Source: Bacteroidota bacterium (GTDB lineage: Bacteria > Bacteroidota > Rhodothermia > Rhodothermales > JANQRZ01). Taken from it: DNA of 64,000 bases. A program made the position numbers and the translations under genes. Below, one piece after another: positions 1 through 64,000 of this stretch (its first letter is position 1; each line of letters begins with the position of its first letter). The stretch lies in assembly GCA_038746285.1 (NCBI GenBank), contig JBCDKT010000017.1:1-64000 (forward strand), written 5' to 3'. The notes below the pieces were generated by a model that ran no database searches, was not told the origin of the DNA, and saw only the letters and a list, made by a program, of their open reading frames with translations.

Positions 1-2970
1 GCCGAGAGCCGCGAGCACTGAGGCGCGGATGGCCGTGGTGTAGGAATTAGTAGCACCGTTGGCCTCGGCGAGGTCGAGCACGCCGAGCGCGCCCTCGGCG
101 TCGCCCGCGTCGAGCAGGGCCTTCGCCTCGTCGCTGTAGAGGGCGGGGTCCCGGCTGCCGCGCTCGATCTCGGCCATCCGCAGCGCCGACGCCTCGGCGC
201 CCCGGCCTACGAGTTCTAGGCTCCGAGCCTGGATCGCGCGCACGTGAGCATCGACGGCCTCGGGCTGCCCCTTCTCAACAGCCTCTAGGCGTTCGAGAAA
301 AGCTCGCGCGCCTTCATGTCCAAGTGCAAGTAAGGCATTCCCTAAGTTAGCCCAGTAGGGTGGGAAGTCGCGCCGCATGTCGCATGCCTTTTCGAAGCAC
401 GCCAAAGCTTTGTCACTCTTGTCGCCTTCCAACTTGCGGTAGGCCTCTCCGAGGAAGCGCTGGACCATGTGGCTCTCTGGTTCCAATAGGGCTCGGTATT
501 CGAGCGCTGCTGCCTGCTCGTGAATGGGCGCTCTGCTTTCGAAAAGCTGCTTGTAGAAGGCTTCCATGCGCTTTCGCGCCCATTCCAAGTTGGCTCCTAA
601 GAGGGAGACGGCGATCCCTTTCACACGGTGAGCGTCCCCCGCTGCCACGAGGTGGTGAAACGCTTCGAGGGCACGGTCAATGTTGAGGCTCGTGGTGCGG
701 GGCTTCTGGCCGAGCTGCTTCAGGAAGCAACTCGCGATGGCGCCGTGCATATTCCGGGCGCGGCGCTTAGTCTCGCCGGCAGCGTCTTCTCGGAAGGCGA
801 GCGCGTCCTGCTCCCCGTCGTCGGCGTACCCGTGCTTGCGGGAGCGGACCCAAGCGGCAACGAAGCCGTGGAGGAAATACCTCTGGTGGTCGGCGGAGAG
901 CGCGAGGAGGCACCGTCGGTCCAGACCTTCCCAACCCTGTACGCCGAGGTGGCGTTCGAGCGTGTCGATGTGGTCGTGCGGGATACCTTTACGGTAGAGC
1001 GCGAGGGCGTCGAGCATATGTCGCGCAGGCGCTTTTAGGACGTTGTCGTAGAGGTCATTGAGGAGCAGCCCTTCCATCCGCTCCTCAAGCTGGTGGCGAT
1101 GCCGCTGTAGCACCTGCAGCGGGGACTCGTTGCGCCCTCGCGCTACCTCGATGAGAAGCTGGGTGGCGTGGGGATGAGCTTGGTCCCCCTGCCCGCCGCC
1201 GAGCCACTGGTATATGGCTCGGCGATCGGTCTTCGTGTACTGCCACGCCTCTGCCTGCCCGGGCGGAGCCGCATCGGCGAGGCATTCGAAGAGGCTAGCG
1301 CTGTCGAGTCCTGGGACCTCGCGCTCTTCGGACTGCCCGACGAGGAGGCGCTCGGGCGGGCGCTCGCGCAGCTCGAAGATCCATGTCCACCGGTCACCAA
1401 GTGCCTGCTGCAGCCCGAGGAGGAGGGCGCGGACCTCTGGATCGCGGAACCCGTCCGTCCCGAGGAGTTTGTGGCCGCTGTCGATCCAGACCCAGGCCGG
1501 TTCTGGGTTGGGAAAGCGCTGCGCGATCTCAGCGGCGATCTCATCTGGGCTCCCCGCGGGAGGATGTTTGTTCTCAGATAGGTCGCCTAGGTTGTGGGCG
1601 ATGTGCCGGTAGAGCGTTTCGCGCGTGGTGTCTTCATCGGCGAAGAAGTGGAGGGGCGTCCGGCCGGCTCGGCGCGCCAACTCGCGGATGATCTCGGACT
1701 TCCCGTTGCCGCGAAGGCCGTATAGGATGAGAAAGGAGACCCTTTCAAGCAGGGCCTCGGTTTCGTCCAGCAGTTCGTCTCGTCCATACAGCCGCACGGC
1801 ATCGGCCGGAAGAGGATTGTCGGAGGGTGGTCGGGGCTCGATGGGCGGTTCGTTGGGCTCCGGGGCTTCTGTCTTGGCAGCCTCGGGTGGGAGCGCTCGT
1901 GGACGAGCAGCGACCGGCTCAGGCGACGTGCCGCCATCCTCTTGAAGCTCCAAGTTGTCGTGATCCGGCTTGAAGCGCCATCCGTTCGGCTTGCCCGTTG
2001 CGGTGAGCGGCCACAGGCGCAGCGTCGCCGCGTCGTTTCGGAAGGCTATTCGCCCGGTGGCGTAGCCGTGCGTCCGGGCCACTGTCGGCGGCTCCCCGCT
2101 CTTTTCCATGCCGAAGACGGAGCACCCCTGGCATTGCCAGACGGCCCCGGTGTCCCCTGGGTAGCGGACGTATTTGGCCTCCGTCTCGTGCTGGTGGCCG
2201 AAGAGGTGAACCGCGAACCGGTTGGACGGAGTGATCTCTGTGCTTCCTCGCTCCCGAGCTTCATCCGTCAGCCAGTCCGGACCCTGGTGAGTGAGCAAGA
2301 GGCAGGCGTCATGGTCGTTCACCCAGCGATCTACGCCGTCGTCGAACAAAGCCGCAAGCTGCTGGGGGTGCCAGACGAGCCGTTTTTTGTAGTCCCCTTC
2401 CGCAAGTTGGAGGAACGTCGTGTTCAGGCCGACGATACCGATGCGTCGGTAGCCGCGCTCTAGCGTGACGGCAAAGTCACCCGCCAGCATCCCCTCTCTC
2501 AGCCCGTCCGGTCGGTGCGGAGCGTCTGCCCACCACGTGGTATAGGCTGCAAACGCCTCGTCGATCACGGCTCGGTAGTCGGACTCGGAGACTGTCCAGA
2601 AAGTCTCGGCGATGTGGGAGAAGCCCGTGGGGAGCAGCAGCATGTCCACGGCTCCTGAACCGGGGGTAGGGCGCTGAAGGTCGTGGTTGCCCGGCACTGC
2701 CAAGAGGACTGCCTCGCCCGATCCCAACTCACGGAGCTTCTCCCACAAAGGCTCTAGCACATCTGCTTGCATCGCCCCAAACTGCCCAGCCTCACCCGAC
2801 TGAACAAGGTCGCCGGTGAAGAGCACGGCATCCCAAGGCCCGCTCTTCTCGTGCAGCTTATCCAGACTCTTTAGAAGGGGTTCTCGCAGGGTGGGCCAGA
2901 GACACCCCTGCCCATTTAAGCCATAGTGGAGATCGGTGAGGTGAAGCCACGAAAAGAAATTGGCTGCCAT
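1..2970 (-). CDS. Metallophosphoesterase-STAND NTPase-TPR protein, putative antiphage defence (3' partial)
   Basis: The frame runs 990 codons from an ATG at 2970 to base 1 with no stop, so the C-terminus is outside the window. Residues 1-330 are a calcineurin-like metallophosphoesterase with its metal ligands in order: LTDLHYG (D13, H15), GDLV (D54), PGNHD (N95, H96), LLTHQG (H228) and FGHQHE (H259, H261). A Pro/Glu-rich linker (about 345-390) leads to a P-loop NTPase of STAND type: YGRDELL at 395, Walker A GLRGNGKS (418-425), Walker B WVWIDSG (493-499). A helical middle follows. TPR-like units such as FLGEAYRKL and YWANLGNALLALG start near residue 820 and continue to the edge. The effector-NTPase-repeat order is that of NLR-like bacterial defence proteins. 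The role of the phosphoesterase as effector is inferred. There is no Shine-Dalgarno site. Folding into three known domains is clear; the antiphage role is not proven. Confidence 0.88.
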   Translation of the reverse strand, partial: MAANFFSWLHLTDLHYGLNGQGCLWPTLREPLLKSLDKLHEKSGPWDAVLFTGDLVQSGEAGQFGAMQADVLEPLWEKLRELGSGEAVLLAVPGNHDLQRPTPGSGAVDMLLLPTGFSHIAETFWTVSESDYRAVIDEAFAAYTTWWADAPHRPDGLREGMLAGDFAVTLERGYRRIGIVGLNTTFLQLAEGDYKKRLVWHPQQLAALFDDGVDRWVNDHDACLLLTHQGPDWLTDEARERGSTEITPSNRFAVHLFGHQHETEAKYVRYPGDTGAVWQCQGCSVFGMEKSGEPPTVARTHGYATGRIAFRNDAATLRLWPLTATGKPNGWRFKPDHDNLELQEDGGTSPEPVAARPRALPPEAAKTEAPEPNEPPIEPRPPSDNPLPADAVRLYGRDELLDETEALLERVSFLILYGLRGNGKSEIIRELARRAGRTPLHFFADEDTTRETLYRHIAHNLGDLSENKHPPAGSPDEIAAEIAQRFPNPEPAWVWIDSGHKLLGTDGFRDPEVRALLLGLQQALGDRWTWIFELRERPPERLLVGQSEEREVPGLDSASLFECLADAAPPGQAEAWQYTKTDRRAIYQWLGGGQGDQAHPHATQLLIEVARGRNESPLQVLQRHRHQLEERMEGLLLNDLYDNVLKAPARHMLDALALYRKGIPHDHIDTLERHLGVQGWEGLDRRCLLALSADHQRYFLHGFVAAWVRSRKHGYADDGEQDALAFREDAAGETKRRARNMHGAIASCFLKQLGQKPRTTSLNIDRALEAFHHLVAAGDAHRVKGIAVSLLGANLEWARKRMEAFYKQLFESRAPIHEQAAALEYRALLEPESHMVQRFLGEAYRKLEGDKSDKALACFEKACDMRRDFPPYWANLGNALLALGHEGARAFLERLEAVEKGQPEAVDAHVRAIQARSLELVGRGAEASALRMAEIERGSRDPALYSDEAKALLDAGDAEGALGVLDLAEANGATNSYTTAIRASVLAALG

Positions 2971-3126
2971 GCGTATATCTAGGAAAGGTTCTGCGCGAGT
3001 TAGAGGGCGAGAAACTATGCGTCATCCCTGCTTCCGCAACCCTTCCTATCGGTCAAGGCTGTAGTGGGTAGACACGCACACCCCATGTCCGAAGGTCGGT
3101 GCTGTTAGTAGACGTGCCGTCGGCGG

Positions 3127-4680
<1,554 letters not shown>

Positions 4681-4817
4681 GCGGGGCGCGGGCTAGGTGG
4701 ACGGAGGCGCGCCAAACATAGGCACACCTGACCCTTGCAGGAAAGCCTATTCGTCCCGTGCCCTTTGCCGATCTCTGCGTCCGCCGTCCACCAGAGATAT
4801 AGCGCTACCGACCGAGG

Positions 4818-5327
4818 TCAGAAACTCAGGCGCAGCCCGACCGTGGGAGCCTGGACCCCGAGGCCAAGGTTCGCCCGGCTCATCACCGGTTCGACGGAGC
4901 CGAACCCGACGAGGGCTCCGATGGGCGGCACGCCGAGGTAGAGCAACGCGCCGAAGATCACCAGCGCAAAGTCGTCGCCGCCGCACAGGAACCCGTCGCT
5001 GCAGTCGGAACCGCTGAGCCGAACGGCACCTACTGTGATGAGCACTGCGCCGGGGAGGGCTCCAAGGCCAGCGCCAACCATCGTTCCCCGAAAGTCGCCC
5101 TCTGCCCCAAGAATCCGGCCCATGCCGTAGACGCCCAACGCTGAGGCAAGCGGGGCGAACAGCACCACGGCACCGTCGTTGGCCTCAGATGCTACAGAGA
5201 CGGTCCAGACACTCGCACCAGCACCGGCAGCTAGCATGAACGTCCGCTTGGCGAACGCGCTTCCGTCCTGCGCCGCCGCGGGGGCCGTGAGCAGGACGAG
5301 CGCGAGTACGGAGGTCAGCCGTCTCAC
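4818..5327 (-). CDS. Small secreted or membrane protein at the end of the fab operon
   Basis: This gene encodes 169 residues from a GTG at 5327 whose last two bases begin the fabG stop (GTGA overlap), so it is translationally coupled to fabG. The N-terminus is a signal peptide (LALVLLTAPAAAQ, residues 7-19). The rest alternates hydrophobic glycine/alanine-rich stretches with a short Cys-containing loop (SDCSDGFLCGG) and ends in an aromatic residue after a beta-like strand (VGLRLSF). The ending fits an outer-membrane or periplasmic protein. I do not recognise a family. It takes the place where acpP usually follows fabG. Confidence 0.72.
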   Translation of the reverse strand: MRRLTSVLALVLLTAPAAAQDGSAFAKRTFMLAAGAGASVWTVSVASEANDGAVVLFAPLASALGVYGMGRILGAEGDFRGTMVGAGLGALPGAVLITVGAVRLSGSDCSDGFLCGGDDFALVIFGALLYLGVPPIGALVGFGSVEPVMSRANLGLGVQAPTVGLRLSF

Positions 5328-6073
5328 ATCGCCAGTCCGCCGTCCACATGGAGAACGTGGCCGGTGATGTAGCTGGACGCGTCGGAGGCGAGGAAGAGGG
5401 CAGCGTGGGCGATGTCCTCGGGCGAGGCGGGGCGCTTGAGCGGGATGCCACCTAGCATCGCCTCCTTCGCCGCGTCGCCGAGGGCACCCGTCATGTCGGT
5501 CTCGACGTAGCCGGGGGCCACCACATTCGCCCGCACGCCGCGCGCGCCGAGCTCTTTGGCGAGGCTCTTGGTGAAGCCGATGATCCCGGCTTTGCTCGCG
5601 GCGTAGTTCGCCTGTCCCGCGTTCCCCATCACCCCGACCACCGACGAGATGTTGATGATGCTCCCGGCGCGCTGCTTCATCATCGGGCGGTAAGCCGCTT
5701 TGCACGCGTTGAAGACGCTCTTGAGGTTGACCCCGATCACGGCGTCCCAGTCGTCCTCGCCCATGCGGATCAGCAGGTTGTCCCGCGTCACGCCTGCGTT
5801 GTTGACGAGCACGTCAATCGACCCCCACTGCCCGGTGACGTGGTCGACGGCCGCCTGTGCCGCGTCGAAGTCAGCGGCGTCACTCTGGAGGGCGAGGGCC
5901 TCAGTGCCCCTGCCTTCGAGATCGGCCTTGAGGGCGTCGGCGGTCTCAGACGAGGAGCGGTAGGTGAAGGCTACCTTCGCCCCTGCCTCGGCGCAGGCTT
6001 CGACGATCGCGCGGCCAATCCCGCGCGTGCCGCCAGTGACGAGGACCGTCTTGTCCGTGAGATCGAGGTTCAT
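5324..6073 (-). CDS. fabG: 3-oxoacyl-[acyl-carrier-protein] reductase FabG
   Basis: Classical short-chain dehydrogenase of 249 residues, the first reductive step of fatty-acid elongation (NADPH-dependent reduction of beta-ketoacyl-ACP). The cofactor loop TGGTRGIG is at 13-20, NNAG at 91-94, and the catalytic set is S144 (NISSVVG), Y157 and K161 (NYAASKAG). The C-terminus GHVLHVDGGLAM is the standard FabG ending, which separates it from generic SDRs. It lies downstream of fabD across a 108-bp gap that contains an imperfect purine/pyrimidine inverted repeat. Confidence 0.97.
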   Translation of the reverse strand: MNLDLTDKTVLVTGGTRGIGRAIVEACAEAGAKVAFTYRSSSETADALKADLEGRGTEALALQSDAADFDAAQAAVDHVTGQWGSIDVLVNNAGVTRDNLLIRMGEDDWDAVIGVNLKSVFNACKAAYRPMMKQRAGSIINISSVVGVMGNAGQANYAASKAGIIGFTKSLAKELGARGVRANVVAPGYVETDMTGALGDAAKEAMLGGIPLKRPASPEDIAHAALFLASDASSYITGHVLHVDGGLAM

Positions 6074-6108
6074 TTAAGTGGTAGGGTTGGATTCAGAGTC
6101 GGCGCTTC

Positions 6109-6205
6109 GGGCGGAATGAAGATGGAAGGTTGAGGATAGAGGATGGCCTTCAGGTTCGTACGCTTCGCCATCTTCGATCCTCTATTCCCCATCCTCCAAC
6201 TCCCC
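6109..6205. repeat. Intergenic imperfect inverted repeat (fabD-fabG)
   Basis: A purine-rich arm built from words such as GGAAGG, GAGGATAGAGGATGG faces a pyrimidine-rich arm (CCATCTTC, CCTCTATTCCCCATCC). The right arm overlaps the end of fabD. It belongs to the spacer-palindrome class seen in many gaps of this window. Confidence 0.55.
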
Positions 6206-7123
6206 AGCGGTGCCCGCCGTGGCGGTCTCGACCTTGCGGCCGAGCGTGCGCTTGGCGAGGCCGGAGAGCACGGTGCCCGCGCCGACCTCGACGAAGCGCG
6301 TCGCGCCGTCGGCGTGCATCGCTTCGAGCGTCTGCGCCCAGCGGACGGGCGCGGTGAGCTGGTCGAGCAGGCGGCGGCGGATCTCATCTGGGTCGGTCGA
6401 GGGGTGGGCGGTGACGTTGAGGTAGACTGGGCACTGCGGCGCGTTGATGGTCGCTGCTTCGAGCGCGTCGCTGAGGCCGTCCACGGCGTAGGCCATCAGC
6501 GGCGAGTGGAACGCCCCGCTGACCGGGAGCGGGAGGACGCGCTTCGCCCCGGCCGCGCTCGCAGCCTCACTCGCCTGGGCCACGGCGTCCCGGTCCCCTG
6601 AGACGACGATCTGCCCCGGTGCGTTGAAGTTGGCGCACTGCACGACGCCTTCGCTCTCGTCGGTGGCTTGCTGGCAGATCAGCTCGAGCACGTCGGCGTC
6701 GAGGCCCAAGACGGCCGACATCGCGCCGGGCCGCTCGTCGCCCGCCCGGGCCATGAGCTGCCCGCGCAGCCGGACGAGGCGGAGGCCCTGCTCGAAGCTC
6801 AGCGCGCCGGCGGCGGCGAGCGCGCTGTACTCGCCGAGGCTGTGCCCGGCCGCCATGTCGGGCGCGTGGCCTTTCGACTGGAGCACCGCGAAGGCGGCGA
6901 GGCTGTGGACGTAGAGCGCGGGCTGCGTGACGTCGGTCTGCGTCAGCGCGGCCTTTTCGGTCTCCGGGTCGTCGCCGTCGCCGAACATGCGGATTTTGAG
7001 CGGGAGGTCGAGGTTCCGGTCGGCCTCGTCGATCACGTCGCGGGCCTCGGGGAACTGCTCGTAGAGGTCGGCCGCCATGCCGACGAACTGAGAGCCCTGG
7101 CCGGGGAAGAGGAAGGCATTCAT
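6182..7123 (-). CDS. fabD: Malonyl-CoA:ACP transacylase FabD
   Basis: 313 residues, normal for FabD, which loads malonyl groups from CoA onto acyl carrier protein. The N-terminal FPGQGSQ (6-12), the nucleophile elbow GHSLGEYSA with S95, and GAFHSPLM with H206 give the Ser-His dyad. It sits between fabH and fabG in the conserved lipid operon; the stop lies in a spacer palindrome. The 87-bp gap to fabH carries another palindrome. Confidence 0.97.
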   Translation of the reverse strand: MNAFLFPGQGSQFVGMAADLYEQFPEARDVIDEADRNLDLPLKIRMFGDGDDPETEKAALTQTDVTQPALYVHSLAAFAVLQSKGHAPDMAAGHSLGEYSALAAAGALSFEQGLRLVRLRGQLMARAGDERPGAMSAVLGLDADVLELICQQATDESEGVVQCANFNAPGQIVVSGDRDAVAQASEAASAAGAKRVLPLPVSGAFHSPLMAYAVDGLSDALEAATINAPQCPVYLNVTAHPSTDPDEIRRRLLDQLTAPVRWAQTLEAMHADGATRFVEVGAGTVLSGLAKRTLGRKVETATAGTAGELEDGE

Positions 7124-7144
7124 GAGCGGAGGAGCGGAGGAATG

Positions 7145-7189
7145 GAAGAGCGGAAGATAGGCGGCGAGGGTCAGAGGCTTCCGCTCTTC
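7145..7189. repeat. Intergenic inverted repeat (fabH-fabD)
   Basis: Perfect 12-bp arms GAAGAGCGGAAG (7145-7156) and CTTCCGCTCTTC (7178-7189). Further imperfect pairing of GGAGGAGCGGAGG-type and CCTCCACTCCTCC-type words extends it to about 7126-7206. There is no T tract, so it is not a canonical terminator in mid-operon. Confidence 0.7.
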
Positions 7190-7210
7190 ACCCCCTCCAC
7201 TCCTCCCCTG

Positions 7211-8242
7211 CTAATCAAGCGTTTTCTGCTGCCGGTCGCGCGCGCCGGGGACCTGGCTGCCGTCGTAGGCCCAGGTCAGGTACGTCGCGCCCCAGGTGAA
7301 CCCGCCGCCGAAGGCCGCAAGGACGACGTTGTCGCCGGGCCGGAGCTCGGCTTCCCAGTCGTAGAGGCAGAGTGGGATCGTGCCCGAGGTGGTGTTGCCG
7401 TAGCGGTCGATGTTGATCATCACCTGGTCGCGCCCGATGCCCATCCGGTTCGCGGTCGCGTCGATGATGCGGAGGTTGGCCTGGTGCGGGACGAGGTATT
7501 TGATGTCCTCGCCCGAGAGCCGGTTGCGCTCCATCACCTCGGCCGAGACGCCCGCCATACCCTTGACGGCGAACTTGAACACCTGCCGTCCCTCCTGAAG
7601 GAGGTAGTGCATCCGCTTGTCGACGGTCTCGTGCGTGGCCGGGTGCAGGCTCCCGCCGCCGTCCATGCGCAGGTGTTCCGCCCCAGAGCCGTCGGCGTGA
7701 TGTACGAAGTCGAGGAGGCCGTGCTCCTCACTGGGTTCGAGCAGGACGGCCCCGGCCCCATCGCCGAAGATGATGCAGGTCGTCCGGTCGGTGTAGTCCA
7801 TGATCGAACTCATCATGTCGGACCCGATCACGAGCACTTTTCTGTACGTCCCGCTTTCGATGAACTGAGTCCCGGCCGAGAGCGCGAAGAGGAACCCGCA
7901 GCACGCCGCCGAGAGGTCGTAGCCCCACGCGCGGTGGGCTCCGATCTCGTGCTGGACGAGGCAGGCCGTCGCGGGGAACAGCATGTCCGGCGTGACGGTC
8001 GCGACGATGATCAGGTCGATCTCCTGCGGGTCGATCCCGCGCTGGTCGAGGATCTCCCGGGCCGCGTGGGCGCACATGTAGGCGGTCGCCTTGCCGGGCT
8101 CGCGCAGGATGCGGCGCTCGCGGATGCCGGTCCGCGTGCGGATCCACTCGTCGCTCGTGTCGACCATCTTCTCGAGGTCAGCGTTGGTCAGCTTGGTCTC
8201 GGGGAGAAAGTGACCGACGGCGGTAATGGCGGCGCGGGGCAT
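7211..8242 (-). CDS. fabH: 3-oxoacyl-[acyl-carrier-protein] synthase III FabH
   Basis: 343 residues from ATG at 8242. FabH condenses acetyl-CoA or a branched primer with malonyl-ACP to start fatty-acid synthesis. The triad is visible: C114 in SAACCGF, H253 in VPHQANLRI and N283 in YGNTTSG. The N-terminal [17 protein letters not shown] is diagnostic. The open frame continues far upstream without a stop, but that part is the antisense of other frames; the chosen ATG gives the proper [15 protein letters not shown] start. It is followed by fabD. Confidence 0.97.
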
Positions 8243-8259
8243 GGCGGGTCGGGGTGAGA

Positions 8260-8321
8260 GGGCGTGGAGGGGAATGGAGAGGAGGTGGAAAGAGGCTATG
8301 CTCTCCCGGCCCTCCACGCCC
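8260..8321. repeat. Intergenic inverted repeat (plsX-fabH)
   Basis: Perfect 12-bp arms GGGCGTGGAGGG (8260-8271) and CCCTCCACGCCC (8310-8321) in the 125-bp gap between plsX and fabH. Same class as the neighbouring gaps but with different words. Confidence 0.7.
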
Positions 8322-8367
8322 AACGCAGCGGCAGGCTCAGCAGCGTAAGGGGCATGGGTGGCGGGGA

Positions 8368-9366
8368 CTAAGCCAGTGCTTCTGCAATCGCGCCGTGGAC
8401 GTCTTCGCGCGCGATCTCGGCGGCGCGGTGGATCATCTGGGCGATGGCCTTGGCGGAGGAGCCGCCGTGTCCGATGACGCTCGTGCCGGTCACGCCGAGC
8501 AGCGGCGTCCCGCCGTACTCCTCGTAGCTGAAGGGCCGCGTGACGTTCCCGAACACCGTTCGGATCGCGCCGACGGCCTCGGGGCCGAGGCCTTGCCGCT
8601 GGACCTCGGCGCGGATGAGCTGGGGCAGGGCCGTCGCCAGGCTCTCGCCGAGCTTGAGGACGATGTTGCCGACGAACCCGTCGCAGACCACGACGTCGGC
8701 CGCGTGGTGCATCACGTCGCGCCCCTCGACGTTGCCGACGAAGTGGAGCCCGCCGAGTTCGCTGAGGAGCGCGTAGGCCGCTTTCGAGGCTTCGTTGCCC
8801 TTGCTCGGCTCCTCGCCGACGTTGAGGAGGCCGACCGTCGGGCGCTCGCGTCGGAAGGCGCGCTCGACGTAGACCTGGCCCATCCGCGCAAACTGCGCGA
8901 GATGCTCCGGCTTGGAGTCCACGTTCGCGCCCACGTCGACGATAATCGCAAAGCCCTCGACGGTTGGGAAGATGCCGGGGAGCGTGGGGCGCAGCACGCC
9001 CGGCAGCCGGCCGAGGAGGACGAGCGAGGCCGCCATGACGGCCCCTGTGTTGCCCGCCGAGGCGAAGGCGTCCACGTCGCCCTGCTTGTGCGCGCCGAGG
9101 CCGGCGTGGATCGACGAGCGCGTCTTGTTCTTGACCGCCGCCGCCGGCGGCTCGGCCATCGCGATCACCTCGGGCGCGTCGAGCACGTCCAGGGCGAGGC
9201 CGCTGGTATCGTGCTCGCCGAGTTCGGCGCGGACCGTCGCCTCCGGCCCGACGAGCACCACCTGGAGCGCGCCCTCGGCCTTCTGCAGCGCCTCGACAGC
9301 GCCTTGCACTACGACGCCGGGCGCATCGTCGCCGCCCATCGCGTCCACTGCCACGCGAACAGCCAT
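8368..9366 (-). CDS. plsX: Phosphate acyltransferase PlsX
   Basis: 332 residues from ATG at 9366. PlsX makes acyl-phosphate from acyl-ACP for the first step of phospholipid synthesis at the membrane. The start [14 protein letters not shown], the internal [10 protein letters not shown] and the motif [12 protein letters not shown] are all family hallmarks. It sits between rpmF and fabH as in many bacteria, which couples phospholipid and fatty-acid supply. Confidence 0.97.
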
Positions 9367-9600
9367 CGGATCGAGAGGTTGAGTTGCCGAAGACCGGGCG
9401 GGCTGCACGCTGCACCCCGCGCCGGGAGAGGAGACGCGCCGAACGTGTCCCGGCGCAGACGGCAAAGATACGGAGGTCCCCCAAACCGAGCGCACGCCCC
9501 GCGCCGATGCTTACGGAAGCATCACGCAGAGCGTGCGGAGAGTTCGGAGGAGGGAGGAGGGCGGGCCATTCTCCCTCCTCCATCTTCTATCCTCCAGCGT

Positions 9601-9789
9601 TCAGGCGTAGTCCGGGCGCTCGACGACGGTGCGGCCCCGGTACTGACCGCACGTCGGGCAGGCGCGGTGGTACATCTTCGTGTTGCCGCAGTTCTGGCAC
9701 TCGTGCACCCTGGGTGTGGAGCGGACCTTGTACTGGGAGCGGCGCTTGCGGGTGCGGGCCTTGGAGTGCTTGCGTTTCGGGTTAGCCAT
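9601..9789 (-). CDS. rpmF: 50S ribosomal protein L32
   Basis: 62 residues: MANPKRKHSKARTRKRRSQY is the classical L32 start. A zinc ribbon follows with two CxxC pairs (CQNCG and CPTCG). It sits between the DUF177 gene and plsX, the conserved position. The gap to plsX (about 230 bp) contains another palindrome (GGAGGAGGGAG and CTCCCTCCTCC near 9552-9583). Confidence 0.97.
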   Translation of the reverse strand: MANPKRKHSKARTRKRRSQYKVRSTPRVHECQNCGNTKMYHRACPTCGQYRGRTVVERPDYA

Positions 9790-9821
9790 GATCGGTCTCA
9801 GAAGTCGGCCGGGGGCCGAGG

Positions 9822-10328
9822 TCAGTTGGTAGAGTCGCGGAGGGCGCGGAGCGCGTCCCAGCGCGGGTCGATAGGGTTGCCGTCCTCGTCGGTGAGCGCG
9901 CCGAATTGGACGGGGAGGTCTTCGTCCTCGGCACCCGGCGCGACGCGTCGCGTCGGGAGCGACAGCAGAAGAGTGTCGCGGACCGGCTCCGTCAAGTCGA
10001 GCGGCTGTCCGGGGTCGGGAAGCGGCCGGACGTCGTCGCTGCTGTCGTCGTCCGACGCGTACTGGTCCAGCCGCTCGGGCAGGACGAAGAGGACGGCGTA
10101 GCTCCCCTCGACCCGCTGCCGAAAGGGCTTGAGCGTGCGGTCGCACTCGAGCGTCGCCGTGGCGCGCGCCGTGAACGCGACGAGGTCACGGTCCTCCCCG
10201 TGGTCGAGGGTGACCTCCACCACGATGTCGCCGAACGTCCCGGCGTCGAGCCCGAGATCGTCGGGGACCGGCGCGTGGGTCTGCTGGTGCAGACCGGGCG
10301 GGAGCGCTGTGATGTCGACGCCGAGCAT
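9822..10328 (-). CDS. DUF177 (YceD-like) protein
   Basis: 168 residues. The motif ATLECDRTLKPF, the acidic central loop and the C-terminal IDPRWDALRALRDS are typical of the DUF177 family. These proteins are encoded just before rpmF and have been tied to 23S rRNA accumulation and large-subunit maturation. It is the first gene of the minus-strand lipid operon, facing dnaA across the candidate origin. Confidence 0.9.
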   Translation of the reverse strand: MLGVDITALPPGLHQQTHAPVPDDLGLDAGTFGDIVVEVTLDHGEDRDLVAFTARATATLECDRTLKPFRQRVEGSYAVLFVLPERLDQYASDDDSSDDVRPLPDPGQPLDLTEPVRDTLLLSLPTRRVAPGAEDEDLPVQFGALTDEDGNPIDPRWDALRALRDSTN

Positions 10329-10599
10329 CAGATCGAAAATGAGAGGATTGCAGAACGAAAAAGGTACGCACAGTCCAGGCTCAGCGGCAAGCCTCCACGA
10401 CTCTCCAAGAAACCTTCGGATTTGGTCGCGCGCTCCCTTGACAAGATGGCCGGATCCGTACTACCCTAGGGCGAGCGAACGCGGCAGGGCACGACCCGGT
10501 GGGAAGGCCGATCAGGAAGAGGCGGGCGGCGCAACCCCGGACCGGGGGCGAGCCCTGCCCCGAGCGTCGTGCGCGCTGGCAGGGCGACGGGACTGTCCT

Positions 10600-10930
10600 C
10601 TGTCCCTTGCGCGTGTGAACAACTTGTTGACAAGTGAAAAGGGGTGAAAAGCCGCTTCGGGTCCAGCGCGCCGGGAGGGTGGCGCGGCGCGGTGCGTCTG
10701 TGTGCAAAGAATATATTCTCAGAGTAAGCGCTTTGCGTGTAATGCCTTACGACCCTTGATCGTGCTGTGGATAAGATGTGAGCAAAACCCAACACTCTCG
10801 GAGAGGGCGCACGGCGTGGCCCTGATCTCGATTCCCAATCTGATACCCATGTGAATAACTCCTGCGACGCGCGGCGAAGACCTTGCACCGCTTCCACTGC
10901 GGCTCCTATTTTCGGTAGCCCCGAGTGGCC
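10600..10930. other. oriC: Candidate replication origin (oriC) or dnaA control region
   Basis: The 695-bp gap 10329-11023 between the divergent DUF177 gene and dnaA has no convincing gene. It holds one perfect DnaA box (TGTGGATAA, 10766-10774), one with a single change (TGTGAATAA, 10850-10858) and a weaker one (TGTGAACAA, 10614-10622), all in the same orientation. An AT-richer patch (about 10701-10750, including AATATATTCTC) lies between them. An origin next to dnaA is common, but the boxes could equally serve dnaA autoregulation. Confidence 0.55.
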
Positions 10931-11023
10931 TCCCGATGCACGCGCTTTCGGCCCCGTCGCTGCTGCACATCTGACGACGCCCTCCCTCCCTCACTCCCAC
11001 GCCTGAAGCGCTCTGTTTACCGG

Positions 11024-12607
11024 ATGAACGACGCCTCCGAGCCTTCCCGCCACGTCGATACCGATAGCCCCCCCGAAGCGGTCTGGAACGCCTGCCTCGC
11101 CATCATCGGGGACAACATCAACCGGCAGAGCTTCAAGACGTGGTTCGAACCGCTTACCGCCGTAAGCCTTGAGGTGGAGGACGGCCTGACCAAGCTGACG
11201 ATCCAGCTTCCGAGCCGGTTCTACTACGAGTGGCTCGAGGAGCACTACTTCGGCCTGCTCCGCAAGACGGTCACGAAGGTGCTCGGCCCGAGCGGGCGGC
11301 TCTTCTACGACATCGTGATCGAGAAGGACGACGCGGACGGCCCGCCCGGCGCGTCGATGCACCTGCCAGCGCACCCGCCGCCTGCGGCCGAGCCGCTGGC
11401 CGGACCGCCGGGCCAGTCCAGCGGTGGCGAGGTCCCGCCGCCGTCGGCACCGCGCGAGCAGCCTGGCGGGCGGCCCCGGACGACCCGCCGGCCCCCGCAG
11501 GGGCAGTCCCCGGCCGCCTCGCCGCCGCCGATCGCCAACCCGTTTGCGATCCCTGGCATCCAGAAGGTCAAGGTAGACAGCCAGCTCAACGCGAGCTACA
11601 CCTTCGAGCGCTTCATCGAGGGCGACTGCAACCGCCTCGCCCGGAGCGCCTCGTGGGCCATCGCCCAGCAGCCCGGCGCGACGGCGTTCAACCCGTTCCT
11701 GATCTACGGCGGCGTCGGGCTCGGCAAGACGCACCTGATCCAGGCCGTGGGCAACTTCGTCCGGCAGCACCACAAGAGCGAGGCCGTGCTCTACGTCTCG
11801 TCCGAGCGCTTCACGACCCAGTTCGTCCAGGCCATCCAGAACAACCGCGCCTCGGACTTCTCGCTCTTCTACCGCCAGATCGACCTCCTGATCGTGGACG
11901 ACGTGCAGTTCTTCGGCGGCAAGGAGAAGACGCAGGAGGAGTTCTTTCACATCTTCAACGCCCTCCACCAGTCCGGCAAGCAGATCATCCTCTCCGCCGA
12001 CCGACCGCCGAAGGACATCGACGGCATCGAGGAGCGGCTGCTCTCGCGCTTCCAGTGGGGCCTCTCGGCCGACATGAAGCCGCCGGAGCTCGAGACCCGC
12101 ATCGCGATCCTCAACCGCAAGGCCGAGGACGACGGGATCGAGGTCGACGGCGAGGTGATCGAGTTCATCGCGCACAACGTCAAGAGCAACATCCGCGAAC
12201 TCGAAGGCTCGCTCATCCGGCTCCTCGCGCACTCGACGCTCCACAGCCGCGAGATCGACCTGGAGCTGGCACGCGAGATGCTGCGCGACATCATCAAGGA
12301 GACCCACGTCTCGCTCGGCGTCGAGCAGATCCAGCAGATCGTCTGCGAGTACTTCTCGATTCCCGAGGACCTTGTCCGGGCGCGCACCCGCAAGCGCGAG
12401 GTCGTCCAGGCGCGCCAGGTGGCGATGTACTTCGCCAAGCAGTTCACCAAGCACTCGCTCAAGACCATCGGCCTCCACTTCGGCGGGCGCGACCACTCGA
12501 CCGTCATCCACGCGATCCAGAGCATCGAGAACCAGATCGAGACCGAGGTCAAGTTCCGCGAGATCATCGACGAGATCCGCCGCAAGCTCGAACTCCATAC
12601 CCGGTGA
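11024..12607 (+). CDS. dnaA: Chromosomal replication initiator DnaA
   Basis: 527 residues. Domain I (about 20-95) has the INRQSFKTWFEPL signature. Domain II (about 105-180) is a long Pro/Gly/Ala linker, longer than in E. coli. The AAA+ domain III has Walker A GGVGLGKTH near 230 and Walker B LLIVDDVQFF near 288. Domain IV ends with the DnaA signature FGGRDHSTVIHAI near 485, which reads DnaA boxes. The start is ATG at 11024 rather than an upstream ATG at 10925, because conserved domain I begins soon after it. Confidence 0.97.
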   Translation: MNDASEPSRHVDTDSPPEAVWNACLAIIGDNINRQSFKTWFEPLTAVSLEVEDGLTKLTIQLPSRFYYEWLEEHYFGLLRKTVTKVLGPSGRLFYDIVIEKDDADGPPGASMHLPAHPPPAAEPLAGPPGQSSGGEVPPPSAPREQPGGRPRTTRRPPQGQSPAASPPPIANPFAIPGIQKVKVDSQLNASYTFERFIEGDCNRLARSASWAIAQQPGATAFNPFLIYGGVGLGKTHLIQAVGNFVRQHHKSEAVLYVSSERFTTQFVQAIQNNRASDFSLFYRQIDLLIVDDVQFFGGKEKTQEEFFHIFNALHQSGKQIILSADRPPKDIDGIEERLLSRFQWGLSADMKPPELETRIAILNRKAEDDGIEVDGEVIEFIAHNVKSNIRELEGSLIRLLAHSTLHSREIDLELAREMLRDIIKETHVSLGVEQIQQIVCEYFSIPEDLVRARTRKREVVQARQVAMYFAKQFTKHSLKTIGLHFGGRDHSTVIHAIQSIENQIETEVKFREIIDEIRRKLELHTR

Positions 12608-12651
12608 GACGGAAGACGGTGATACAGAGGACAGAGAGCCTGTCTTCCGTC
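12608..12651. repeat. Intergenic inverted repeat (dnaA-dnaN)
   Basis: Arms GACGGAAGAC (12608-12617) and GTCTTCCGTC (12642-12651), with AGGACAGA / TCTGTCCT words nearby, fill much of the 118-bp gap between dnaA and dnaN. Confidence 0.6.
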
Positions 12652-12725
12652 TTCTGTCCTCCGAGCTTGCATCCGTTGCTTTCGTTTCCGATACTTACCG
12701 GCCCCCTATCCTTCCGAGTCCCGCC

Positions 12726-13868
12726 ATGAAATTCACCGTCTCCAGCACCGACCTCCAGAAAGCGCTCACCGCCGTCAGCGGGGCTGTCCCGAGCAAGAGC
12801 ACGCTCCCGATCCTCGAGTGCGTCCTATTCGAGAAAGAGGAAGGCGACGCCGGCGGCATGCTCCGCCTCGCGGCGACCGACCTCGAGGTCTCGATCGTGC
12901 AGCACCTCGCCGTGCAGTTCGGGACCAACGGGGCCGAGGGCACCGAGCGCATCGCGGTCCCGGCTAAGCGCCTCTTGGACACGCTCCGCGCGCTCCCCGA
13001 CCTCCCGGTCACTTTCACCTCGGACGCCGAGTTCCAGGTCGAGCTGACGACCGACCAGGGCCGGTACAAGATGGTCGGCTTCGACGGGGCCGACTATCCG
13101 GCGCTGCCGGCGCTCGAGGACGCCCGCGAGATCGAGACCGACGGCGGCCTCGTCAAGCGCGCCATCTCGAAGACCTCATTCGCGGTCTCCAAAGACGCCC
13201 TCCGCCCGGCGATGATGGGAATCTACTTCCAGGTCCGCCCCGAGCACAGCCGGGTCGTTGCCACCGACGGGCACCGCCTCGTCAAGCTCGTCCTGGACGC
13301 CGTCACAGCCGAGGAGCCGCTCGACTTCGTGGTCCCCGAGAAAGCCCTCAACCTCACCGGCCGCGTCGCCACCGACGAGCCCTGCACGATCCGCGTCGGC
13401 TCGGGCTACGTCGGGTTCGACTTCGGCTCGACGCAGGTGATGGGCCGGATGATCGACGAGCCGTACCCCAACTACGAGGCCGTCATCCCGGTCGAGAATG
13501 ACAAGCGGCTGACCGTCAGCAGCGCCGCGCTCCTGGCCGCCGTGCGGCGCGTCGCGCTCTACTCGTCCTCGATGACGCACCAGATCCGCCTCAGGCTCGA
13601 ACCCAACACGCTCACCATCTCTGCCGAGGACATCGAGCGCGCCAGCGAGGCGAAGGAGACCGTGCTCGGCGAGTACGACGGGCCGGGGCTGGAGATCGGC
13701 TTCAACTCGGTCTACCTCATCGAAGTCCTCTCGAACGTCAGCGCCGACGACGTGGTGTTCGAGTTCTCGTCGCCCAACCGCGCCGGCGTGGTCCTCCCCG
13801 CCGAGCAGCCCGAAGGCGAAGACATGCTGATGCTCATCATGCCGGTGATGCTGAACACCTACGCGTAG
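12726..13868 (+). CDS. dnaN: DNA polymerase III beta subunit (sliding clamp)
   Basis: 380 residues, typical for the three-domain clamp that tethers DNA polymerase III. The start MKFTVSSTDLQKALTAVSGA, the loop SKSTLPILECVLF, FATDGHRL-type VVATDGHRLVKL and the C-terminal LIMPVML are all clamp landmarks. It follows dnaA directly. recF, which often comes next, is absent here; instead a convergent anti-sigma gene follows across a hairpin. Confidence 0.97.
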   Translation: MKFTVSSTDLQKALTAVSGAVPSKSTLPILECVLFEKEEGDAGGMLRLAATDLEVSIVQHLAVQFGTNGAEGTERIAVPAKRLLDTLRALPDLPVTFTSDAEFQVELTTDQGRYKMVGFDGADYPALPALEDAREIETDGGLVKRAISKTSFAVSKDALRPAMMGIYFQVRPEHSRVVATDGHRLVKLVLDAVTAEEPLDFVVPEKALNLTGRVATDEPCTIRVGSGYVGFDFGSTQVMGRMIDEPYPNYEAVIPVENDKRLTVSSAALLAAVRRVALYSSSMTHQIRLRLEPNTLTISAEDIERASEAKETVLGEYDGPGLEIGFNSVYLIEVLSNVSADDVVFEFSSPNRAGVVLPAEQPEGEDMLMLIMPVMLNTYA

Positions 13869-13890
13869 GCCTGGAGCGCCGCACCTCTGC

Positions 13891-13918
13891 GGGCCACTCA
13901 CCATGCGGTGGGTGGCCC
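13891..13918. terminator. Hairpin between convergent dnaN and anti-sigma genes
   Basis: Twelve-base arms GGGCCACTCACC and GGTGGGTGGCCC with a 4-base loop pair with one wobble. The position between two convergent 3' ends suits a bidirectional terminator. The U tract is weak. Confidence 0.5.
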
Positions 13919-13943
13919 GTCTATCTGCAAGACCTCCGGCCCG

Positions 13944-14948
13944 CTACAGGACCGATGCAGCCAACGCATCGAGGAGGCGCTGGGCATCGGGGGCGCTCGG
14001 TCCTCGCTCGTCCACGACCGTCTGGAACGCCTGGCGGGCGGCGGCTTCGTCGCCCTGGTAGAGCCTGATCTTGCCGATCACGAACCGGGCTTCCAGCGCG
14101 ATGGGGCCGTCCGGCGCGCCCAGCGACGCAGCTTGTTCGAGGAGCGCTGTCGCCTCGCGCAGCCCGTCGGGGGCGTAGCTCGGGAAGAGGCCGAGCGTGG
14201 TGGAGCGGGCGTCGTGGAGCGCGTCGAGGGCTTCGGCGTAGCGGTCGGCTACAGGGTCCATGTCGCCATCGGCCCCCCGGAGCCGGAGCCCCTGAAACTC
14301 GTCAGCCACCTCGTCTAATCCCGCGAGGCGCTCGTAGGAAGACAGGCTCGACCCGCTGGCGAAGAAGAGGCCGCCGTAGAGGAGCGCGAGGGCGAGCGAG
14401 GCCGCGAGCGCGAGCCGCGGCAGCGAGACGCGCCGCCGCAGCGGCACGGCCGGCCGGTCCGTGACCGACGTGCGCCACGACCGCGCAGGCTCGCGCTTCG
14501 GCACCGCCGTCGGCGTGTAGGGCGTGAACCCAATCCCCGATGAGCCGTCGGGGTCGAGCGGGAGGCTGGTGAGCCGCTTGAACTGGGCCGCGGGCGACTC
14601 CGCGCCCTGGGTGAGCGTCTTGAGCCGGTCCTGCATCATCGCGTAGCGGCGCTCCAGCTCCGGGTGCTCGTCGAACGCGTCCTCGATCCGGTTGCCGAGG
14701 GCGGCGAGGTCGGGCGGGAGCGGGTGGTTGCCGGCTGCGTACTGCGAGGCCAGGTAGCGGGCCATCGACTCGGCATCGGGCACCTCGGCCCCGGCGCGCG
14801 CCGCGTCGTCGAGGAGCGCCCGGACGGCGCGGCCCTCGGCCCGGATGAGCTCGGCCTCGGGATGCTCGGCGAGGTAGGCGTCGACCGCGTCCCGCTCCGA
14901 AGCCGGGAGGTCGTCGTAGTTGAGCAAGGCCTGTTCGATGGATCCCAT
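13944..14948 (-). CDS. Putative anti-sigma factor, single-pass membrane protein
   Basis: 334 residues. The N-terminal half is helical and charged, resembling a zinc-free anti-sigma module (DYLAEHPE-like turns at 20-100). One membrane segment spans about 177-198 (LALAASLALALLYGGLFF). The C-terminal half has a tandem-helix, TPR-like region (ATALLEQAASL, EARFVIGKIRLYQGDEAAA). It lies just downstream of, and in the same direction as, an ECF-type sigma gene, the usual place for a membrane-anchored anti-sigma factor. The family assignment rests on context and topology. Confidence 0.65.
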   Translation of the reverse strand: MGSIEQALLNYDDLPASERDAVDAYLAEHPEAELIRAEGRAVRALLDDAARAGAEVPDAESMARYLASQYAAGNHPLPPDLAALGNRIEDAFDEHPELERRYAMMQDRLKTLTQGAESPAAQFKRLTSLPLDPDGSSGIGFTPYTPTAVPKREPARSWRTSVTDRPAVPLRRRVSLPRLALAASLALALLYGGLFFASGSSLSSYERLAGLDEVADEFQGLRLRGADGDMDPVADRYAEALDALHDARSTTLGLFPSYAPDGLREATALLEQAASLGAPDGPIALEARFVIGKIRLYQGDEAAARQAFQTVVDERGPSAPDAQRLLDALAASVL

Positions 14949-15072
14949 GTGCGGTGGACAGGAGACGCGTGTCCGAGACTGTGCGTTCGGCGAGTGCGGT
15001 TCGGCGGGTACGGTTTCGAGACTCTCTACGTGCCGTAAGACAACGAAGCAGGGCTCCGCATAACCTCCTCGG

Positions 15073-15711
15073 TCAAATGCGGATTTCTTGAAGGAGCGCG
15101 ACGAGCTCCGGGTCGGACCGCAGGCGGACGACGGCTTTGTGGGCGAAGGCGCGGAGCGAGGCCAGCGGACGCCCCGTCGCCTCGCTGATCTCGTCGTACG
15201 AGCGGTCCTCCAGAAACTTCATCCGGGCGATTTCGCGCAAGGACGGCGGCAGGCGCTCGACCGCGTGCTCGGCCGCGCGCCGCGTCGCCAGGCGGTCGTT
15301 CTCGAACGTCTCCGGGCGGGGCGGGGCCGGCGTGCGCGTCTCGTCGAACGAGGTCTGCTCCCGGTAGCGCCGCAGGAAGTTGACGAACACGTTGCGGCAG
15401 ATCACGCTGACCCAGCTCGCGAAGCGCTCGGGTTGCTGCACCCGGTCGAGGTTCATCCGCGCTTTCGTGAACGCCTTGCCGATGAGCTGGTCGAGGTCCG
15501 TCGGGCCGTAGGCGCTGTCGCGCAGAAACTTGGCGACGAAGTAGCGCCGGGTGTAGCAGTAGGTCCACAGTTCGACCACTTCGAGGTCGTCGGCGCTGCC
15601 GCCGGCGTGCCACCGGACGAACGCCTCGTTGGCCTGGTCTAGGTCGTCGACGTGAAACGGAAGGCGGGCCGCTACCTCGTCCAGCGAGCGCATCGTAGCC
15701 TTGAGCGTCAT
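15073..15711 (-). CDS. RNA polymerase sigma factor, ECF type
   Basis: 212 residues from ATG at 15711. Region 2 is visible as LDQLIGKAFTKARMNLD followed by FASWVSVICRNVFVNFLRRY, and region 4 as LPPSLREIARMKFLEDRSYDE and the helix-turn-helix SEATGRPLASLRAFAHKA. The upstream in-frame ATG at 15876 would add 55 unlike residues and was not chosen. It is probably controlled by the membrane protein encoded downstream. The target genes are unknown. Confidence 0.85.
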   Translation of the reverse strand: MTLKATMRSLDEVAARLPFHVDDLDQANEAFVRWHAGGSADDLEVVELWTYCYTRRYFVAKFLRDSAYGPTDLDQLIGKAFTKARMNLDRVQQPERFASWVSVICRNVFVNFLRRYREQTSFDETRTPAPPRPETFENDRLATRRAAEHAVERLPPSLREIARMKFLEDRSYDEISEATGRPLASLRAFAHKAVVRLRSDPELVALLQEIRI

Positions 15712-16032
15712 AGGCCGCTGGAGAGAGCGAGGGGGAAAGGGACCGCCGGGTGCCAGAGGATAAGCTGAGCCCGCGTATTCTGGCAGCAGGATGCAGAAGA
15801 AGATAAGAAAGGATTTGCCAAGGCGGAACAGAGGCCGACCTGCCGGGTGGGGGAAAAGGTGCCGAGGAGCCATCACCGGCCTCCTGCACCTCTCGCCTCC
15901 TTTCTGTTCTCTGCCGGCCGCCTTCTTTCTAAATTGGCTTTCTCGGAATAGACGTAGGCCCTAGTTTACCCTGCTCCCGTCGCGTCGTCGGTGCGTCCTT
16001 CGGCGCGGCTTCACGTTTCTGCTTTTCCAGGT
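15712..16032. promoter_or_regulatory. Divergent promoter region, sigma gene / rplM
   Basis: A 321-bp gap without a gene. It must hold the promoters of both divergent units. Possible elements for rplM are TTG at 15934 and TAGTTTA at 15962-15968, but the spacing is long and the assignment weak. A pyrimidine-rich stretch (about 15890-15930) precedes them. Confidence 0.35.
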
Positions 16033-16476
16033 ATGGACCACAACAGCTTCAAGACCGCCAGCGCCCGCCCGGCCGATGTCGAGCGCCACTGGCACGTCGT
16101 CGACGCCGAGAACCAGGTCGTCGGCCGGCTCGCGGCTCGCGTCGCGGCCGTGCTGCGCGGCAAGCACAAGCCCTCCTACACCCCACACGTCGACACCGGC
16201 GACTTCGTCGTGGTCGTCAACGCGGAGAAGGCCCGCTTCACCGGGCAGAAGGAGACCAAAAAGGAGTACTTCAGCCACAGCGGCTACCCCGGCGGCGTCA
16301 AGACCGCCACGCCGAAGGAGATGCGCGCCAAGAAGCCGACATTCATCATCGAGAACGCGGTCAAGGGCATGCTCCCCAAGAACCCGCTCGGCCGGGCGAT
16401 GGGCAAGAAGCTCAAGGTCTATGCTGGCCCAGAGCACCCACACGAGGCCCAGGAGCCGCAGCCGCTCGAATTCTAG
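16033..16476 (+). CDS. rplM: 50S ribosomal protein L13
   Basis: 147 residues from ATG at 16033. The segments [20 protein letters not shown] and [21 protein letters not shown] are the L13 hallmarks. L13 is an early-assembling large-subunit protein. It is followed by rpsI as in nearly all bacteria, across a 78-bp spacer palindrome. Confidence 0.97.
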
Positions 16477-16497
16477 GACGCTGTTAGCTTTTGGCTT

Positions 16498-16536
16498 TTG
16501 GCTGTTAGCGGTCAGAGGCTACGAGCTAACAGCCAA
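16498..16536. repeat. Intergenic inverted repeat (rplM-rpsI)
   Basis: Perfect 12-bp arms TTGGCTGTTAGC (16498-16509) and GCTAACAGCCAA (16525-16536). Extra copies of the words TTAGC, TTTTGGC and TAATAGCCAA extend it to about 16482-16552, ending three bases before the rpsI start. Confidence 0.75.
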
Positions 16537-16554
16537 CAGCTAATAGCCAACCCC

Positions 16555-16947
16555 ATGGCAGTAACCCAGTACCAGGCCATCGGCCGCCGCAAGACCGCCG
16601 TGGCGCGCGTCTACCTCCGCCCCGGCAGCGGCAACATCGTCATCAACAAGAAGCCGCTCGAAGCCTACCTCCCGACCGAGGCCCGGCAGCGCGCCCTCCG
16701 CGCGCCGTTCGTCGTGACCGAGACGGCCGGGCAGTTCGACGTGCTCGTCAATGCCAAAGGCGGCGGCCTCACCGGCCAGGCCGAGGCCACGCAGCTCGGC
16801 ATCGCCCGGGCCCTCGTCGCCTACAACGAGGAGCTGCGCAAGCCGCTCCGCGACGCCGGCTTCATGACGCGCGACCCACGCATGGTCGAGCGCAAGAAGT
16901 ACGGCCAGCCGAAGGCGCGCAAGCGGTTCCAGTTCTCGAAGCGCTAG
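16555..16947 (+). CDS. rpsI: 30S ribosomal protein S9
   Basis: 130 residues. QYQAIGRRKTAVARVYL at the start, GGLTGQAEATQLGIARAL in the middle and the C-terminal tail KKYGQPKARKRFQFSKR, which reaches the P-site tRNA, identify S9. The start is ATG at 16555; an earlier in-frame start lies in the spacer palindrome and is unlikely. Confidence 0.97.
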   Translation: MAVTQYQAIGRRKTAVARVYLRPGSGNIVINKKPLEAYLPTEARQRALRAPFVVTETAGQFDVLVNAKGGGLTGQAEATQLGIARALVAYNEELRKPLRDAGFMTRDPRMVERKKYGQPKARKRFQFSKR

Positions 16948-16970
16948 CTCGAACGTCGAGTTACGAGTGT

Positions 16971-17009
16971 CGAATGTCGAGTGGGTGCTTGCCTCCAGCT
17001 CGACATTCG
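16971..17009. repeat. Intergenic inverted repeat (rpsI-rpsB)
   Basis: Perfect 11-bp arms CGAATGTCGAG (16971-16981) and CTCGACATTCG (16999-17009), flanked by related words (CGAGTTACGAGTG, CACTCGCAATTCG). The whole 195-bp gap also carries the region leading into rpsB. Confidence 0.7.
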
Positions 17010-17142
17010 TCACTCGCAATTCGGCACTATCCCTCACACCGCCCGATGCGGCAGCGGGTGTTCCGGCCGGAGCCGTGCTCCCCGGGATCGCTGGCCCGCA
17101 GACGACGGCGGTGGTGGACCTAACCAAACCCTACCTACTCTC

Positions 17143-17970
17143 ATGGCACGCGTATCCGTCGAAGACCTGCTCCGCGCAGGCTCCCACTTTGGCCACCTCA
17201 CCAGCCGCTGGAATCCGAAGATGGCCCCGTACATCTTCATGGAGCGCAACGGCATCCACATCATCGACCTCAAGCAGAGCCAGGCGATGCTCGACGAGGC
17301 CGCCGGCGCGATCGGCCGGATCGCGGGCAAGGGCCGCAAGGTGCTCTTCGTCGGCACCAAGAAGCAGGCGCAGGAGATCGTCCGCACCGAGGCCGAGCGC
17401 TGCGGGATGCCCTACGTCACCGAGCGCTGGCTCGGCGGGATGCTGACCAACTTCCAGACGATCCGCCGCTCGATCCGCCGCATGGAGCAGCTCGTCAAGG
17501 AGGAGCAGGACGGCACGGCGGCGCAGCTCAAGAAGAAGGAGCGCCTCATGCGGAGCCGCGAGCGCGAGAAGCTCGAGAAGACCCTCGGCGGCATCGCCGA
17601 CATGAACCGGCTCCCGAACGCGCTCTTCGTCGTCGACACCAACCGCGAGCACATCGCCGTCCAGGAGGCCCGCAAGCTCGACATCCCCGTCTTCGCACTC
17701 CTCGACACCAACTGCGACCCTGACCACGTCGACTACGGCATCCCGGCCAACGACGACGCCATGAAGTCGATCCAAGTCGTCACCCACGCGGTCGCCGAAG
17801 CCGTGGCCGAGGCCGCGCGCGCCGGTGAGATGGAGCGCGAGGCCCGGAAGGCCGAGCAGGAGAAGCGCCAGCAAGACGCCGCTGCTGCCAAAGCGCAGGC
17901 CGAGGCCGAAGCCGCCGAGGAGGTCGTCACGATGGCCGACGCGGAGGCCGAAGCCAGCGCCGACGGCTGA
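17143..17970 (+). CDS. rpsB: 30S ribosomal protein S2
   Basis: 275 residues. [20 protein letters not shown], the zinc-free [12 protein letters not shown] and [15 protein letters not shown] are classical S2 motifs. It has an Ala/Glu-rich C-terminal extension of about 45 residues, common in high-GC Bacteroidota relatives. It precedes tsf, the standard order. Confidence 0.97.
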
Positions 17971-18065
17971 CCCCGCCGGCGTGTAGGGGCGCCCCTCGTG
18001 GTCGCCCTTTCCGAGACCGTCTCCCACGCTATATCTGACCACGACACCGAACGACAACCGAACCG

Positions 18066-18830
18066 ATGAGCACGATTTCCGCCAAAGACGTCAAGCGCCT
18101 CCGCGACTCCACCGGCGTCGGCATGATGGATTGCAAGAAGGCCCTCGCCGAAGCCAACGGCGACTTCGAGGGCGTCATCACGACCGCCACGAGCGACGAC
18201 GCGACCGTCGGCGTCCTCGCCGAGGTCAACTCCGAGACCGACTTCGTCGCCCGCAACGACGACTTCGTCGGCTACGCCGAGCGCATCACGGCCCTCATCC
18301 TCCGCGAGCGCCCCGCCGGCCTCGACGCGCTCAAGGCGCTCGACTTCGAGGGCGGGCGCACCGTCGGCGAGTCGCTCATCGACATGACCGGCAAGATCGG
18401 CGAGAAGATCGAGGTCCGCCGCTTCGAGGTCGTCGACGCCGGGGCAGGCAACCAGATCGTGACCTACATCCACCCCGGGGCCAAGCTCGGCGTGCTCGTC
18501 GAGATGCAGGGCGCGAACGGTGTCGCTGACGCCGGGCGCGACGTGGCGATGCAGGTCGCCGCGATGAACCCGGTGGCCGCCAACCGCGACGAGGTGCCGG
18601 AGGAGGTCAAGCAGAAGGAGCTCGAGATCGGCCGCGAGACGGCGCGCAACGAGGGCAAGCCGGACCACATCCTCGACCGGATCGCCACCGGCAAGCTGGA
18701 GCGGTTCTACAAGGACAACGTCCTCGTGGACCAGCCCTTCGTCAAGGACTCCTCGATGACGGTCAAGGAGATGCTCGCGAAGGGCGGCACCGACGTCGTA
18801 CGCTACGTGCGCTACGGCCTCGGCAGCTAG
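18066..18830 (+). CDS. tsf: Translation elongation factor Ts
   Basis: 254 residues. EF-Ts recharges EF-Tu with GTP. The N-terminal UBA-like domain shows [19 protein letters not shown], followed by the [10 protein letters not shown] core motif that inserts into EF-Tu, and the C-terminal [17 protein letters not shown]. It follows rpsB by 95 bp, a gap that includes a short GTAGGGGCG-type palindrome (about 17985-18000). Confidence 0.97.
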
Positions 18831-18859
18831 GTCGGACCTCGAACATTGAACGACTCCGC

Positions 18860-18884
18860 AGGGGCGGGTTTGAAACCTGCCCCT
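18860..18884. repeat. GTAGGGGCG-type palindrome (tsf-pyrH)
   Basis: A 25-base near-perfect inverted repeat: AGGGGCGGGTTT, a central G, then AAACCTGCCCCT. The same kind of palindrome recurs at 21471-21490 and 56463-56486, always between genes. Confidence 0.65.
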
Positions 18885-18967
18885 ACGCCTGTCCACACGC
18901 CGGCGTGGATTGCGCGAGACGGCGGCGCACCGTAGTTTCCAGTGCTCCCTCTCGCGCACCGCTCGTC

Positions 18968-19765
18968 ATGGCCGACTCCTCGCAGCCCCTCCGCTACCGC
19001 CGCGTCCTGATCAAGCTCAGCGGCGAGTCGCTCCTCGGCGACAAGCCCTTTGGCATCGACCACCGCGTGCTGAACCGCTACGCGGAGGAGCTGCAGGAGG
19101 CGCACGAGGCCGGGGCCGAGCTCGCCCTCGTCGTCGGCGGCGGCAACATCTTCCGGGGCGTCTCGCCCGAGGGCGCGGCGATGTCCTCGCGCGCCCACGG
19201 CGACTACATGGGGATGCTGGCCACGATGATCAACGCGATGGCACTCCAGGACGCGCTGGAACAGAAGGGCGTCTTCACCCGGCTCATGTCGGCCATCGAG
19301 ATGGACGAGATCGCCGAGCCGTTCATCCGCCGCCGGGCGATCCGCCACCTCGAAAAGGGACGCGTGGTGATCTTCGGCGCGGGCACCGGCAACCCCTACT
19401 TCACCACCGACACCGCCGCGAGCCTCCGCGCTGCCGAGGTCGACGCGGAGGTCGTCCTCAAGGGCACGCGCGTCCCCGGCGTCTTCACCGCCGACCCGGA
19501 GACGGACCCCGAGGCCCGGCGCTTCGCCACGATCAGCGGGCACGAGGTCTTCCGCCGCAACCTCAAGGTGATGGACCTCACCGCGATCTCGCTCTGCCAG
19601 GAGTCCGGCCTGCCCATCGTCGTCTTCAACATGGATGAGCCCGGCATGCTCCTCCGCGTGCTTCGCGACGCGGGCGAGGGCACGCTCATCCAGTGGGACG
19701 ACGACACGAGCACGCTCGCCGACCCCTCCGACCTGTCCTCCCCAATCGCTACCTCTGCGTCATGA
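18968..19765 (+). CDS. pyrH: UMP kinase
   Basis: 265 residues. It phosphorylates UMP to UDP and is of the amino-acid-kinase fold. [14 protein letters not shown], the glycine-rich [12 protein letters not shown], and [22 protein letters not shown] are its signatures. The start is ATG at 18968. Its stop overlaps the frr start (ATGA), so the two are translationally coupled. Confidence 0.97.
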
Positions 19766-20331
19766 TCGACGACACCCTGAAAGTCATCCTGGACGAGACG
19801 CGCCAGCACATGCACAAGGCGCTCGAGCACCTCGCCCACCAGTTCAACCACATCCGCGCCGGGCGGGCCTCGACGAGCATGGTGGACGACGTGAAGGTCG
19901 ACGCCTACGGCCAGCACATGCCGCTCAACCAGGTCGCCAGCGTGAGCGCGCCGCAGTCGGACCTGATCGTGATCCAGCCCTGGGACAAGGGCATGCTCGC
20001 CCCCATCGAGCGCGCGATCACCGCCGCCAACCTCGGCCTCAACCCGACGAACGACGGCACGCTCATCCGCATCGCCATCCCGCCGCTGACCGAGGAGCGC
20101 CGCAAGGAACTCGCCAAGGCCGCCCGCTCCGAGGGCGAGGAGGCCAAGATCTCGATCCGCAACGCCCGCCGCTCGGCCAAAGACGACATCAAGAAGGCCA
20201 CCGACGCCGAGAGCCTGAGCGAGGACATGCGCTACGAGAGCGAGGACCGGCTCCAGACGATCACCGACGAGTACGTCGGCAAGGTGGACGAGATGCTCGG
20301 CAAGAAGGAAACCGATATTATGGCGGTCTGA
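19762..20331 (+). CDS. frr: Ribosome recycling factor
   Basis: 189 residues, the standard size. [51 protein letters not shown] and the basic [13 protein letters not shown] are RRF landmarks. The protein splits post-termination ribosomes with EF-G. It overlaps pyrH by four bases. Confidence 0.97.
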
Positions 20332-20421
20332 CGAACGACGAATTACGAGTGACGAATGGCGAGCGGAGTGGCGAGGCCCAGCAGGTTGCCCGATCTTCGT
20401 CGCTCCTAGTTCCCCATCCCC

Positions 20422-20509
20422 GGAGAGGTGCCCGAGTGGCTGAAGGGGCGCGCCTGGAAAGCGCGTGTGCCGGTTCCCGGTACCGAGGGTTCGAATCCCT
20501 CTCTCTCCG
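20422..20509 (+). tRNA. tRNA-Ser (anticodon GGA)
   Basis: 88 nucleotides with a 7-bp acceptor (GGAGAGG with TCTCTCC, one G-U) and discriminator G. The anticodon stem is CGCGC / GCGCG around loop CTGGAAA, giving anticodon GGA, which reads UCC and UCU. A long variable arm and the T arm GAGGG TTCGAAT CCCTC mark a class II serine tRNA. CCA is not encoded. It sits between frr and yicC. Confidence 0.95.
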
Positions 20510-20532
20510 CATGTTTATTTGCTGATTGGGTG

Positions 20533-20596
20533 ATTGGCTGAATGGGTGATTCGGGCAGCACAATCAGCCAATCGCTCAGTCACCCATTCAGCCAAT
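20533..20596. repeat. 17-bp inverted repeat reaching into the yicC start codon
   Basis: Arms at 20533-20549 and 20580-20596 are perfect complements built on GGCTGAATGGGTGA. The right arm includes the first two bases of the yicC ATG at 20595. Additional GATTGGGTGATTGG words lie on the left side. Folding in mRNA would bury the start codon. Confidence 0.75.
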
Positions 20597-21470
20597 GATC
20601 TCCTCCATGACCGGCTTCGGGCGCGGCACGGCCAGCGCCGACGGGGCCGACGTGACCGTCGAGCTCCGCTCGCTCAACGGGCGCTACGCCGACGTGAGCG
20701 TCCGCGCCCCGCGGAGCCTGGCCGAGCACGAGGCCGAGATACAGAGCCGGGTCAAGGACGCGCTCGACCGTGGGAAGATCAGCGTCAGCGTGCAGGCGCA
20801 GCGCGCCGCCGTCTCGGCCCCGCTCCGGGTGGACGCCGCCGCCGCCGCCGCCTACCGCCAGCTCCTCGACAGAGTCCGCGAGGCCGCCGGCATCGCCGAG
20901 CCTGTTGGGCTGGAGCACGTCCTCCGGTTTCCCGACGTGCTCGTGGCGGTCGAGACGGAGGACGAGGCGGAGGGCGTGTGGGAGGCCACGCAGGCTGCGC
21001 TCGCCGAAGCCCTGGAGGCCCACCTCGCCATGCGGCGGCAGGAAGGCGACGCGCTCGCCGCCGACCTCCGCGCCCGGCTTGGTGCCATCGAGACGGAACT
21101 CGACGCGGTCGAGGCCGACGCGCCGGCCCGCATCGTCGCGGCGCGCGCCGCGATGCACGAGCGCATCGCCGACCTCCTCGGCGACGAGCGCCTCGACCGC
21201 GACCGGCTCGAACTGGAGATCGCCCTCCTCGCCGACCGGCTCGACGTGAACGAGGAGTGCGTCCGCCTCCGCTCCCACCTCGCGCTCTTCCGCGAGGCGC
21301 TCGGCAGCGACGAACCCGTCGGGCGCCGCCTCAACTTCCTCGCCCAAGAGTTCAACCGCGAGATCAACACCATTGCCTCGAAGGCGGGCGACCCCGGCAT
21401 CGCGCACCGCGCGGTCACGATGAAGGAGGAGCTGGAGAAAATCCGCGAGCAGGTGCAGAACGTCGTGTAA
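20595..21470 (+). CDS. yicC: YicC family protein
   Basis: 291 residues with the family start MISSMTGFGRG, then VELRSLNGRYADVSVRAP, and the C-terminal GRRLNFLAQEFNREINTI and MKEELEKIREQVQNVV. YicC-type proteins have been linked to RNA degradation and stationary-phase survival. The ATG at 20595 is the end of a strong palindrome; a second ATG four codons on (MTGFGRG) is an alternative start. gmk follows. Confidence 0.93.
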   Translation: MISSMTGFGRGTASADGADVTVELRSLNGRYADVSVRAPRSLAEHEAEIQSRVKDALDRGKISVSVQAQRAAVSAPLRVDAAAAAAYRQLLDRVREAAGIAEPVGLEHVLRFPDVLVAVETEDEAEGVWEATQAALAEALEAHLAMRRQEGDALAADLRARLGAIETELDAVEADAPARIVAARAAMHERIADLLGDERLDRDRLELEIALLADRLDVNEECVRLRSHLALFREALGSDEPVGRRLNFLAQEFNREINTIASKAGDPGIAHRAVTMKEELEKIREQVQNVV

Positions 21471-21490
21471 GGGCGCAGCACGCTGCGCCC
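21471..21490. repeat. GGGCGCAGC palindrome (yicC-gmk)
   Basis: Perfect 9-bp arms GGGCGCAGC and GCTGCGCCC with a two-base centre, just after the yicC stop. One of several compact GC-rich palindromes in gaps. Confidence 0.6.
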
Positions 21491-21511
21491 CTACTACGTC
21501 AACCTCGACCC

Positions 21512-22072
21512 ATGAAGATCATTGTCCTCACAGCCCCGAGCGGGTCCGGCAAAACGACGATTGCCCGCGCCCTCTTGGCGGCCGAGCCGGGCCTCCGGTT
21601 CTCGGTCTCGGCGACGACGCGCCCGCCGCGCGGGCAGGAGCAGGACGGGGTCGAGTACTTCTTCCTCTCCGACGAGGCGTTCCGGTCGCGCATTGCCGAC
21701 GGGGCATTTCTGGAGTACGAGGAGGTCTACGGCGGGTCGTTCTACGGCACGCTTCGCCAAGAATTAGAGCGCGTGGCCGTGGACAGCCGGGCCGCCCTGC
21801 TCGATATTGACGTCAAGGGTGCGCTCAACGTGAAGCGCCTCTACGGCGACCGCGCCCTCACGCTTTTCATCGCCCCGCCCTCGCTCGCGGCCCTCGCCGA
21901 GCGCCTCCGGGCGCGGGGCACCGACGCCGACGCCGCCATCGCAACGAGGCTCGCCCGCGCCGAACTGGAGATGGGCTACGCACCCGAGTTCGACCACACC
22001 GTCGTCAACGACGACCTCGACACGGCCGTCGAAGAAACCGTAGCGCTCGTGCGCGCGTTTCTCGCGGCCTGA
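21512..22072 (+). CDS. gmk: Guanylate kinase
   Basis: 186 residues from ATG at 21512. The P-loop APSGSGKTT is at 8-16; the GMP-binding part shows VSATTRPPRGQEQDGVEYFF and LEYEEVYGGSFYGT, and the lid and core follow with LLDIDVKGALNVK. It turns GMP into GDP. The yicC-gmk-rpoZ-coaBC order is conserved in Bacteroidota relatives. Confidence 0.96.
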   Translation: MKIIVLTAPSGSGKTTIARALLAAEPGLRFSVSATTRPPRGQEQDGVEYFFLSDEAFRSRIADGAFLEYEEVYGGSFYGTLRQELERVAVDSRAALLDIDVKGALNVKRLYGDRALTLFIAPPSLAALAERLRARGTDADAAIATRLARAELEMGYAPEFDHTVVNDDLDTAVEETVALVRAFLAA

Positions 22073-22103
22073 ACCGACCGCCCCCGCACAACCGCTGCCC
22101 CGT

Positions 22104-22406
22104 ATGGCTATTAAGACCCGCGACACCTCGCACCTCGCCGAGAAAATCGGCAACCTCTACGAGGCCACCGTCATCCTCTCGAAGCGCGCTCGCCAGGTGG
22201 CGACCCACACGAAGGCCGAGCTCGACACCAAGCTCTCCTACTTCGAGGACTTCGGCCTGGAGCCGACCGACGAGATCCGGACCAACGAGGACCAGCTCCG
22301 CGTCTCGCTCGAATACGAGCGCCGCGCCAAGCCCACTGAAGTCGCCATCGAGGAGATGATGGAGGACGAGATCTACTACCGCAACCCCGGGCTGGAAGAG
22401 GGGTGA
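22104..22406 (+). CDS. rpoZ: RNA polymerase omega subunit, Bacteroidota type
   Basis: 100 residues. The core NLYEATVILSKRARQVA matches the conserved omega/Rpb6 helix that latches the beta-prime subunit, and the tail KPTEVAIEEMMEDEIYYR is typical of the Bacteroidota form. It lies between gmk and coaBC, the expected place. Confidence 0.85.
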   Translation: MAIKTRDTSHLAEKIGNLYEATVILSKRARQVATHTKAELDTKLSYFEDFGLEPTDEIRTNEDQLRVSLEYERRAKPTEVAIEEMMEDEIYYRNPGLEEG

Positions 22407-22410
22407 TGAC

Positions 22411-22498
22411 AGGTTTCTAGTTCTTAGTTTCTCGTTTCTGGTTGGTGATTCTAACCCCCATGCCTAACGAAGAACGAGGAACGAGGAACGAGAATCTG
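22411..22498. repeat. Imperfect inverted repeat spanning the coaBC start
   Basis: A left arm made of words TTCTAGTTCTTAGTTTCTCG faces a right arm made of AACGAGGAACGAGGAACGAG. The right arm is inside the first codons of coaBC (after ATG 22460), so residues 2-12 of the protein are encoded by the repeat. Confidence 0.65.
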
Positions 22499-23722
22499 AA
22501 CGGCCGAAAGGTCGTGCTCGGGGTCTCCGGCTCGATTGCGGCCTACAAGGCGGCGGAGCTCCTGCGGCTGCTGAGGAAAGCCGGTGCCGAGGTGCAGGTC
22601 CTGATGACGCCCGACGCGGCGCGCTTCATCACGCCGCTCACGCTCGGCACCCTCTCCGAGCGCGAGGTGCTGACGGAGATCTTCCCCCAGAACGCCGACG
22701 GAAGCTGGACCAAGCACGTCGGCCTCGGCCTCTGGGCCGACCTCTTCGTCGTCGCTCCCGCCACGGCCACGACGCTTGCCAAGCTCGCCACCGGGATCTG
22801 CGACTCCATGCTGACGGCGACGGCGCTCTCTGCGCGCTGTCCGGTCCTGGTGGCCCCGGCGATGGACCACGACATGTGGCTCCACCCGGCGACGCAGCGC
22901 AACCTGCGGACGCTCCGCGCGGACGGCATCGAGGTGATCGACCCGGCGCACGGCGAACTCGCCAGCGGCCTCGTCGGGACCGGGCGGCTGCCCGAGCCGG
23001 CGGTGCTGTTCGAGCGCATTGCGGCCAAGCTGAGCGAGAGGGATAATCAGGCGAGCGGTGCACTCGCTGGAAAGACCGTCCTCGTCACCGCCGGGCCGAC
23101 GCGCGAGGTCATCGACCCGGTGCGCTACCTCACCAACGGCTCGACCGGCACGATGGGCTACGCCCTCGCCGAAGCCGCCGCCCGGCGCGGGGCCGACGTA
23201 ACCCTCGTCAGCGGACCGACGCATCTCGGTACACCGCCCGGCGTCGCCCGGCGGATCGACGTGACGAGCGCGGCCGAGATGCACGCCGCCGTGATGGAGC
23301 ACGCCGAGGCCGACCTCGTCCTCATGGCTGCCGCCGTGGCCGACTACACGCCTGCCGCGCCGAGCGACCGGAAGGCCAAAAAGAGCGAGGCCGACCTGAC
23401 GATCCCCATGCGCCGGACGACCGACATCCTCGCGGCGGTCGGACAGCAGAAGCGCGAAGGGCAGACGCTCGTCGGCTTCGCGCTCGAAACCCACGACGGC
23501 GCGGCGCACGCGCGCGGGAAGCTGGAGCGCAAGAACCTCGACTGGATCGTGCTCAACCACGCGAACGAGGACGGCGCAGGCTTTGGACCGGGCACCAACC
23601 GAGTCACGATCCTCGGGCGCGATGGCTCCCAGCACGATGTCCCGCAGCGCCCGAAGTGCGACGTAGCCGAGGCCGTCCTCGACCGCGTGCTGGCCCCGGC
23701 CGCCGAGCCGGTCGCGCCATGA
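22460..23722 (+). CDS. coaBC: Bifunctional phosphopantothenoylcysteine decarboxylase/synthase CoaBC
   Basis: 420 residues. The CoaC flavoprotein half shows VVLGVSGSIAAYKAAELL, the active-site region WTKHVGLGLWADLFVVAPAT and PAMDHDMW. The CoaB half shows TAGPTREVIDPVRYLTNGST, AAAVADYTPAAPSDRKAKK and LVGFALET. Together they turn phosphopantothenate into phosphopantetheine on the way to coenzyme A. PAMD replaces the PAMN of enterobacteria, which is common in Bacteroidota. The ATG at 22460 lies in a spacer repeat; TTG 22442 and GTG 22445 are less likely starts. The stop overlaps the next start. Confidence 0.95.
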   Translation: MPNEERGTRNENLNGRKVVLGVSGSIAAYKAAELLRLLRKAGAEVQVLMTPDAARFITPLTLGTLSEREVLTEIFPQNADGSWTKHVGLGLWADLFVVAPATATTLAKLATGICDSMLTATALSARCPVLVAPAMDHDMWLHPATQRNLRTLRADGIEVIDPAHGELASGLVGTGRLPEPAVLFERIAAKLSERDNQASGALAGKTVLVTAGPTREVIDPVRYLTNGSTGTMGYALAEAAARRGADVTLVSGPTHLGTPPGVARRIDVTSAAEMHAAVMEHAEADLVLMAAAVADYTPAAPSDRKAKKSEADLTIPMRRTTDILAAVGQQKREGQTLVGFALETHDGAAHARGKLERKNLDWIVLNHANEDGAGFGPGTNRVTILGRDGSQHDVPQRPKCDVAEAVLDRVLAPAAEPVAP

Positions 23723-24339
23723 GCCTCCGCTACCTCGCCCTCGGCGACTCGTACACGATTGGCGAGAAGGTCGCCCCCGAGGTCCGCTGGCCGGTCCTGC
23801 TGGCCGACGAGCTTCGGGCACGCGGCGTCGACGTCGCCCCGCCGACGATCATCGCCCAGACCGGCTGGACGACTGGCGAACTCGGCGCGGCCCTCGACGA
23901 GGCCGACGTGGAGGACCGGTTCGATCTCGTCTCGCTCCTGATCGGCGTCAACGACCAGTACGACGGGTGCAGCGCGGCCGACTTTCGCCCTGCCTTTCGG
24001 GCGCTCTTGCGCCGCGCCGTCGGGTTCGCGAGCGGCGAGGCCCGGCGTGTCCTCGTCCTCTCGATTCCAGATTGGGGTGTGACGCCCCACGCCGAGCAGG
24101 ACGACCGGAGCGCCGAGCAGATCGGGGCAGAGATCGACGTCTACAACGCGGTGGTCCGCGAGGAGACGGAGCGAGTGGGCGCGCACTTCGTGGATGTCAC
24201 CCCCATCTCCCGCACCGCCTTCGGCGACCCGTCGCTCACGGCCGAGGACGGCCTCCACCCGTCGGGCGCGATGTACGCGGCGTGGACCGAACGTGCGCTG
24301 ACGGCTGCATTGAGCGCTTCGAGTCGGAAGGCCATGTAA
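23719..24339 (+). CDS. SGNH/GDSL hydrolase
   Basis: 206 residues. Block I is YLALGDSYTIGE with the nucleophile serine near residue 11, block III is IGVNDQY, and block V is EDGLHPSG with the catalytic Asp and His. There is no signal peptide, so a cytoplasmic esterase or lipase is likely; the substrate is unknown. The ATG overlaps the coaBC stop (ATGA), which couples their translation. Confidence 0.88.
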   Translation: MSLRYLALGDSYTIGEKVAPEVRWPVLLADELRARGVDVAPPTIIAQTGWTTGELGAALDEADVEDRFDLVSLLIGVNDQYDGCSAADFRPAFRALLRRAVGFASGEARRVLVLSIPDWGVTPHAEQDDRSAEQIGAEIDVYNAVVREETERVGAHFVDVTPISRTAFGDPSLTAEDGLHPSGAMYAAWTERALTAALSASSRKAM

Positions 24340-24405
24340 TGCTCCTGACTGGCGTACCATGCGTCCATCCGACACTCAATTGCAGGTTAGGCAGCCCCTG
24401 GACGA

Positions 24406-24789
24406 ATGCGCCATGTCGTAGCCTTCACTCTGCTCTCGCTGGTGCTGGGAGCTTGCGTCAGCTCGCGGCAGTCAGCTTGCGAGAGATACTTCCCCTCCTG
24501 CGACCGGGAGGCAGAGCGTCCGTCATGCGAGACGTTGACTTGGCCTTCTGGTCGGCCGCTCGACTCGGACAGACTGGTGGGGCGAGTGACTGAGGACCAC
24601 GTCGCCTCGTTCTTCGGTCCCGAAGTGACGCTGGACTCATTCTCGGTTCGGGCTGCCGGGGCGGACTCTTTCTGGTACTACGACGGGAGCGGCCGAATAA
24701 ACGGCGGCATGATGATCGGTTCGGAGGAGCTTTTAGCCCTTCGTGGCTGCGGCGTGATCGCTACGTTTACTCTCGTCATCTACAACTAA
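24406..24789 (+). CDS. Small putative lipoprotein
   Basis: 127 residues with a lipobox LVLGAC, cleavage before C16. The mature part has several cysteines (CERYFPSC, SCETLTW, RGCGV) and no recognised domain. G+C looks lower than in neighbouring genes. Probably anchored in the outer membrane. Function unknown. Confidence 0.65.
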   Translation: MRHVVAFTLLSLVLGACVSSRQSACERYFPSCDREAERPSCETLTWPSGRPLDSDRLVGRVTEDHVASFFGPEVTLDSFSVRAAGADSFWYYDGSGRINGGMMIGSEELLALRGCGVIATFTLVIYN

Positions 24790-24792
24790 GGT

Positions 24793-25344
24793 GTGCCCAG
24801 GCTGCATAACATCTGTTACACCACCCGTGACCGCTTGAGCGAACCTTCCGTCCGGCTCGAACCTATCGGCCAGCACCATGCTGCGGCCGTTCAGCGTCTG
24901 GCCTCCGATCCCGCCATCGGAGCCACCTCGAACGTCCCGTCCCCCTACCCCGACGGAGGGGCCGAGGCCTGGATCGCCTCCGAAGTCGACAAGCGCACCG
25001 CCGGTCGGTCCTATGCTTTCGCTGTGCTCGACGCCACCGGCGAGGTCGTCGGCGTGGTAACCCTCGTGGGTGTGGACCTGGAGGCCGGCACGGCCGGGCT
25101 CGGGTATTGGATCGGGGTCCCGTACTGGGGGCGAGGGTACGCGACGGCAGCGGCGCGGGCCTGCGTCCGGTACGCCCGGGAGGCGTTGGGCCTACGCCGT
25201 ATCGGGGCGGCCTGCCTGGAGCGGAACAGAGCGTCACGGCGGGTGCTGGAGAAGGCAGGGTTTGAGGTGGTAGGGCCGGGCAAGCCAGACCCACGCGGGC
25301 TGATCCTGAGGTATGAGCAGCGCGTCGATGCTGAGCCGGCGTAG
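24793..25344 (+). CDS. GNAT family N-acetyltransferase (RimJ-like)
   Basis: Up to 183 residues from GTG at 24793. The GNAT core is clear: VVGVVTLVGVD, GLGYWIGVPYWGRGYATAAARACVRYA with the acetyl-CoA loop, and CLERNRASRRVLEKAGFEV. The pattern is that of the RimJ/RimL-type branch that acetylates protein N-termini or small amines. The start is uncertain: TTG at 24835 gives SEPSVRLEPIG, closer to the family's usual beginning. Confidence 0.83.
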   Translation: MPRLHNICYTTRDRLSEPSVRLEPIGQHHAAAVQRLASDPAIGATSNVPSPYPDGGAEAWIASEVDKRTAGRSYAFAVLDATGEVVGVVTLVGVDLEAGTAGLGYWIGVPYWGRGYATAAARACVRYAREALGLRRIGAACLERNRASRRVLEKAGFEVVGPGKPDPRGLILRYEQRVDAEPA

Positions 25345-25538
25345 CACCCCTGCGGGCCGGCAGCACCTTCCGGTGCCTGATGGCATGCTCGTAGCCGAGG
25401 TCGTGCAGGTCGGACCTCGGCACGATGCCTATCGGTAGCTTCTGTCGAGGAAATATGCCAACCAGTCTCTGCTGCTGTCTTGCGCGACCAATCCGTCGCC
25501 GACGTTCCTTGCCTTGATGCATCCTAGCGTCGCGTCCC

Positions 25539-26009
25539 ATGAGGCCGCTCCCATTCCGTGAACCGCTCCTCCGTGCGAACGCGACCGAGAACGTGTTCGA
25601 CCGCGCCGTGAACTATGTCGAAACCGGGGCCGTGCGGTGGCTGGTCCGGCGTGGGGAGGCGCTCGCCGCCGAGGTCCGCGGCAGCGAATGGAAACCGTAT
25701 CAGGTGCGAGTGACGCTCGACGGAGAGGGCGTCCGCGAGGTCCGCTGCTCCTGCCCGTACGACTGGGGCGGTTGGTGCAAGCACGCCGTTGCGGCACTCC
25801 TCGTCGCCCTCGACGATCCGCCGTCCATCGAGGAGCGGCCTCCGCTCGGCGAAACGCTGGCAGCGCTCGAACAGGAGAAACTGGCCGACCTGCTGAGCGC
25901 ACTGGCCGACGAGCACCCGGAGCTTCTGGCTGAGATCGAGGGACGGATCAACCCGGCGTGGGTGCGGCCGGCTCAGCCCGAGGACGAGTGGGGCCCCGAG
26001 GGATGGTGA
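25539..26009 (+). CDS. Standalone SWIM zinc-finger protein
   Basis: 156 residues. CSCPYDWGGWCKHAVAALL is a SWIM zinc finger (CxC...CxH) centred near residue 75. Before it is VRVTLDGEGVREVR, a common lead-in. Most bacterial SWIM proteins are much longer and associate with helicases or WGR proteins; here the finger is almost alone. Preceded by 194 bp with a small CCGAGGTC / GACCTCGG hairpin. Role unknown, probably nucleic-acid or protein binding. Confidence 0.75.
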   Translation: MRPLPFREPLLRANATENVFDRAVNYVETGAVRWLVRRGEALAAEVRGSEWKPYQVRVTLDGEGVREVRCSCPYDWGGWCKHAVAALLVALDDPPSIEERPPLGETLAALEQEKLADLLSALADEHPELLAEIEGRINPAWVRPAQPEDEWGPEGW

Positions 26010-26092
26010 GAAATCCGTGCAGATACGGGCGCTGCGTCACCCGCCGGGCAGCGTGCCGTACTCTGACCCATCGCTCACCATCCGGTATCGCT

Positions 26093-26671
26093 ATGACTAC
26101 CGTCTCCTCAACCCTCTCGAACGCCCACCTGCGTACCCTCCTCGCCGACGCCGAAGCGGTCCGCGCCGAGGCCGAGCGGCTCCGCGCCGAGCTCACAGAC
26201 GCGCAGCTCACCTGGAAGCCGGCCCCCGACGTGTGGAGCGTCGCCGACTGCTTCGAGCACCTGCGCAGGGCGGACAAGGCGTACGGCCGGGCGCTCCCGG
26301 AAGCCATCGGGCGGATGGAGCCGGGGGGCGGACCGTTCAGGCCGTCGCTCTTCGGCGGGTGGTTCATCAAGTTCGCCTCGCCGGAGTCGGGCATGAAGCT
26401 GAAAGCGCCGAAGGCGATCCGTCCCCGGCGCGGCGGGCCCTCGACCGAGGCCGGGGCGCTCGGCCGGTTCCTTGATCAGCAGGCGGCGCTCCTGGGCCTG
26501 ATCCAGGACGCAGACGGGAAGGACCTCAACACGGGCACGTTTCCGTCGCCGCTCCTGGGCCTCATCCGGTTCACCGTCGGCGAGGCGCTGACGCTGCTGG
26601 TCCGGCACGAGCAGCGCCACCTCGGGCAGGCGCTCCGCGTCACCGAGCACCCAGGCTTCCCGCGCGCCTGA
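26093..26671 (+). CDS. DinB family protein
   Basis: 192 residues from ATG at 26093. The motifs QLTWKPAPDVWSVADCFEHL and LLVRHEQRHLGQALRV supply the three histidine metal ligands of the DinB four-helix bundle. Members include bacillithiol transferases and metal-dependent hydrolases. A 235-bp gap follows, which holds short direct repeats (TCTGCGGTC) but no gene. Confidence 0.82.
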   Translation: MTTVSSTLSNAHLRTLLADAEAVRAEAERLRAELTDAQLTWKPAPDVWSVADCFEHLRRADKAYGRALPEAIGRMEPGGGPFRPSLFGGWFIKFASPESGMKLKAPKAIRPRRGGPSTEAGALGRFLDQQAALLGLIQDADGKDLNTGTFPSPLLGLIRFTVGEALTLLVRHEQRHLGQALRVTEHPGFPRA

Positions 26672-26906
26672 GCCGATTTGAGGAAGCGAGCCGGGGAGCC
26701 GAGACTCAGGGCGTAGGGGGTACCATGGATCTGTTGCCCCCGCGAAGCTTTCTGCTGGCCTCGTGACCACGGGCGGCCGACCGCTAGGCCCAGCACGGCC
26801 CCGCCGTCTGCGGTCCGTCGTCTGCGGTCTCAGCGCCCACTGCCGCGTTTTCGGGACCATCGGACGAGCTTCATAACAAGCTTCAGCCTCTCGTCCCTCG
26901 GTGCCC

Positions 26907-27557
26907 ATGCCTCGTCTCGCCCTGCTTCTGTTTCTCGCTGCCGGACTCGCGGCGTGCGCCTCTGACCTCGTCGAGACGGCCGTCCGCCAGGGCGACCGGG
27001 CGATGAACCGGCTCCGCTACACCGAGGCCGTCGAGCACTTCGACCGGGCGATCGCCGCCGACGCGGAGCGGGCCGACGCCTTCCTCGGGCGCGGGCGCGC
27101 CTACTGGGCGATGGGGCAGTTCGAGAACGCCGTGGCCGACCTCGACCGGGCGATTGACCTCGACCCCGGCGGGGCGTGGGCCTACTATTTCCGGGGCTCC
27201 AGCCGCCTCCAACTCGGCCGCTTCGAGCCCGGGATCGAGGACCTCGTGGAGGCCGCTCGGACGGAAGGGCTGCCGGTCGAGGACCGGCGGCGGGCGCACT
27301 ACCTGCGCGCCGTGGCCCACATGCACCTCGAACAGTACGGTGCCGGCATCGAGGCGCTCACCGAGAGCATCGCGCTCCGGCCCGACTTCGCGTTCTACTA
27401 CTTCGAGCGCGGACAGCTCTACGAGATGACCGGCCAGACCGACGCTGCCGTGGCCGACTTCGAGCAGTACCTATCGCTCGCCGAACCGGACACCGAGCTT
27501 GCCGAGCAGGCGCAGCAGCGGCTGGCCGCCCTCCGTCCTGCGACCGCGACGAGCTAG
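26907..27557 (+). CDS. TPR-repeat lipoprotein
   Basis: 216 residues from ATG at 26907 (a GTG two codons earlier is possible). Lipobox LAACAS, then about five tetratricopeptide repeats (MNRLRYTEAVEHFDRAIA, AFLGRGRAYWAMGQFENAVA, AYYFRGSSRLQLGRFEPGI). Such lipoproteins act as scaffolds in the periplasm. It converges with the GMC oxidoreductase gene; only seven bases separate the stops. Confidence 0.83.
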   Translation: MPRLALLLFLAAGLAACASDLVETAVRQGDRAMNRLRYTEAVEHFDRAIAADAERADAFLGRGRAYWAMGQFENAVADLDRAIDLDPGGAWAYYFRGSSRLQLGRFEPGIEDLVEAARTEGLPVEDRRRAHYLRAVAHMHLEQYGAGIEALTESIALRPDFAFYYFERGQLYEMTGQTDAAVADFEQYLSLAEPDTELAEQAQQRLAALRPATATS

Positions 27558-27564
27558 CCGCTGG

Positions 27565-29595
27565 TCAGGCGGCTGCAGCCGCAGGCCGGCGCGCCGGTCG
27601 TGCCGAGGTGGTCTTCAGGCCTTGCGCCGTGTGGTGGGCGATGGCCATCACCGAGAGCATCGGGTTGACGCCGCTGGACTCGGGGAAGCAGCTCGCGTCG
27701 GCGACGTAGAGGCCGGCCACGCCGCGCACCGCGCCGTCGGGCTGGACGGGGTGGCGCGCCGCGTCGCCGCCCATGCGGCAGGTCCCCATCTGGTGCGCGG
27801 TGAAGAGCGGGAACCGGTTCGCCTTCCAGCCCCAGCCCGGCAGGCTCGCCAGCAGCTTCTCCAACTCGACCTCGCCGTGGACGCGCTGGTAGACCGGCGC
27901 GGAGTTGTGCGGGAAGAAGACCTCCTCGGCCCCGGCGGCGAGGTGGATCCGGCACGCCTCGGTGATGCCGCGCAGCAGGTGGTTGCGGTCGTAGCTGCTG
28001 AGGGCGTACCGCAAGACCGGCTGCCCGTTCTTGTCGGCCTCGACGCGGCCCCCGTCGCGGTCGCGGGTGAGGACGATGAACGAGCCGAGGTGGGCGGCGT
28101 GCTGCATCGTGGCCTTGTGCTGCGCGCCGGAGCGCCACGGCAGCGCGAGGCCGAGGATGCCCGCGTGCGCCGGCGGCGTCTCCAGCTTCGGCCCGTAGAG
28201 GTCGTCGAGCTTCGAGAACTCGCTCGAGACGACGCTCATCATCGGGCCGTACCACGGCTCCATCGGCTCCGGGTAGCGGGCGGCGACGGCGACGGTCGGG
28301 TGGAAGAAGAGGTGCCGCCCGAGGTGCGGGTGCTCAACCCCGCTGCGCATCAGGAGCGCCGGCGTGTGGATCGAGCCCGCCGCGACGACGACGCGGTCGG
28401 CCCGAACCGTGACGCGCACGCGCGGCCCGCCTTCGGGCGCGTAGACCCCGACGAGGCCCGTCGCCCGCCCGTTTTCGATCACGACGCGCTCGACGGTCGT
28501 CTCGGCGAGGATGCGGGCACCGTGCCGGACGGCGCGGTGGAGGCTCGTGCGGAGCGTGCTTTGCTTCAGCCCGTCGCGGTCGCCGAAGGGGGCGAAGCCG
28601 AGGCGCTGCCACTCGGCCTCGGTCTCGGGCGGGCGCTGGTTGCGCGGGATGTCGGCGACGTGGTAGCCCAGCGCCTCGCAGCCCTCGCGGAGCGCCCGGT
28701 TCTGCGGGTTGTCGCGCGTGCCCGGGTCCACGCCGATGTGGAAGTCGTCTTCGAGCGCGTCGAAGCTCCGCTGGAACGCCGGGCTGCGGAAATGGGGGGC
28801 GCTGTGCCTGTCGGCCCACTGCCGGAGGATGTAGTCCGGCGTGCGAAACGCCCCGGCCCAGTTGACCGTCGTCCCGCCGCCGAGGCAGCTTCCGGCGAGG
28901 ACGCTGACCGAGCCGCTCTTCGTGGTGAGCGCGCCCTGCTGCTCGTAGAGCCGCTCCATCGCCTCCGTCTCGCGCTGCGCGAACGCGTCGCGGTCCACGT
29001 ACGGCCCCTTCTCGACCACGATCACGTCCTGCCCGGCCGCGGCCAGTTCGCCCGCCACGACGCCGCCCCCCGCCCCGCTCCCGACGATCACCGTCTCACA
29101 CGAGAGCGTGAGGTCGCGCTCCGGCGCGAGCGGCTCGATGGCGCGCTCGAACGCCGGCGGCTCCGCGGGCGGGCCGGGGTAGCCGATGGCGGGCCAGTTC
29201 GGGTTGGGCTGTCCGGCCTCGGCGTAGCCGTAGAACAGCAGCGCCGTCGCGTTCTTCAGGCTCGCGAAGCCCTTCCGGAGCGGCGGGATCGGCGAGAGCG
29301 ACCACCGCTGGAGGAGTGTCTCGCGCTGGACCGCCGAGAGCGCCGTGATTGGCTTCGGCGGGCCGCCCCAGGTCAGCCCGAGCAGGCGCGAGCCGAGGAG
29401 GTCGAGGAGCTGACCGAACTCCTTCTGCTGCGCCGCCGGGAGCGTCCCAATGAGGTCCGCGAAGAGGCCGGGCACGTCGAGGTCGGAGGCCCGGCGCGCC
29501 CAGAAGCCGTGCGGGTCATGCTCGCGCTGGATTGAGGGCACGAGGGCGTCGCAGGCTGCGCAGAGGGCGTCGCGTCGAGAAGGCGTCAGCGTCAT
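27565..29595 (-). CDS. GMC-type FAD-dependent oxidoreductase
   Basis: 676 residues. A helical N-terminal segment (about 1-165) precedes the dinucleotide-binding motif VIVGSGAGGGVVAGELAAAG and ENGR/EKG-type VVEKGPYVDRD. Further marks are SVLAGSCLGGGTTVNWAG for FAD attachment and the C-terminal ASCFPESSGVNPMLSVMAIAHHTA with the catalytic His-Asn pair. Size and N-terminal extension resemble long-chain alcohol oxidases and related enzymes. Substrate not known. Confidence 0.88.
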   Translation of the reverse strand: MTLTPSRRDALCAACDALVPSIQREHDPHGFWARRASDLDVPGLFADLIGTLPAAQQKEFGQLLDLLGSRLLGLTWGGPPKPITALSAVQRETLLQRWSLSPIPPLRKGFASLKNATALLFYGYAEAGQPNPNWPAIGYPGPPAEPPAFERAIEPLAPERDLTLSCETVIVGSGAGGGVVAGELAAAGQDVIVVEKGPYVDRDAFAQRETEAMERLYEQQGALTTKSGSVSVLAGSCLGGGTTVNWAGAFRTPDYILRQWADRHSAPHFRSPAFQRSFDALEDDFHIGVDPGTRDNPQNRALREGCEALGYHVADIPRNQRPPETEAEWQRLGFAPFGDRDGLKQSTLRTSLHRAVRHGARILAETTVERVVIENGRATGLVGVYAPEGGPRVRVTVRADRVVVAAGSIHTPALLMRSGVEHPHLGRHLFFHPTVAVAARYPEPMEPWYGPMMSVVSSEFSKLDDLYGPKLETPPAHAGILGLALPWRSGAQHKATMQHAAHLGSFIVLTRDRDGGRVEADKNGQPVLRYALSSYDRNHLLRGITEACRIHLAAGAEEVFFPHNSAPVYQRVHGEVELEKLLASLPGWGWKANRFPLFTAHQMGTCRMGGDAARHPVQPDGAVRGVAGLYVADASCFPESSGVNPMLSVMAIAHHTAQGLKTTSARPARRPAAAAA

Positions 29596-29721
29596 AGATT
29601 CTTAACAGCGTTAACAGGCCGCGCAGTATACGACAACTTCCGGGCCGGGAGTCCGGGGCCCCAGGCCGAGTGTCTTTTTGTTTCAGCCGGGCGCTCGCCT
29701 CCGAGCCCTGAATCTTCAGCG

Positions 29722-30429
29722 CTAAAACAACCGCACGAGATAGAGACTAACAACCGGCGTGCCGAAGAACTGCCTGGTCGGGCTCTCGACCTCGGGGCGC
29801 AGTTCGAGCAGGTCGACCGGCTCGAAGAAGTACGAGCCGACGTAGCCGATCCGGAAGCCCTGCGTGGCGCGGCGGCTCTCGCCGAAGTAGGCCCCGAAGG
29901 CGAGCGTCGCCCCGACGCCAAGCTGGAAGCTGCCCTCGTTGAGCCCGCTGAGCGCGCCCAGCTTGCGCTCGTCCGTCTCGCGGATGCCGTTGTTGTTCTG
30001 GTCCTCGAAGTAGGGCCACTGGAAGCCCGCCGATGGCCCGGCCAGGACGTGCACGAACGGCCGGAAGCTGTCCTCGATCGACGCGCGGAAGAGGCGCTGC
30101 TCGATGCCGACGTGGAGCGGGGCGACGAGGAAGTAGCTCCGCTTGAACGGCACCACGGTGTCGCCGAAGAAGCCGATGAAGAACTCCTGCTCGCGCTCGT
30201 CCTTGCCCGCGCTCGCGCTGAACTCGACCGTGAGCGAGGTCGTCTCGCTGAGGGCGTTGCGGTAGAGCGCCCCGAGACCGAACCCGAAGTTGGTCAGCAT
30301 CAGCGACGCCCCGATGCCGTTGCCGTACTCGCCGAGCGCCTCGGGGGGTGCGTCCGGCAGCGGCTCCGGCAGGGGCTGCGCCTGCGCGGCAGCCGTGAGG
30401 GCGAGGACGAGGAAAACCAGGCGGGGCAT
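29722..30429 (-). CDS. Putative outer-membrane beta-barrel protein
   Basis: 235 residues from ATG at 30429 with a signal peptide (MPRLVFLVLALTAAAQAQ). The mature part alternates hydrophobic and polar residues in beta strands (SLMLTNFGFGLGALYRN, SFQLGVGATLAFGAYFG) and ends with VVSLYLVRLF, an aromatic C-terminus fit for BAM insertion. The short acidic EDQNNNGIRETDERK is a Ca-binding-like loop. Family not recognised. Confidence 0.7.
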   Translation of the reverse strand: MPRLVFLVLALTAAAQAQPLPEPLPDAPPEALGEYGNGIGASLMLTNFGFGLGALYRNALSETTSLTVEFSASAGKDEREQEFFIGFFGDTVVPFKRSYFLVAPLHVGIEQRLFRASIEDSFRPFVHVLAGPSAGFQWPYFEDQNNNGIRETDERKLGALSGLNEGSFQLGVGATLAFGAYFGESRRATQGFRIGYVGSYFFEPVDLLELRPEVESPTRQFFGTPVVSLYLVRLF

Positions 30430-30608
30430 CGGCGCGGCGACGGGTCGGGGCGAGCCTACCCGAGGCTGCGCGGATTTGTTCGTGGGGCACGGGCTTTCCC
30501 ACCGCAGCATCCCCGGCCGTCGCCAATATGGACAGGGCGGGCACCGTTTGCCCCTGCAGGTGTCGTTCGTAGCTTCGGACTTGTCGTTCGTCGCCCATCA
30601 TTCGTCGT

Positions 30609-31877
30609 TTGAACTACCGCTTCCTCATCGCCCGCCGCTACCTCGCCACCTCGCGGCGCGTCACCCTCGTCTCGGTCATCAGCAGCCTCTCGGTCGCCGG
30701 CGTCAGCCTCGGCGTGGCGGCCCTCGTCGTCGTGCTCTCGGTGATGAACGGGTTCTACGACATCGTGCGCGACCTCCTCGTGTCGTTCGACCCCCACGTC
30801 CGCATCGAGTCCGCCGAGGGCCGCGCGCTCGCCGGGGCCGACTCGCTCCTCGGCCTGGCGCGCTCGCTGGAGCACGTCGAGTCGGCGACGGCGTACGTCG
30901 AGGGCAAGGCGCTCCTGAGTTACAGCGGCGCGCCGAACGAGACGCAGGTCGTCGTGGTGCGGGGCGTGGACGCCGCCGCCTTCAGCGACAGCCTCGCGGC
31001 GGGCAGCCCAGCAGGCGCGGCGCTCTCGGGCACGTTCGACCTCGCGCGCACGGGCGACGAGGCGGGGATCGTGCTCGGGGCAGGCCTCGGCCTTCGGCTC
31101 GGGCTCTACGCGGGCGTCTCGACGGAGTCGGGCAGCCGCGTCTCGCTGCTCTCGGCACCGGGCATCGAGCGCCTCCTCACGCAGCCACTCGGGCTGCCGC
31201 CATCGCGGCCGTTCACCGTGCGCGGGCTCTACGAGATCGAGCCGGTCTACGACGCCAGCCACGTCTTCGTCGAACTCTCCGAGGCGCAGCGCCTCTTCCG
31301 CCTCCCCGGCCAGGTCACCGGGATCGAGCTTCGCCTCGACGACCTGGAGCGCGCCGACGCGGTCAAGGCCGCCCTCGTAGAGCGCCTCCGGCAGACCGCG
31401 CGGGTGCAGACCTGGTACGACCTCCAGCGCTCGCTCTACGACGTGATGCGGCTCGAAAAGTGGGGTGCGTCGTTCGTGCTCCTGCTCATCATCGTCGTCG
31501 CCGCCTTCAACATCGTCGGCAGCCTCACGATGATCGTGATCGAGAAGCGGCGCGACCTCGGGGCGCTCCAGGCGATGGGCGCGTCGCGGGCGGACATCCG
31601 GCGCATCTTCTTGCTCGAAGGGCTGCTCGTCGGCGCGATCGGGAGCGGGCTCGGCCTCGCGCTCGGGCTCGGGCTGGCGCTCGCGCAGCAGCACTTCGGC
31701 CTCGTCCCCCTCGCCCAGGCCGAGGCGTTCATCATCGACGCCTACCCCGTCGCCGTCCGCGCCTGGGACGTGGTGGCGATTGTGGCGGTCGCGGTCGGGC
31801 TGTGCGCGGCGGCAGCGCTGTATCCGGCGGCGCGGGCGGCGGCCGTGGAGCCGGCCCACGCCGTTCGGAGCGGGTAG
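30609..31877 (+). CDS. ABC transporter permease, LolC/LolE-like
   Basis: 422 residues. The start is TTG at 30609; there is no ATG nearby, and MNYRFLIARRYLATSRR is the typical LolCE opening. One membrane helix (about 24-48), a large periplasmic MacB-type domain, and three C-terminal helices, the second after EKRRDLGALQAMGASRADIRRIF, are the lipoprotein-releasing topology. No ATPase subunit gene is adjacent. It likely extracts lipoproteins from the inner membrane, in line with the many lipoprotein genes around. Confidence 0.88.
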   Translation: MNYRFLIARRYLATSRRVTLVSVISSLSVAGVSLGVAALVVVLSVMNGFYDIVRDLLVSFDPHVRIESAEGRALAGADSLLGLARSLEHVESATAYVEGKALLSYSGAPNETQVVVVRGVDAAAFSDSLAAGSPAGAALSGTFDLARTGDEAGIVLGAGLGLRLGLYAGVSTESGSRVSLLSAPGIERLLTQPLGLPPSRPFTVRGLYEIEPVYDASHVFVELSEAQRLFRLPGQVTGIELRLDDLERADAVKAALVERLRQTARVQTWYDLQRSLYDVMRLEKWGASFVLLLIIVVAAFNIVGSLTMIVIEKRRDLGALQAMGASRADIRRIFLLEGLLVGAIGSGLGLALGLGLALAQQHFGLVPLAQAEAFIIDAYPVAVRAWDVVAIVAVAVGLCAAAALYPAARAAAVEPAHAVRSG

Positions 31878-32016
31878 GCGAGAGGTTTGTGGGCTTGCAG
31901 GCACGGTGCAAAAAGGTTACAATGGCGGGGGGGTAAAAGACTCCCTTTCAGGACCTCTCAGCGCGACGCGATACGCCGGTATCAGCCCCTTTGCCTCTCA
32001 TTTTAGCCTGACCCTC

Positions 32017-32958
32017 ATGCTGCGATTCAAACACACCCTCATCGCCTCGGCCCTCGCGGTGGCGCTCACCGTCTCCGGCTGTAACCTCCTCGACGGAGCC
32101 TACAGCGAGGGCGGCAGCGTCGAGAACCTCGTCGACGACGCCCGCTTCGCCCGCGCCAATGGCGACTTCGAGCGCGCCGTCGAACTCCTCGAAGAGGCCT
32201 TCGCCGAGGACCCCGCGAACGCCGTCGTCCGCCTCGAACTCGCCACGACGCTCATGCAGCGCGACGGGCTGAACTCGGTCGATCTCATCAGCCAGGTCTC
32301 CAACTTCATCTCCGACGCGACCGAGAGCGCCGAGGGCGGCTTCCGCGCACCGTTCGCCTCGCGCTCGCAGGTCGAGGCCTGCTCCTACACGTCCAGCGAG
32401 ACCGACCGCGAGGTGTTCGACCCGACCGAGTTCGGAGGGTACGGCGACATCATCGCGTCGCTCCCGACGCTTGAGCGGGTGAGGGAACTGCTCGGCGGCG
32501 CAGACGGGTCGGTGCTGCCGTCCCAGCTCCTCGCCCTGAGCCCTTGCGAAGCTATCGTGGACGGCGAGGTGGTCTACGACCGAGCCGCGGCGTCGCAGGA
32601 GATCTACGACACCTTTGACGGCGACCAGAACCTCGTGCGGACGGCGCTCCAGCTCAACGCCGTCGGCCTCATCCTCGACGCCTACAGCGGCATCTTCGAG
32701 CAGCCCGACCTCCCCGTGGACTGGTATCTCGTCGGCTCTGAGGACAACCGGCGGCTCGGGTTCTGCGTGGCCGACGAGCCGACGCTCGACCTGCTCTACG
32801 ACCGGATCGACGGGCGCGTCGCCGACGTCGGGCAGGCGCTGTTCTCGATTGACCTGCTCGTCTTCGACGACGGCAGCGAGACGCTGGAAGACCTGCGCGA
32901 CGAGGCCCTCGAACTGTACGTGACCTTCCAGGAGGACGTGAGTCGTTTCTGCGATTAA
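32017..32958 (+). CDS. Lipoprotein with TPR-like N-terminal part
   Basis: 313 residues. Lipobox LTVSGC, then a TPR-like unit (DDARFARANGDFERAVELL, ELATTLM). The rest is acidic and Cys-poor except EACSYTS, LSPCEAI and GFCVADE, and has no domain I recognise. It precedes an outer-membrane protein gene by 92 bp and may form a unit with it. Confidence 0.72.
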   Translation: MLRFKHTLIASALAVALTVSGCNLLDGAYSEGGSVENLVDDARFARANGDFERAVELLEEAFAEDPANAVVRLELATTLMQRDGLNSVDLISQVSNFISDATESAEGGFRAPFASRSQVEACSYTSSETDREVFDPTEFGGYGDIIASLPTLERVRELLGGADGSVLPSQLLALSPCEAIVDGEVVYDRAAASQEIYDTFDGDQNLVRTALQLNAVGLILDAYSGIFEQPDLPVDWYLVGSEDNRRLGFCVADEPTLDLLYDRIDGRVADVGQALFSIDLLVFDDGSETLEDLRDEALELYVTFQEDVSRFCD

Positions 32959-33050
32959 ACCCACTCGCCTGCACGCCGATAGCTGGGGGGCGGTGCCTCG
33001 CGACTGCGCGACGCCGCCCCGCCCATTCTCCAGGTCCACCCCGCCCTGCC

Positions 33051-34292
33051 ATGCCCAACGCTCCACTCCGCATCACGCTCACCCTCGTCCTCGCGGCTGT
33101 GCTCAGCCTTCCGGCGCAGGCGCAGCGGTACGACCAGTACGCCCGCGCCGCCGTGCCGTCCTCGCAAGTGCTCGGCATGGGCGATGCCGGGGTCGCGTTC
33201 TCGGGGCCTGAGACGGCGTTCTTCTACAACCCGGCGCACCTGGCGAGTGCCGGGCTGGCCAAGCCGCGCATCGACATCCTCGGCGTCCAGGGAGAGCTGA
33301 ACAGCAAGTTCTTCGACGACCTCAGCTTCGTCACGGACCGCGTCAGCCCCGCGCTTGACGACGGGATCGACGTGCCGCTGACGGAGGAGAACCGGGCGCT
33401 GTTCACCGACGCGCTGGCGCAGGGCCGCCGCCCGACGGTTGGACAGGCCGCCGCCCTCCTGCCGTCGGTGATGGTCGGGTTCGGCAACTACGCGGTCGGG
33501 GCCGGGCTCTTCGCGCACAACACGACGCGCTACCGCTTTGAGGACAACGGTACCGGCATCCCGGTGCTCGACCTCTTCAGCCAGTCCGACGCCATCGTCG
33601 CGCTCTCCGGCGCAGCGGCCGTGCCGACGACCAACCTCTCGGTCGGCATCACGGGCAAGTACGTCCGCCGCTACATCGGGTACAAGAACAAGGACTTTCT
33701 CGCCATCGACCCGGACAACGAGCAGCTCTACTTCGTCAACGGCTCCACGGTCACCTTCGACCTCGGCCTCCAGTACACGGACGCCGTGGCCACGCTGCCG
33801 GGCTCGCTCGACTTCGGCCTTGCGGTCTACGACCTCGTCGGCGGCAACTTCAGCTACGACCTCTTCCGCGCCCTCGACCTCACCGGCGGCGACGCCGCGA
33901 CCGACGACGCCGAGGTCCAGAACATCCTGAGCGTGCTCGACGGGCGCGACGGCGAGCCGGCGGTCCGGCTCGGGGCGGCCTACCGGCACCCGGCGATCCC
34001 CTCGCTGCCGGTGCTCGGTGACCTCGGCGTGGCGCTGGACTACCTGAGCCGGTCCACCTCGGAGGTGCAGCAGCCGTTCCTCTCCAAGTTCCGCCTCGGC
34101 GGGCAGGCGACCGTGGCCGGGCTGCTGGCGCTGCGCCTGGGCATCAGCCAGGGCTACCCGACCTTCGGGACCGGCATCCACACGTCGTTCTTCCGTCTGG
34201 ATTACGTATTTTACGGTGTCGAGGACGGCCGCCTGCCAGGACAGCTCGAGCGCTACAACCACCTGGTGCAGGTCCGATTCGGCTTGTTCTAA
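33051..34292 (+). CDS. Putative outer-membrane transport or PorV-like protein
   Basis: 413 residues with a signal peptide ending LPAQAQ. GMGDAGVAFSGPETAFFYNPAHLA is the recurrent start of Bacteroidota FadL/PorV-like barrels, and the body shows repeated amphipathic strands. It ends in VQVRFGLF. Function unknown; likely in the outer membrane. It forms a pair with the TPR lipoprotein upstream. Confidence 0.72.
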   Translation: MPNAPLRITLTLVLAAVLSLPAQAQRYDQYARAAVPSSQVLGMGDAGVAFSGPETAFFYNPAHLASAGLAKPRIDILGVQGELNSKFFDDLSFVTDRVSPALDDGIDVPLTEENRALFTDALAQGRRPTVGQAAALLPSVMVGFGNYAVGAGLFAHNTTRYRFEDNGTGIPVLDLFSQSDAIVALSGAAAVPTTNLSVGITGKYVRRYIGYKNKDFLAIDPDNEQLYFVNGSTVTFDLGLQYTDAVATLPGSLDFGLAVYDLVGGNFSYDLFRALDLTGGDAATDDAEVQNILSVLDGRDGEPAVRLGAAYRHPAIPSLPVLGDLGVALDYLSRSTSEVQQPFLSKFRLGGQATVAGLLALRLGISQGYPTFGTGIHTSFFRLDYVFYGVEDGRLPGQLERYNHLVQVRFGLF

Positions 34293-34344
34293 AGAAAACC
34301 ACTCTGCAGGACGATTCTTCCATGGTGAAGGGAAGAAGGGAAGG

Positions 34345-34383
34345 GGGGCGCCGGTAGCGAGCATATCGCTGCCGGCGCTCCCC
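34345..34383 (+). terminator. Strong GC-rich hairpin after the outer-membrane gene
   Basis: Arms GGGGCGCCGGTAGCGA (34345-34360) and TCGCTGCCGGCGCTCCCC (34366-34383) with a five-base loop; one bulged or mismatched position. Followed by GTTTA rather than a T tract. It lies 52 bp past the stop and before rpmB. Confidence 0.5.
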
Positions 34384-34550
34384 GTTTACAGGGGGCCGGC
34401 CGAGCCGTGCTTTACCGTATCGCTACAGACCGCCTTAACCCGAAATCCGCACGCTTCTGGATGGTTGGGCGGCTCGCAGGGTTGCGCTCGGCCGGAGGAG
34501 TGGGCTACCTTCCTCTTCTGCTTTCGCACAACTATCCCGCCCCTACCCCG

Positions 34551-34787
34551 ATGGCGCGCAAAGATCAACTCACCGGCAAAGGCCCGATGTCGGGCAACCA
34601 CGTCTCGCACGCCAACAACAAAGTCCGGCGGCGCTTCAACGTGAACCTCCAGAAGAAACGGTTCTACATTCCCGAGGAGGACCGCTGGGTGACGCTGCGC
34701 GTCTCGGCGCAGACGATCAAGACGATCAACAAGAAGGGGGTCTCGGCCGTGCTCAAGGAGGCTCGCGCCCAGGGCGTCCGCATCTGA
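34551..34787 (+). CDS. rpmB: 50S ribosomal protein L28
   Basis: 78 residues from ATG at 34551. MARKDQLTGKGPMSGNHVSHANN and the basic NKVRRRFNVNLQ are L28 marks. The ATG is reached after a CT-rich leader. rpmG and a DUF4295 gene follow, the standard Bacteroidota group. Confidence 0.96.
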   Translation: MARKDQLTGKGPMSGNHVSHANNKVRRRFNVNLQKKRFYIPEEDRWVTLRVSAQTIKTINKKGVSAVLKEARAQGVRI

Positions 34788-34822
34788 GCTTCCGCCCCTC
34801 CCACCGCTAACCCGACGCTGTC

Positions 34823-34993
34823 ATGGCCAAAGGCAAAGACGTTCGCCACCAGGTGACCCTCGAGTGCACCGAAGCACCGGGCACCTCGCGCTACTCCACG
34901 ACCAAGAACCGCCGCAACACGACTGGGCGGCTGGAACTGCGCAAATACAACCCCGTTCTCCGCAAGCACACGCTCCACCGCGAGATCAAGTAA
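34823..34993 (+). CDS. rpmG: 50S ribosomal protein L33
   Basis: 56 residues: [20 protein letters not shown], then [19 protein letters not shown] and the tail HTLHREIK. Only one cysteine is left of the CxxC pairs, so this is the zinc-free form. It lies between rpmB and the DUF4295 gene. Confidence 0.95.
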
Positions 34994-35030
34994 ACCCGAG
35001 CGCTCCGGCGCCCCCTGACCACCCGGACCT

Positions 35031-35204
35031 ATGGCGAAGAAAGTTTCCAAGAACCAGCGCACCAACCGTGGAGCCGACGCCAGCGCGCGCAGCATGGCGA
35101 AGGTCATCATGGCCTCGAAGAAGCAGAACGGGCACTACGAGTTCCGCCAGAAGATGGTCGAGGCCTCGCAGGTCCAAGACGAGTTGAAGGCCGCGCGCAG
35201 CTGA
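35031..35204 (+). CDS. DUF4295 small protein
   Basis: 57 residues, very basic. The run SMAKVIMASKKQNGHYEFRQ and the end KMVEASQVQDELKAARS match the DUF4295 family, a short protein found after rpmB and rpmG in Bacteroidota relatives. Probably ribosome-linked; function unknown. It ends just before a canonical terminator. Confidence 0.85.
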   Translation: MAKKVSKNQRTNRGADASARSMAKVIMASKKQNGHYEFRQKMVEASQVQDELKAARS

Positions 35205-35229
35205 AGGCCCGGTTCACACCGAACAGCGA

Positions 35230-35262
35230 GAGGCAGCCTCTGACGGGGGCTGCCTCTTTTTT
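35230..35262 (+). terminator. Rho-independent terminator of the rpmB-rpmG-DUF4295 unit
   Basis: Perfect 9-bp stem GAGGCAGCC / GGCTGCCTC with a nine-base loop, followed directly by six T residues. It is the clearest intrinsic terminator in the window. Confidence 0.88.
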
Positions 35263-35280
35263 GTGCCGAGCCCAACGGCA

Positions 35281-35718
35281 CTACTTCGGCTCGACGTGGA
35301 AGATCTTGTTCACGATCTGCCACCGCCCGTCGACCTTCAGCATGGACATGTAGTCGGTGATGAGGGCACCGGGATAGTCCAGTTCGAGACGGACGACGGC
35401 CGCGTCGCCGGTGATGTCGATGTCGGTGATGCGGCGGGCGCGGTCGGCCTCGTCGTCGGCCGGGACGCCGCGCGCCCCGCCGATGTAGTCGGCGCTGGTC
35501 CGCTGGTTGAACGCGCCGTCGCGCATCCACATCAGCTCGGACTCGGGGTGGAAGACCTGCTCGAAGTGGGTGCCGTCGCCGGTGGCGTGGCCCTGGAAGT
35601 AGAACTCGATGGCGGCGCGGACGGCGTGCTCCTCGTCGTCCGGCTCAGGAGGCAGGATGGAGGCGGCGGTGAGCGCGACGGCGGCGAGCAGAGCGAGGGC
35701 AAGAAGCGAGCGGCGCAT
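35281..35718 (-). CDS. NTF2-like (SnoaL fold) secreted protein
   Basis: 145 residues with a signal peptide (LLALALLAAVALTAASI). The body AVRAAIEFYFQGHATGDGTH and LKVDGRWQIVNKIFHVEP follows the putative lumazine-binding / DUF4440 pattern of the NTF2 fold. It stands alone, divergent to no close partner. Activity unknown. Confidence 0.75.
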   Translation of the reverse strand: MRRSLLALALLAAVALTAASILPPEPDDEEHAVRAAIEFYFQGHATGDGTHFEQVFHPESELMWMRDGAFNQRTSADYIGGARGVPADDEADRARRITDIDITGDAAVVRLELDYPGALITDYMSMLKVDGRWQIVNKIFHVEPK

Positions 35719-35774
35719 GGCAGGCGGGGTCTCGTGAGGATGCTAAACGCTTAGCACCTACGGGGCATTCCTGC

Positions 35775-35790
35775 CAGGGTTACAACCCTG
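35775..35790. repeat. CAGGGTT palindrome at the glycerate kinase stop
   Basis: CAGGGTT and AACCCTG around a two-base centre (CAGGGTTACAACCCTG). It includes the last codons and the stop of the kinase gene, so the final Gly-Leu is encoded by the repeat. Confidence 0.55.
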
Positions 35791-37099
35791 ATGCCGGCTG
35801 GACGAGCGCGACCTGCACGTCCATTACGTTCGTGTGCGTCGGCCCCGGCCGGAGGAGCTGGCCGAGCGCGTCGAAGAACGGGTGGGCGTCGTTGCGGGCG
35901 AGGTAGTCGGTGGGGTCGAGGCCGAGCGTCCGGGCGCGGGCGAGCGTCTGCGGCGTCGCCCACGCCCCGGCCGCGTCGGTCGGCCCGTCGATCCCGTCGG
36001 TGCCGCCACTGAGGACGATAATCTCTCTATCCGTCTCGTCGAGCGCGAGCGCGGCGGCGAGGGCAACTTCCTGGTTGCGCCCGCCGCGTCCGTCGCCGGT
36101 GACGGTCACCGTCGTCTCGCCGCCCCAGAGCAGGCAGGTCGGACGGGCGGCCTCGACCGCGAGCGCCTCGGCGGCGAGCCGCCGCCCGACCGCGCGGGCC
36201 TCGCCCGTCACCGGCTTCGCCGCACGGACCACCGCGTAGCCCCGCTGCCTAGCCTCGGCCTCGGCGGCGTGGAGGGCGTCGCGGTTCGACCCGACCAGGA
36301 CGGTCCGCACGCGGTCCGACCCGGCCTGCTGCTCGGCCTCGTTCTGACTGAGGTGGTCGCGTACCGAAGCGGGGACCTCGTCCCACAGCCCGACCTGCCG
36401 GAGCACGGTCCGGGCGTCGGCCGCGGTCGTAGGGTCGGGCACGGTCGGGCCGCTGGCAATCGTGAGGAGGTCGTCGCCGACTACATCGGAGACAACGAGG
36501 GCGAGGACCGAGGCAGGGTGCGCGGCGCGGGCGAGGCCGCCACCGCCGATGCGCGACAGGTGCCGCCGGACAGTGTTGGCTGCGCGGACATCGACGCCTC
36601 CATGAAGCAAGAGGTGGAAGGTCTCTCTGGCGTCGCCGAGCGCGATGCTCCCGGCGAAGGCGGGCCAGAGCGAGGTGCCGCCGCCGGAGAGCGCGACGAG
36701 CAGCAGGTCCTCCGGCCCCAGGCTCTCGGTGAGGCCCAGCACGCGCTGTGCTGCCTGCACTCCAGCCGCGTCCGGCACGGGGTGGCCAGCCTCGACGACC
36801 TCGGTTTGCTTCGGCCTGGGCTGCCCCGCGGGGAACGTCGCCCGGTAGCCGTGCGGCACGACGACGAGGCCTTCGCCGAGCGCATCGCCGGACTGCGCCT
36901 CCAGTATCCCCGCCATCGCCATTGACGCTTTGCCCGCGCCGACGAGCGCGACGCGGCGGTACCCGTCGAGTGGCCGGTCGAGGTGCTCGTCGAGATCGAC
37001 CCGCTCCAGCAGCGCCGAAGGCCGCACGCCTTCCACCGCTGCCTCGAAGATCGCCCGCGCATCGCCTTTCAGTCTCTCTCTACCCTCCACGCTCATCAT
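35780..37099 (-). CDS. Glycerate 2-kinase (GckA/MOFRL type)
   Basis: 439 residues from ATG at 37099; its start overlaps the murJ stop (ATGA). The N-terminal DUF4147 domain shows LVGAGKASMAMAG and LLVALSGGGTSLW, and the C-terminal MOFRL domain shows LLWGGETTVTVTGDGRGGRNQEVAL and LSGGTDGIDGPTDAAGAWA. It phosphorylates glycerate to 2-phosphoglycerate in serine or glyoxylate metabolism. The long open frame upstream is antisense-like and was rejected. Confidence 0.9.
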   Translation of the reverse strand: MMSVEGRERLKGDARAIFEAAVEGVRPSALLERVDLDEHLDRPLDGYRRVALVGAGKASMAMAGILEAQSGDALGEGLVVVPHGYRATFPAGQPRPKQTEVVEAGHPVPDAAGVQAAQRVLGLTESLGPEDLLLVALSGGGTSLWPAFAGSIALGDARETFHLLLHGGVDVRAANTVRRHLSRIGGGGLARAAHPASVLALVVSDVVGDDLLTIASGPTVPDPTTAADARTVLRQVGLWDEVPASVRDHLSQNEAEQQAGSDRVRTVLVGSNRDALHAAEAEARQRGYAVVRAAKPVTGEARAVGRRLAAEALAVEAARPTCLLWGGETTVTVTGDGRGGRNQEVALAAALALDETDREIIVLSGGTDGIDGPTDAAGAWATPQTLARARTLGLDPTDYLARNDAHPFFDALGQLLRPGPTHTNVMDVQVALVQPASGL

Positions 37100-38973
37100 G
37101 TCCTCCGAAGCCGTCGTGTGATCTTGCCCGTCCACGCCTCGCCCTCGTCGAAGCCGAGGAGGTGTGCGAGCGCGAGGTAGCCGACGCCGTAGAGCGCGAG
37201 GATCGCCGCGCCGTAGGCCCAGACCGGAAACGGCTCGACCGGGACGAGCCACCGTACGAGGCTTGCCGGGACGGCTGCCAGGAGCGCTACGCCGAGCATC
37301 TGCACCGTCCGCCCGACGGGTAGGCGGAAGGCGTCGACCTCGGCCCGGAGCGCTGCGCGCAGCCGCCACAGCTCGACCCACGCCCCGACGCTCGACCCGA
37401 GCGCGAGGCCGACCGCGCCGATCCGCAGTGGCCGCCCCTCGGCCGGAATCCCGACGAGCTCCGGTACGGAGTACCGGTCCAGCGCGAACATCAGCCCCGC
37501 ACCAATCGTCGCCGAGACCGCGACGCGGACGACCGCGATCCGGGCCGGCGTCTTGGTGTCGTCGAGCGCGTAGAACGCGTTCTGGAGAAGCCGCGAGACG
37601 GTCGTCGCGAGGAGGCCGAGGGCGTAGGCCCCGAGGACGAAATAGACGAGGTAGGTGTCGTCGAGGTCGAACGAGCCGGTCTGGTAGAGGACGGCCACGA
37701 CGAGGAAGCCGAAGATGAGAAAGCCGACCACGCTCGGCGCAATCATAAACAGGATCTGCCGGAGCGAGCGGTCGATCCGGCCGAGGAACGCCTCGGGGCG
37801 GGCACCCGAGAGGCGCGACAACTCGGGCAGCTCGCTCGCCGCGACGCTCATCGCGAAGAGCGAGACCGGGAGCGTGTAGAGCACCTGCGCGTACGTCAGC
37901 GCCGAGATCGCGCCGACGGCGGCGAACCCGGCGAGGAGCAGGTCGAGGTAGCCCGAGATCTGGTAGACCCCGCGCCCGGCGAGGACCGGCAGGAACGCGT
38001 TGATGCTCTGCCGGACGCCCTCGACTTTCGTGGAGAACGACGGCCGGAAGCCGCGGATCACGCGGAGCACCGCCGGAAGCTGGACCCCGAACTGGAGCGC
38101 CCCGCCGACGAGCGCGCCCCACAGCCCGGCGAAGAGCAGCCGGTTGAGGGCGTCAACCGGGATCACGTCGAGCTCGTCGAGCGCCGTCGGGTCGTCGAAG
38201 AAGGTGAACCCGGCCCAGATGAGCGCGCCGATGATGGCGGCGTTCCAGAAGACCGGCGCGACGTACGGCAGGAAGAACTTGCGGTGGCTGTTGAGCACCC
38301 CGAGCGCCCACGCGCTGAGGACGAGGAGCCCCGTCATCGGGAACGTGACGCGGACGGCCTGCACGGCGAGGCGGAACCGGTCGACCGCGATCTCGCCCGC
38401 GACGACCTTCTCGGCGTCGCCGAGCCAGCCCGGCTGGAGGAGCGTCGTCAGCGGTTCGGCGAGGAGGATGCCGAGCGTGACGAGCACGGCGACGAGCGCG
38501 GTGAGCAGCCCGAGGATGGCCCCGGCGAACCGGCCGGCGTCTTCGGGCCGCCCCTGCTCCAGCATCCGGCTGTAGATCGGGATGAACGCCGCCGAAATCG
38601 TCCCCTCGCCGAGGAGGTTCTGCAGGAGGTTCGGCGCGCGGAGGGCAACGCGGAACACGTCGGCGTGGGGCCCGACCCCGAAGAAGTAGCCGATGGCGCG
38701 CTCGCGGACGAATCCGATCAGGCGGCTCAGCAAAATCCCACCGGCGACGAGGCCAGCCGCGCTCTCGCGCTGCTCTTCGGGCGGCGTGGCTCCGGTCCTC
38801 GGTGCCTTGCCTGCCGATTCGAGCCTTGCTTCGGCTTCGAGCGCCGCCTCGGTCGAGCTTTCGGGCGTGGCGTCGGCGGTGGGCGACGTGGCCTGGTCCG
38901 CCTTCTCGCTCTCCGGCACCGGGTCCGGCGGCTCGGCCTCGTCCAGCGGTCGGGCGTCCTCGTTCGGGTCCAT
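37096..38973 (-). CDS. murJ: Lipid II flippase MurJ
   Basis: 625 residues. The first ~70 residues are an acidic, low-complexity extension; the MurJ core begins with AGGILLSRLIGFVRERAIGYFFG and continues with ALRAPNLLQNLLGEGTISAAFIPIYSRM, both family hallmarks. About 14 membrane helices follow. MurJ flips lipid II for peptidoglycan synthesis and is essential. The gene is immediately followed by a glycerate kinase. Its first 93 bp are duplicated upstream, beyond a toxin-antitoxin pair. Confidence 0.95.
   Translation of the reverse strand: MDPNEDARPLDEAEPPDPVPESEKADQATSPTADATPESSTEAALEAEARLESAGKAPRTGATPPEEQRESAAGLVAGGILLSRLIGFVRERAIGYFFGVGPHADVFRVALRAPNLLQNLLGEGTISAAFIPIYSRMLEQGRPEDAGRFAGAILGLLTALVAVLVTLGILLAEPLTTLLQPGWLGDAEKVVAGEIAVDRFRLAVQAVRVTFPMTGLLVLSAWALGVLNSHRKFFLPYVAPVFWNAAIIGALIWAGFTFFDDPTALDELDVIPVDALNRLLFAGLWGALVGGALQFGVQLPAVLRVIRGFRPSFSTKVEGVRQSINAFLPVLAGRGVYQISGYLDLLLAGFAAVGAISALTYAQVLYTLPVSLFAMSVAASELPELSRLSGARPEAFLGRIDRSLRQILFMIAPSVVGFLIFGFLVVAVLYQTGSFDLDDTYLVYFVLGAYALGLLATTVSRLLQNAFYALDDTKTPARIAVVRVAVSATIGAGLMFALDRYSVPELVGIPAEGRPLRIGAVGLALGSSVGAWVELWRLRAALRAEVDAFRLPVGRTVQMLGVALLAAVPASLVRWLVPVEPFPVWAYGAAILALYGVGYLALAHLLGFDEGEAWTGKITRRLRRT
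38881..38973. repeat. Direct repeat, copy 1: murJ 5' coding end
   Basis: 93 bp, the first 31 codons of murJ. It matches 39525-39617 base for base over the 66 bp next to the start codon (38908-38973); the distal 27 bp differ at five positions. After the ATG the two copies diverge at once. Confidence 0.9.
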
Positions 38974-39009
38974 GAATCGGGCGGCGGCAGGAGGGGGAAC
39001 AGGCTGCGC

Positions 39010-39264
39010 TTACTCGTAGATGTCTTTGCGATGACCCACGTCGAGCACCGTGACTACGCGAACCACGTCGGCGATCTCGTAGATCACCCGGTAGCGACCG
39101 ATCCGAATGCGCCAGCCCTCGCGCCCGACCAGTTTCTTGCAGCCCGGTGGCCGCGGGTCAGTCCCCAACGCACGGACAGCATCGCGGACCCGCTCGTAGT
39201 CCCGTTCCGGCAGCTTCGCGAGCGACTTAGCGGCGCGCCGGAGGATCTCGACGCGGTAGCTCAC
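39010..39264 (-). CDS. RelE/ParE family toxin
   Basis: 84 residues from GTG at 39264, overlapping the antitoxin stop (GTGA). Typical RelE-fold parts: YRVEILRRAAKSLAKLPERD, the basic GREGWRIRIGRYRVIYEI and the C-terminal VVTVLDVGHRKDIYE. Members cleave mRNA on the ribosome or poison gyrase. Followed by murJ after 36 bp, so murJ may be read from the toxin-antitoxin promoter. Confidence 0.9.
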   Translation of the reverse strand: MSYRVEILRRAAKSLAKLPERDYERVRDAVRALGTDPRPPGCKKLVGREGWRIRIGRYRVIYEIADVVRVVTVLDVGHRKDIYE

Positions 39265-39470
39265 CCGGCGCCCCGGTTCTGTTCGATCTCGCGCGTTGCC
39301 TCGTCGAACGGGATCGCCTCGTCGCCGCTCGCTTTCGCCTCGTCGTAGGCGCGGATCGAATCAATTTCTTCGACGGCGTCGAGCAATTGCTGGTAGCGGT
39401 CGAGGCCGATGAGTACGGCGATGCGCTGCCCGGCGTCATCCGTCACGAACTGGGTTTCCGTAGTCGTCAT
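39261..39470 (-). CDS. Antitoxin of the RelE-type pair (Phd/RelB-like)
   Basis: 69 residues. TQFVTDDAGQRIAVLIGLDRYQQLLDAVEEID is the Phd/YefM-like beta-strand and helix start, and the acidic C-terminal (ASGDEAIPFDEATREIEQ) is where such antitoxins wrap the toxin. It likely represses its own operon. Located directly before the toxin gene, as usual. Confidence 0.85.
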   Translation of the reverse strand: MTTTETQFVTDDAGQRIAVLIGLDRYQQLLDAVEEIDSIRAYDEAKASGDEAIPFDEATREIEQNRGAG

Positions 39471-39497
39471 GGCCCTTCTTTGCTTTTGGGTCTCACG

Positions 39498-39617
39498 TCA
39501 CCATGTGGCTGAGCGTTCCGTCCTGGGCGACGCAGCCTGCTTCGCCTTCTTGCTCTCCGGCACCGGGTCCGGCGGCTCGGCCTCGTCCAGCGGTCGGGCG
39601 TCCTCGTTCGGGTCCAT
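39498..39617 (-). pseudogene. murJ N-terminal remnant, copy 2
   Basis: From ATG at 39617 the frame reads MDPNEDARPLDEAEPPDPVP, identical to the MurJ N-terminus, then drifts and stops after 39 residues (TGA at 39498). It is the second copy of the 93-bp repeat (39525-39617). Its A overlaps the stop of the upstream DUF5615 gene. It looks like the original murJ start left behind when the toxin-antitoxin cassette arrived. Confidence 0.85.
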
Positions 39618-39949
39618 CAGCGGAGCGAGAGCAGGGTGACGGTAGGATCAGCACCGAGCGCCTGAATGGCGTCCGCATTCTGACGCAGCAAATGCTCGAG
39701 GTCTTGCGTCGAGCAATTGCCGAGCTGCACCCAGATGATACGAGGAGCATCGGGAAGTAGGAGCCGCAAGTCGTCGAAGTCGGCGTCCTTCGTTACGATG
39801 GCAAAGCCTTCTCGCCGAGCAAAGGCTACGATCTCCCGATCATCGGCTCGGTCGAGATCCAGCGCTGCGACGTGTGCCGAATTGGGGAAGAGATCGGCGA
39901 GGGAAGAGGCGAGGCGAGGCGAAAGGTTCTGATCGAAGAGGAGCTTCAT
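39617..39949 (-). CDS. DUF5615 PIN-like toxin
   Basis: 110 residues. MKLLFDQNLSPRLASSLADLFP, then the acidic DADFDDLRLLLPDAPRIIWVQ with ATKDADF-type residues, is the PIN-like fold of DUF5615 proteins. They pair with DUF433 antitoxins. D6, D76 and D79 are candidate metal ligands. Encoded 73 bp after the DUF433 gene. Predicted RNase toxin. Confidence 0.85.
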   Translation of the reverse strand: MKLLFDQNLSPRLASSLADLFPNSAHVAALDLDRADDREIVAFARREGFAIVTKDADFDDLRLLLPDAPRIIWVQLGNCSTQDLEHLLRQNADAIQALGADPTVTLLSLR

Positions 39950-40022
39950 CGGAGCTTGCTGTCGGGCGGCGGTTTGGGTCTGCCTCTGTTGCGACGCAGC
40001 TTGTGCCCGGCTGCTCTTCAGT

Positions 40023-40244
40023 TCATACCGTAACGATCTTCGTCCGCTCTCGCTCTGCCGCGTAGCTCAGCGATGCTAACACGTCCTCCCGCGTCAGGTA
40101 CGGGAAGTCGTCCAATACCTCCTCGACACTCATCCCCGAGGCGAGGTAGCTGAGCACGTCGTAGACGGTGATCCGCATCCCGCGAATGCAGGGCTTGCCG
40201 CCACGCTTCCCCGGCTCGATAGTGATGATGTCTCGGTAGTCCAT
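40023..40244 (-). CDS. DUF433 antitoxin
   Basis: 73 residues from ATG at 40244. IITIEPGKRGGKPCIRGMRITVYDVLSYL and the helix-turn-helix SVEEVLDDFPYLTREDVLASLSYA are diagnostic of DUF433 (VapB-like, winged helix). It precedes a DUF5615 toxin gene. An upstream in-frame ATG at 40268 exists but would add unlike residues. Confidence 0.88.
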   Translation of the reverse strand: MDYRDIITIEPGKRGGKPCIRGMRITVYDVLSYLASGMSVEEVLDDFPYLTREDVLASLSYAAERERTKIVTV

Positions 40245-40325
40245 CGTTGTCCTCGCCGCGTCCTGCAATGTAACCCCGGCGGTGCGTACCGGTTCACAGG
40301 CCGGTTCTTGCGCTTAGGCCCCGAT

Positions 40326-40473
40326 GTCATCCCGAGCGCAGTCGAGGAACCCGAAGGTTCGGCCTAGCCCATCTCTACGGAGGAAGCGATGAAGACTCGC
40401 GCACGAAGTCGCGCCATGCTTGAGCGCCGTACCCGGAGAGATCCTTCGACTCGCTTTGCTCGCTCAGGATGAC
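40326..40473. repeat. GTCATCC-type palindromic mobile-like element, copy 1
   Basis: Left end GTCATCCCGAGCGCAGTCGA, right end the inverse of GTCATCCTGAGCGAGCAAAG, 148 bp overall. It lies in the 306-bp gap 40245-40550, which has no gene. A second copy is at 61018-61165. The ends resemble repeats seen in many unrelated genomes; it has no transposase. Confidence 0.7.
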
Positions 40474-40550
40474 GTTGTAATGGGGGTCTCGCTTCATCCT
40501 CGACGCGCTACGCCCGCGTCAGACGGCGGATGAGGGCTTCGTGCTCGGGG

Positions 40551-41015
40551 TTACTGCGCCAGAGGGGCGGCCCGCGACGGGGCCTCGAAGTCGGCGAACT
40601 CGAAGCCGGGAGCGACGGTACAGCCGACGGGCGCGAACGCCGCCGGGTCATCGACCGTAGCGGCGAAGAAGGTGCCGCCGGGAATGGTGATCTGGAACTG
40701 CTGGTCCGGGACGGCCCGACCGAGGTGAAGCTGCGCGTAGGTCCCTGCCGCGCCGAGCGTATGGAGGGTCAGCGGGCTGCCCTCGCAGAAGTGCCACGTC
40801 TCGTCTTGCCGGACGCGGTGGAAGGCGGAGACCTCGTCGCCCGGCAGGAGGTAGTAGATCGAGGTGGCGAAGGTGCTCGGGCCGTCGAAGCGCTGGAGCA
40901 GGCCGTCCGTCGGGATCGACTCCGCGGCGCGGTAGACCTCGCGGTACCAGCCGCCCTCCTCCGGCGGTGGCTCTAGCCCGAGCGTGTCAATCCAGTGCTT
41001 AGCATCCTGCGTTTG
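40551..41015 (-). pseudogene. DUF985 cupin protein without a start codon
   Basis: The reading frame gives 154 residues that match the DUF985 cupin family from its first conserved word: AKHWIDTLGLEPPPEEGGWYRE, then STFATSIYYLLPGDEVSAFHRV and TVAPGFEFADFE, ending before TAA at 40551. An in-frame TGA at 41016-41018 stands three codons before AKHW, and no ATG, GTG or TTG lies between. The start has been lost exactly where AT-rich DNA begins. It may still be read from ATT, but I call it broken at the 5' end. Confidence 0.8.
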
Positions 41016-41153
41016 TCAGCCAATGTGAGTCGGAAGTCTGTAGTAGAAACCCCAGTTTGTCGTTACAAGACCAGCTTTAAATCAGGCACATCTACATTGC
41101 GCGGGGCAACTCCAATTGAATCGCAAGGAGCAAGTCACTGCAAAGGTTTAGCG

Positions 41154-41797
41154 TCAATGGCAGAGGTACCTTGCTGTGAACACGATATCGTCTATCCAAT
41201 CGTGGATGAGTGCCTGGTGTCGCCCGATGCCCTTACGCATTAGTGCCTGATATGGCCTGAGCGAAGCAGGAATTCCATACTGAGGCATCACATTCATTGC
41301 TGCCTCCTGTGTTCTTTCATTTCTATGTGCAAAATAATTCCTGAACACCGGGAGATCTCCGAAAACTCGCGTGCCACTTGAAAATGCAGACTGGACATCA
41401 GTCAGGTTGGATGCACCAATCAAGCTACAGCTTGTCATTAGCACATTGGGATCATGCCATGCTGGTTCAGTTCTGCGATGCCACGTACCGTCAGACCTCG
41501 GCGTGGCCCACGGGTTAAAATGGACTATCACCTTTCCAATATGGTCGTTGTAGCCAGAGCCTGAAGCACACGCAACTTTCGTCCCAGTAGATGTTAGAGG
41601 TTTTTCAGATATGACATATAGTACGATCTGGAAAAGTTATACCATGTATTTTGTATTTCGATAATTGTATATCCTAATCCAAAACGGCTTCCCCACCAAG
41701 GACTAGTCAGATCAGTTCCCCTGATGATCACCTGAATCTGCCTAAGTCTTCTGCAGCAACTTTTCTCTAAGCTACTAAGTTTAGAAGATGCTCTCAT
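41154..41797 (-). pseudogene. DUF262 partner with HEPN-type RxxxxH motif, frameshifted
   Basis: Two frames make one protein of about 214 residues. The first, from ATG at 41797, reads 67 residues (SRFGLGYTIIEIQNTWYNFS) and stops at TAA 41594. The second frame carries on without a break in sense (TSTGTKVACASGSGYNDHI, then VIVHFNPWATP) to TGA 41154. The switch point is the A5 run at 41601-41605 (CTGAAAAACC); a one-base gain or a -1 slip joins them. The C-terminal half has FRNYFAHRNE, an R-x4-H motif like that of HEPN RNases. It starts two bases after the DUF262 stop. Either a disabled gene, a programmed frameshift or a sequence error. Confidence 0.6.
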
Positions 41798-41799
41798 CC

Positions 41800-42843
41800 C
41801 TAATGCTGCAGCTTGATTCTAGAGCATAGGAACTTGAATCGTGTTTTCCGCGGCCCAATTCTGTTGGTGGCTTTCGAGTTTGCCTCAGTAAAGTCGTTGA
41901 AATCAGTATCTGCCCTCTCCGGTTCAGATAGAACATCGGCAACCTCGCTCAAAGACTGCAGGGTAGCTCCACTGTCGATAACTTGCGGCTCATCTACCAT
42001 GTATTCCTCCTGTAAGCTGTCAAACGGACGCATGTGATGCATTAGCGCCAAGAATAGTGTGTATAGGTTGTAAGGCTTTACAACTGGACTGTTGTGGATC
42101 TCATTCCATTCTAGTAAGTAGTCGAAGGCGCGATCAACCAGAGAAGCATATTCCTCTTTCAATTCAAATAACTTGTCGTGTTCTTTGTAGAAATCATCGA
42201 GCTTAGTATCTGATGCGCTAACAATTCCGTTTTCAGCGGCATCAATTATTTCTGTCAATAGATTGGCGTCTTTCATTCTACTTAGCTGACTCTCTTTGAA
42301 AGCGCCAATATCTTTCAATGATTGAGCGTAACGCTCAACCAGCCTTACAATGAACCATTTAAACTCTCCTTGAAAGGTAGCATGACGTAACTCTTGTCTG
42401 TTAAGGGGTACATTATATGAGTTTATTCTTCTGAATACCTGTCGTATCTGCTCCATTGTCGCACCAACGAATAAATCCAGACTCAACTGATACTCTAGGA
42501 ATGCTGCCTGCTGATCCTCTTCGAGGTTTGAAAAATTACGTCCTGAGAACTCGCTGTCGCCGGTTATTTTAAATTTGTCTTTTGAGAACTCGAAGATGGT
42601 CATGCTACGCTGCTGCCCATCCACTATCTCCTTTATAGTCTTTCTGCTTCTTAGATCAGTCTTTTGATATAGAGAAAGCTTTGGTACGGGAAAACCAAGG
42701 AGGATAGTGTCGATTAGATATGACTTGGCCTTGACCGGCCATACCTTGTGCGAGCGCTGGTAGTCGCGGTTAATGACAAGCTTCTCCTCTTCCATTTCTT
42801 CACAGTAGGAAGCAATCGTCGTCGTCGTAGTTATAACTTTCAT
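41800..42843 (-). CDS. DUF262 domain protein, putative defence nuclease component
   Basis: 347 residues from ATG at 42843. The N-terminal LVINRDYQRSHKVWPVKAK and the active-site-like IVDGQQRSMTIFEF (DGQQR at 75-79) define DUF262, a ParB/Srx-related NTPase-nuclease domain found in GmrSD type IV restriction and in BrxU-like proteins. The rest is helical (VFRRINSYNVPLNRQELRHA is the second DUF262 signature). A DUF1524 HNH domain, present in GmrSD, is absent here; the coupled HEPN-motif gene may supply the effector. Promoter likely in 42844-42900. Confidence 0.85.
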   Translation of the reverse strand: MKVITTTTTIASYCEEMEEEKLVINRDYQRSHKVWPVKAKSYLIDTILLGFPVPKLSLYQKTDLRSRKTIKEIVDGQQRSMTIFEFSKDKFKITGDSEFSGRNFSNLEEDQQAAFLEYQLSLDLFVGATMEQIRQVFRRINSYNVPLNRQELRHATFQGEFKWFIVRLVERYAQSLKDIGAFKESQLSRMKDANLLTEIIDAAENGIVSASDTKLDDFYKEHDKLFELKEEYASLVDRAFDYLLEWNEIHNSPVVKPYNLYTLFLALMHHMRPFDSLQEEYMVDEPQVIDSGATLQSLSEVADVLSEPERADTDFNDFTEANSKATNRIGPRKTRFKFLCSRIKLQH

Positions 42844-42957
42844 AGTCTGCTTGCAAGGTGACAGCCTCACCGGCTCGTTTCGACCTCTCTTGAGATTGGT
42901 GCGAGGCAGTGATTGTTGTCGCTCGTTAATGCGGAAGCGATAATACTGACTACGCCC

Positions 42958-44631
42958 ATGAAGATTGCCCTTTGCCAGATCAACCCCACCGTCGGCGACC
43001 TCGACGGCAACGCGGATACCATCGTCGCCTTCGCCCGCCGCGCGGCCGAGGCCGGAGCCGACCTCGCCGTCTTCCCCGAGCTGTGCGTCGTCGGCTACCC
43101 GCCGCTCGACCTGCTGGAGAGCGAAGCGTTCCTCGACGATGTAGAGGCGACCATCGAGCGGATCGCCGTCGCCGTACCGCCGGAGATCGGGGTGCTGATC
43201 GGCGCGCCGGTGCAGAACCCGAGCGCAATTGGCAAGCGGCTCTTCAACGCGGCGCTGCTGTTTGAGGGCGGCGAGCAGGTCGCCGAGGTGCGGAAGGTGC
43301 TGCTCCCGACCTACGACGTGTTCGACGAGGTCCGCTACTTCGAGCCGGGGACGGCGTGTGAGCCGGTCGTTTTCCGTAGCGTCCGGCTCGGGCTGCACGT
43401 CTGCGAGGACATGTGGAATAACGAGGAGCACGCCGCCGTCCACCTCTACGCCGCCAACCCCATCGACGCCCTCGCCGACGCCGGGGCCGACCTCTACGTC
43501 AACATCTCGGCCTCGCCGTTCGCGCTCGGCAAGCACGAAGCGCGCAACGCCGTCATCGCCGAGAGCTGCCGCGAGCACGGTCTGGGGTTCGTCCTCGTCA
43601 ACCAGGTCGGGGCCAACACCGAGATCCTCTTCGACGGCGACAGCCGGGTCCACGACTCGCGGGGCACCCGCATCCTTTGCGCGCCGAGCTTCGAGGAGGC
43701 GCTGCTCGTGTGGGACACTGAAGCGGAGACCGGCCCGTGCCCGATGCAGCACGACCCCATCACCGACCTCCACGACGCGCTCGTGATGGGCATCCGGGAC
43801 TACTACGAGAAAACCGGCGCGTTCGACGGCGCGCTCATCGGTCTCAGCGGCGGGATCGACTCGGCGGTGACGTGCGCGCTCGCGGTCGAAGCGCTCGGGG
43901 CCGACGCCGTCACCGGGATCACGATGCCGTCGAAGTACTCGTCGCCCGGCTCGGTGGACGACTCGCGGGCGCTCGCCGAGAGACTCGGGATCGCCTTCCA
44001 CGAGGTGCCCATCGTCCCGGCGGTCGACGCGTTCGGGACGATGCTGTCGGGTCTGTTCGTGGGGACGGACGAGGGCATCGCCGAGGAGAACGTCCAGTCA
44101 CGGGCGCGGGGCGTGACGCTGATGGCGGTCTCGAACAAGTTCAACAAGCTCCTCCTCACGACGGGCAATAAGAGCGAGATGGCCGTCGGCTACGCGACCC
44201 TCTATGGCGACATGTCGGGCGGCCTCGCGGTCCTCTCCGACGTCTTCAAGCAGCAGGTCTACGCCCTCGCAGAGCACGTCAACGCCCGCGCCGGGCGCGA
44301 CCTCATCCCCCGAAGCACGATCACCAAGCCGCCCAGCGCCGAGCTCCGCCCGGACCAGCTCGACTCCGACTCGCTCCCGCCCTACGACGTGCTCGACCTG
44401 ATCCTCCAGCTCTACATCGAGGAGCTGCTCGACCTCCGCGAGATCGTCCACCGGACGGGCTTCGACCCGGCGCTCGTGGCACGCGTGCTCGGGATGGTGG
44501 ACCGGAACGAGTACAAGCGGCGGCAGGCCCCGCCGGGGCTGCGCGTCTCGGCGAAGGCGTTCGGCCACGGCCGCCGCATCCCGATCGTGATGAAGCGCAC
44601 CCGCTCGCTGCCGAAGGAGACGGAGGCCTAG
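42958..44631 (+). CDS. nadE: Glutamine-dependent NAD+ synthase
   Basis: 557 residues. The N-terminal nitrilase-fold glutaminase has E41 (FPELCVVGYPPL), K113 (VRKVLLPTYD) and C149 (LHVCEDMW). The C-terminal synthetase has the P-loop GLSGGIDSAVTCAL near 297 and TTGNKSEMAVGYATLYGDM. It makes NAD+ from deamido-NAD+ using glutamine. Start is ATG at 42958. Its stop codon overlaps the convergent VOC gene's stop (CTAG). Confidence 0.96.
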   Translation: MKIALCQINPTVGDLDGNADTIVAFARRAAEAGADLAVFPELCVVGYPPLDLLESEAFLDDVEATIERIAVAVPPEIGVLIGAPVQNPSAIGKRLFNAALLFEGGEQVAEVRKVLLPTYDVFDEVRYFEPGTACEPVVFRSVRLGLHVCEDMWNNEEHAAVHLYAANPIDALADAGADLYVNISASPFALGKHEARNAVIAESCREHGLGFVLVNQVGANTEILFDGDSRVHDSRGTRILCAPSFEEALLVWDTEAETGPCPMQHDPITDLHDALVMGIRDYYEKTGAFDGALIGLSGGIDSAVTCALAVEALGADAVTGITMPSKYSSPGSVDDSRALAERLGIAFHEVPIVPAVDAFGTMLSGLFVGTDEGIAEENVQSRARGVTLMAVSNKFNKLLLTTGNKSEMAVGYATLYGDMSGGLAVLSDVFKQQVYALAEHVNARAGRDLIPRSTITKPPSAELRPDQLDSDSLPPYDVLDLILQLYIEELLDLREIVHRTGFDPALVARVLGMVDRNEYKRRQAPPGLRVSAKAFGHGRRIPIVMKRTRSLPKETEA

Positions 44632-45092
44632 CCCGCAGCCTCGCGGAGCGCTTTCAGCGTCAGGTTCTCCTGCTGCCCCTGCCAGAGCGGACGCCCGCCG
44701 GCGCGGGTGCGGCGGTCGCAGTAGAGTTCGAGCCGGACGCCCTCGGGGTCGCGGAAGTAGCACTGCCACGCGATCCCGGCCTCCTCCAGACTCATCTCCA
44801 CGTCCATCGCCTTCAGCTTCTCGACAGCGGCGAGGAGCGCGGTCTCGTCCTCGACCTCCCACGCGAAGTGGTCGAGCCGCGTCGCATCGTCGAGGTCGCG
44901 TCCGGCCTCGTCGCGGGCTTGGCGGAGGACGAGCCGGTGGTGCATCCCCTGGCCGTCGGTGAGGAAGGCGTAGTGGCTCGCGTCGTCTGTGGCACGCTCG
45001 TGGACGGTGAGGCCGAAGACCTCGGTGTAGAACTGGGCGGCGCGAGCGAGGTCTTCGACGTCGAGGCGGAGGTGGCCGAGGCGGGCAGGCAT
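44628..45092 (-). CDS. VOC family protein (glyoxalase/extradiol dioxygenase fold)
   Basis: 154 residues from ATG at 45092. RLGHLRLDVEDLARAAQFY, LDHFAWEVEDE and CYFRDPEGVRLELYCD provide the two-histidine, one-glutamate metal set of the vicinal oxygen chelate fold. Closest in pattern to catechol 2,3-dioxygenase-like members. Substrate unknown. Confidence 0.83.
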   Translation of the reverse strand: MPARLGHLRLDVEDLARAAQFYTEVFGLTVHERATDDASHYAFLTDGQGMHHRLVLRQARDEAGRDLDDATRLDHFAWEVEDETALLAAVEKLKAMDVEMSLEEAGIAWQCYFRDPEGVRLELYCDRRTRAGGRPLWQGQQENLTLKALREAAG

Positions 45093-45187
45093 GGAGCAGA
45101 AGGGTGAGGTGAGAGAGGAGCTTGCTAAACGCCGAGGCCCCGCCGGGGTGCCGGCGGAGCCTCGGCAATCACCAGGCGCACTGCGGG

Positions 45188-45290
45188 TCAGACGCTCATA
45201 CCGCCGTCGACCGGCAGCGTGTCGCCGGTGACGTAGCTCGCCTCCCGGCGACGCGAAGAACGCGACGGCGAGGTCCGAGCATACTCCTCC
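45188..45290 (-). pseudogene. C-terminal remnant of a short-chain dehydrogenase
   Basis: In one frame DLAVAFFASP and in another EASYVTGDTLPVDGGMSV followed by TGA at 45188. Joined, they are the usual end of a FabG-like SDR; one extra G at the joint breaks the frame. Nothing of the rest of the gene is left. It abuts the complete SDR gene upstream. Confidence 0.75.
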
Positions 45291-45298
45291 GCGGAGGC

Positions 45299-46207
45299 TC
45301 ACGAGGCTTCGGCGGGCTGGACGGACAGCAGGCCTTCCATGCCGAACCCTTCGAGCGTCTGCTGCTGCACATGGGCCGCGGTTTCGTTGATCGCCTTCGC
45401 GCCGTCGCCGCCCGTCATCGGGTCTACCACGACGCGCAGAGGGCGCTCGCCCGCCGGGGTGGCGATGAGCGTCGCCACCGCGTCGGCGACCTCTTGGGGA
45501 TCGGGGGCATCGTCGCCCTGGAGCATCTCGCCGACGCCGCTCCACATCTGACCAGGCATCTCGGCGAGAGGGCCGTAGCTCTCGGCGCGGGCGTCGTCGG
45601 CACCGGGGACCATGCTGTCGAAGAAGTTAGTGCCGAAACCACCCGGCTGGACAATCGCCACGTCCACGCCCGTCGGAGCCAGTTCGTAGCGCAGGCTTTC
45701 GGCCAGTCCCTCGACGGCGAACTTGGACGCCGTGTAGGCACCGGAGAACGGGAGGACGACGCGGCCCAGCGTGCTGGAAATGTGAACCAGCAGGCCCTTG
45801 CCGCGCGCCCGCATCGCAGGGAGCACCGCGCGGTTGACGCGCTGCACGCCGAATACGTTGACGTCGAACATCGTCTCGAACTGCGGCACCGTGAACGTCT
45901 CCGTCAGTCCGCCGCCACCGAAGCCCGCGTTGTTGACCACCACATCGATGTGACCCTCCAGGCTGATCGCCCGCTGGACGGCCTGGTCGACGGACGCATC
46001 GCTGGTCACGTCGAGGTCAAGGATGTGGACGGTGCCGCTGGTTTCGTCTGCGAAGGCGCTGAGGTCGGCAGCGGCCTCCGCGTTGCGGCCCTCGGGCGCG
46101 CGCATGGTGGCGAAGACGGTGTGCCCGCCGGTGAGAAGGGTGCGGGCGATCAGCAGACCGAAGCCGCTGCTGCTGCCGGTGACGAGAACGTTCTGGGACT
46201 GAGACAT
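45299..46207 (-). CDS. Short-chain dehydrogenase/reductase
   Basis: 302 residues. The cofactor loop TGSSSGFGLLIA is at 10-21; NNAGFGGGG and the catalytic YTASKFAVEGLAESLRYEL follow. The set resembles the DltE / retinol-dehydrogenase-like SDRs, NADP-dependent. A TetR gene lies directly upstream in the same direction with a putative operator between them, so it is likely a TetR-controlled enzyme. Substrate unknown. Confidence 0.88.
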   Translation of the reverse strand: MSQSQNVLVTGSSSGFGLLIARTLLTGGHTVFATMRAPEGRNAEAAADLSAFADETSGTVHILDLDVTSDASVDQAVQRAISLEGHIDVVVNNAGFGGGGLTETFTVPQFETMFDVNVFGVQRVNRAVLPAMRARGKGLLVHISSTLGRVVLPFSGAYTASKFAVEGLAESLRYELAPTGVDVAIVQPGGFGTNFFDSMVPGADDARAESYGPLAEMPGQMWSGVGEMLQGDDAPDPQEVADAVATLIATPAGERPLRVVVDPMTGGDGAKAINETAAHVQQQTLEGFGMEGLLSVQPAEAS

Positions 46208-46307
46208 GACGGTAGAGGGTTGGGTGTGGATAGCGAAGCCGGCAGAAGGTGGCGGGGGGCCACCGAGGCGTGCGTCGCAGAAGGCAGTGTCTTGAGAATG
46301 ACACCTA

Positions 46308-46328
46308 TTTGGAATGATCGTTCCTAAA
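46308..46328. promoter_or_regulatory. Putative TetR operator before the SDR gene
   Basis: TTTGGAATGATCGTTCCTAAA is close to a palindrome (GGAA N6 TTCC with one mismatched pair at the core edge), of the kind bound by TetR family dimers. It lies in the 162-bp gap between the TetR and SDR genes. A related site is at 46972-46985. Confidence 0.55.
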
Positions 46329-46369
46329 TATGCTGAGCGCGTCTGTCTGTTCCGACGAGTAGTGGATTT

Positions 46370-46951
46370 TTATTCCAGCGTCCGCAGCGTCTGGTCTACC
46401 ACATCTTGCAGCGCGGCCTTCGACGGGCCGAGCCGTGCGGTCGCCTTCAGCCCGTAGACGGCGTTGGCGAGGTAGCGCCCGAGTGCCGTCGCAGCCCGAT
46501 CCGCAGGCAGTTCGCCTGCCGCCTGCGCTCGCTGGATGACTTGCTCGAAGGTCTGCTGCATCCCGGCGAGAGCGGCCTCGGCCCGGCGCGCTGTCTCGGC
46601 GTCTGATGGGCCGCGCTCGACGGCGGCGTTGGCGAGGAGGCAGCCCCGGTAGTCCGCGTCGGCGGCGGCATAGTCCACGATGGCCTGGAAGTAGCGCCGG
46701 AGCGCGGCGAGCGGTTCGGTCTCCGACTCACGCAGGAGCCGAGCCTCGCCCTCGCCCTGCTGCTTGTAGCGGTCGAGCGCCGCGAGCCAGAGCGCCTGCT
46801 TGTCGCCGAAGGTCTGGTAGAGGCTGCTGCGGCTGATCCCGAGGTGATCGACGAGGTCCTGAATCGAGACGGCTTCGTAGCCGCGCTGCCAGAACAGGTC
46901 GACGGCGCGGTCGAGCGCGGCGTCGGGGTCGAAGGCTTTGGATCGGGGCAT
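46370..46951 (-). CDS. TetR family transcriptional regulator
   Basis: 193 residues from ATG at 46951. The helix-turn-helix is VSIQDLVDHLGISRSSLYQTFGDKQALW, followed by a helical ligand-binding part with a C-terminal TetR_C-like YFQAIVDYAAADADYRGCLL. It is transcribed in the same direction as the SDR gene and probably represses it and itself. Ligand unknown. Confidence 0.92.
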   Translation of the reverse strand: MPRSKAFDPDAALDRAVDLFWQRGYEAVSIQDLVDHLGISRSSLYQTFGDKQALWLAALDRYKQQGEGEARLLRESETEPLAALRRYFQAIVDYAAADADYRGCLLANAAVERGPSDAETARRAEAALAGMQQTFEQVIQRAQAAGELPADRAATALGRYLANAVYGLKATARLGPSKAALQDVVDQTLRTLE

Positions 46952-46971
46952 GGCGCGGGTGTATTTATTCT

Positions 46972-46985
46972 GGAACGCTCGGTCC
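46972..46985. promoter_or_regulatory. Second putative TetR site upstream of the tetR gene
   Basis: GGAACGCTCGGTCC matches the GGAA-N6-TTCC pattern of 46311-46324 with two changes. It is 21 bp before the tetR start, fitting autoregulation. Confidence 0.4.
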
Positions 46986-47084
46986 GATGCGAGGTTCAGG
47001 GCGCTTCGGGGCTGACGAGGTGCTGTCACTCGGGCGGCGTACCTTCACCCGACTCTCGACCCTAGACTGCCTGACCTCCCGACC

Positions 47085-47675
47085 GTGATCACCTACGTCT
47101 CCGGCACGCTCGCCGCCAAGTCGCCCACCGACGCCGTCGTCGACGTGCAGGGCATCGGGTACCACGTCCTGATCCCGATGTCGTCGTTCGAGAAGCTGCC
47201 GGCGGCGGGCAAGCCGGTCAAGCTGCTGACGCATCACCACATCCGGGAAGACGCCGAGACGCTGTTCGGCTTCGCCACCGACGCCGAGCGGACGCTCTTC
47301 CGCACCCTCGTCGGTGTCTCGGGCGTCGGGCCGAAGCTGGCGCTCGCGGCGCTGTCGGCGATGTCGCCCGAGGCGCTGCGCGACCACATCTTGGAGGGCG
47401 ACGCGAGCGTGCTCACCCGCATCCCCGGCGTCGGCAAGAAGACCGCCGAGCGGCTGGTCGTCGAACTGAAAGACCGGCTGGCGAGCCTCGACGGGTTCGA
47501 GGGCGCGACGGCCGTCGGCGGCGACGGCACGGCGAGCGTCCGGGCCGACGCGCGCGCCGCGCTCGAGTCGCTCGGCTTCGCCCGCGCCGAGGCCGAGAAG
47601 CGCATCCGCAAAGCGCTCCGCGACCACGACGGCGCGGTGACGGCCGAGGAGCTGATCCGCCTCGCGCTGCGGTAG
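47085..47675 (+). CDS. ruvA: Holliday junction branch migration protein RuvA
   Basis: 196 residues from GTG at 47085. The OB-fold start ITYVSGTLAAKSPTDAVVDVQGIGYHV, the helix-hairpin-helix motifs VSGVGPKLALAAL and IPGVGKKTAERLVVEL, and the C-terminal domain III (ALESLGFARAEAEKRIRKAL) are all present. It recruits RuvB to Holliday junctions. ruvB and ruvC are not in the window. Confidence 0.95.
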   Translation: MITYVSGTLAAKSPTDAVVDVQGIGYHVLIPMSSFEKLPAAGKPVKLLTHHHIREDAETLFGFATDAERTLFRTLVGVSGVGPKLALAALSAMSPEALRDHILEGDASVLTRIPGVGKKTAERLVVELKDRLASLDGFEGATAVGGDGTASVRADARAALESLGFARAEAEKRIRKALRDHDGAVTAEELIRLALR

Positions 47676-47689
47676 GGCGAGCGAGTAGC

Positions 47690-47786
47690 GCGGAGGAACG
47701 GAAGCGGAGACGAGAACGGGTACGGTTAGCCCAGCGGTGAGTCCTGCGTTCTTCCGCTCTTCCCACCCTCCGCTCCTCCTCTCTTA
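47690..47786. repeat. Intergenic purine/pyrimidine inverted repeat (ruvA-response regulator)
   Basis: GCGGAGGAACGGAAGCGGAG-type words on the left face CTTCCGCTCTTCCCACCCTC and CCGCTCCTCC on the right, leaving the rest of the 186-bp gap for the regulator's promoter. Confidence 0.55.
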
Positions 47787-47861
47787 ACGCTCCCGTAAAG
47801 CGAGGGTATACCGAAGGCCCTACCTTAAAGGCTGGCCCCCCTCTCACCTTTCCGCCCTGCC

Positions 47862-48584
47862 GTGGCCGATCCCTCGTTCGACCTCTCCTCCGGGACCGTC
47901 CTGCTTGTGGACGACGAAGAGGACCTCCTCGACCTCCTCTCGTACGCGCTCGAGCGCGAGGGCTTCGACGTGCTGACGGCGCGGGACGGCGTGGAGGCGC
48001 TGCGCGTCGCCAAAGCCGAGCGGCCGGACCTCGTCGTGCTCGACATCATGATGCCGAGGATGGACGGCCTCGAGACCTGCCAGCGGCTGCGCGAGGACGC
48101 GACCCTCCGCCTCGTCCCGATCCTCATGCTGACCGCCCGCAGCGAGGAGCGCGACGAGATCCTCGGCCTCGACGCCGGGGCCGACGACTACCTCACCAAG
48201 CCGACCTCGCCGAGCCTCCTCGCCTCGCGCGTCCGCGCCCTCCTGCGCCGCAGCGAGCGTGCCGAGGCCGCCACCACGAGCCAGCTCCGCGTCCACGACC
48301 TCGTCATCGACCGCGACCGCTACCTCGTCACGCGGGACGCCGCCGGCGAGGCCGAGGAGTTCCGCCTGCCGCGTAAGGAGTTCGAGCTGCTCTTCTTCCT
48401 GGCCTCGCACCCAGGCAAGGTGTTCACGCGCGAAGACCTCCTCAACCACGTCTGGGGGCCGGACGTCTACGTCGTGGACCGGACCGTGGACGTGCACGTC
48501 CGCAAGATCCGCGAGAAGCTCGGCAGCGGGACGATCGAGACCGTCAAGGGCATCGGGTACAAGCTGGCCGAGTCGGTGGCGTAG
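47862..48584 (+). CDS. Response regulator, OmpR/PhoB family
   Basis: 240 residues from GTG at 47862. The receiver has the acidic DDEED, phosphoacceptor D61 in VVLDIMMP, T and K in LMLTARS and YLTKP. The C-terminal winged helix shows FRLPRKEFELLFFLASHPGKVFTREDLLNHVWG and VDVHVRKIREKLG. It pairs with the kinase gene 56 bp on. It resembles PhoB; whether it responds to phosphate is unknown. Confidence 0.93.
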   Translation: MADPSFDLSSGTVLLVDDEEDLLDLLSYALEREGFDVLTARDGVEALRVAKAERPDLVVLDIMMPRMDGLETCQRLREDATLRLVPILMLTARSEERDEILGLDAGADDYLTKPTSPSLLASRVRALLRRSERAEAATTSQLRVHDLVIDRDRYLVTRDAAGEAEEFRLPRKEFELLFFLASHPGKVFTREDLLNHVWGPDVYVVDRTVDVHVRKIREKLGSGTIETVKGIGYKLAESVA

Positions 48585-48640
48585 CTTCGGGCTTCTTCTA
48601 GCCCTGACGCCTCGTGGCCGCTGACGCCCCTGCCCCGCCT

Positions 48641-49723
48641 ATGTCCGACTCGCCCGTGCGGCGGGTCAACCGGCTCGCGCTCAAAACGGCTGTCGTCACC
48701 GGGGCCGTGGTGGCGGGCGTGGCGCTCGGCGTGGTGCTGGCGGGGATGCCGGAGGCGTGGGCACCGCCGCTCCTCGGCCTCGCCGCTGGCCTGGCGGCGT
48801 ACGGGGCGGTCCAGGTGCTCGTCGCGCGGCGGCTCGAACTCGCCCGGGCCACGCTCCGCTCGGCGCGCAAGCGGCGGTTCGACGCGCTCGGCCGGCTCCG
48901 GTCGCCGGAGGACCGGGACGAGCTCGACGCCCTGCTCTGGCAGGTCTACCGGGCTGGGCGCACGCTCCAGCAGGAGATCGAGCGGCTCGAGCGGCTCGAA
49001 GACTACCGGCGCGAGTTTCTGGGCAACGTCTCGCACGAGCTCAAGACCCCGATCTTCGTCATCTCTGGCTTCGCCGAGCAGCTCCTCGGCGGGGCGCTCG
49101 AGGACCCCGCCGTCAACCGCCGGTTCGTGGCCAAGATCGGGCGCAATGCGCAGCGGCTCGACAGCCTCGCCCGCGACCTGCTCGCGATTTCGCGGATCGA
49201 GAGCGGCGAGTTGACGATGACCCAGGCCGGGTTCAGCCTGAGCGCGCTCGTCGAGGACGTCGCCGAGTCGCTGGAGCCGGTGGCCGAGGCCGAAGAGGCC
49301 CAGATCCTGCGCCGCGTGCCGCCCGACCTGCCGCCGGTGACCGGCGACCGCGATCAGCTTCGGCAGGTGCTCGTTAACCTCGTCGACAACGCGCTCAAGT
49401 ACAACAACCCCGGCGGTCGCGTCGAGGTGGCCGCCCGCGCGACCGCCGAGGGCACGGTCCGCGTCAGCGTCGTGGACGACGGGATCGGGGTGGCGGCCGA
49501 GGAGATCCCGCGCCTGACCGAGCGCTTCTACCGCGTGGACCGGAGCCGGAGCCGGTCGCAGGGCGGCACCGGCCTCGGCCTGGCCATCGTCAAGCACATC
49601 CTCGAGGCGCACGGGCAGCGGCTCCGCATCGAGAGCCGCCCGGACTATGGCTCGTCGTTCTCGTTCCACTTGCCCCTCGGCGTCGCCGAACCCGTTTCTG
49701 AGGTACCAGGGCCCCTCGTTTAG
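48641..49723 (+). CDS. Sensor histidine kinase (PhoR-like)
   Basis: 360 residues from ATG at 48641 (a GTG at 48614 is possible). Two membrane helices at about 14-35 and 42-62 leave almost no periplasmic sensor, so it probably senses within or near the membrane. The H box FLGNVSHELKTPIF has H132; the N box LVNLVDNALKYNNPGG, G1 VVDDGIGVA and G2 QGGTGLGLAIVKHIL complete the kinase core. It phosphorylates the response regulator encoded upstream. Confidence 0.93.
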   Translation: MSDSPVRRVNRLALKTAVVTGAVVAGVALGVVLAGMPEAWAPPLLGLAAGLAAYGAVQVLVARRLELARATLRSARKRRFDALGRLRSPEDRDELDALLWQVYRAGRTLQQEIERLERLEDYRREFLGNVSHELKTPIFVISGFAEQLLGGALEDPAVNRRFVAKIGRNAQRLDSLARDLLAISRIESGELTMTQAGFSLSALVEDVAESLEPVAEAEEAQILRRVPPDLPPVTGDRDQLRQVLVNLVDNALKYNNPGGRVEVAARATAEGTVRVSVVDDGIGVAAEEIPRLTERFYRVDRSRSRSQGGTGLGLAIVKHILEAHGQRLRIESRPDYGSSFSFHLPLGVAEPVSEVPGPLV

Positions 49724-49799
49724 CCCCGGCTGGACCGGAACAAATGCGGGGTGCCGGGTTCCATCGCCTAACCTACACAGTACTTCGACGCCCGGACCC

Positions 49800-50273
49800 G
49801 TGAGCACGCTCTCCGACCTCATCAAACAAGACCGCTTCGCCTCGCCCGCCCACGAGGCGCTGCTCAGCGTGATGGTCACGCAGCCCTTCATCATGGGCCG
49901 GCTGGCTGACGTGATGAGCGAGCACGACCTGACGCCGGCGCAGTACAACGTGCTGCGTATCCTCCGCGGGTGCCACCCCGAGCGGGCGACCTGCAGCTAC
50001 ATCGGCGAGCGCCTCATGGACCGGACGCCCGACGTGACGCGCCTCCTCAACCGGCTCGGCACGGCCGGCTTCGTGGACCGCCGCCGCGCCGACCACGACC
50101 GCCGCGTCGTCGAGGTCTGGATCACCGACGAGGGGCTGGAGCGCCTGGCGAGGCTCGACCACCCCGTCGATGCCATGATGCACGAGCTAGCCAGCGGCCT
50201 CACCGACGACGAGCACCGGATGCTCTCGCACCTGCTGGAGAAGGTGCGGCAGGCCGCCGAGGTCCCGGCCTGA
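49800..50273 (+). CDS. MarR family transcriptional regulator
   Basis: 157 residues from GTG at 49800. The winged helix LTPAQYNVLRILRGCHPE, SYIGERLMDRTPDVTRLLNRL and the wing VDRRRADHDRRVVEVWIT are standard MarR. It likely represses nearby stress or efflux genes; there is no close target. It converges with the duplicated-domain secreted protein, six bases apart. Confidence 0.92.
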   Translation: MSTLSDLIKQDRFASPAHEALLSVMVTQPFIMGRLADVMSEHDLTPAQYNVLRILRGCHPERATCSYIGERLMDRTPDVTRLLNRLGTAGFVDRRRADHDRRVVEVWITDEGLERLARLDHPVDAMMHELASGLTDDEHRMLSHLLEKVRQAAEVPA

Positions 50274-50279
50274 GGAGGG

Positions 50280-51173
50280 TCACTTGGCCGGGGCCACTTC
50301 AGAGACGTAGACCGTCGCCTGCTGCGTCGCGCCGGCCTGGTAGGTGCCCACCCAGATGTTGTAGTTGCCCGCCATCGGCTGGGAAAGCTGGACCATCGGG
50401 TTCGAGCCAGTGGCGTCGTCGCTGCACACCCACGAGCCGTCGGGGAGGTTGACGAGCAGCGTCGTGTCCGACGCGGCACGGACGTAGATGTAGAGCGGAT
50501 AGGCTCCCGGCGTGAAGTTGAGGTCGAGGTCGGGCCGCTCCAGGTTGATGTAGCCCACGCAGCCGGCTCCGCTGATCGGGTTGGCGCTGCTGCCCCCGGC
50601 CTGGATCGTGTTCACCTGTGGGTCCGGCTGGAAGCCCGACGAGAGGGTCATCGTGCCGTAGAGCGGCTGCGCCCCGATGTTCGGCGACCCGGAGGACGCC
50701 GTCGCCTGGCGCGACCCGGCCTCGGTGATCGAGACGACGGCGTCGGACTGCGCGTTGGCGTTGTAGGTCGTCACCCAGATGTTGTAGTTGCCGCTCTGGG
50801 GCTCCGAGAACACGACGAGCGGGTCGCTGCCGTCGCCCCCGTCGTCGTCGCAGACCCACGAGCCGTCGGGCTGGTTGATGAGGAGGGCGGTGTCGGTGGA
50901 AGAGTCCACCGAGATCCGGAGCGGATAGCTGCCCGCCGTGTAGTTCAGGTCGAGGTCAGGGCGCTCCATGTTCAGGTAGCCTACGCAGCCGGCCCCGTTG
51001 ACCGGGTTCTCGCTCGTGCCACCTGCGACGACGCTGCTCCGGTGGGGGTCGGGCTGGAAGCCTGCGCTCAGCGTAACGGTCCCGTAGAGCGGCTGGGCGC
51101 TGATGTCCGGCTGGGCTACAGCCGGCGGGGCGAGGGCAACGAGCAGAGCGAGGGGAAGCGCGCGAGCGAGCAT
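50280..51173 (-). CDS. Secreted protein with two tandem homologous domains
   Basis: 297 residues. Signal peptide 1-21 (LLVALAPPAVAQ), then two copies of a ~130-residue unit (about 23-155 and 165-293). Each begins with AQPLYGT and shares GAGCVGYxNxERPDLDLN, PDGSWVC and GNYNIWV. The Cys pair in each unit (GCVGY, WVC) may form a disulphide. It resembles pre-peptidase C-terminal-like domains in being a beta sandwich with GNYNIWV-type strands. I do not recognise the full protein. Function unknown. Confidence 0.75.
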   Translation of the reverse strand: MLARALPLALLVALAPPAVAQPDISAQPLYGTVTLSAGFQPDPHRSSVVAGGTSENPVNGAGCVGYLNMERPDLDLNYTAGSYPLRISVDSSTDTALLINQPDGSWVCDDDGGDGSDPLVVFSEPQSGNYNIWVTTYNANAQSDAVVSITEAGSRQATASSGSPNIGAQPLYGTMTLSSGFQPDPQVNTIQAGGSSANPISGAGCVGYINLERPDLDLNFTPGAYPLYIYVRAASDTTLLVNLPDGSWVCSDDATGSNPMVQLSQPMAGNYNIWVGTYQAGATQQATVYVSEVAPAK

Positions 51174-51243
51174 AGCAGCAGTTAGCTTGGGGGAGGGCGA
51201 TAGCTCCTATATCAACCGGGCGGGCCCAGAATTTAAACGCAGT

Positions 51244-51273
51244 CGCCGCCCGATGCCGAAGCTCCGGGCGGCG
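51244..51273 (-). terminator. Hairpin downstream of ilvE
   Basis: Perfect 9-bp arms CGCCGCCCG and CGGGCGGCG with a 12-base loop, placed about 40 bp after the ilvE stop. On the minus strand it is followed by ACTGCGTTTAAATTC, a weak U-rich end. Confidence 0.5.
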
Positions 51274-51310
51274 ATGCGCAGGTCTAACGTACGCAAAAGA
51301 TGGGACGTGC

Positions 51311-52258
51311 TCAGGCGGCGACCTCCTCCGCCTCCGAGACGTGGCCCTTCGGCTCGACGAAGGTCATCCACTCGTCGTGGCTGGACCGCCCCTCGACTGC
51401 GTCGAGGTAAGCCGTCTGGAGCGTCTCCGTGACAGGGCCGCGGCGCCCCTGGCCGACCGGGATGTGGTCGACCGAGCGGACCGGGGTGACCTCGGCGGCG
51501 GTGCCGGTGAAGAAGAGCTCGTCGGCGATGTAGAGCGCCTCGCGCGGGATGAGCTTCTCCTCGATCTCGTAGCCCCGGCCCTGGGCCAGCGCGATGACCG
51601 TGTCGCGCGTGATGCCGGGGAGGACGGAGAGTCCGGTCGGTGGCGTGTAGAGCTTGCCGCGCTTGACGAGGAACAGGTTCTCGCCCGAGCCCTCGGAGAG
51701 CAGCCCGTCCACGCTGAGCGCGATCCCCTCGGTGAAGCCGTTCTTGACGGCCTCCATCTTGATGAGCGCCGCGTTGAGGTAGTTCGCCCCCGCCTTGGCG
51801 AGCGACGGCGTGGTGTTCGGCGCGTTGCGGTTCCACGACGAGACCTGCACGTCGACGCCCTGCTCGAGCGCTTCGGGGCCGAGGTACTTCCCCCACTCCC
51901 ACACGGCGACGACTGTTTCGACCGGGTTGTTGAGCGGGTTGACCCCCATCGGGCCGTGGCCCCGGAAGACGAGGGGGCGGAGGTAGCACGCGTCGAGGCC
52001 GCTCTCGGCGACGGTGTCGACGCACGCCTGGCACAACTCGTCGAGCGAGTAGGGAATCTCCATCCGGTGGATCTTGGCCGAGTCGACGAGCCGCTGCATG
52101 TGCTCTTCGAGCCGGAAGATGGACGGGCCACGCTCGGTCTGGTAGCAGCGGATGCCCTCGAACACGGAGGATCCGTAGTGGACGACGTGGGAAAGGACGT
52201 GGATGTTTGCGTCCTCGAAGGGGACGAGATCGCCGTTGAACCAGATCTTGTGTGGCAT
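51311..52258 (-). CDS. ilvE: Branched-chain amino acid aminotransferase
   Basis: 315 residues. PLP class IV enzyme that makes valine, leucine and isoleucine from their 2-oxo acids with glutamate. The start IWFNGDLVPFEDANIHVLSH, the RPLVFRG patch, K155 (the Schiff-base lysine in LAKAGANYLN) and EGSGENLFLV are family signatures. Length and motifs fit IlvE rather than 4-amino-4-deoxychorismate lyase. Confidence 0.95.
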   Translation of the reverse strand: MPHKIWFNGDLVPFEDANIHVLSHVVHYGSSVFEGIRCYQTERGPSIFRLEEHMQRLVDSAKIHRMEIPYSLDELCQACVDTVAESGLDACYLRPLVFRGHGPMGVNPLNNPVETVVAVWEWGKYLGPEALEQGVDVQVSSWNRNAPNTTPSLAKAGANYLNAALIKMEAVKNGFTEGIALSVDGLLSEGSGENLFLVKRGKLYTPPTGLSVLPGITRDTVIALAQGRGYEIEEKLIPREALYIADELFFTGTAAEVTPVRSVDHIPVGQGRRGPVTETLQTAYLDAVEGRSSHDEWMTFVEPKGHVSEAEEVAA

Positions 52259-52359
52259 GAGTGCTCGGTCGGGTGATTAAAGGACGCGCGGCGGAAAGAA
52301 GGGAGCCAAGATACTGAATCGCGGCCCGCCTCTTCAAGGTTTCGGAAGCGCTTCCGCTT

Positions 52360-52539
52360 CGGTGGGACGGAGGACTGGCGAGACGGAGGACGGTCAGGCG
52401 GCACCGGGGCGATGGCGACCGGCCCCCGTAGGGGCGTAGCATGCTCACCCCCAGCCCGGAGACGGCATCACCTCCCGGAGACGGCAGTCCTACCGTCCTC
52501 CGTCTTTTGTTCTCCGTCCTCTGCCCTACCGTCCCACCG
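52360..52539. repeat. Large imperfect inverted repeat in the ilvE-glycosyltransferase gap
   Basis: Outer arms CGGTGGGACGG (52360-52370) and CCGTCCCACCG (52529-52539) are perfect; inner words such as GACGGAGGAC and GTCCTCCGTC match as well. A GTAGGGGCG tract sits in the middle. The right half is inside the glycosyltransferase gene. Confidence 0.65.
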
Positions 52540-53226
52540 TTTCACCGGCACGGCGGCGTAGCGGGCGATCGTCCACAGGATTTTGGCCGACGCCTTCGCG
52601 GTGCCCGCGAGCGTGCCGGTAATCTTCGAGACGCCGATCCGGCGGCGGTACGAGACGGGCACCTCGGCGCAGCGGAGCCCGGCGCGGACAGCCTTGATCT
52701 GCATCTCGACGGTCCAGCCGTAGGTCGTGTCCTGCATCCCGAGGGCGAGGAGGTCGGCGAAGCGGATGGCGCGGAAGGGGCCGAGGTCGGTGAAGCGCGC
52801 GCCCCAGATCCAGCGCATGAGCGTGCACGCGATCCGGTTGCCGACGAGCGCCTGCGGCAGCATCGCGCCGGGCTCGCGCACGCCCGTCATCCGGGAGCCG
52901 ACGACGAAGTCGGCCGCGCCGCGCCGGATCGGGCCGAGGAGGCGGGTCATCTCGTCCGGGTGGTCGGAGTAGTCGCCGTCGAGGAAGACGACCACGTCCG
53001 GCTGCCGGGTCGTGGCGTAGGCGATCCCGCACAGGCAGGCCGAGCCGTAGCCTCGTCGCTCCTCGCGGAGGACCGTCGCCCCGGCGGCGCGGGCGTTGTC
53101 CTCGGTCTCGTCCGTCGAGGCGTTGTTGACGACCACGACCTCGTCGACGGCGTCGGGAATGTCGCCGATGACACGGCCGATGGAGCGGGCTTCGTTGAAG
53201 GCCGGGATGATGACGAGCGTGTGCAC
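52468..53226 (-). CDS. Family 2 glycosyltransferase
   Basis: 252 residues. VIIPAFNEARSIGRVIGDIP, the NNASTDETEDNA turn, DGD at 83-85 in FLDGDYSDHPDEM and the acceptor region GSRMTGVREPGAMLPQAL are those of dolichol-phosphate-mannose-synthase-like GT2 enzymes. No C-terminal membrane helices, so a soluble or peripheral enzyme. The last ~22 residues (AEDGEQKTEDGRTAVSGR) are encoded by the spacer palindrome and are not part of the usual fold. Confidence 0.88.
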   Translation of the reverse strand: MHTLVIIPAFNEARSIGRVIGDIPDAVDEVVVVNNASTDETEDNARAAGATVLREERRGYGSACLCGIAYATTRQPDVVVFLDGDYSDHPDEMTRLLGPIRRGAADFVVGSRMTGVREPGAMLPQALVGNRIACTLMRWIWGARFTDLGPFRAIRFADLLALGMQDTTYGWTVEMQIKAVRAGLRCAEVPVSYRRRIGVSKITGTLAGTAKASAKILWTIARYAAVPVKRWDGRAEDGEQKTEDGRTAVSGR

Positions 53227-53290
53227 GAGCGCAGGGCAGGGTGAGGCCGGAAGCTACCGCCCGCCGCACGTACCGTCCATCACGCTGCCG

Positions 53291-54109
53291 TCACTTCGCC
53301 CCTTGGGCATCGACGAAGCCGAGGGCCTCGACGATCCCAGGCGCGAGCGTCCAGCGGCTCGTGAACCGCGCCGCCGCGCCGACGAGTCCCAGCCCGCCCG
53401 TGACCGGGGCAGCCCGTCCGTCTACCACGTCGTAGGCGATCTCCAGCGCGAGCAACTCGACCTCGGCGCCGGGCTCGAAGCTCGACAGGACGGTGCCGGC
53501 GTCGCGGGAGAGGCTGAGGAGCACGCCGAAGCCGGCGTCCACGGGCTCGGCGGTGTCGTAGGCCACGTCGAACCGGCGTGGCTCTGCGCCCTCGGCCCGC
53601 ACGGTGTACGTGACCGCAATCGCACCCGGCACCTCGGCGGTCTCGATTCTCAGCACCTGCGACACGACCTCGTTGAACACGTCGGGGTCGTCCGGGCGCA
53701 GCGCGGGCTCGGACGGGAGGCGGACCTCGGCCGTCGTCGCTGCGCCGCCGGTGCGCCGGACGGCTTCGATCCGGTAGGCGCGCCCGGCGACGGGCTGGAA
53801 GTCGGCGACGAACACGGTGCCGGAGGCCCCCTCGCCGGGCAGGGCGAGCGAGTCGCGCCAGGCGAGGGTCGCGCCCGTCGTGAGGTCGGTCGAGGTCACG
53901 CGGGCGTCGTCGGTGCTCCCGCCCTCAGCCCGCGCCGTGATGAGCTGGAGGCGGACGAACTGCGTACCCGCCCGGGCATCGAGGAACCCGTAGAGCGCGA
54001 ACGTCTGGTCCGACTCTACGAACGGATCGAACGCGTCGGAGCACCCGACGAGAGGAGAGAGGAGAGCGACCAAGAAGAGAAGGAAGGAGAAGCGAAAGCG
54101 GGCAAGCAT
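53291..54109 (-). CDS. DUF4249-like lipoprotein
   Basis: 272 residues from ATG at 54109 with lipobox LVGCSD. The N-terminal DQTFALYGFLDA and the strand-rich body resemble DUF4249 lipoproteins, which are encoded beside TonB receptors in Bacteroidota. It follows such a receptor gene in the same direction. Probably on the outer membrane as a substrate-binding or accessory subunit. Confidence 0.7.
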   Translation of the reverse strand: MLARFRFSFLLFLVALLSPLVGCSDAFDPFVESDQTFALYGFLDARAGTQFVRLQLITARAEGGSTDDARVTSTDLTTGATLAWRDSLALPGEGASGTVFVADFQPVAGRAYRIEAVRRTGGAATTAEVRLPSEPALRPDDPDVFNEVVSQVLRIETAEVPGAIAVTYTVRAEGAEPRRFDVAYDTAEPVDAGFGVLLSLSRDAGTVLSSFEPGAEVELLALEIAYDVVDGRAAPVTGGLGLVGAAARFTSRWTLAPGIVEALGFVDAQGAK

Positions 54110-54174
54110 AGCTCGACCCCGGCCCTCGGTGTCTTCCATCCTTCCGCTCTTCCGGTCTTCCATGCTTGGCATCC

Positions 54175-56367
54175 TCACTCAAACGCCACGCGGAGGCCGA
54201 CCGACGGGATCAGCGGGAACTGGTCGACGCGGTCTGCGCGGAGGGCGTCGTAGTAGAAGAAGTTGGCGCGGTCGGTCGTGTTGATGACGCTAGCCTGGAG
54301 TGTGAGCAGGGCCGGGCCGAGGTCGAAGTCGCGCTCGGCGGACACGTCGAGGCGGTGGTACGACGGGGTCAGCCCGCGGAACGGGACAGCCTCGGGGATA
54401 ACTGCCGGGGTGCCTTCAGCAGTCAGGAACTCGCCAGCGGGGTCGGGCGCGCCGAGGTCGTCGAAGACGCCGACGAGGCGGGTGAACGGGCGGCCCGAGG
54501 CGAGTTGCCAGCGCGCGGCTAGGCGCCACGGCCCGCGCTCGAAGGTGCCGACAAGGTTGAGCCGGTGGCGGCGGTCGTGCGGCGGCCGGTACGCCTCGCG
54601 TGCGTTGCGGTAGGTCGAGGCCGAGTAGCCGTAGGTGGCGAGGAGCGTGAGTGGGCGGCGGCCCCACTCGGCGCGGAGGTCGACGCCGAACACCTCGCCG
54701 TTGGAGCGGACGAGGCCGCGGTCGGCCAGCAGCACCTGCATCGCGTCGAGCTGCTTGGCGTAGCCCTCCACGCCGAGCGCGAGGCTGGCCGTTGGCCGCA
54801 CCTCGGCCCCGAGGATGGCGTGGAGCGCGCGCGGCGTCGGCTCGTTCTGGGGGATCGAGGCCCAGGCGGTGAACACGTCGCCGATGTCGCGCTCGTCGCT
54901 GAGCCCGATGATCTCCTGCCGGTAGAGGCCGAGGGCGGTGCTGAGCGTGAGCCCGGGCGAGGCCGCCCACGAGGCGCGCAGGCGCGGTTCGAGCGAGAGG
55001 TCGCGCTGCTGCGCCGGGAAGGTCTGGAGCCGCAGTCCCGGCTCGACGCGGACGCCGCGCCCGAGGTCGAACTCCGCCTCGACGAAGAACGTGCCCTCGG
55101 TCGTGCGCTCGCGCTGGGTCGGTCCGGCACGGTCGAAGGTGTAGTCGAACAGCAGCGTCTGGCCGCCGAACCCGAAGTGGACCTCGGCGCGGCCCAGGTA
55201 GTAGGCGAGCGCGAACTGCCCGCCGAAGCTCCTGACGTCGGCGTCGCGCGCCGGAGCCCGGTCCGGCTCGAACGAGGAGCGGTAAGCCGCGTAGTTGACC
55301 GTGACGTCGAGCGCCGCTGCGACCGAGGGCGGGAGGTAGAAGAAGCGCCCGCCGAGGGCCTCGTTGGTCCAGTCGATCCGGGTCTGGTCGGCGACCCCGC
55401 TGATGGTCCCCGCGTCGGTCGTGCGCAGCCCGGTGAGGCTGACGAACGACGCCGGCCCGGTGAAGAAGTGGACCTTCCCAAAGGCGTCGCCGAAGCGGTA
55501 CGGCAGCGCCTCGCCGACGACCTGCTCGGCCACGCGCTCCACGACCGACTCGCGCACGCTGAGCACGAACGACGCCTCGTCCGGCACGATCGGCCCTTCG
55601 ACGCGGACCGAGGTCAGGAACGGCGCGAGCGACGCCGACCCGCCGAAGCGCTGCTTGCTCCCGTTCTTCGTCTGCACGTCGATCACCGACGAGATCCGCC
55701 CGCCGTAGCGCGCCCCGAACCCGCCTGCGTAGACGTCCGCCTGCTGCACGATCTCGGCCGGGAACGCCGAGTAGAACCCGACGATGTGGAACGGCTGGAA
55801 GAGGCGCATCCCGTCGACGAGGACGAGGTTCTGCGTCGGCGTTCCGCCTCGGATGTAGAGCTGACCGCCGCGGTCGCCGATCGTGGCGATGCCGGGCTGG
55901 ACGGTGAGCACGCCCGCGAGGTCGCCGCTGAGGTCCGGCGCGGGGATCACGGCGAGGTCGGCCGGGCGAAGTTGGACGAGACCTGCCGGGGCCGAGGTCG
56001 TCGTCGTCCGCTCGGTCTCGACGGTCACGGTCTCCATCGCGGTCTCCGCCGGGGCAAGGGCGATCTCCAGCGTCACCCGGTCGCCGAAGGCGAGGGCGAG
56101 CGTGTCGGCGAAGGCGTCGTAGCCGAGGAAGGTCGCCGCGAGCGCGTAGCGCCCCGGCAGGAGGCCGCCGAAGGCGAAGCCCCCGTCGCGGCCTGTCGCC
56201 CGCCCGAAGGTCTGCCCGTCCTGGCGCTCCAGAACCACGTTGACCCCGGCGAGCGCCTGCCCGTCCTCCGCGTCCACGACGGCCCCGGAGAGCACGGCGC
56301 GCTGCGCCTCAGCGCCGGGGCCGAGGCACAGCGCGCACAGCGCGAGCGCCAGGAGAAGACGAACCAT
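54175..56367 (-). CDS. TonB-dependent outer-membrane receptor
   Basis: 730 residues. The start is ATG at 56367, followed by a signal peptide. Residues 25-110 are a carboxypeptidase-regulatory-like beta domain (GAVVDAEDGQALAGVNVVLE). The plug (IGDRGGQLYIRGGTPTQNLVLVDGM) and the 22-strand barrel follow, ending in PSVGLRVAFE. It imports a large solute or metal complex with energy from TonB. The next gene encodes its lipoprotein partner. Confidence 0.93.
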   Translation of the reverse strand: MVRLLLALALCALCLGPGAEAQRAVLSGAVVDAEDGQALAGVNVVLERQDGQTFGRATGRDGGFAFGGLLPGRYALAATFLGYDAFADTLALAFGDRVTLEIALAPAETAMETVTVETERTTTTSAPAGLVQLRPADLAVIPAPDLSGDLAGVLTVQPGIATIGDRGGQLYIRGGTPTQNLVLVDGMRLFQPFHIVGFYSAFPAEIVQQADVYAGGFGARYGGRISSVIDVQTKNGSKQRFGGSASLAPFLTSVRVEGPIVPDEASFVLSVRESVVERVAEQVVGEALPYRFGDAFGKVHFFTGPASFVSLTGLRTTDAGTISGVADQTRIDWTNEALGGRFFYLPPSVAAALDVTVNYAAYRSSFEPDRAPARDADVRSFGGQFALAYYLGRAEVHFGFGGQTLLFDYTFDRAGPTQRERTTEGTFFVEAEFDLGRGVRVEPGLRLQTFPAQQRDLSLEPRLRASWAASPGLTLSTALGLYRQEIIGLSDERDIGDVFTAWASIPQNEPTPRALHAILGAEVRPTASLALGVEGYAKQLDAMQVLLADRGLVRSNGEVFGVDLRAEWGRRPLTLLATYGYSASTYRNAREAYRPPHDRRHRLNLVGTFERGPWRLAARWQLASGRPFTRLVGVFDDLGAPDPAGEFLTAEGTPAVIPEAVPFRGLTPSYHRLDVSAERDFDLGPALLTLQASVINTTDRANFFYYDALRADRVDQFPLIPSVGLRVAFE

Positions 56368-56462
56368 CAAGCAGTTGGAAAAACGGCCTGCAAGATAGCA
56401 CGGCCCTCTCCCGTCGGTGAGGCGCTTCGCAGGGCACTGCCGCGTGCCCAAGCGCATGCTGT

Positions 56463-56486
56463 AGGGGCGTATCGCCATACGCCCCT
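56463..56486. repeat. GTAGGGGCG-type palindrome (ATPase-TonB receptor)
   Basis: AGGGGCGTAT, centre CGCC, ATACGCCCCT: 24 bp, perfect in the arms. Same kind as at 18860 and 21471. Confidence 0.6.
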
Positions 56487-56508
56487 GCCACGTCGAACGG
56501 TAGCCGTG

Positions 56509-57528
56509 TCACTTCTTTCGCTTCGCCGCCCTCACCTCCACCGCCGCGTCCGGCACGCTCGCCGAGTCGCCGCCGACGGCGGCACCGTCCCCGGAGCCGT
56601 AGCGCGTCTGCATCCGGCCGAGCAAGCCCTCGATCTGCTCCGGGCGGAGCGCGTCGAGGTCGGGCGCGCCGCAGTAGTGCTTCGCCGCGACGGTCAGCTT
56701 GGCCCGGTCGATCCCGTACCCGGCTGCTGTGGCGACGAGATCCTCAACCGTCGGACCCGTGGGCTCGGTCTCTTCGGCGATCTCGATGTGCTCCGGCTCG
56801 TCGTTTTGCGGGGCCGGGCCGTCGCCGACGAGGTCGAGGAAGTCCTTGAAGACCGGGTTCGTCAGTTCGAGGCCGACCGGCAGGCCGGGCACGTTGCTCT
56901 TGACGACCGTCGCCACGCGCACCGGCTCGAACCCGTCGACGCGCACCGAGAGCTCGACCATCACGTCGACGAAGTATTCCAGCCCGCCGGTCGTGAGCGG
57001 GAGGACGCGGCCGAGTTGGTTCTCCTCCTGGTCCTCCTTCCCCTTCGCCGCGATCTGGTCCGTGATGACGACGCACGCGCCGGAGTCGACGCACAGGCGG
57101 CGGAGGACTTCCTGGAGGACGAGCTGGTCGGCCTGCAGCTCCTCGGCCGAGGGCTGGGACGTCGGGTCGCCGGTGCGGGCGCGGACGGCCTGGATCGTCT
57201 GGCGGTGCTGGCGGCCGAAGTACATCGCCCAACTGTCGAGCGCGTAGCAGCCGTAGCCCTGGGCACGGCCCTCGCCGTCGAGCGCCCAGTCGATGAACTG
57301 GGGGAGCTCGTCCGGGTGCTGGACCTCGATACCGTCGAAGGCGGAGCCGTCGGCCCCGGGGAGGAGGCGGCCCTTGCGCTCGGTGTCGAAGAAGCAGAGG
57401 CGGCCGAGGCCGGCGTCGGCGAGGGAGGCGGCGAAGACGCTCTTGCCCGCGCCCGCCGCGCCGCGCACGGCCATGACGAGGCGGCGCTGCTGGGGCCGCC
57501 GGCTGAGGGGGTTGATGCGCGTGGTCAT
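56509..57528 (-). CDS. Sak4-like RecA-fold ATPase (phage-type)
   Basis: 339 residues from ATG at 57528. Walker A RGAAGAGKS (22-30), a Walker-B-like YALDSWAMYF near 96, and the wide alpha/beta core resemble the AAA_24 / Sak4 group of phage single-strand annealing and recombination ATPases. The C-terminal 90 residues are acidic and poorly conserved. It stands alone among envelope genes with no other phage gene nearby. It could be domesticated. Confidence 0.68.
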   Translation of the reverse strand: MTTRINPLSRRPQQRRLVMAVRGAAGAGKSVFAASLADAGLGRLCFFDTERKGRLLPGADGSAFDGIEVQHPDELPQFIDWALDGEGRAQGYGCYALDSWAMYFGRQHRQTIQAVRARTGDPTSQPSAEELQADQLVLQEVLRRLCVDSGACVVITDQIAAKGKEDQEENQLGRVLPLTTGGLEYFVDVMVELSVRVDGFEPVRVATVVKSNVPGLPVGLELTNPVFKDFLDLVGDGPAPQNDEPEHIEIAEETEPTGPTVEDLVATAAGYGIDRAKLTVAAKHYCGAPDLDALRPEQIEGLLGRMQTRYGSGDGAAVGGDSASVPDAAVEVRAAKRKK

Positions 57529-57746
57529 GAGATCGGGAGGCTGGTGTGGGGTGGAGGCAACGAGGGACAGCGTCCCTCGACGCAAGACTACCAACCGCCG
57601 GTGACAGCCTCCTGTCACATCTTTTCGGCGGTACTCTTCCAGTCTAAACCTGCTCCCCGTTCGTTACGCTGCGCCGGTCTGCTTGGCCGAAAGCTAGCCG
57701 ATGGATTGCACGGCTGCATGCGAGGCGGTAGTAGCTCCCAGCGGAC

Positions 57747-60700
57747 CTACGCCGAAGTACTCGGTGGCGCTGGGTCTGCGCCTTCGAAGACGGAGCCGTT
57801 GTCGCCGGCATCGTCCTCGGAACGGACGCGAAAGAAGAGCGCGTAGAGCGCGGGCACGACGCCCAGCGTGAGCACCGTCGCGAAGAGCAGCCCGAAGAGG
57901 ATCGCCACCGACATTGACTCGAAGAGCGGGCCGCCGCCGAGCCACAGCGGGAGCAGGCCCCCCGCCGTCGTGGCCGTGGTGAGCATGATCGGGCGGAAGC
58001 GCCGCTGCCCCGCCTCGATGATCGCGCGGAACGGCGGGTGCCCGTTCTCGTCCATCTCGAACTGGACGCGGTCGATGAGCACGATGGCGTTGTTGATGAC
58101 GATGCCCGCCAGTGCGATCAGCCCCAGCAGCGTCATGAACCCGAACGAGAGGCCCGTGACGAGCAGCCCGATCGTCGCGCCGATGAGCGCCAGCGGGATC
58201 GTGAGGAGGATGATCGTCGGCTTGCGCAGCGAGTTGAACTGCCACACGAGCAGCATCAGGATAACGAGGCCTGCGAGTGGCAGCTTCGCCCCAATGGAGG
58301 CGTTGGCGTCGGACGAGCTCTCGAACTCGCCGCCGATCTCGTAGGCGTAGCCGACGGGCCACGCCGCCTGCTGCTCGGCCAGCCACGGGTCTAGCTCCGC
58401 CACGATGTCGAAGGCCGTCACGCCGGTGGCGTCGTCGAGGTCGGAGGCCACCGTGACGGCGAGCTGGCGGTTGCGACGCAGCACGCGCGAGGGCTCAAAG
58501 GCCAGCTCGATGGTCGCGACCTGGCCCAGCGGGACGTTGCGCCCCGTGCTCTGCGCGTAGACGTTGATCGACTCGATCTCGCTCAGCTGGGCGCGCGTCC
58601 CGTCGGTGGAGCGCAGCGTGACCGGGATGAGCTCGTCGCCCTCGCGGAACTGCGTCGCCACGATGCCGGAGACCGCCGCCTGGAGCGACACCGCGACGTC
58701 CTGGTTGGAGACGCCCGCCCGCGCCGCCCGCGCCTCGTCGATCTCGACGCGGAGCTTCTTGGTGAACGCGCCCCAGTTGTCGGTGATGGCGCGCGGGCCG
58801 GTGAGCGTGGCCAGGTGGGCCTTGACCTCGTCCACGAGGCCGAAGAGCACCGCCGGGTCGTCGCCGTAGAGCCGCACCTCGACGGGGTCGCCGCCGCCGG
58901 GGCCGCTCGTGAGCGCCTCGACGGTCGCGTCGACGCCGGGGTGGGTCACCTCCACGTAGGACCGCAGCCGCTCGATGATCCCGGCCTGCGCCTCGAAGGT
59001 CGTCGTGTTGGCGATCATCGACGCGTAGTTGGTGCGGGGCTGCTCGGGGTTGTAGCCGAGGTTGAAGCGCGGCGCGTCGGTGCCGACGAAGAACGCCCAG
59101 TTTTCGAGCGCGACCTCGTCGTCCTCAGGCTCCGAGCCCGGCGGTCGGTCGGGGCGCGCAAACTCGGACGCGAGGAACGCCTCGATGTCCGCCGTGACGG
59201 CCTGCGTCTCCTCGAACGACGTGCCGTAGGGCAGATCGAACTGGCCGGTGAAGAGCACCTCCTCTTTCTCGGGGAAGAACGACTGCGGCACGAAGCCGAA
59301 GCCCCACAACGCCACGACGAGCAGCCCGTACGCCGCGATCACAGTGACGAGCGGGTGCCCGACCAGCGCCGTGAGGAGCCCGCGGTAGCGGCGGTAGAAC
59401 ACCGAGCCGTACTCCTCCTCACCCTCCTCGCGGGCCTTCACCCGGAGGAAGACCACACACAGCAGCGGGATCATCGTCAGCGAGAGCACCCACGACGCCA
59501 GCAGCGTGATGATGATGACCTGCGCCAGCGGGGCCGTGTATTCGCCCACCTGCGACTCGGCGAGCGAGATCGGCAGGAACGCCGCCGCCGTCGTCAGCGA
59601 CGAGACGAGGAGCGGGATCCGCAGCTCGCTCGCGGCCTCGATGGCGGCGGTCTTCGCGGGCTTGCCCTCCTCCATCCCGACCATGATCGCCTCGCTCATG
59701 ACGATGGCGTTGTCCACGAGCAGCCCCAGCGCGATGATGAGCGCCGCCAGCGAGATCTGGTCGATGCCGATGTCGAGGACGCCCATGAAGAGCATCGTCG
59801 CCACCATCGCCATCGGGATCAGCGTGGCGACGATCAGGCCCGTGCGCAGCCCGAGAAACAGGAGCATCGCCACGATCACGACGCCGACCGACTGCGCGAC
59901 CGACACGGTGAAGCTCGATACCGAGCGCTCGACGACCTCCGGCTGGAAGCTCACCACGCCGAACTCGACGCCGACGGGGAAGCGGGCCTCCAGCTGCGCC
60001 GTGGTGGCGAGCACCTCTTCGCCGAGCCCGATGATGTCGCCGTCGTCGCGCATCGAGATGGCGAGGATGAGGCCCTCGCGGCCGGAGATGCGGACCTCCT
60101 CGGCGCGCGGGTTGACGTAGCCGCGCTCGACGCGCGCGATGTCGTCGAGGAAGACGACCTGGCCCGAGCCAGGCAGCGTGATGACGGCCCGGCGGATCGC
60201 GTCCACGGTGTCGAACGAGCCCGACGGCTCCAGCGCGATGCTCTCGACGCCCGTCTCGACGGTCCCGCCCGAGATGATGATGTTGCTCGCCTGGAGGACG
60301 CCCTGCAGCTGCCCCGGCGAGAGGCCCAGCTCGGAGAGGCGCGCGTTGTCGTACTCCACGAAGACCCGCTCGTCCTGCGCGCCGTAGATGTCCACCTTGG
60401 CCACGTCCTCGATGCGGAGGAGCTCGTTGCGGACCTGGTCGGCGGCGTCTTCGAGCTCGCGGTAGGAGAAGCCGTCGGCGGTGAGCGTGAGCAGTGTCCC
60501 GAAGACGTCGCCGAACTCGTCGTTGACATCGGAGGTGACGCCGTCCGGGAGGTCGGCCTCGGCGCTCTCGACCTTGCGCCGGATGCGGTCGAAGACGGGC
60601 TGCAGGTCCTGCACCTCGTCCTTGAGGGTGACCGTGATGATCGAGAGGTTGGTGCGCGACTGGCTGACGATGTTGTCCACCTCCGGGATCTCCTGGATGC

Positions 60701-60908
60701 GCGCCTCCAGCTTGTCGGTGACGAGCTCCTCGACGCGCTCGGGGCTGGCCCCCGGGAACGGCGTCACGATGTTGGCGACGCGGATCAGGAAGCCGGGGTC
60801 CTCCGAGCGCGGGAGGTCGAGGTAGGACTGGATGCCGAGGAGGAGGACCACCACGAGCGCGACCGCCGTGACGACCCGGTTCTCGATGGCGTAGCGGGTG
60901 AGGTCCAT
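57747..60908 (-). CDS. RND efflux transporter, inner-membrane subunit
   Basis: 1053 residues, the size of AcrB/MexB/CusA proteins. Two six-helix bundles with large periplasmic loops; the fourth helix has ALGLLVDNAIVMSE, with the proton-relay Asp. The start DLTRYAIENRVVTAVALVVV and the second repeat IALAGIVINNAIVLID are typical of the HAE-1/AcrB-type and DUF-free RND. It exports drugs or metals by proton antiport. It forms an operon with the membrane-fusion protein and TolC genes. Substrates unknown. Confidence 0.95.
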   Translation of the reverse strand: MDLTRYAIENRVVTAVALVVVLLLGIQSYLDLPRSEDPGFLIRVANIVTPFPGASPERVEELVTDKLEARIQEIPEVDNIVSQSRTNLSIITVTLKDEVQDLQPVFDRIRRKVESAEADLPDGVTSDVNDEFGDVFGTLLTLTADGFSYRELEDAADQVRNELLRIEDVAKVDIYGAQDERVFVEYDNARLSELGLSPGQLQGVLQASNIIISGGTVETGVESIALEPSGSFDTVDAIRRAVITLPGSGQVVFLDDIARVERGYVNPRAEEVRISGREGLILAISMRDDGDIIGLGEEVLATTAQLEARFPVGVEFGVVSFQPEVVERSVSSFTVSVAQSVGVVIVAMLLFLGLRTGLIVATLIPMAMVATMLFMGVLDIGIDQISLAALIIALGLLVDNAIVMSEAIMVGMEEGKPAKTAAIEAASELRIPLLVSSLTTAAAFLPISLAESQVGEYTAPLAQVIIITLLASWVLSLTMIPLLCVVFLRVKAREEGEEEYGSVFYRRYRGLLTALVGHPLVTVIAAYGLLVVALWGFGFVPQSFFPEKEEVLFTGQFDLPYGTSFEETQAVTADIEAFLASEFARPDRPPGSEPEDDEVALENWAFFVGTDAPRFNLGYNPEQPRTNYASMIANTTTFEAQAGIIERLRSYVEVTHPGVDATVEALTSGPGGGDPVEVRLYGDDPAVLFGLVDEVKAHLATLTGPRAITDNWGAFTKKLRVEIDEARAARAGVSNQDVAVSLQAAVSGIVATQFREGDELIPVTLRSTDGTRAQLSEIESINVYAQSTGRNVPLGQVATIELAFEPSRVLRRNRQLAVTVASDLDDATGVTAFDIVAELDPWLAEQQAAWPVGYAYEIGGEFESSSDANASIGAKLPLAGLVILMLLVWQFNSLRKPTIILLTIPLALIGATIGLLVTGLSFGFMTLLGLIALAGIVINNAIVLIDRVQFEMDENGHPPFRAIIEAGQRRFRPIMLTTATTAGGLLPLWLGGGPLFESMSVAILFGLLFATVLTLGVVPALYALFFRVRSEDDAGDNGSVFEGADPAPPSTSA

Positions 60909-61017
60909 GGTCGGCGAGAAGATGGGGATGAGCTGAGGTGTTCAGTGAGCGTTCCCCTTGCCTGCGCGAGGCGAGCCCTAGTCAGGGCTGGCAAGGGAAG
61001 GCTTCCAAAAAGACGAC

Positions 61018-61165
61018 GTCATTCTGAGCGAGCGTAGCGATTCGAAGAATCTCCGGGCCAGCATCCAAGCCTCTTCTTGGCAAAGAGACACGAACCAGGA
61101 TCCCCCGCGTTCGCGGGGGCAGGCTCTTCGACTCCATTCGCTGCGCGAATTCCGCTCAGGATGAC
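61018..61165. repeat. GTCATCC-type palindromic element, copy 2
   Basis: Ends GTCATTCTGAGCGAGCGTAG and the inverse of GTCATCCTGAGCGGAATTCG, 148 bp, with a nested CCCCCGCG / CGCGGGGG hairpin inside. It fills half of the 332-bp gap 60909-61240, which has no gene. Same family and same length as 40326-40473. Confidence 0.7.
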
Positions 61166-61240
61166 AGGAAGAACAGGTTCTGTGAACACCGTCACCGGTG
61201 AGCTGTCCAGGGTGGAGAGCCTCATAGGGCTTCGTGGTTG

Positions 61241-62356
61241 CTAGTCAGCGGCACCGAGCAGCGCGACGCGCTGGCCGTCGGCGAGCACGCTCACCCCGGC
61301 GGTGGCGACCAGCGTGCCGTCCTGGACGCCCGTGAGGATCTCGACGCCCTCCGCGGCGAACTGGCCCGTCTCGACGGCGCGGCGCTGGGCGACGGCCTCG
61401 CTATCGCTCTGCCGCTCCAGCACGAACACGTAGCGCCCGGAGCGGTCCTCGGCGACGGCCTCCAGCGGTACGATCACGCGGTCGCCGGACGCGGCGGCCT
61501 GGCGGAAGGCAAGCGTCACCTCGGCGGCCATGCCGGGGCGCACGGCGCTCGCGTCGCCGGTGAGGCGGACGTTCACGGGGAACGTGGTGGCATTGCTCGT
61601 CGCCGCAACGCCGATCTCGGCGACGGTACCCACGAACGCCTCGCCGCCGAGTGCTCCGATGCGGACGGTCGCCGAGGCTCCGGAGCGGATGCGACCGATG
61701 AGCCCTTCCGGTACGGCGACTTGCACCTCGGGCTGACCGCCGCCGGTGAGCACGAACGCGGTCTGCCCGACGCCCACCTGCTCGCCGGGCTCGACGAGCA
61801 CCGAGGCCACGGAGCCCGATACGGGCGCAGTGAGCCGCGTGAAGCCGACCTGCCGCCGGGCAGCATCGGCCTGGGCCTCCGACGAGCGGACCTGCGCCCC
61901 CGCCGATTCGAACTGCGCCCGCGCCGCGTCGAGGTCGCCGAGTGCCGCGGCTTGGTTGGCGTAGAGCTCCTGCGTGCGGTCGTAGGCGGCCTCGGCGTTG
62001 CGGAGCTGGGCCACGGCCTGGGCGACGGCGGCCTCGGCTTGGCGCTGCTGGATCACATAGTCGGTCGCGTCGAGGCGCGCGAGCGTCTGCCCCCGGCGTA
62101 CGGACGCGCCGACCTCGACCGCAACCGTCTCGATGGTGCTCCCCACGCGGGCGCTCAGCTGCACCTGCGTGCCCGCCTGGGCCACGCCCGCGAACGTGCG
62201 CGTCTGCTCGCTGTTGCCCGTGACGGCCGCAGCGTAGCGTACGGGGCGCAGCACCTCGGCCTGATCGGCCGACTCGTCGCCGCAACCGGTCGCCGCAAGA
62301 AGGAATACAGCCAGCGAAAGAAGGCGGTGCCCTCGAGGGGAGAACAGCACAGACAT
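61241..62356 (-). CDS. RND efflux periplasmic adaptor (membrane-fusion protein)
   Basis: 371 residues from ATG at 62356. Lipobox LAATGC anchors it. The lipoyl halves (AARVGSTIETVAVEVG and RLTAPVSGSVASVLVEPGEQV) flank a coiled-coil hairpin (QAEAAVAQAVAQLRNAEAA), then the beta-barrel and membrane-proximal domain. It links the RND pump to the TolC channel. It lies between them in the operon. Confidence 0.93.
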   Translation of the reverse strand: MSVLFSPRGHRLLSLAVFLLAATGCGDESADQAEVLRPVRYAAAVTGNSEQTRTFAGVAQAGTQVQLSARVGSTIETVAVEVGASVRRGQTLARLDATDYVIQQRQAEAAVAQAVAQLRNAEAAYDRTQELYANQAAALGDLDAARAQFESAGAQVRSSEAQADAARRQVGFTRLTAPVSGSVASVLVEPGEQVGVGQTAFVLTGGGQPEVQVAVPEGLIGRIRSGASATVRIGALGGEAFVGTVAEIGVAATSNATTFPVNVRLTGDASAVRPGMAAEVTLAFRQAAASGDRVIVPLEAVAEDRSGRYVFVLERQSDSEAVAQRRAVETGQFAAEGVEILTGVQDGTLVATAGVSVLADGQRVALLGAAD

Positions 62357-62409
62357 GGCGGCGGGTGGGAATGGGGGCATAGGTAAAGAAGTCAGCGTGG
62401 ACGTGAGGC

Positions 62410-64000
62410 TCAGCGTCCCGGACCGGATTGGAGGGCCTCCAGGATCCGTGCTTCGAAGGCATCGCGCTCAGCAGGGTCCATCAGCGCCTCGATACGGCCC
62501 ACGGAGCGCTCGACCCGCTTCACGTCGATGAGATGGTCGTAGATCGCGTTCGTCACGCCCACCTCGGCCTGCTGGAGCGTGTTCTGGGCTTCGAGGAGCG
62601 GCGTCACATCGACGGCACCCGCCGCATAGGAGTCCGTGACGACAGCGAGGGACTGCTGGGCGACGGCGGCGGCCCGGCGGGCCTCCTGGATCGAGGCAAA
62701 GGAGGCTGCCGCAAATTGCATCTGCGTGCGCACGTTCTGCTCGATCTGCTGCACGAGGAGGTCGCGCTGCAACTGCAACTGGAGGACTTCGGCCGAAGCG
62801 CGGTCGCGCGTGGCGAAGCGTCCCCCGCCCTCGAACAGCGGGAAGGTCAGGTTCAAGCCGACGGTCCAGAACGGGTTGGGCACTTCGACTTCGGGGGTCA
62901 TCGGCCCGAGGTCGGACCCCGCTCCGTCCTCGTAGACCGAGAGGTCGACCTGGCCGAAGGCGGCGACCGTTGGGAGGAAGAACGCCCGGCGGGCCGACTG
63001 CTCGGCGCGCTCCTGGGCGCGGATGCTCGCATCGAGCACCTGCACGTTCGGTTCGACCTCGATGGCGGCTTCCACCAGAGCATCGCGCAAGCGGGCGAAA
63101 CTGCGCGGGTCGACGATGAGCGCGGAAAGGCGGCTGGCACTCTCGAGCAACTCGGGGTCCTCCACCTGGACGACCTCGGTGGCGGTGAACGGCGCTTCGA
63201 GCGGGCGGTCGAGGATCTGGTTGAGCGCGAGGCGCGCCGCCTGGCCCTGCACGAACGCGTCGATGAGGTCCGTGCGCCGCGTGGCGAGTTCGGCGCGCAG
63301 CCGCAGGCCCTCGGCGGGGCCGGCCGTCCCGATGGCCTCGCGCTGGTCGGCGAACTCCAGGCTCTGGCGCGTGAGACGCAGGTTGTTCTGCTGCACCTGC
63401 ACGAGCGCCTCGGCGCGGAGCACGTTGAGGTAGGCCTCCGCCGCGTCGAGGGCGACGTCGAGGCGCTCGGCGGACCGGCTCTGGTTGCTCGCGTCGAGGA
63501 GCGCCCGCTGGATGCCGATGTTGGCGCTGGCTCCCTCGGAGAAGAGGACCTGGCTCAGTTCGAGCGTGCCCGCCACGTCCCACTCGGGTTGCTGCCCCTG
63601 CGAGACCTCGGCCAAGCGGCTATCGACCAGCAGGCCGGTCCCACTCGCGCTGAGTTGAGGAAGGAGCACCGACCGCGCCTCGCGGACCTGCGCGGCGCTC
63701 ACGGCCACGGCAGCGTCCTGAATGGCGAGCGAGCGGTTGGCCTCGACCGCTCGCCGGATGGCTTCCTTCAGCGAGAGCGCGTCGCCGGCCGGCGTCAGGG
63801 TGGCCCCGAGGAGTTCGGCTTCGAGGAGGAGGCCCAGCGGCGGGTAGACGTCCAGTGACCGCGCCGTGGCGAGGTTGAGGACCAGCCGCTCGCCCGCAAC
63901 CACACGCACCGGGAACGTCGCCGGATCGTCGCCGAGGAGAATGCGGTCGACGTAGACGCCTACACGCCGGGCAAGACTCTCCGCGAAGTCGACGTTGAGC
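62410..64000 (-). CDS. TolC family outer-membrane channel with ABC-substrate-binding-like N-terminus (5' partial)
   Basis: Open at the right edge; 530 codons visible. From about 80 residues into the visible part, TolC sequence begins (LSLKEAIRRAVEANRSLAI) and runs through two outer-membrane-factor repeats to the end (AVVTDSYAAGAVDVTPLLEAQ). Before it comes ESLARRVGVYVDRILLGDDP and VVAGERLVLNLATARSLDVY, a sequence that matches the end of ABC-type substrate-binding domains (PF04392-like), not TolC. So the gene is a fusion. An in-frame GTG at 63909 is inside this part and is unlikely to be the start. Confidence 0.85.
   Translation of the reverse strand, partial: LNVDFAESLARRVGVYVDRILLGDDPATFPVRVVAGERLVLNLATARSLDVYPPLGLLLEAELLGATLTPAGDALSLKEAIRRAVEANRSLAIQDAAVAVSAAQVREARSVLLPQLSASGTGLLVDSRLAEVSQGQQPEWDVAGTLELSQVLFSEGASANIGIQRALLDASNQSRSAERLDVALDAAEAYLNVLRAEALVQVQQNNLRLTRQSLEFADQREAIGTAGPAEGLRLRAELATRRTDLIDAFVQGQAARLALNQILDRPLEAPFTATEVVQVEDPELLESASRLSALIVDPRSFARLRDALVEAAIEVEPNVQVLDASIRAQERAEQSARRAFFLPTVAAFGQVDLSVYEDGAGSDLGPMTPEVEVPNPFWTVGLNLTFPLFEGGGRFATRDRASAEVLQLQLQRDLLVQQIEQNVRTQMQFAAASFASIQEARRAAAVAQQSLAVVTDSYAAGAVDVTPLLEAQNTLQQAEVGVTNAIYDHLIDVKRVERSVGRIEALMDPAERDAFEARILEALQSGPGR

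Follow-up and report, generated by a model that had tools for sequence, protein, structure and literature searches.

Core defence hotspots such as cDHS1 of Pseudomonas aeruginosa hold variable anti-phage genes between conserved genes and have no clear tie to any single mobile element, and scar-free transfer via homologous recombination in the conserved flanks has been proposed for them (PMC10250203). Among described systems, PD-T4-2 consists of a DUF262 protein and a HEPN protein of family PF18735 (PMC9519451, PMC10952713). In GmrSD, BrxU and SspE, proteins with DUF262 are NTP-binding and NTP-hydrolysing regulators of the nuclease acting on modified DNA (PMC10952713), and HEPN RNases carry an Rx4-6H motif (PMC3710099).

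In the window (the whole stretch of 64,000 nucleotides that was analysed), the interval between a DUF985 gene and nadE is occupied by a DUF262 gene and a HEPN-type partner gene. The nearest match among known patterns is the core defence hotspot, and among known systems PD-T4-2. As in a core defence hotspot, the DUF985-nadE slot has different defence-type cargo between the same flanks when the window is set against two relatives, G001 and G002. In contrast to a core defence hotspot, the slot is tiny (0.75-1.94 kb) and known from three genomes, and its DUF985 flank does not appear to be a core gene and is broken in the window and decayed in G002. The cassette resembles PD-T4-2 in combining a DUF262 protein that lacks DUF1524 with a HEPN-type partner, but the DUF262 protein fits the PADLOC NsnA model far better than PD-T4-2_A, and the partner is frameshifted and matches no PADLOC or Pfam model directly. 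The type IV restriction enzymes GmrSD and BrxU (reviewed in PMC10952713) share the DGQQR motif of the DUF262 protein, whereas the cassette has no DUF1524 nuclease domain. An AbiGi-like segment (PF10899) is found in the G001 occupant and its G002 relative, and none is found in the window.

We put a probability of roughly three in four on the reading that an AbiGi-like occupant of the slot was exchanged for the DUF262 and HEPN-type cassette, with the DUF985 start clipped in the process. Such a slot swap would be a small new example of a known event, an ordinary kind of bacterial gene turnover. It would also be a fully bounded replacement of a defence gene with a visible cost, as the DUF985 start is lost and the upstream region of nadE, an essential-type gene, is replaced.

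Edges and probable former occupant of the slot

Three genomes of the family were compared: that of the window, G001 from the same genus, and G002 from a sister genus. The GC content lies between 0.69 and 0.75 as far as 40999 and is 0.45 for 41000-41099, and the low-GC stretch extends to about 42950. Similarity between the window and G001 stops at 40996 in blastn and reaches the D-A codons (41006-41001) at the protein level; on the right it resumes at 42954 against G001 or 42945 against G002. The slot spans from the first DUF985 codons to no more than 13 bp before the nadE ATG (Table 1). The initial annotation had described an AT-rich island whose precise left boundary falls on the DUF985 start codon. 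GC drops from about 70 % to 45 % across 40950-41050, where DUF985 begins, in agreement with that description, and the position at the start codon was borne out, but by sequence comparison the boundary is resolved to about 15 bp (41004-41019) and not to one base. The island is likewise a real cassette with a left edge, but the corresponding site of the relative is occupied by the AbiGi-like gene, hence a replacement is indicated.

Table 1 Coordinates of the features at the DUF985-nadE slot in the window
Feature	Position	Strand	Basis or remark
DUF985 (Cupin_5) coding sequence without start codon	40554..41015	-	premature TAA at 40551-40553
In-frame TGA directly 5' of the DUF985 frame	41016..41018	-	sequence
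Left junction interval, end of G001 homology	41004..41019		blastn and protein comparison
Replaced slot, ~1.94 kb, 45 % GC, flanks ~69 %	41005..42957		GC and alignment
HEPN-type partner, frameshifted near 41606-41611 in a short A-run	41154..41797	-	R-N-x-x-x-H, here RNYFAH
DUF262/GmrSD_N gene, 347 aa, intact, IVDGQQR motif	41800..42843	-	profile search and alignment
Promoter-like TTGTCG-17-GATAAT ahead of nadE	42916..42944	+	from incoming DNA
Right junction interval, ahead of the nadE ATG by 1-13 bp	42945..42957		G001/G002 upstream sequence gone
nadE, glutamine-type NAD synthase, right flank	42958..44631	+	only full copy in genome

Both junctions are equally sharp and scar-free. No target duplication, which the initial annotation had proposed to look for, and no terminal or inverted repeat was found at either slot edge, no integrase or transposase lies within the 1.94-kb slot, and no tRNA is nearby; the locus has neither mark of a site-specific integrative element, as it shows no integration enzyme and no edge-flanking direct repeats. 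Local alignments of the window slot with the slot of either relative did not score above shuffled sequence, and those of G001 and G002 align with each other with a score of 399. The window slot contains no remains of the old AbiGi-like occupant and no copy of the 5' end of either flanking gene.

The order in G001 is DUF985, 31 bp, an unrelated AbiGi-like gene and nadE. This occupant (L014 8186-7614) is an AT-rich gene of 190 aa on the DUF985 strand, read towards DUF985, and matches AbiGi PF10899 with an E-value of 2.6e-7, above the cut-off, through only 59 residues. The same gene lies beside nadE in G002, which is 80.7 % identical to G001 over 2392 bp running through nadE and the AbiGi-like gene. 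About 95 bp of the DUF985 5' end are kept in G002, with a toxin-antitoxin module between this remnant and the AbiGi-like gene. A search of the window's genome did not recover the AbiGi-like gene, which gave weak matches at best among 296 sampled genomes of the phylum.

Of the two flanking genes, nadE is conserved in all three family genomes, and DUF985 is present in 12 of 60 relatives. G001 and G002 share an identical stretch of about 26 bp upstream of nadE, which the window's genome lacks. This sequence was considered as a recombination repeat and rejected; because each of the two relatives has a single copy and the window's genome none, it is regarded as native nadE upstream sequence. The promoter-like element in the window stops 13 bp short of the nadE ATG (window 42900-42958), and promoter-like matches in the region are no more numerous than in shuffled sequence.

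The DUF985 reading frame

The frame belongs to Cupin_5/DUF985 (PF06172, E-value 1.5e-41, 142 bits, positions 2-137 of the 139 of the profile). The DUF985 gene of G001 scores 157.8 bits over the same profile positions and is 88 % identical to that of the window, or 86.5 % over 156 aa at the protein level. The window reads into the frame as TGA-Q-T-Q-D-A-K-H-W, which agrees with the in-frame TGA (41018-41016) and the missing start codon of the initial annotation. ATG, GTG and TTG are absent from the first ~90 codons, because the list of minus-strand open reading frames of at least 60 aa has no entry there. The annotation had expected a relative without the island to reveal the native start, and had held that the same upstream sequence in such a relative would speak against an island; the upstream sequence of G001 differs from that of the window, and its DUF985 opens normally with ATG ATG AAC GAC GCT (MMNDARYWIDALGL).

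At the other end, one extra base near the 3' end in the window leads to the early stop at 40551-40553, and the G001 protein extends for ~14 residues past it (YPEHEAVIRRLTRA). The frame had been described as intact, which holds for the domain but not for the C-terminal tail. With its start missing, a TGA upstream and a premature stop, DUF985 does not qualify as an intact, expressible gene. Because the start is lost and the stop is premature, it is most likely a recent pseudogene rather than a gene with the alternative ATT start that had been suggested, against which the premature stop speaks.

Compared with G001, dN/dS is 0.22 for DUF985 and 0.23 for nadE, and the neighbouring genes span 0.08-0.23; the DUF985 value does not exceed that of nadE, and such rates do not help to judge the fate of the gene. 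Twelve of the 15 polarised amino-acid differences in DUF985 fall on the window branch, and nadE has the same bias (43 to 15). Relaxed selection on DUF985 was considered and dropped (12 to 3 against 49 to 21 in the nadE/ruvA control, Fisher p 0.54); since nadE is biased likewise, the excess on the window branch is not evidence for it.

The DUF262 and HEPN-type cassette

The DUF262 protein matches GmrSD_N in Pfam (E-value 3.9e-17) and, in PADLOC, NsnA (9.8e-38) and PD-T4-2_A (1e-14). DGQQR is invariant across eight aligned DUF262 proteins and reads IVDGQQR in the window. The gene is the only DUF262 gene in the window's genome, and its five nearest relatives among 84,980 scanned species genomes, from Anaerolinea, Alphaproteobacteria, Paracoccus and two unclassified bacteria, have identities of 36-44 %. 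Each of the five is followed, at the corresponding position, by an intact partner (~215-223 aa) with invariant R, N and H, and no DUF1524 nuclease domain was found in the two cassette genes or in the gene pairs of these relatives.

The two halves of the window's partner (41797-41611 and 41606-41157), which lie in different frames, jointly match the complete 217-220 aa partners of relatives. Residues E114, W117, S143, L152, R156, N157, H161 and P185 (numbering of the L043 partner) are invariant in the group, and R-N-x-x-x-H corresponds to the HEPN motif Rx4-6H. The partner subfamily is matched by no model of Pfam or PADLOC. Its profile aligns over 194 columns (probability 94.8 %, E-value 5.5e-8) with partners that accompany more distantly related DUF262 genes; two of these partners hit RiboL-PSP-HEPN PF18735 weakly, below the cut-off (E-values 4e-4 and 1.2e-3). 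The L043 partner, from one of the relatives, was modelled as an almost entirely helical protein (mean pLDDT 83.6), and the model had no match in the PDB with an E-value below 2. Among 395 genomes of the phylum the partner profile was found only in that of the window, which fits horizontal gain; no plasmid copies of the partner were found.

Programmed frameshifting of the partner was considered and rejected, as the five relatives read straight through and an ordinary indel or sequencing error is likelier. Because the frame of the HEPN-type partner is broken, the cassette may be inactive in the window strain unless the frameshift is a sequencing error. The frameshifts in DUF985 and the partner are read from the assembly alone; murJ, nadE and ruvA can be aligned to G001 across nearly their full length with zero frameshifts, and therefore the lesions at the slot are not general assembly noise.

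Proposed route of the exchange, competing readings and neighbouring modules

Under the preferred reading, genomes of this bacterial family would have a slot between DUF985 and nadE that takes up small defence-type genes. The AbiGi-like gene retained in G001 and G002 would have been the ancestral occupant, and the lineage of the window would have swapped it for a horizontally acquired DUF262 and HEPN-type pair. The exchange would have taken everything from the first codons of DUF985 to about -13 of nadE, with loss of the DUF985 start codon and the native nadE upstream region; that the edge falls just there in DUF985 would be due to the old occupant having ended right beside the start codon. Since the relatives hold the AbiGi-like gene there, the content of the slot appears to have been replaced, as opposed to a plain insertion, and parsimony across the three genomes, only two of them relatives, favours replacement in the window rather than gain in both relatives. 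The route was probably homologous recombination in the conserved flanks, as suggested by the same flanks with different cargo, the loss of the old cargo and the lack of an integrase, of repeats and of a target duplication. A donor genome carrying the cassette between these flanks was not found. Judged from its gene families, the cassette would act in defence, with the NTPase/sensor-type DUF262 protein sensing phage and the HEPN-type RNase partner cleaving RNA. The pair occurs in the window's genome, Anaerolinea, Alphaproteobacteria and Paracoccus, and neither Pfam nor PADLOC has a model for its second gene. A wider proposal, which we offer tentatively and hold to be somewhat doubtful, is that the slot is a minimal, enzyme-free defence slot where recombination in the flanks exchanges entire defence cassettes from edge to edge, start codon to start codon, and that DUF262 plus HEPN forms an uncatalogued defence system across several phyla.

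The loss of the DUF985 start can be read in other ways. The gene might still function through a rare start (ATT, ACG or CTG) or internal initiation, and its Cupin_5 domain is indeed complete and frame-true (profile 2-137), with a dN/dS of 0.22 that points to constraint over most of its history. However, the absence of a common start in ~90 codons, the in-frame stop just upstream, the second lesion that truncates the protein and changes at columns invariant in nine other homologues (R to S at 43, L to P at 125, aligned frame) make this quite improbable. The start might also be native and one base out (L/M-T-N-A-D-A-K-H-W), with a small indel and a junction a few bases further upstream. In another frame CTGACAAACGCA gives T-N-A before the D-A codons, which is sensible for the family, and G001 shows AAC GAC GCT at that point, but a start-codon substitution would be required besides the indel, the similarity to G001 is weak there, and T-N-A is found in none of the nine other homologues. 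We consider this start unlikely; under it, DUF985 of close congeners would be expected to begin as ATGACNAAYGCN.

The cassette itself could have arrived by transposition or site-specific recombination, as part of a mobile element that brought its own enzyme for integration, which would suit the sharp edges, the low GC content and the absence of partner relatives from the phylum sample. An integrase or transposase, terminal repeats, a target duplication and a nearby tRNA are all lacking, however, and the old occupant is gone, so that such an arrival is very unlikely. Least probable is an assembly artefact in which a foreign 1.9-kb piece was joined into the contig. The genome is a draft (4.08 Mb in 134 contigs, with 2.6 % contamination), but the contig around the slot is 71 kb long and collinear to its left and right, exactly one gene slot is replaced, and the slot of the relatives holds another AT-rich gene.

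Beyond the exchange of the occupant, several features of the surroundings were recorded. Synonymous divergence from G001 is 0.24 in DUF985 (40554-41003), 0.39 in nadE (42958-44610) and 0.45-0.80 in genes further off; low values beside the slot, here from a comparison of few genes, are a pattern that recombination around it might leave. A ParE/RelB-type toxin-antitoxin module of ~532 bp (39010-39470) lies just ahead of murJ (window 38880-39635), flanked by a 112-nt direct repeat of 88 % identity (38880-38991 and 39524-39635), which consists of the 5' end of murJ. The module is absent from G001. In G002 the same module (81 % identity) adjoins the DUF985 remnant instead, at the 5' end of the latter (L021 4005-4620), with a 23-nt repeat (87 %) of the DUF985 5' end on its far side. 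From these placements the module looks as if it inserts where genes begin and duplicates the beginning of the gene as it does so. Between murJ and DUF985 on the minus strand (window 39617-40268), a DUF5615 (PIN-like) gene, which like its neighbour is absent from the corresponding place in G001, adjoins a DUF433 gene, and the two are likely to form a further toxin-antitoxin pair.
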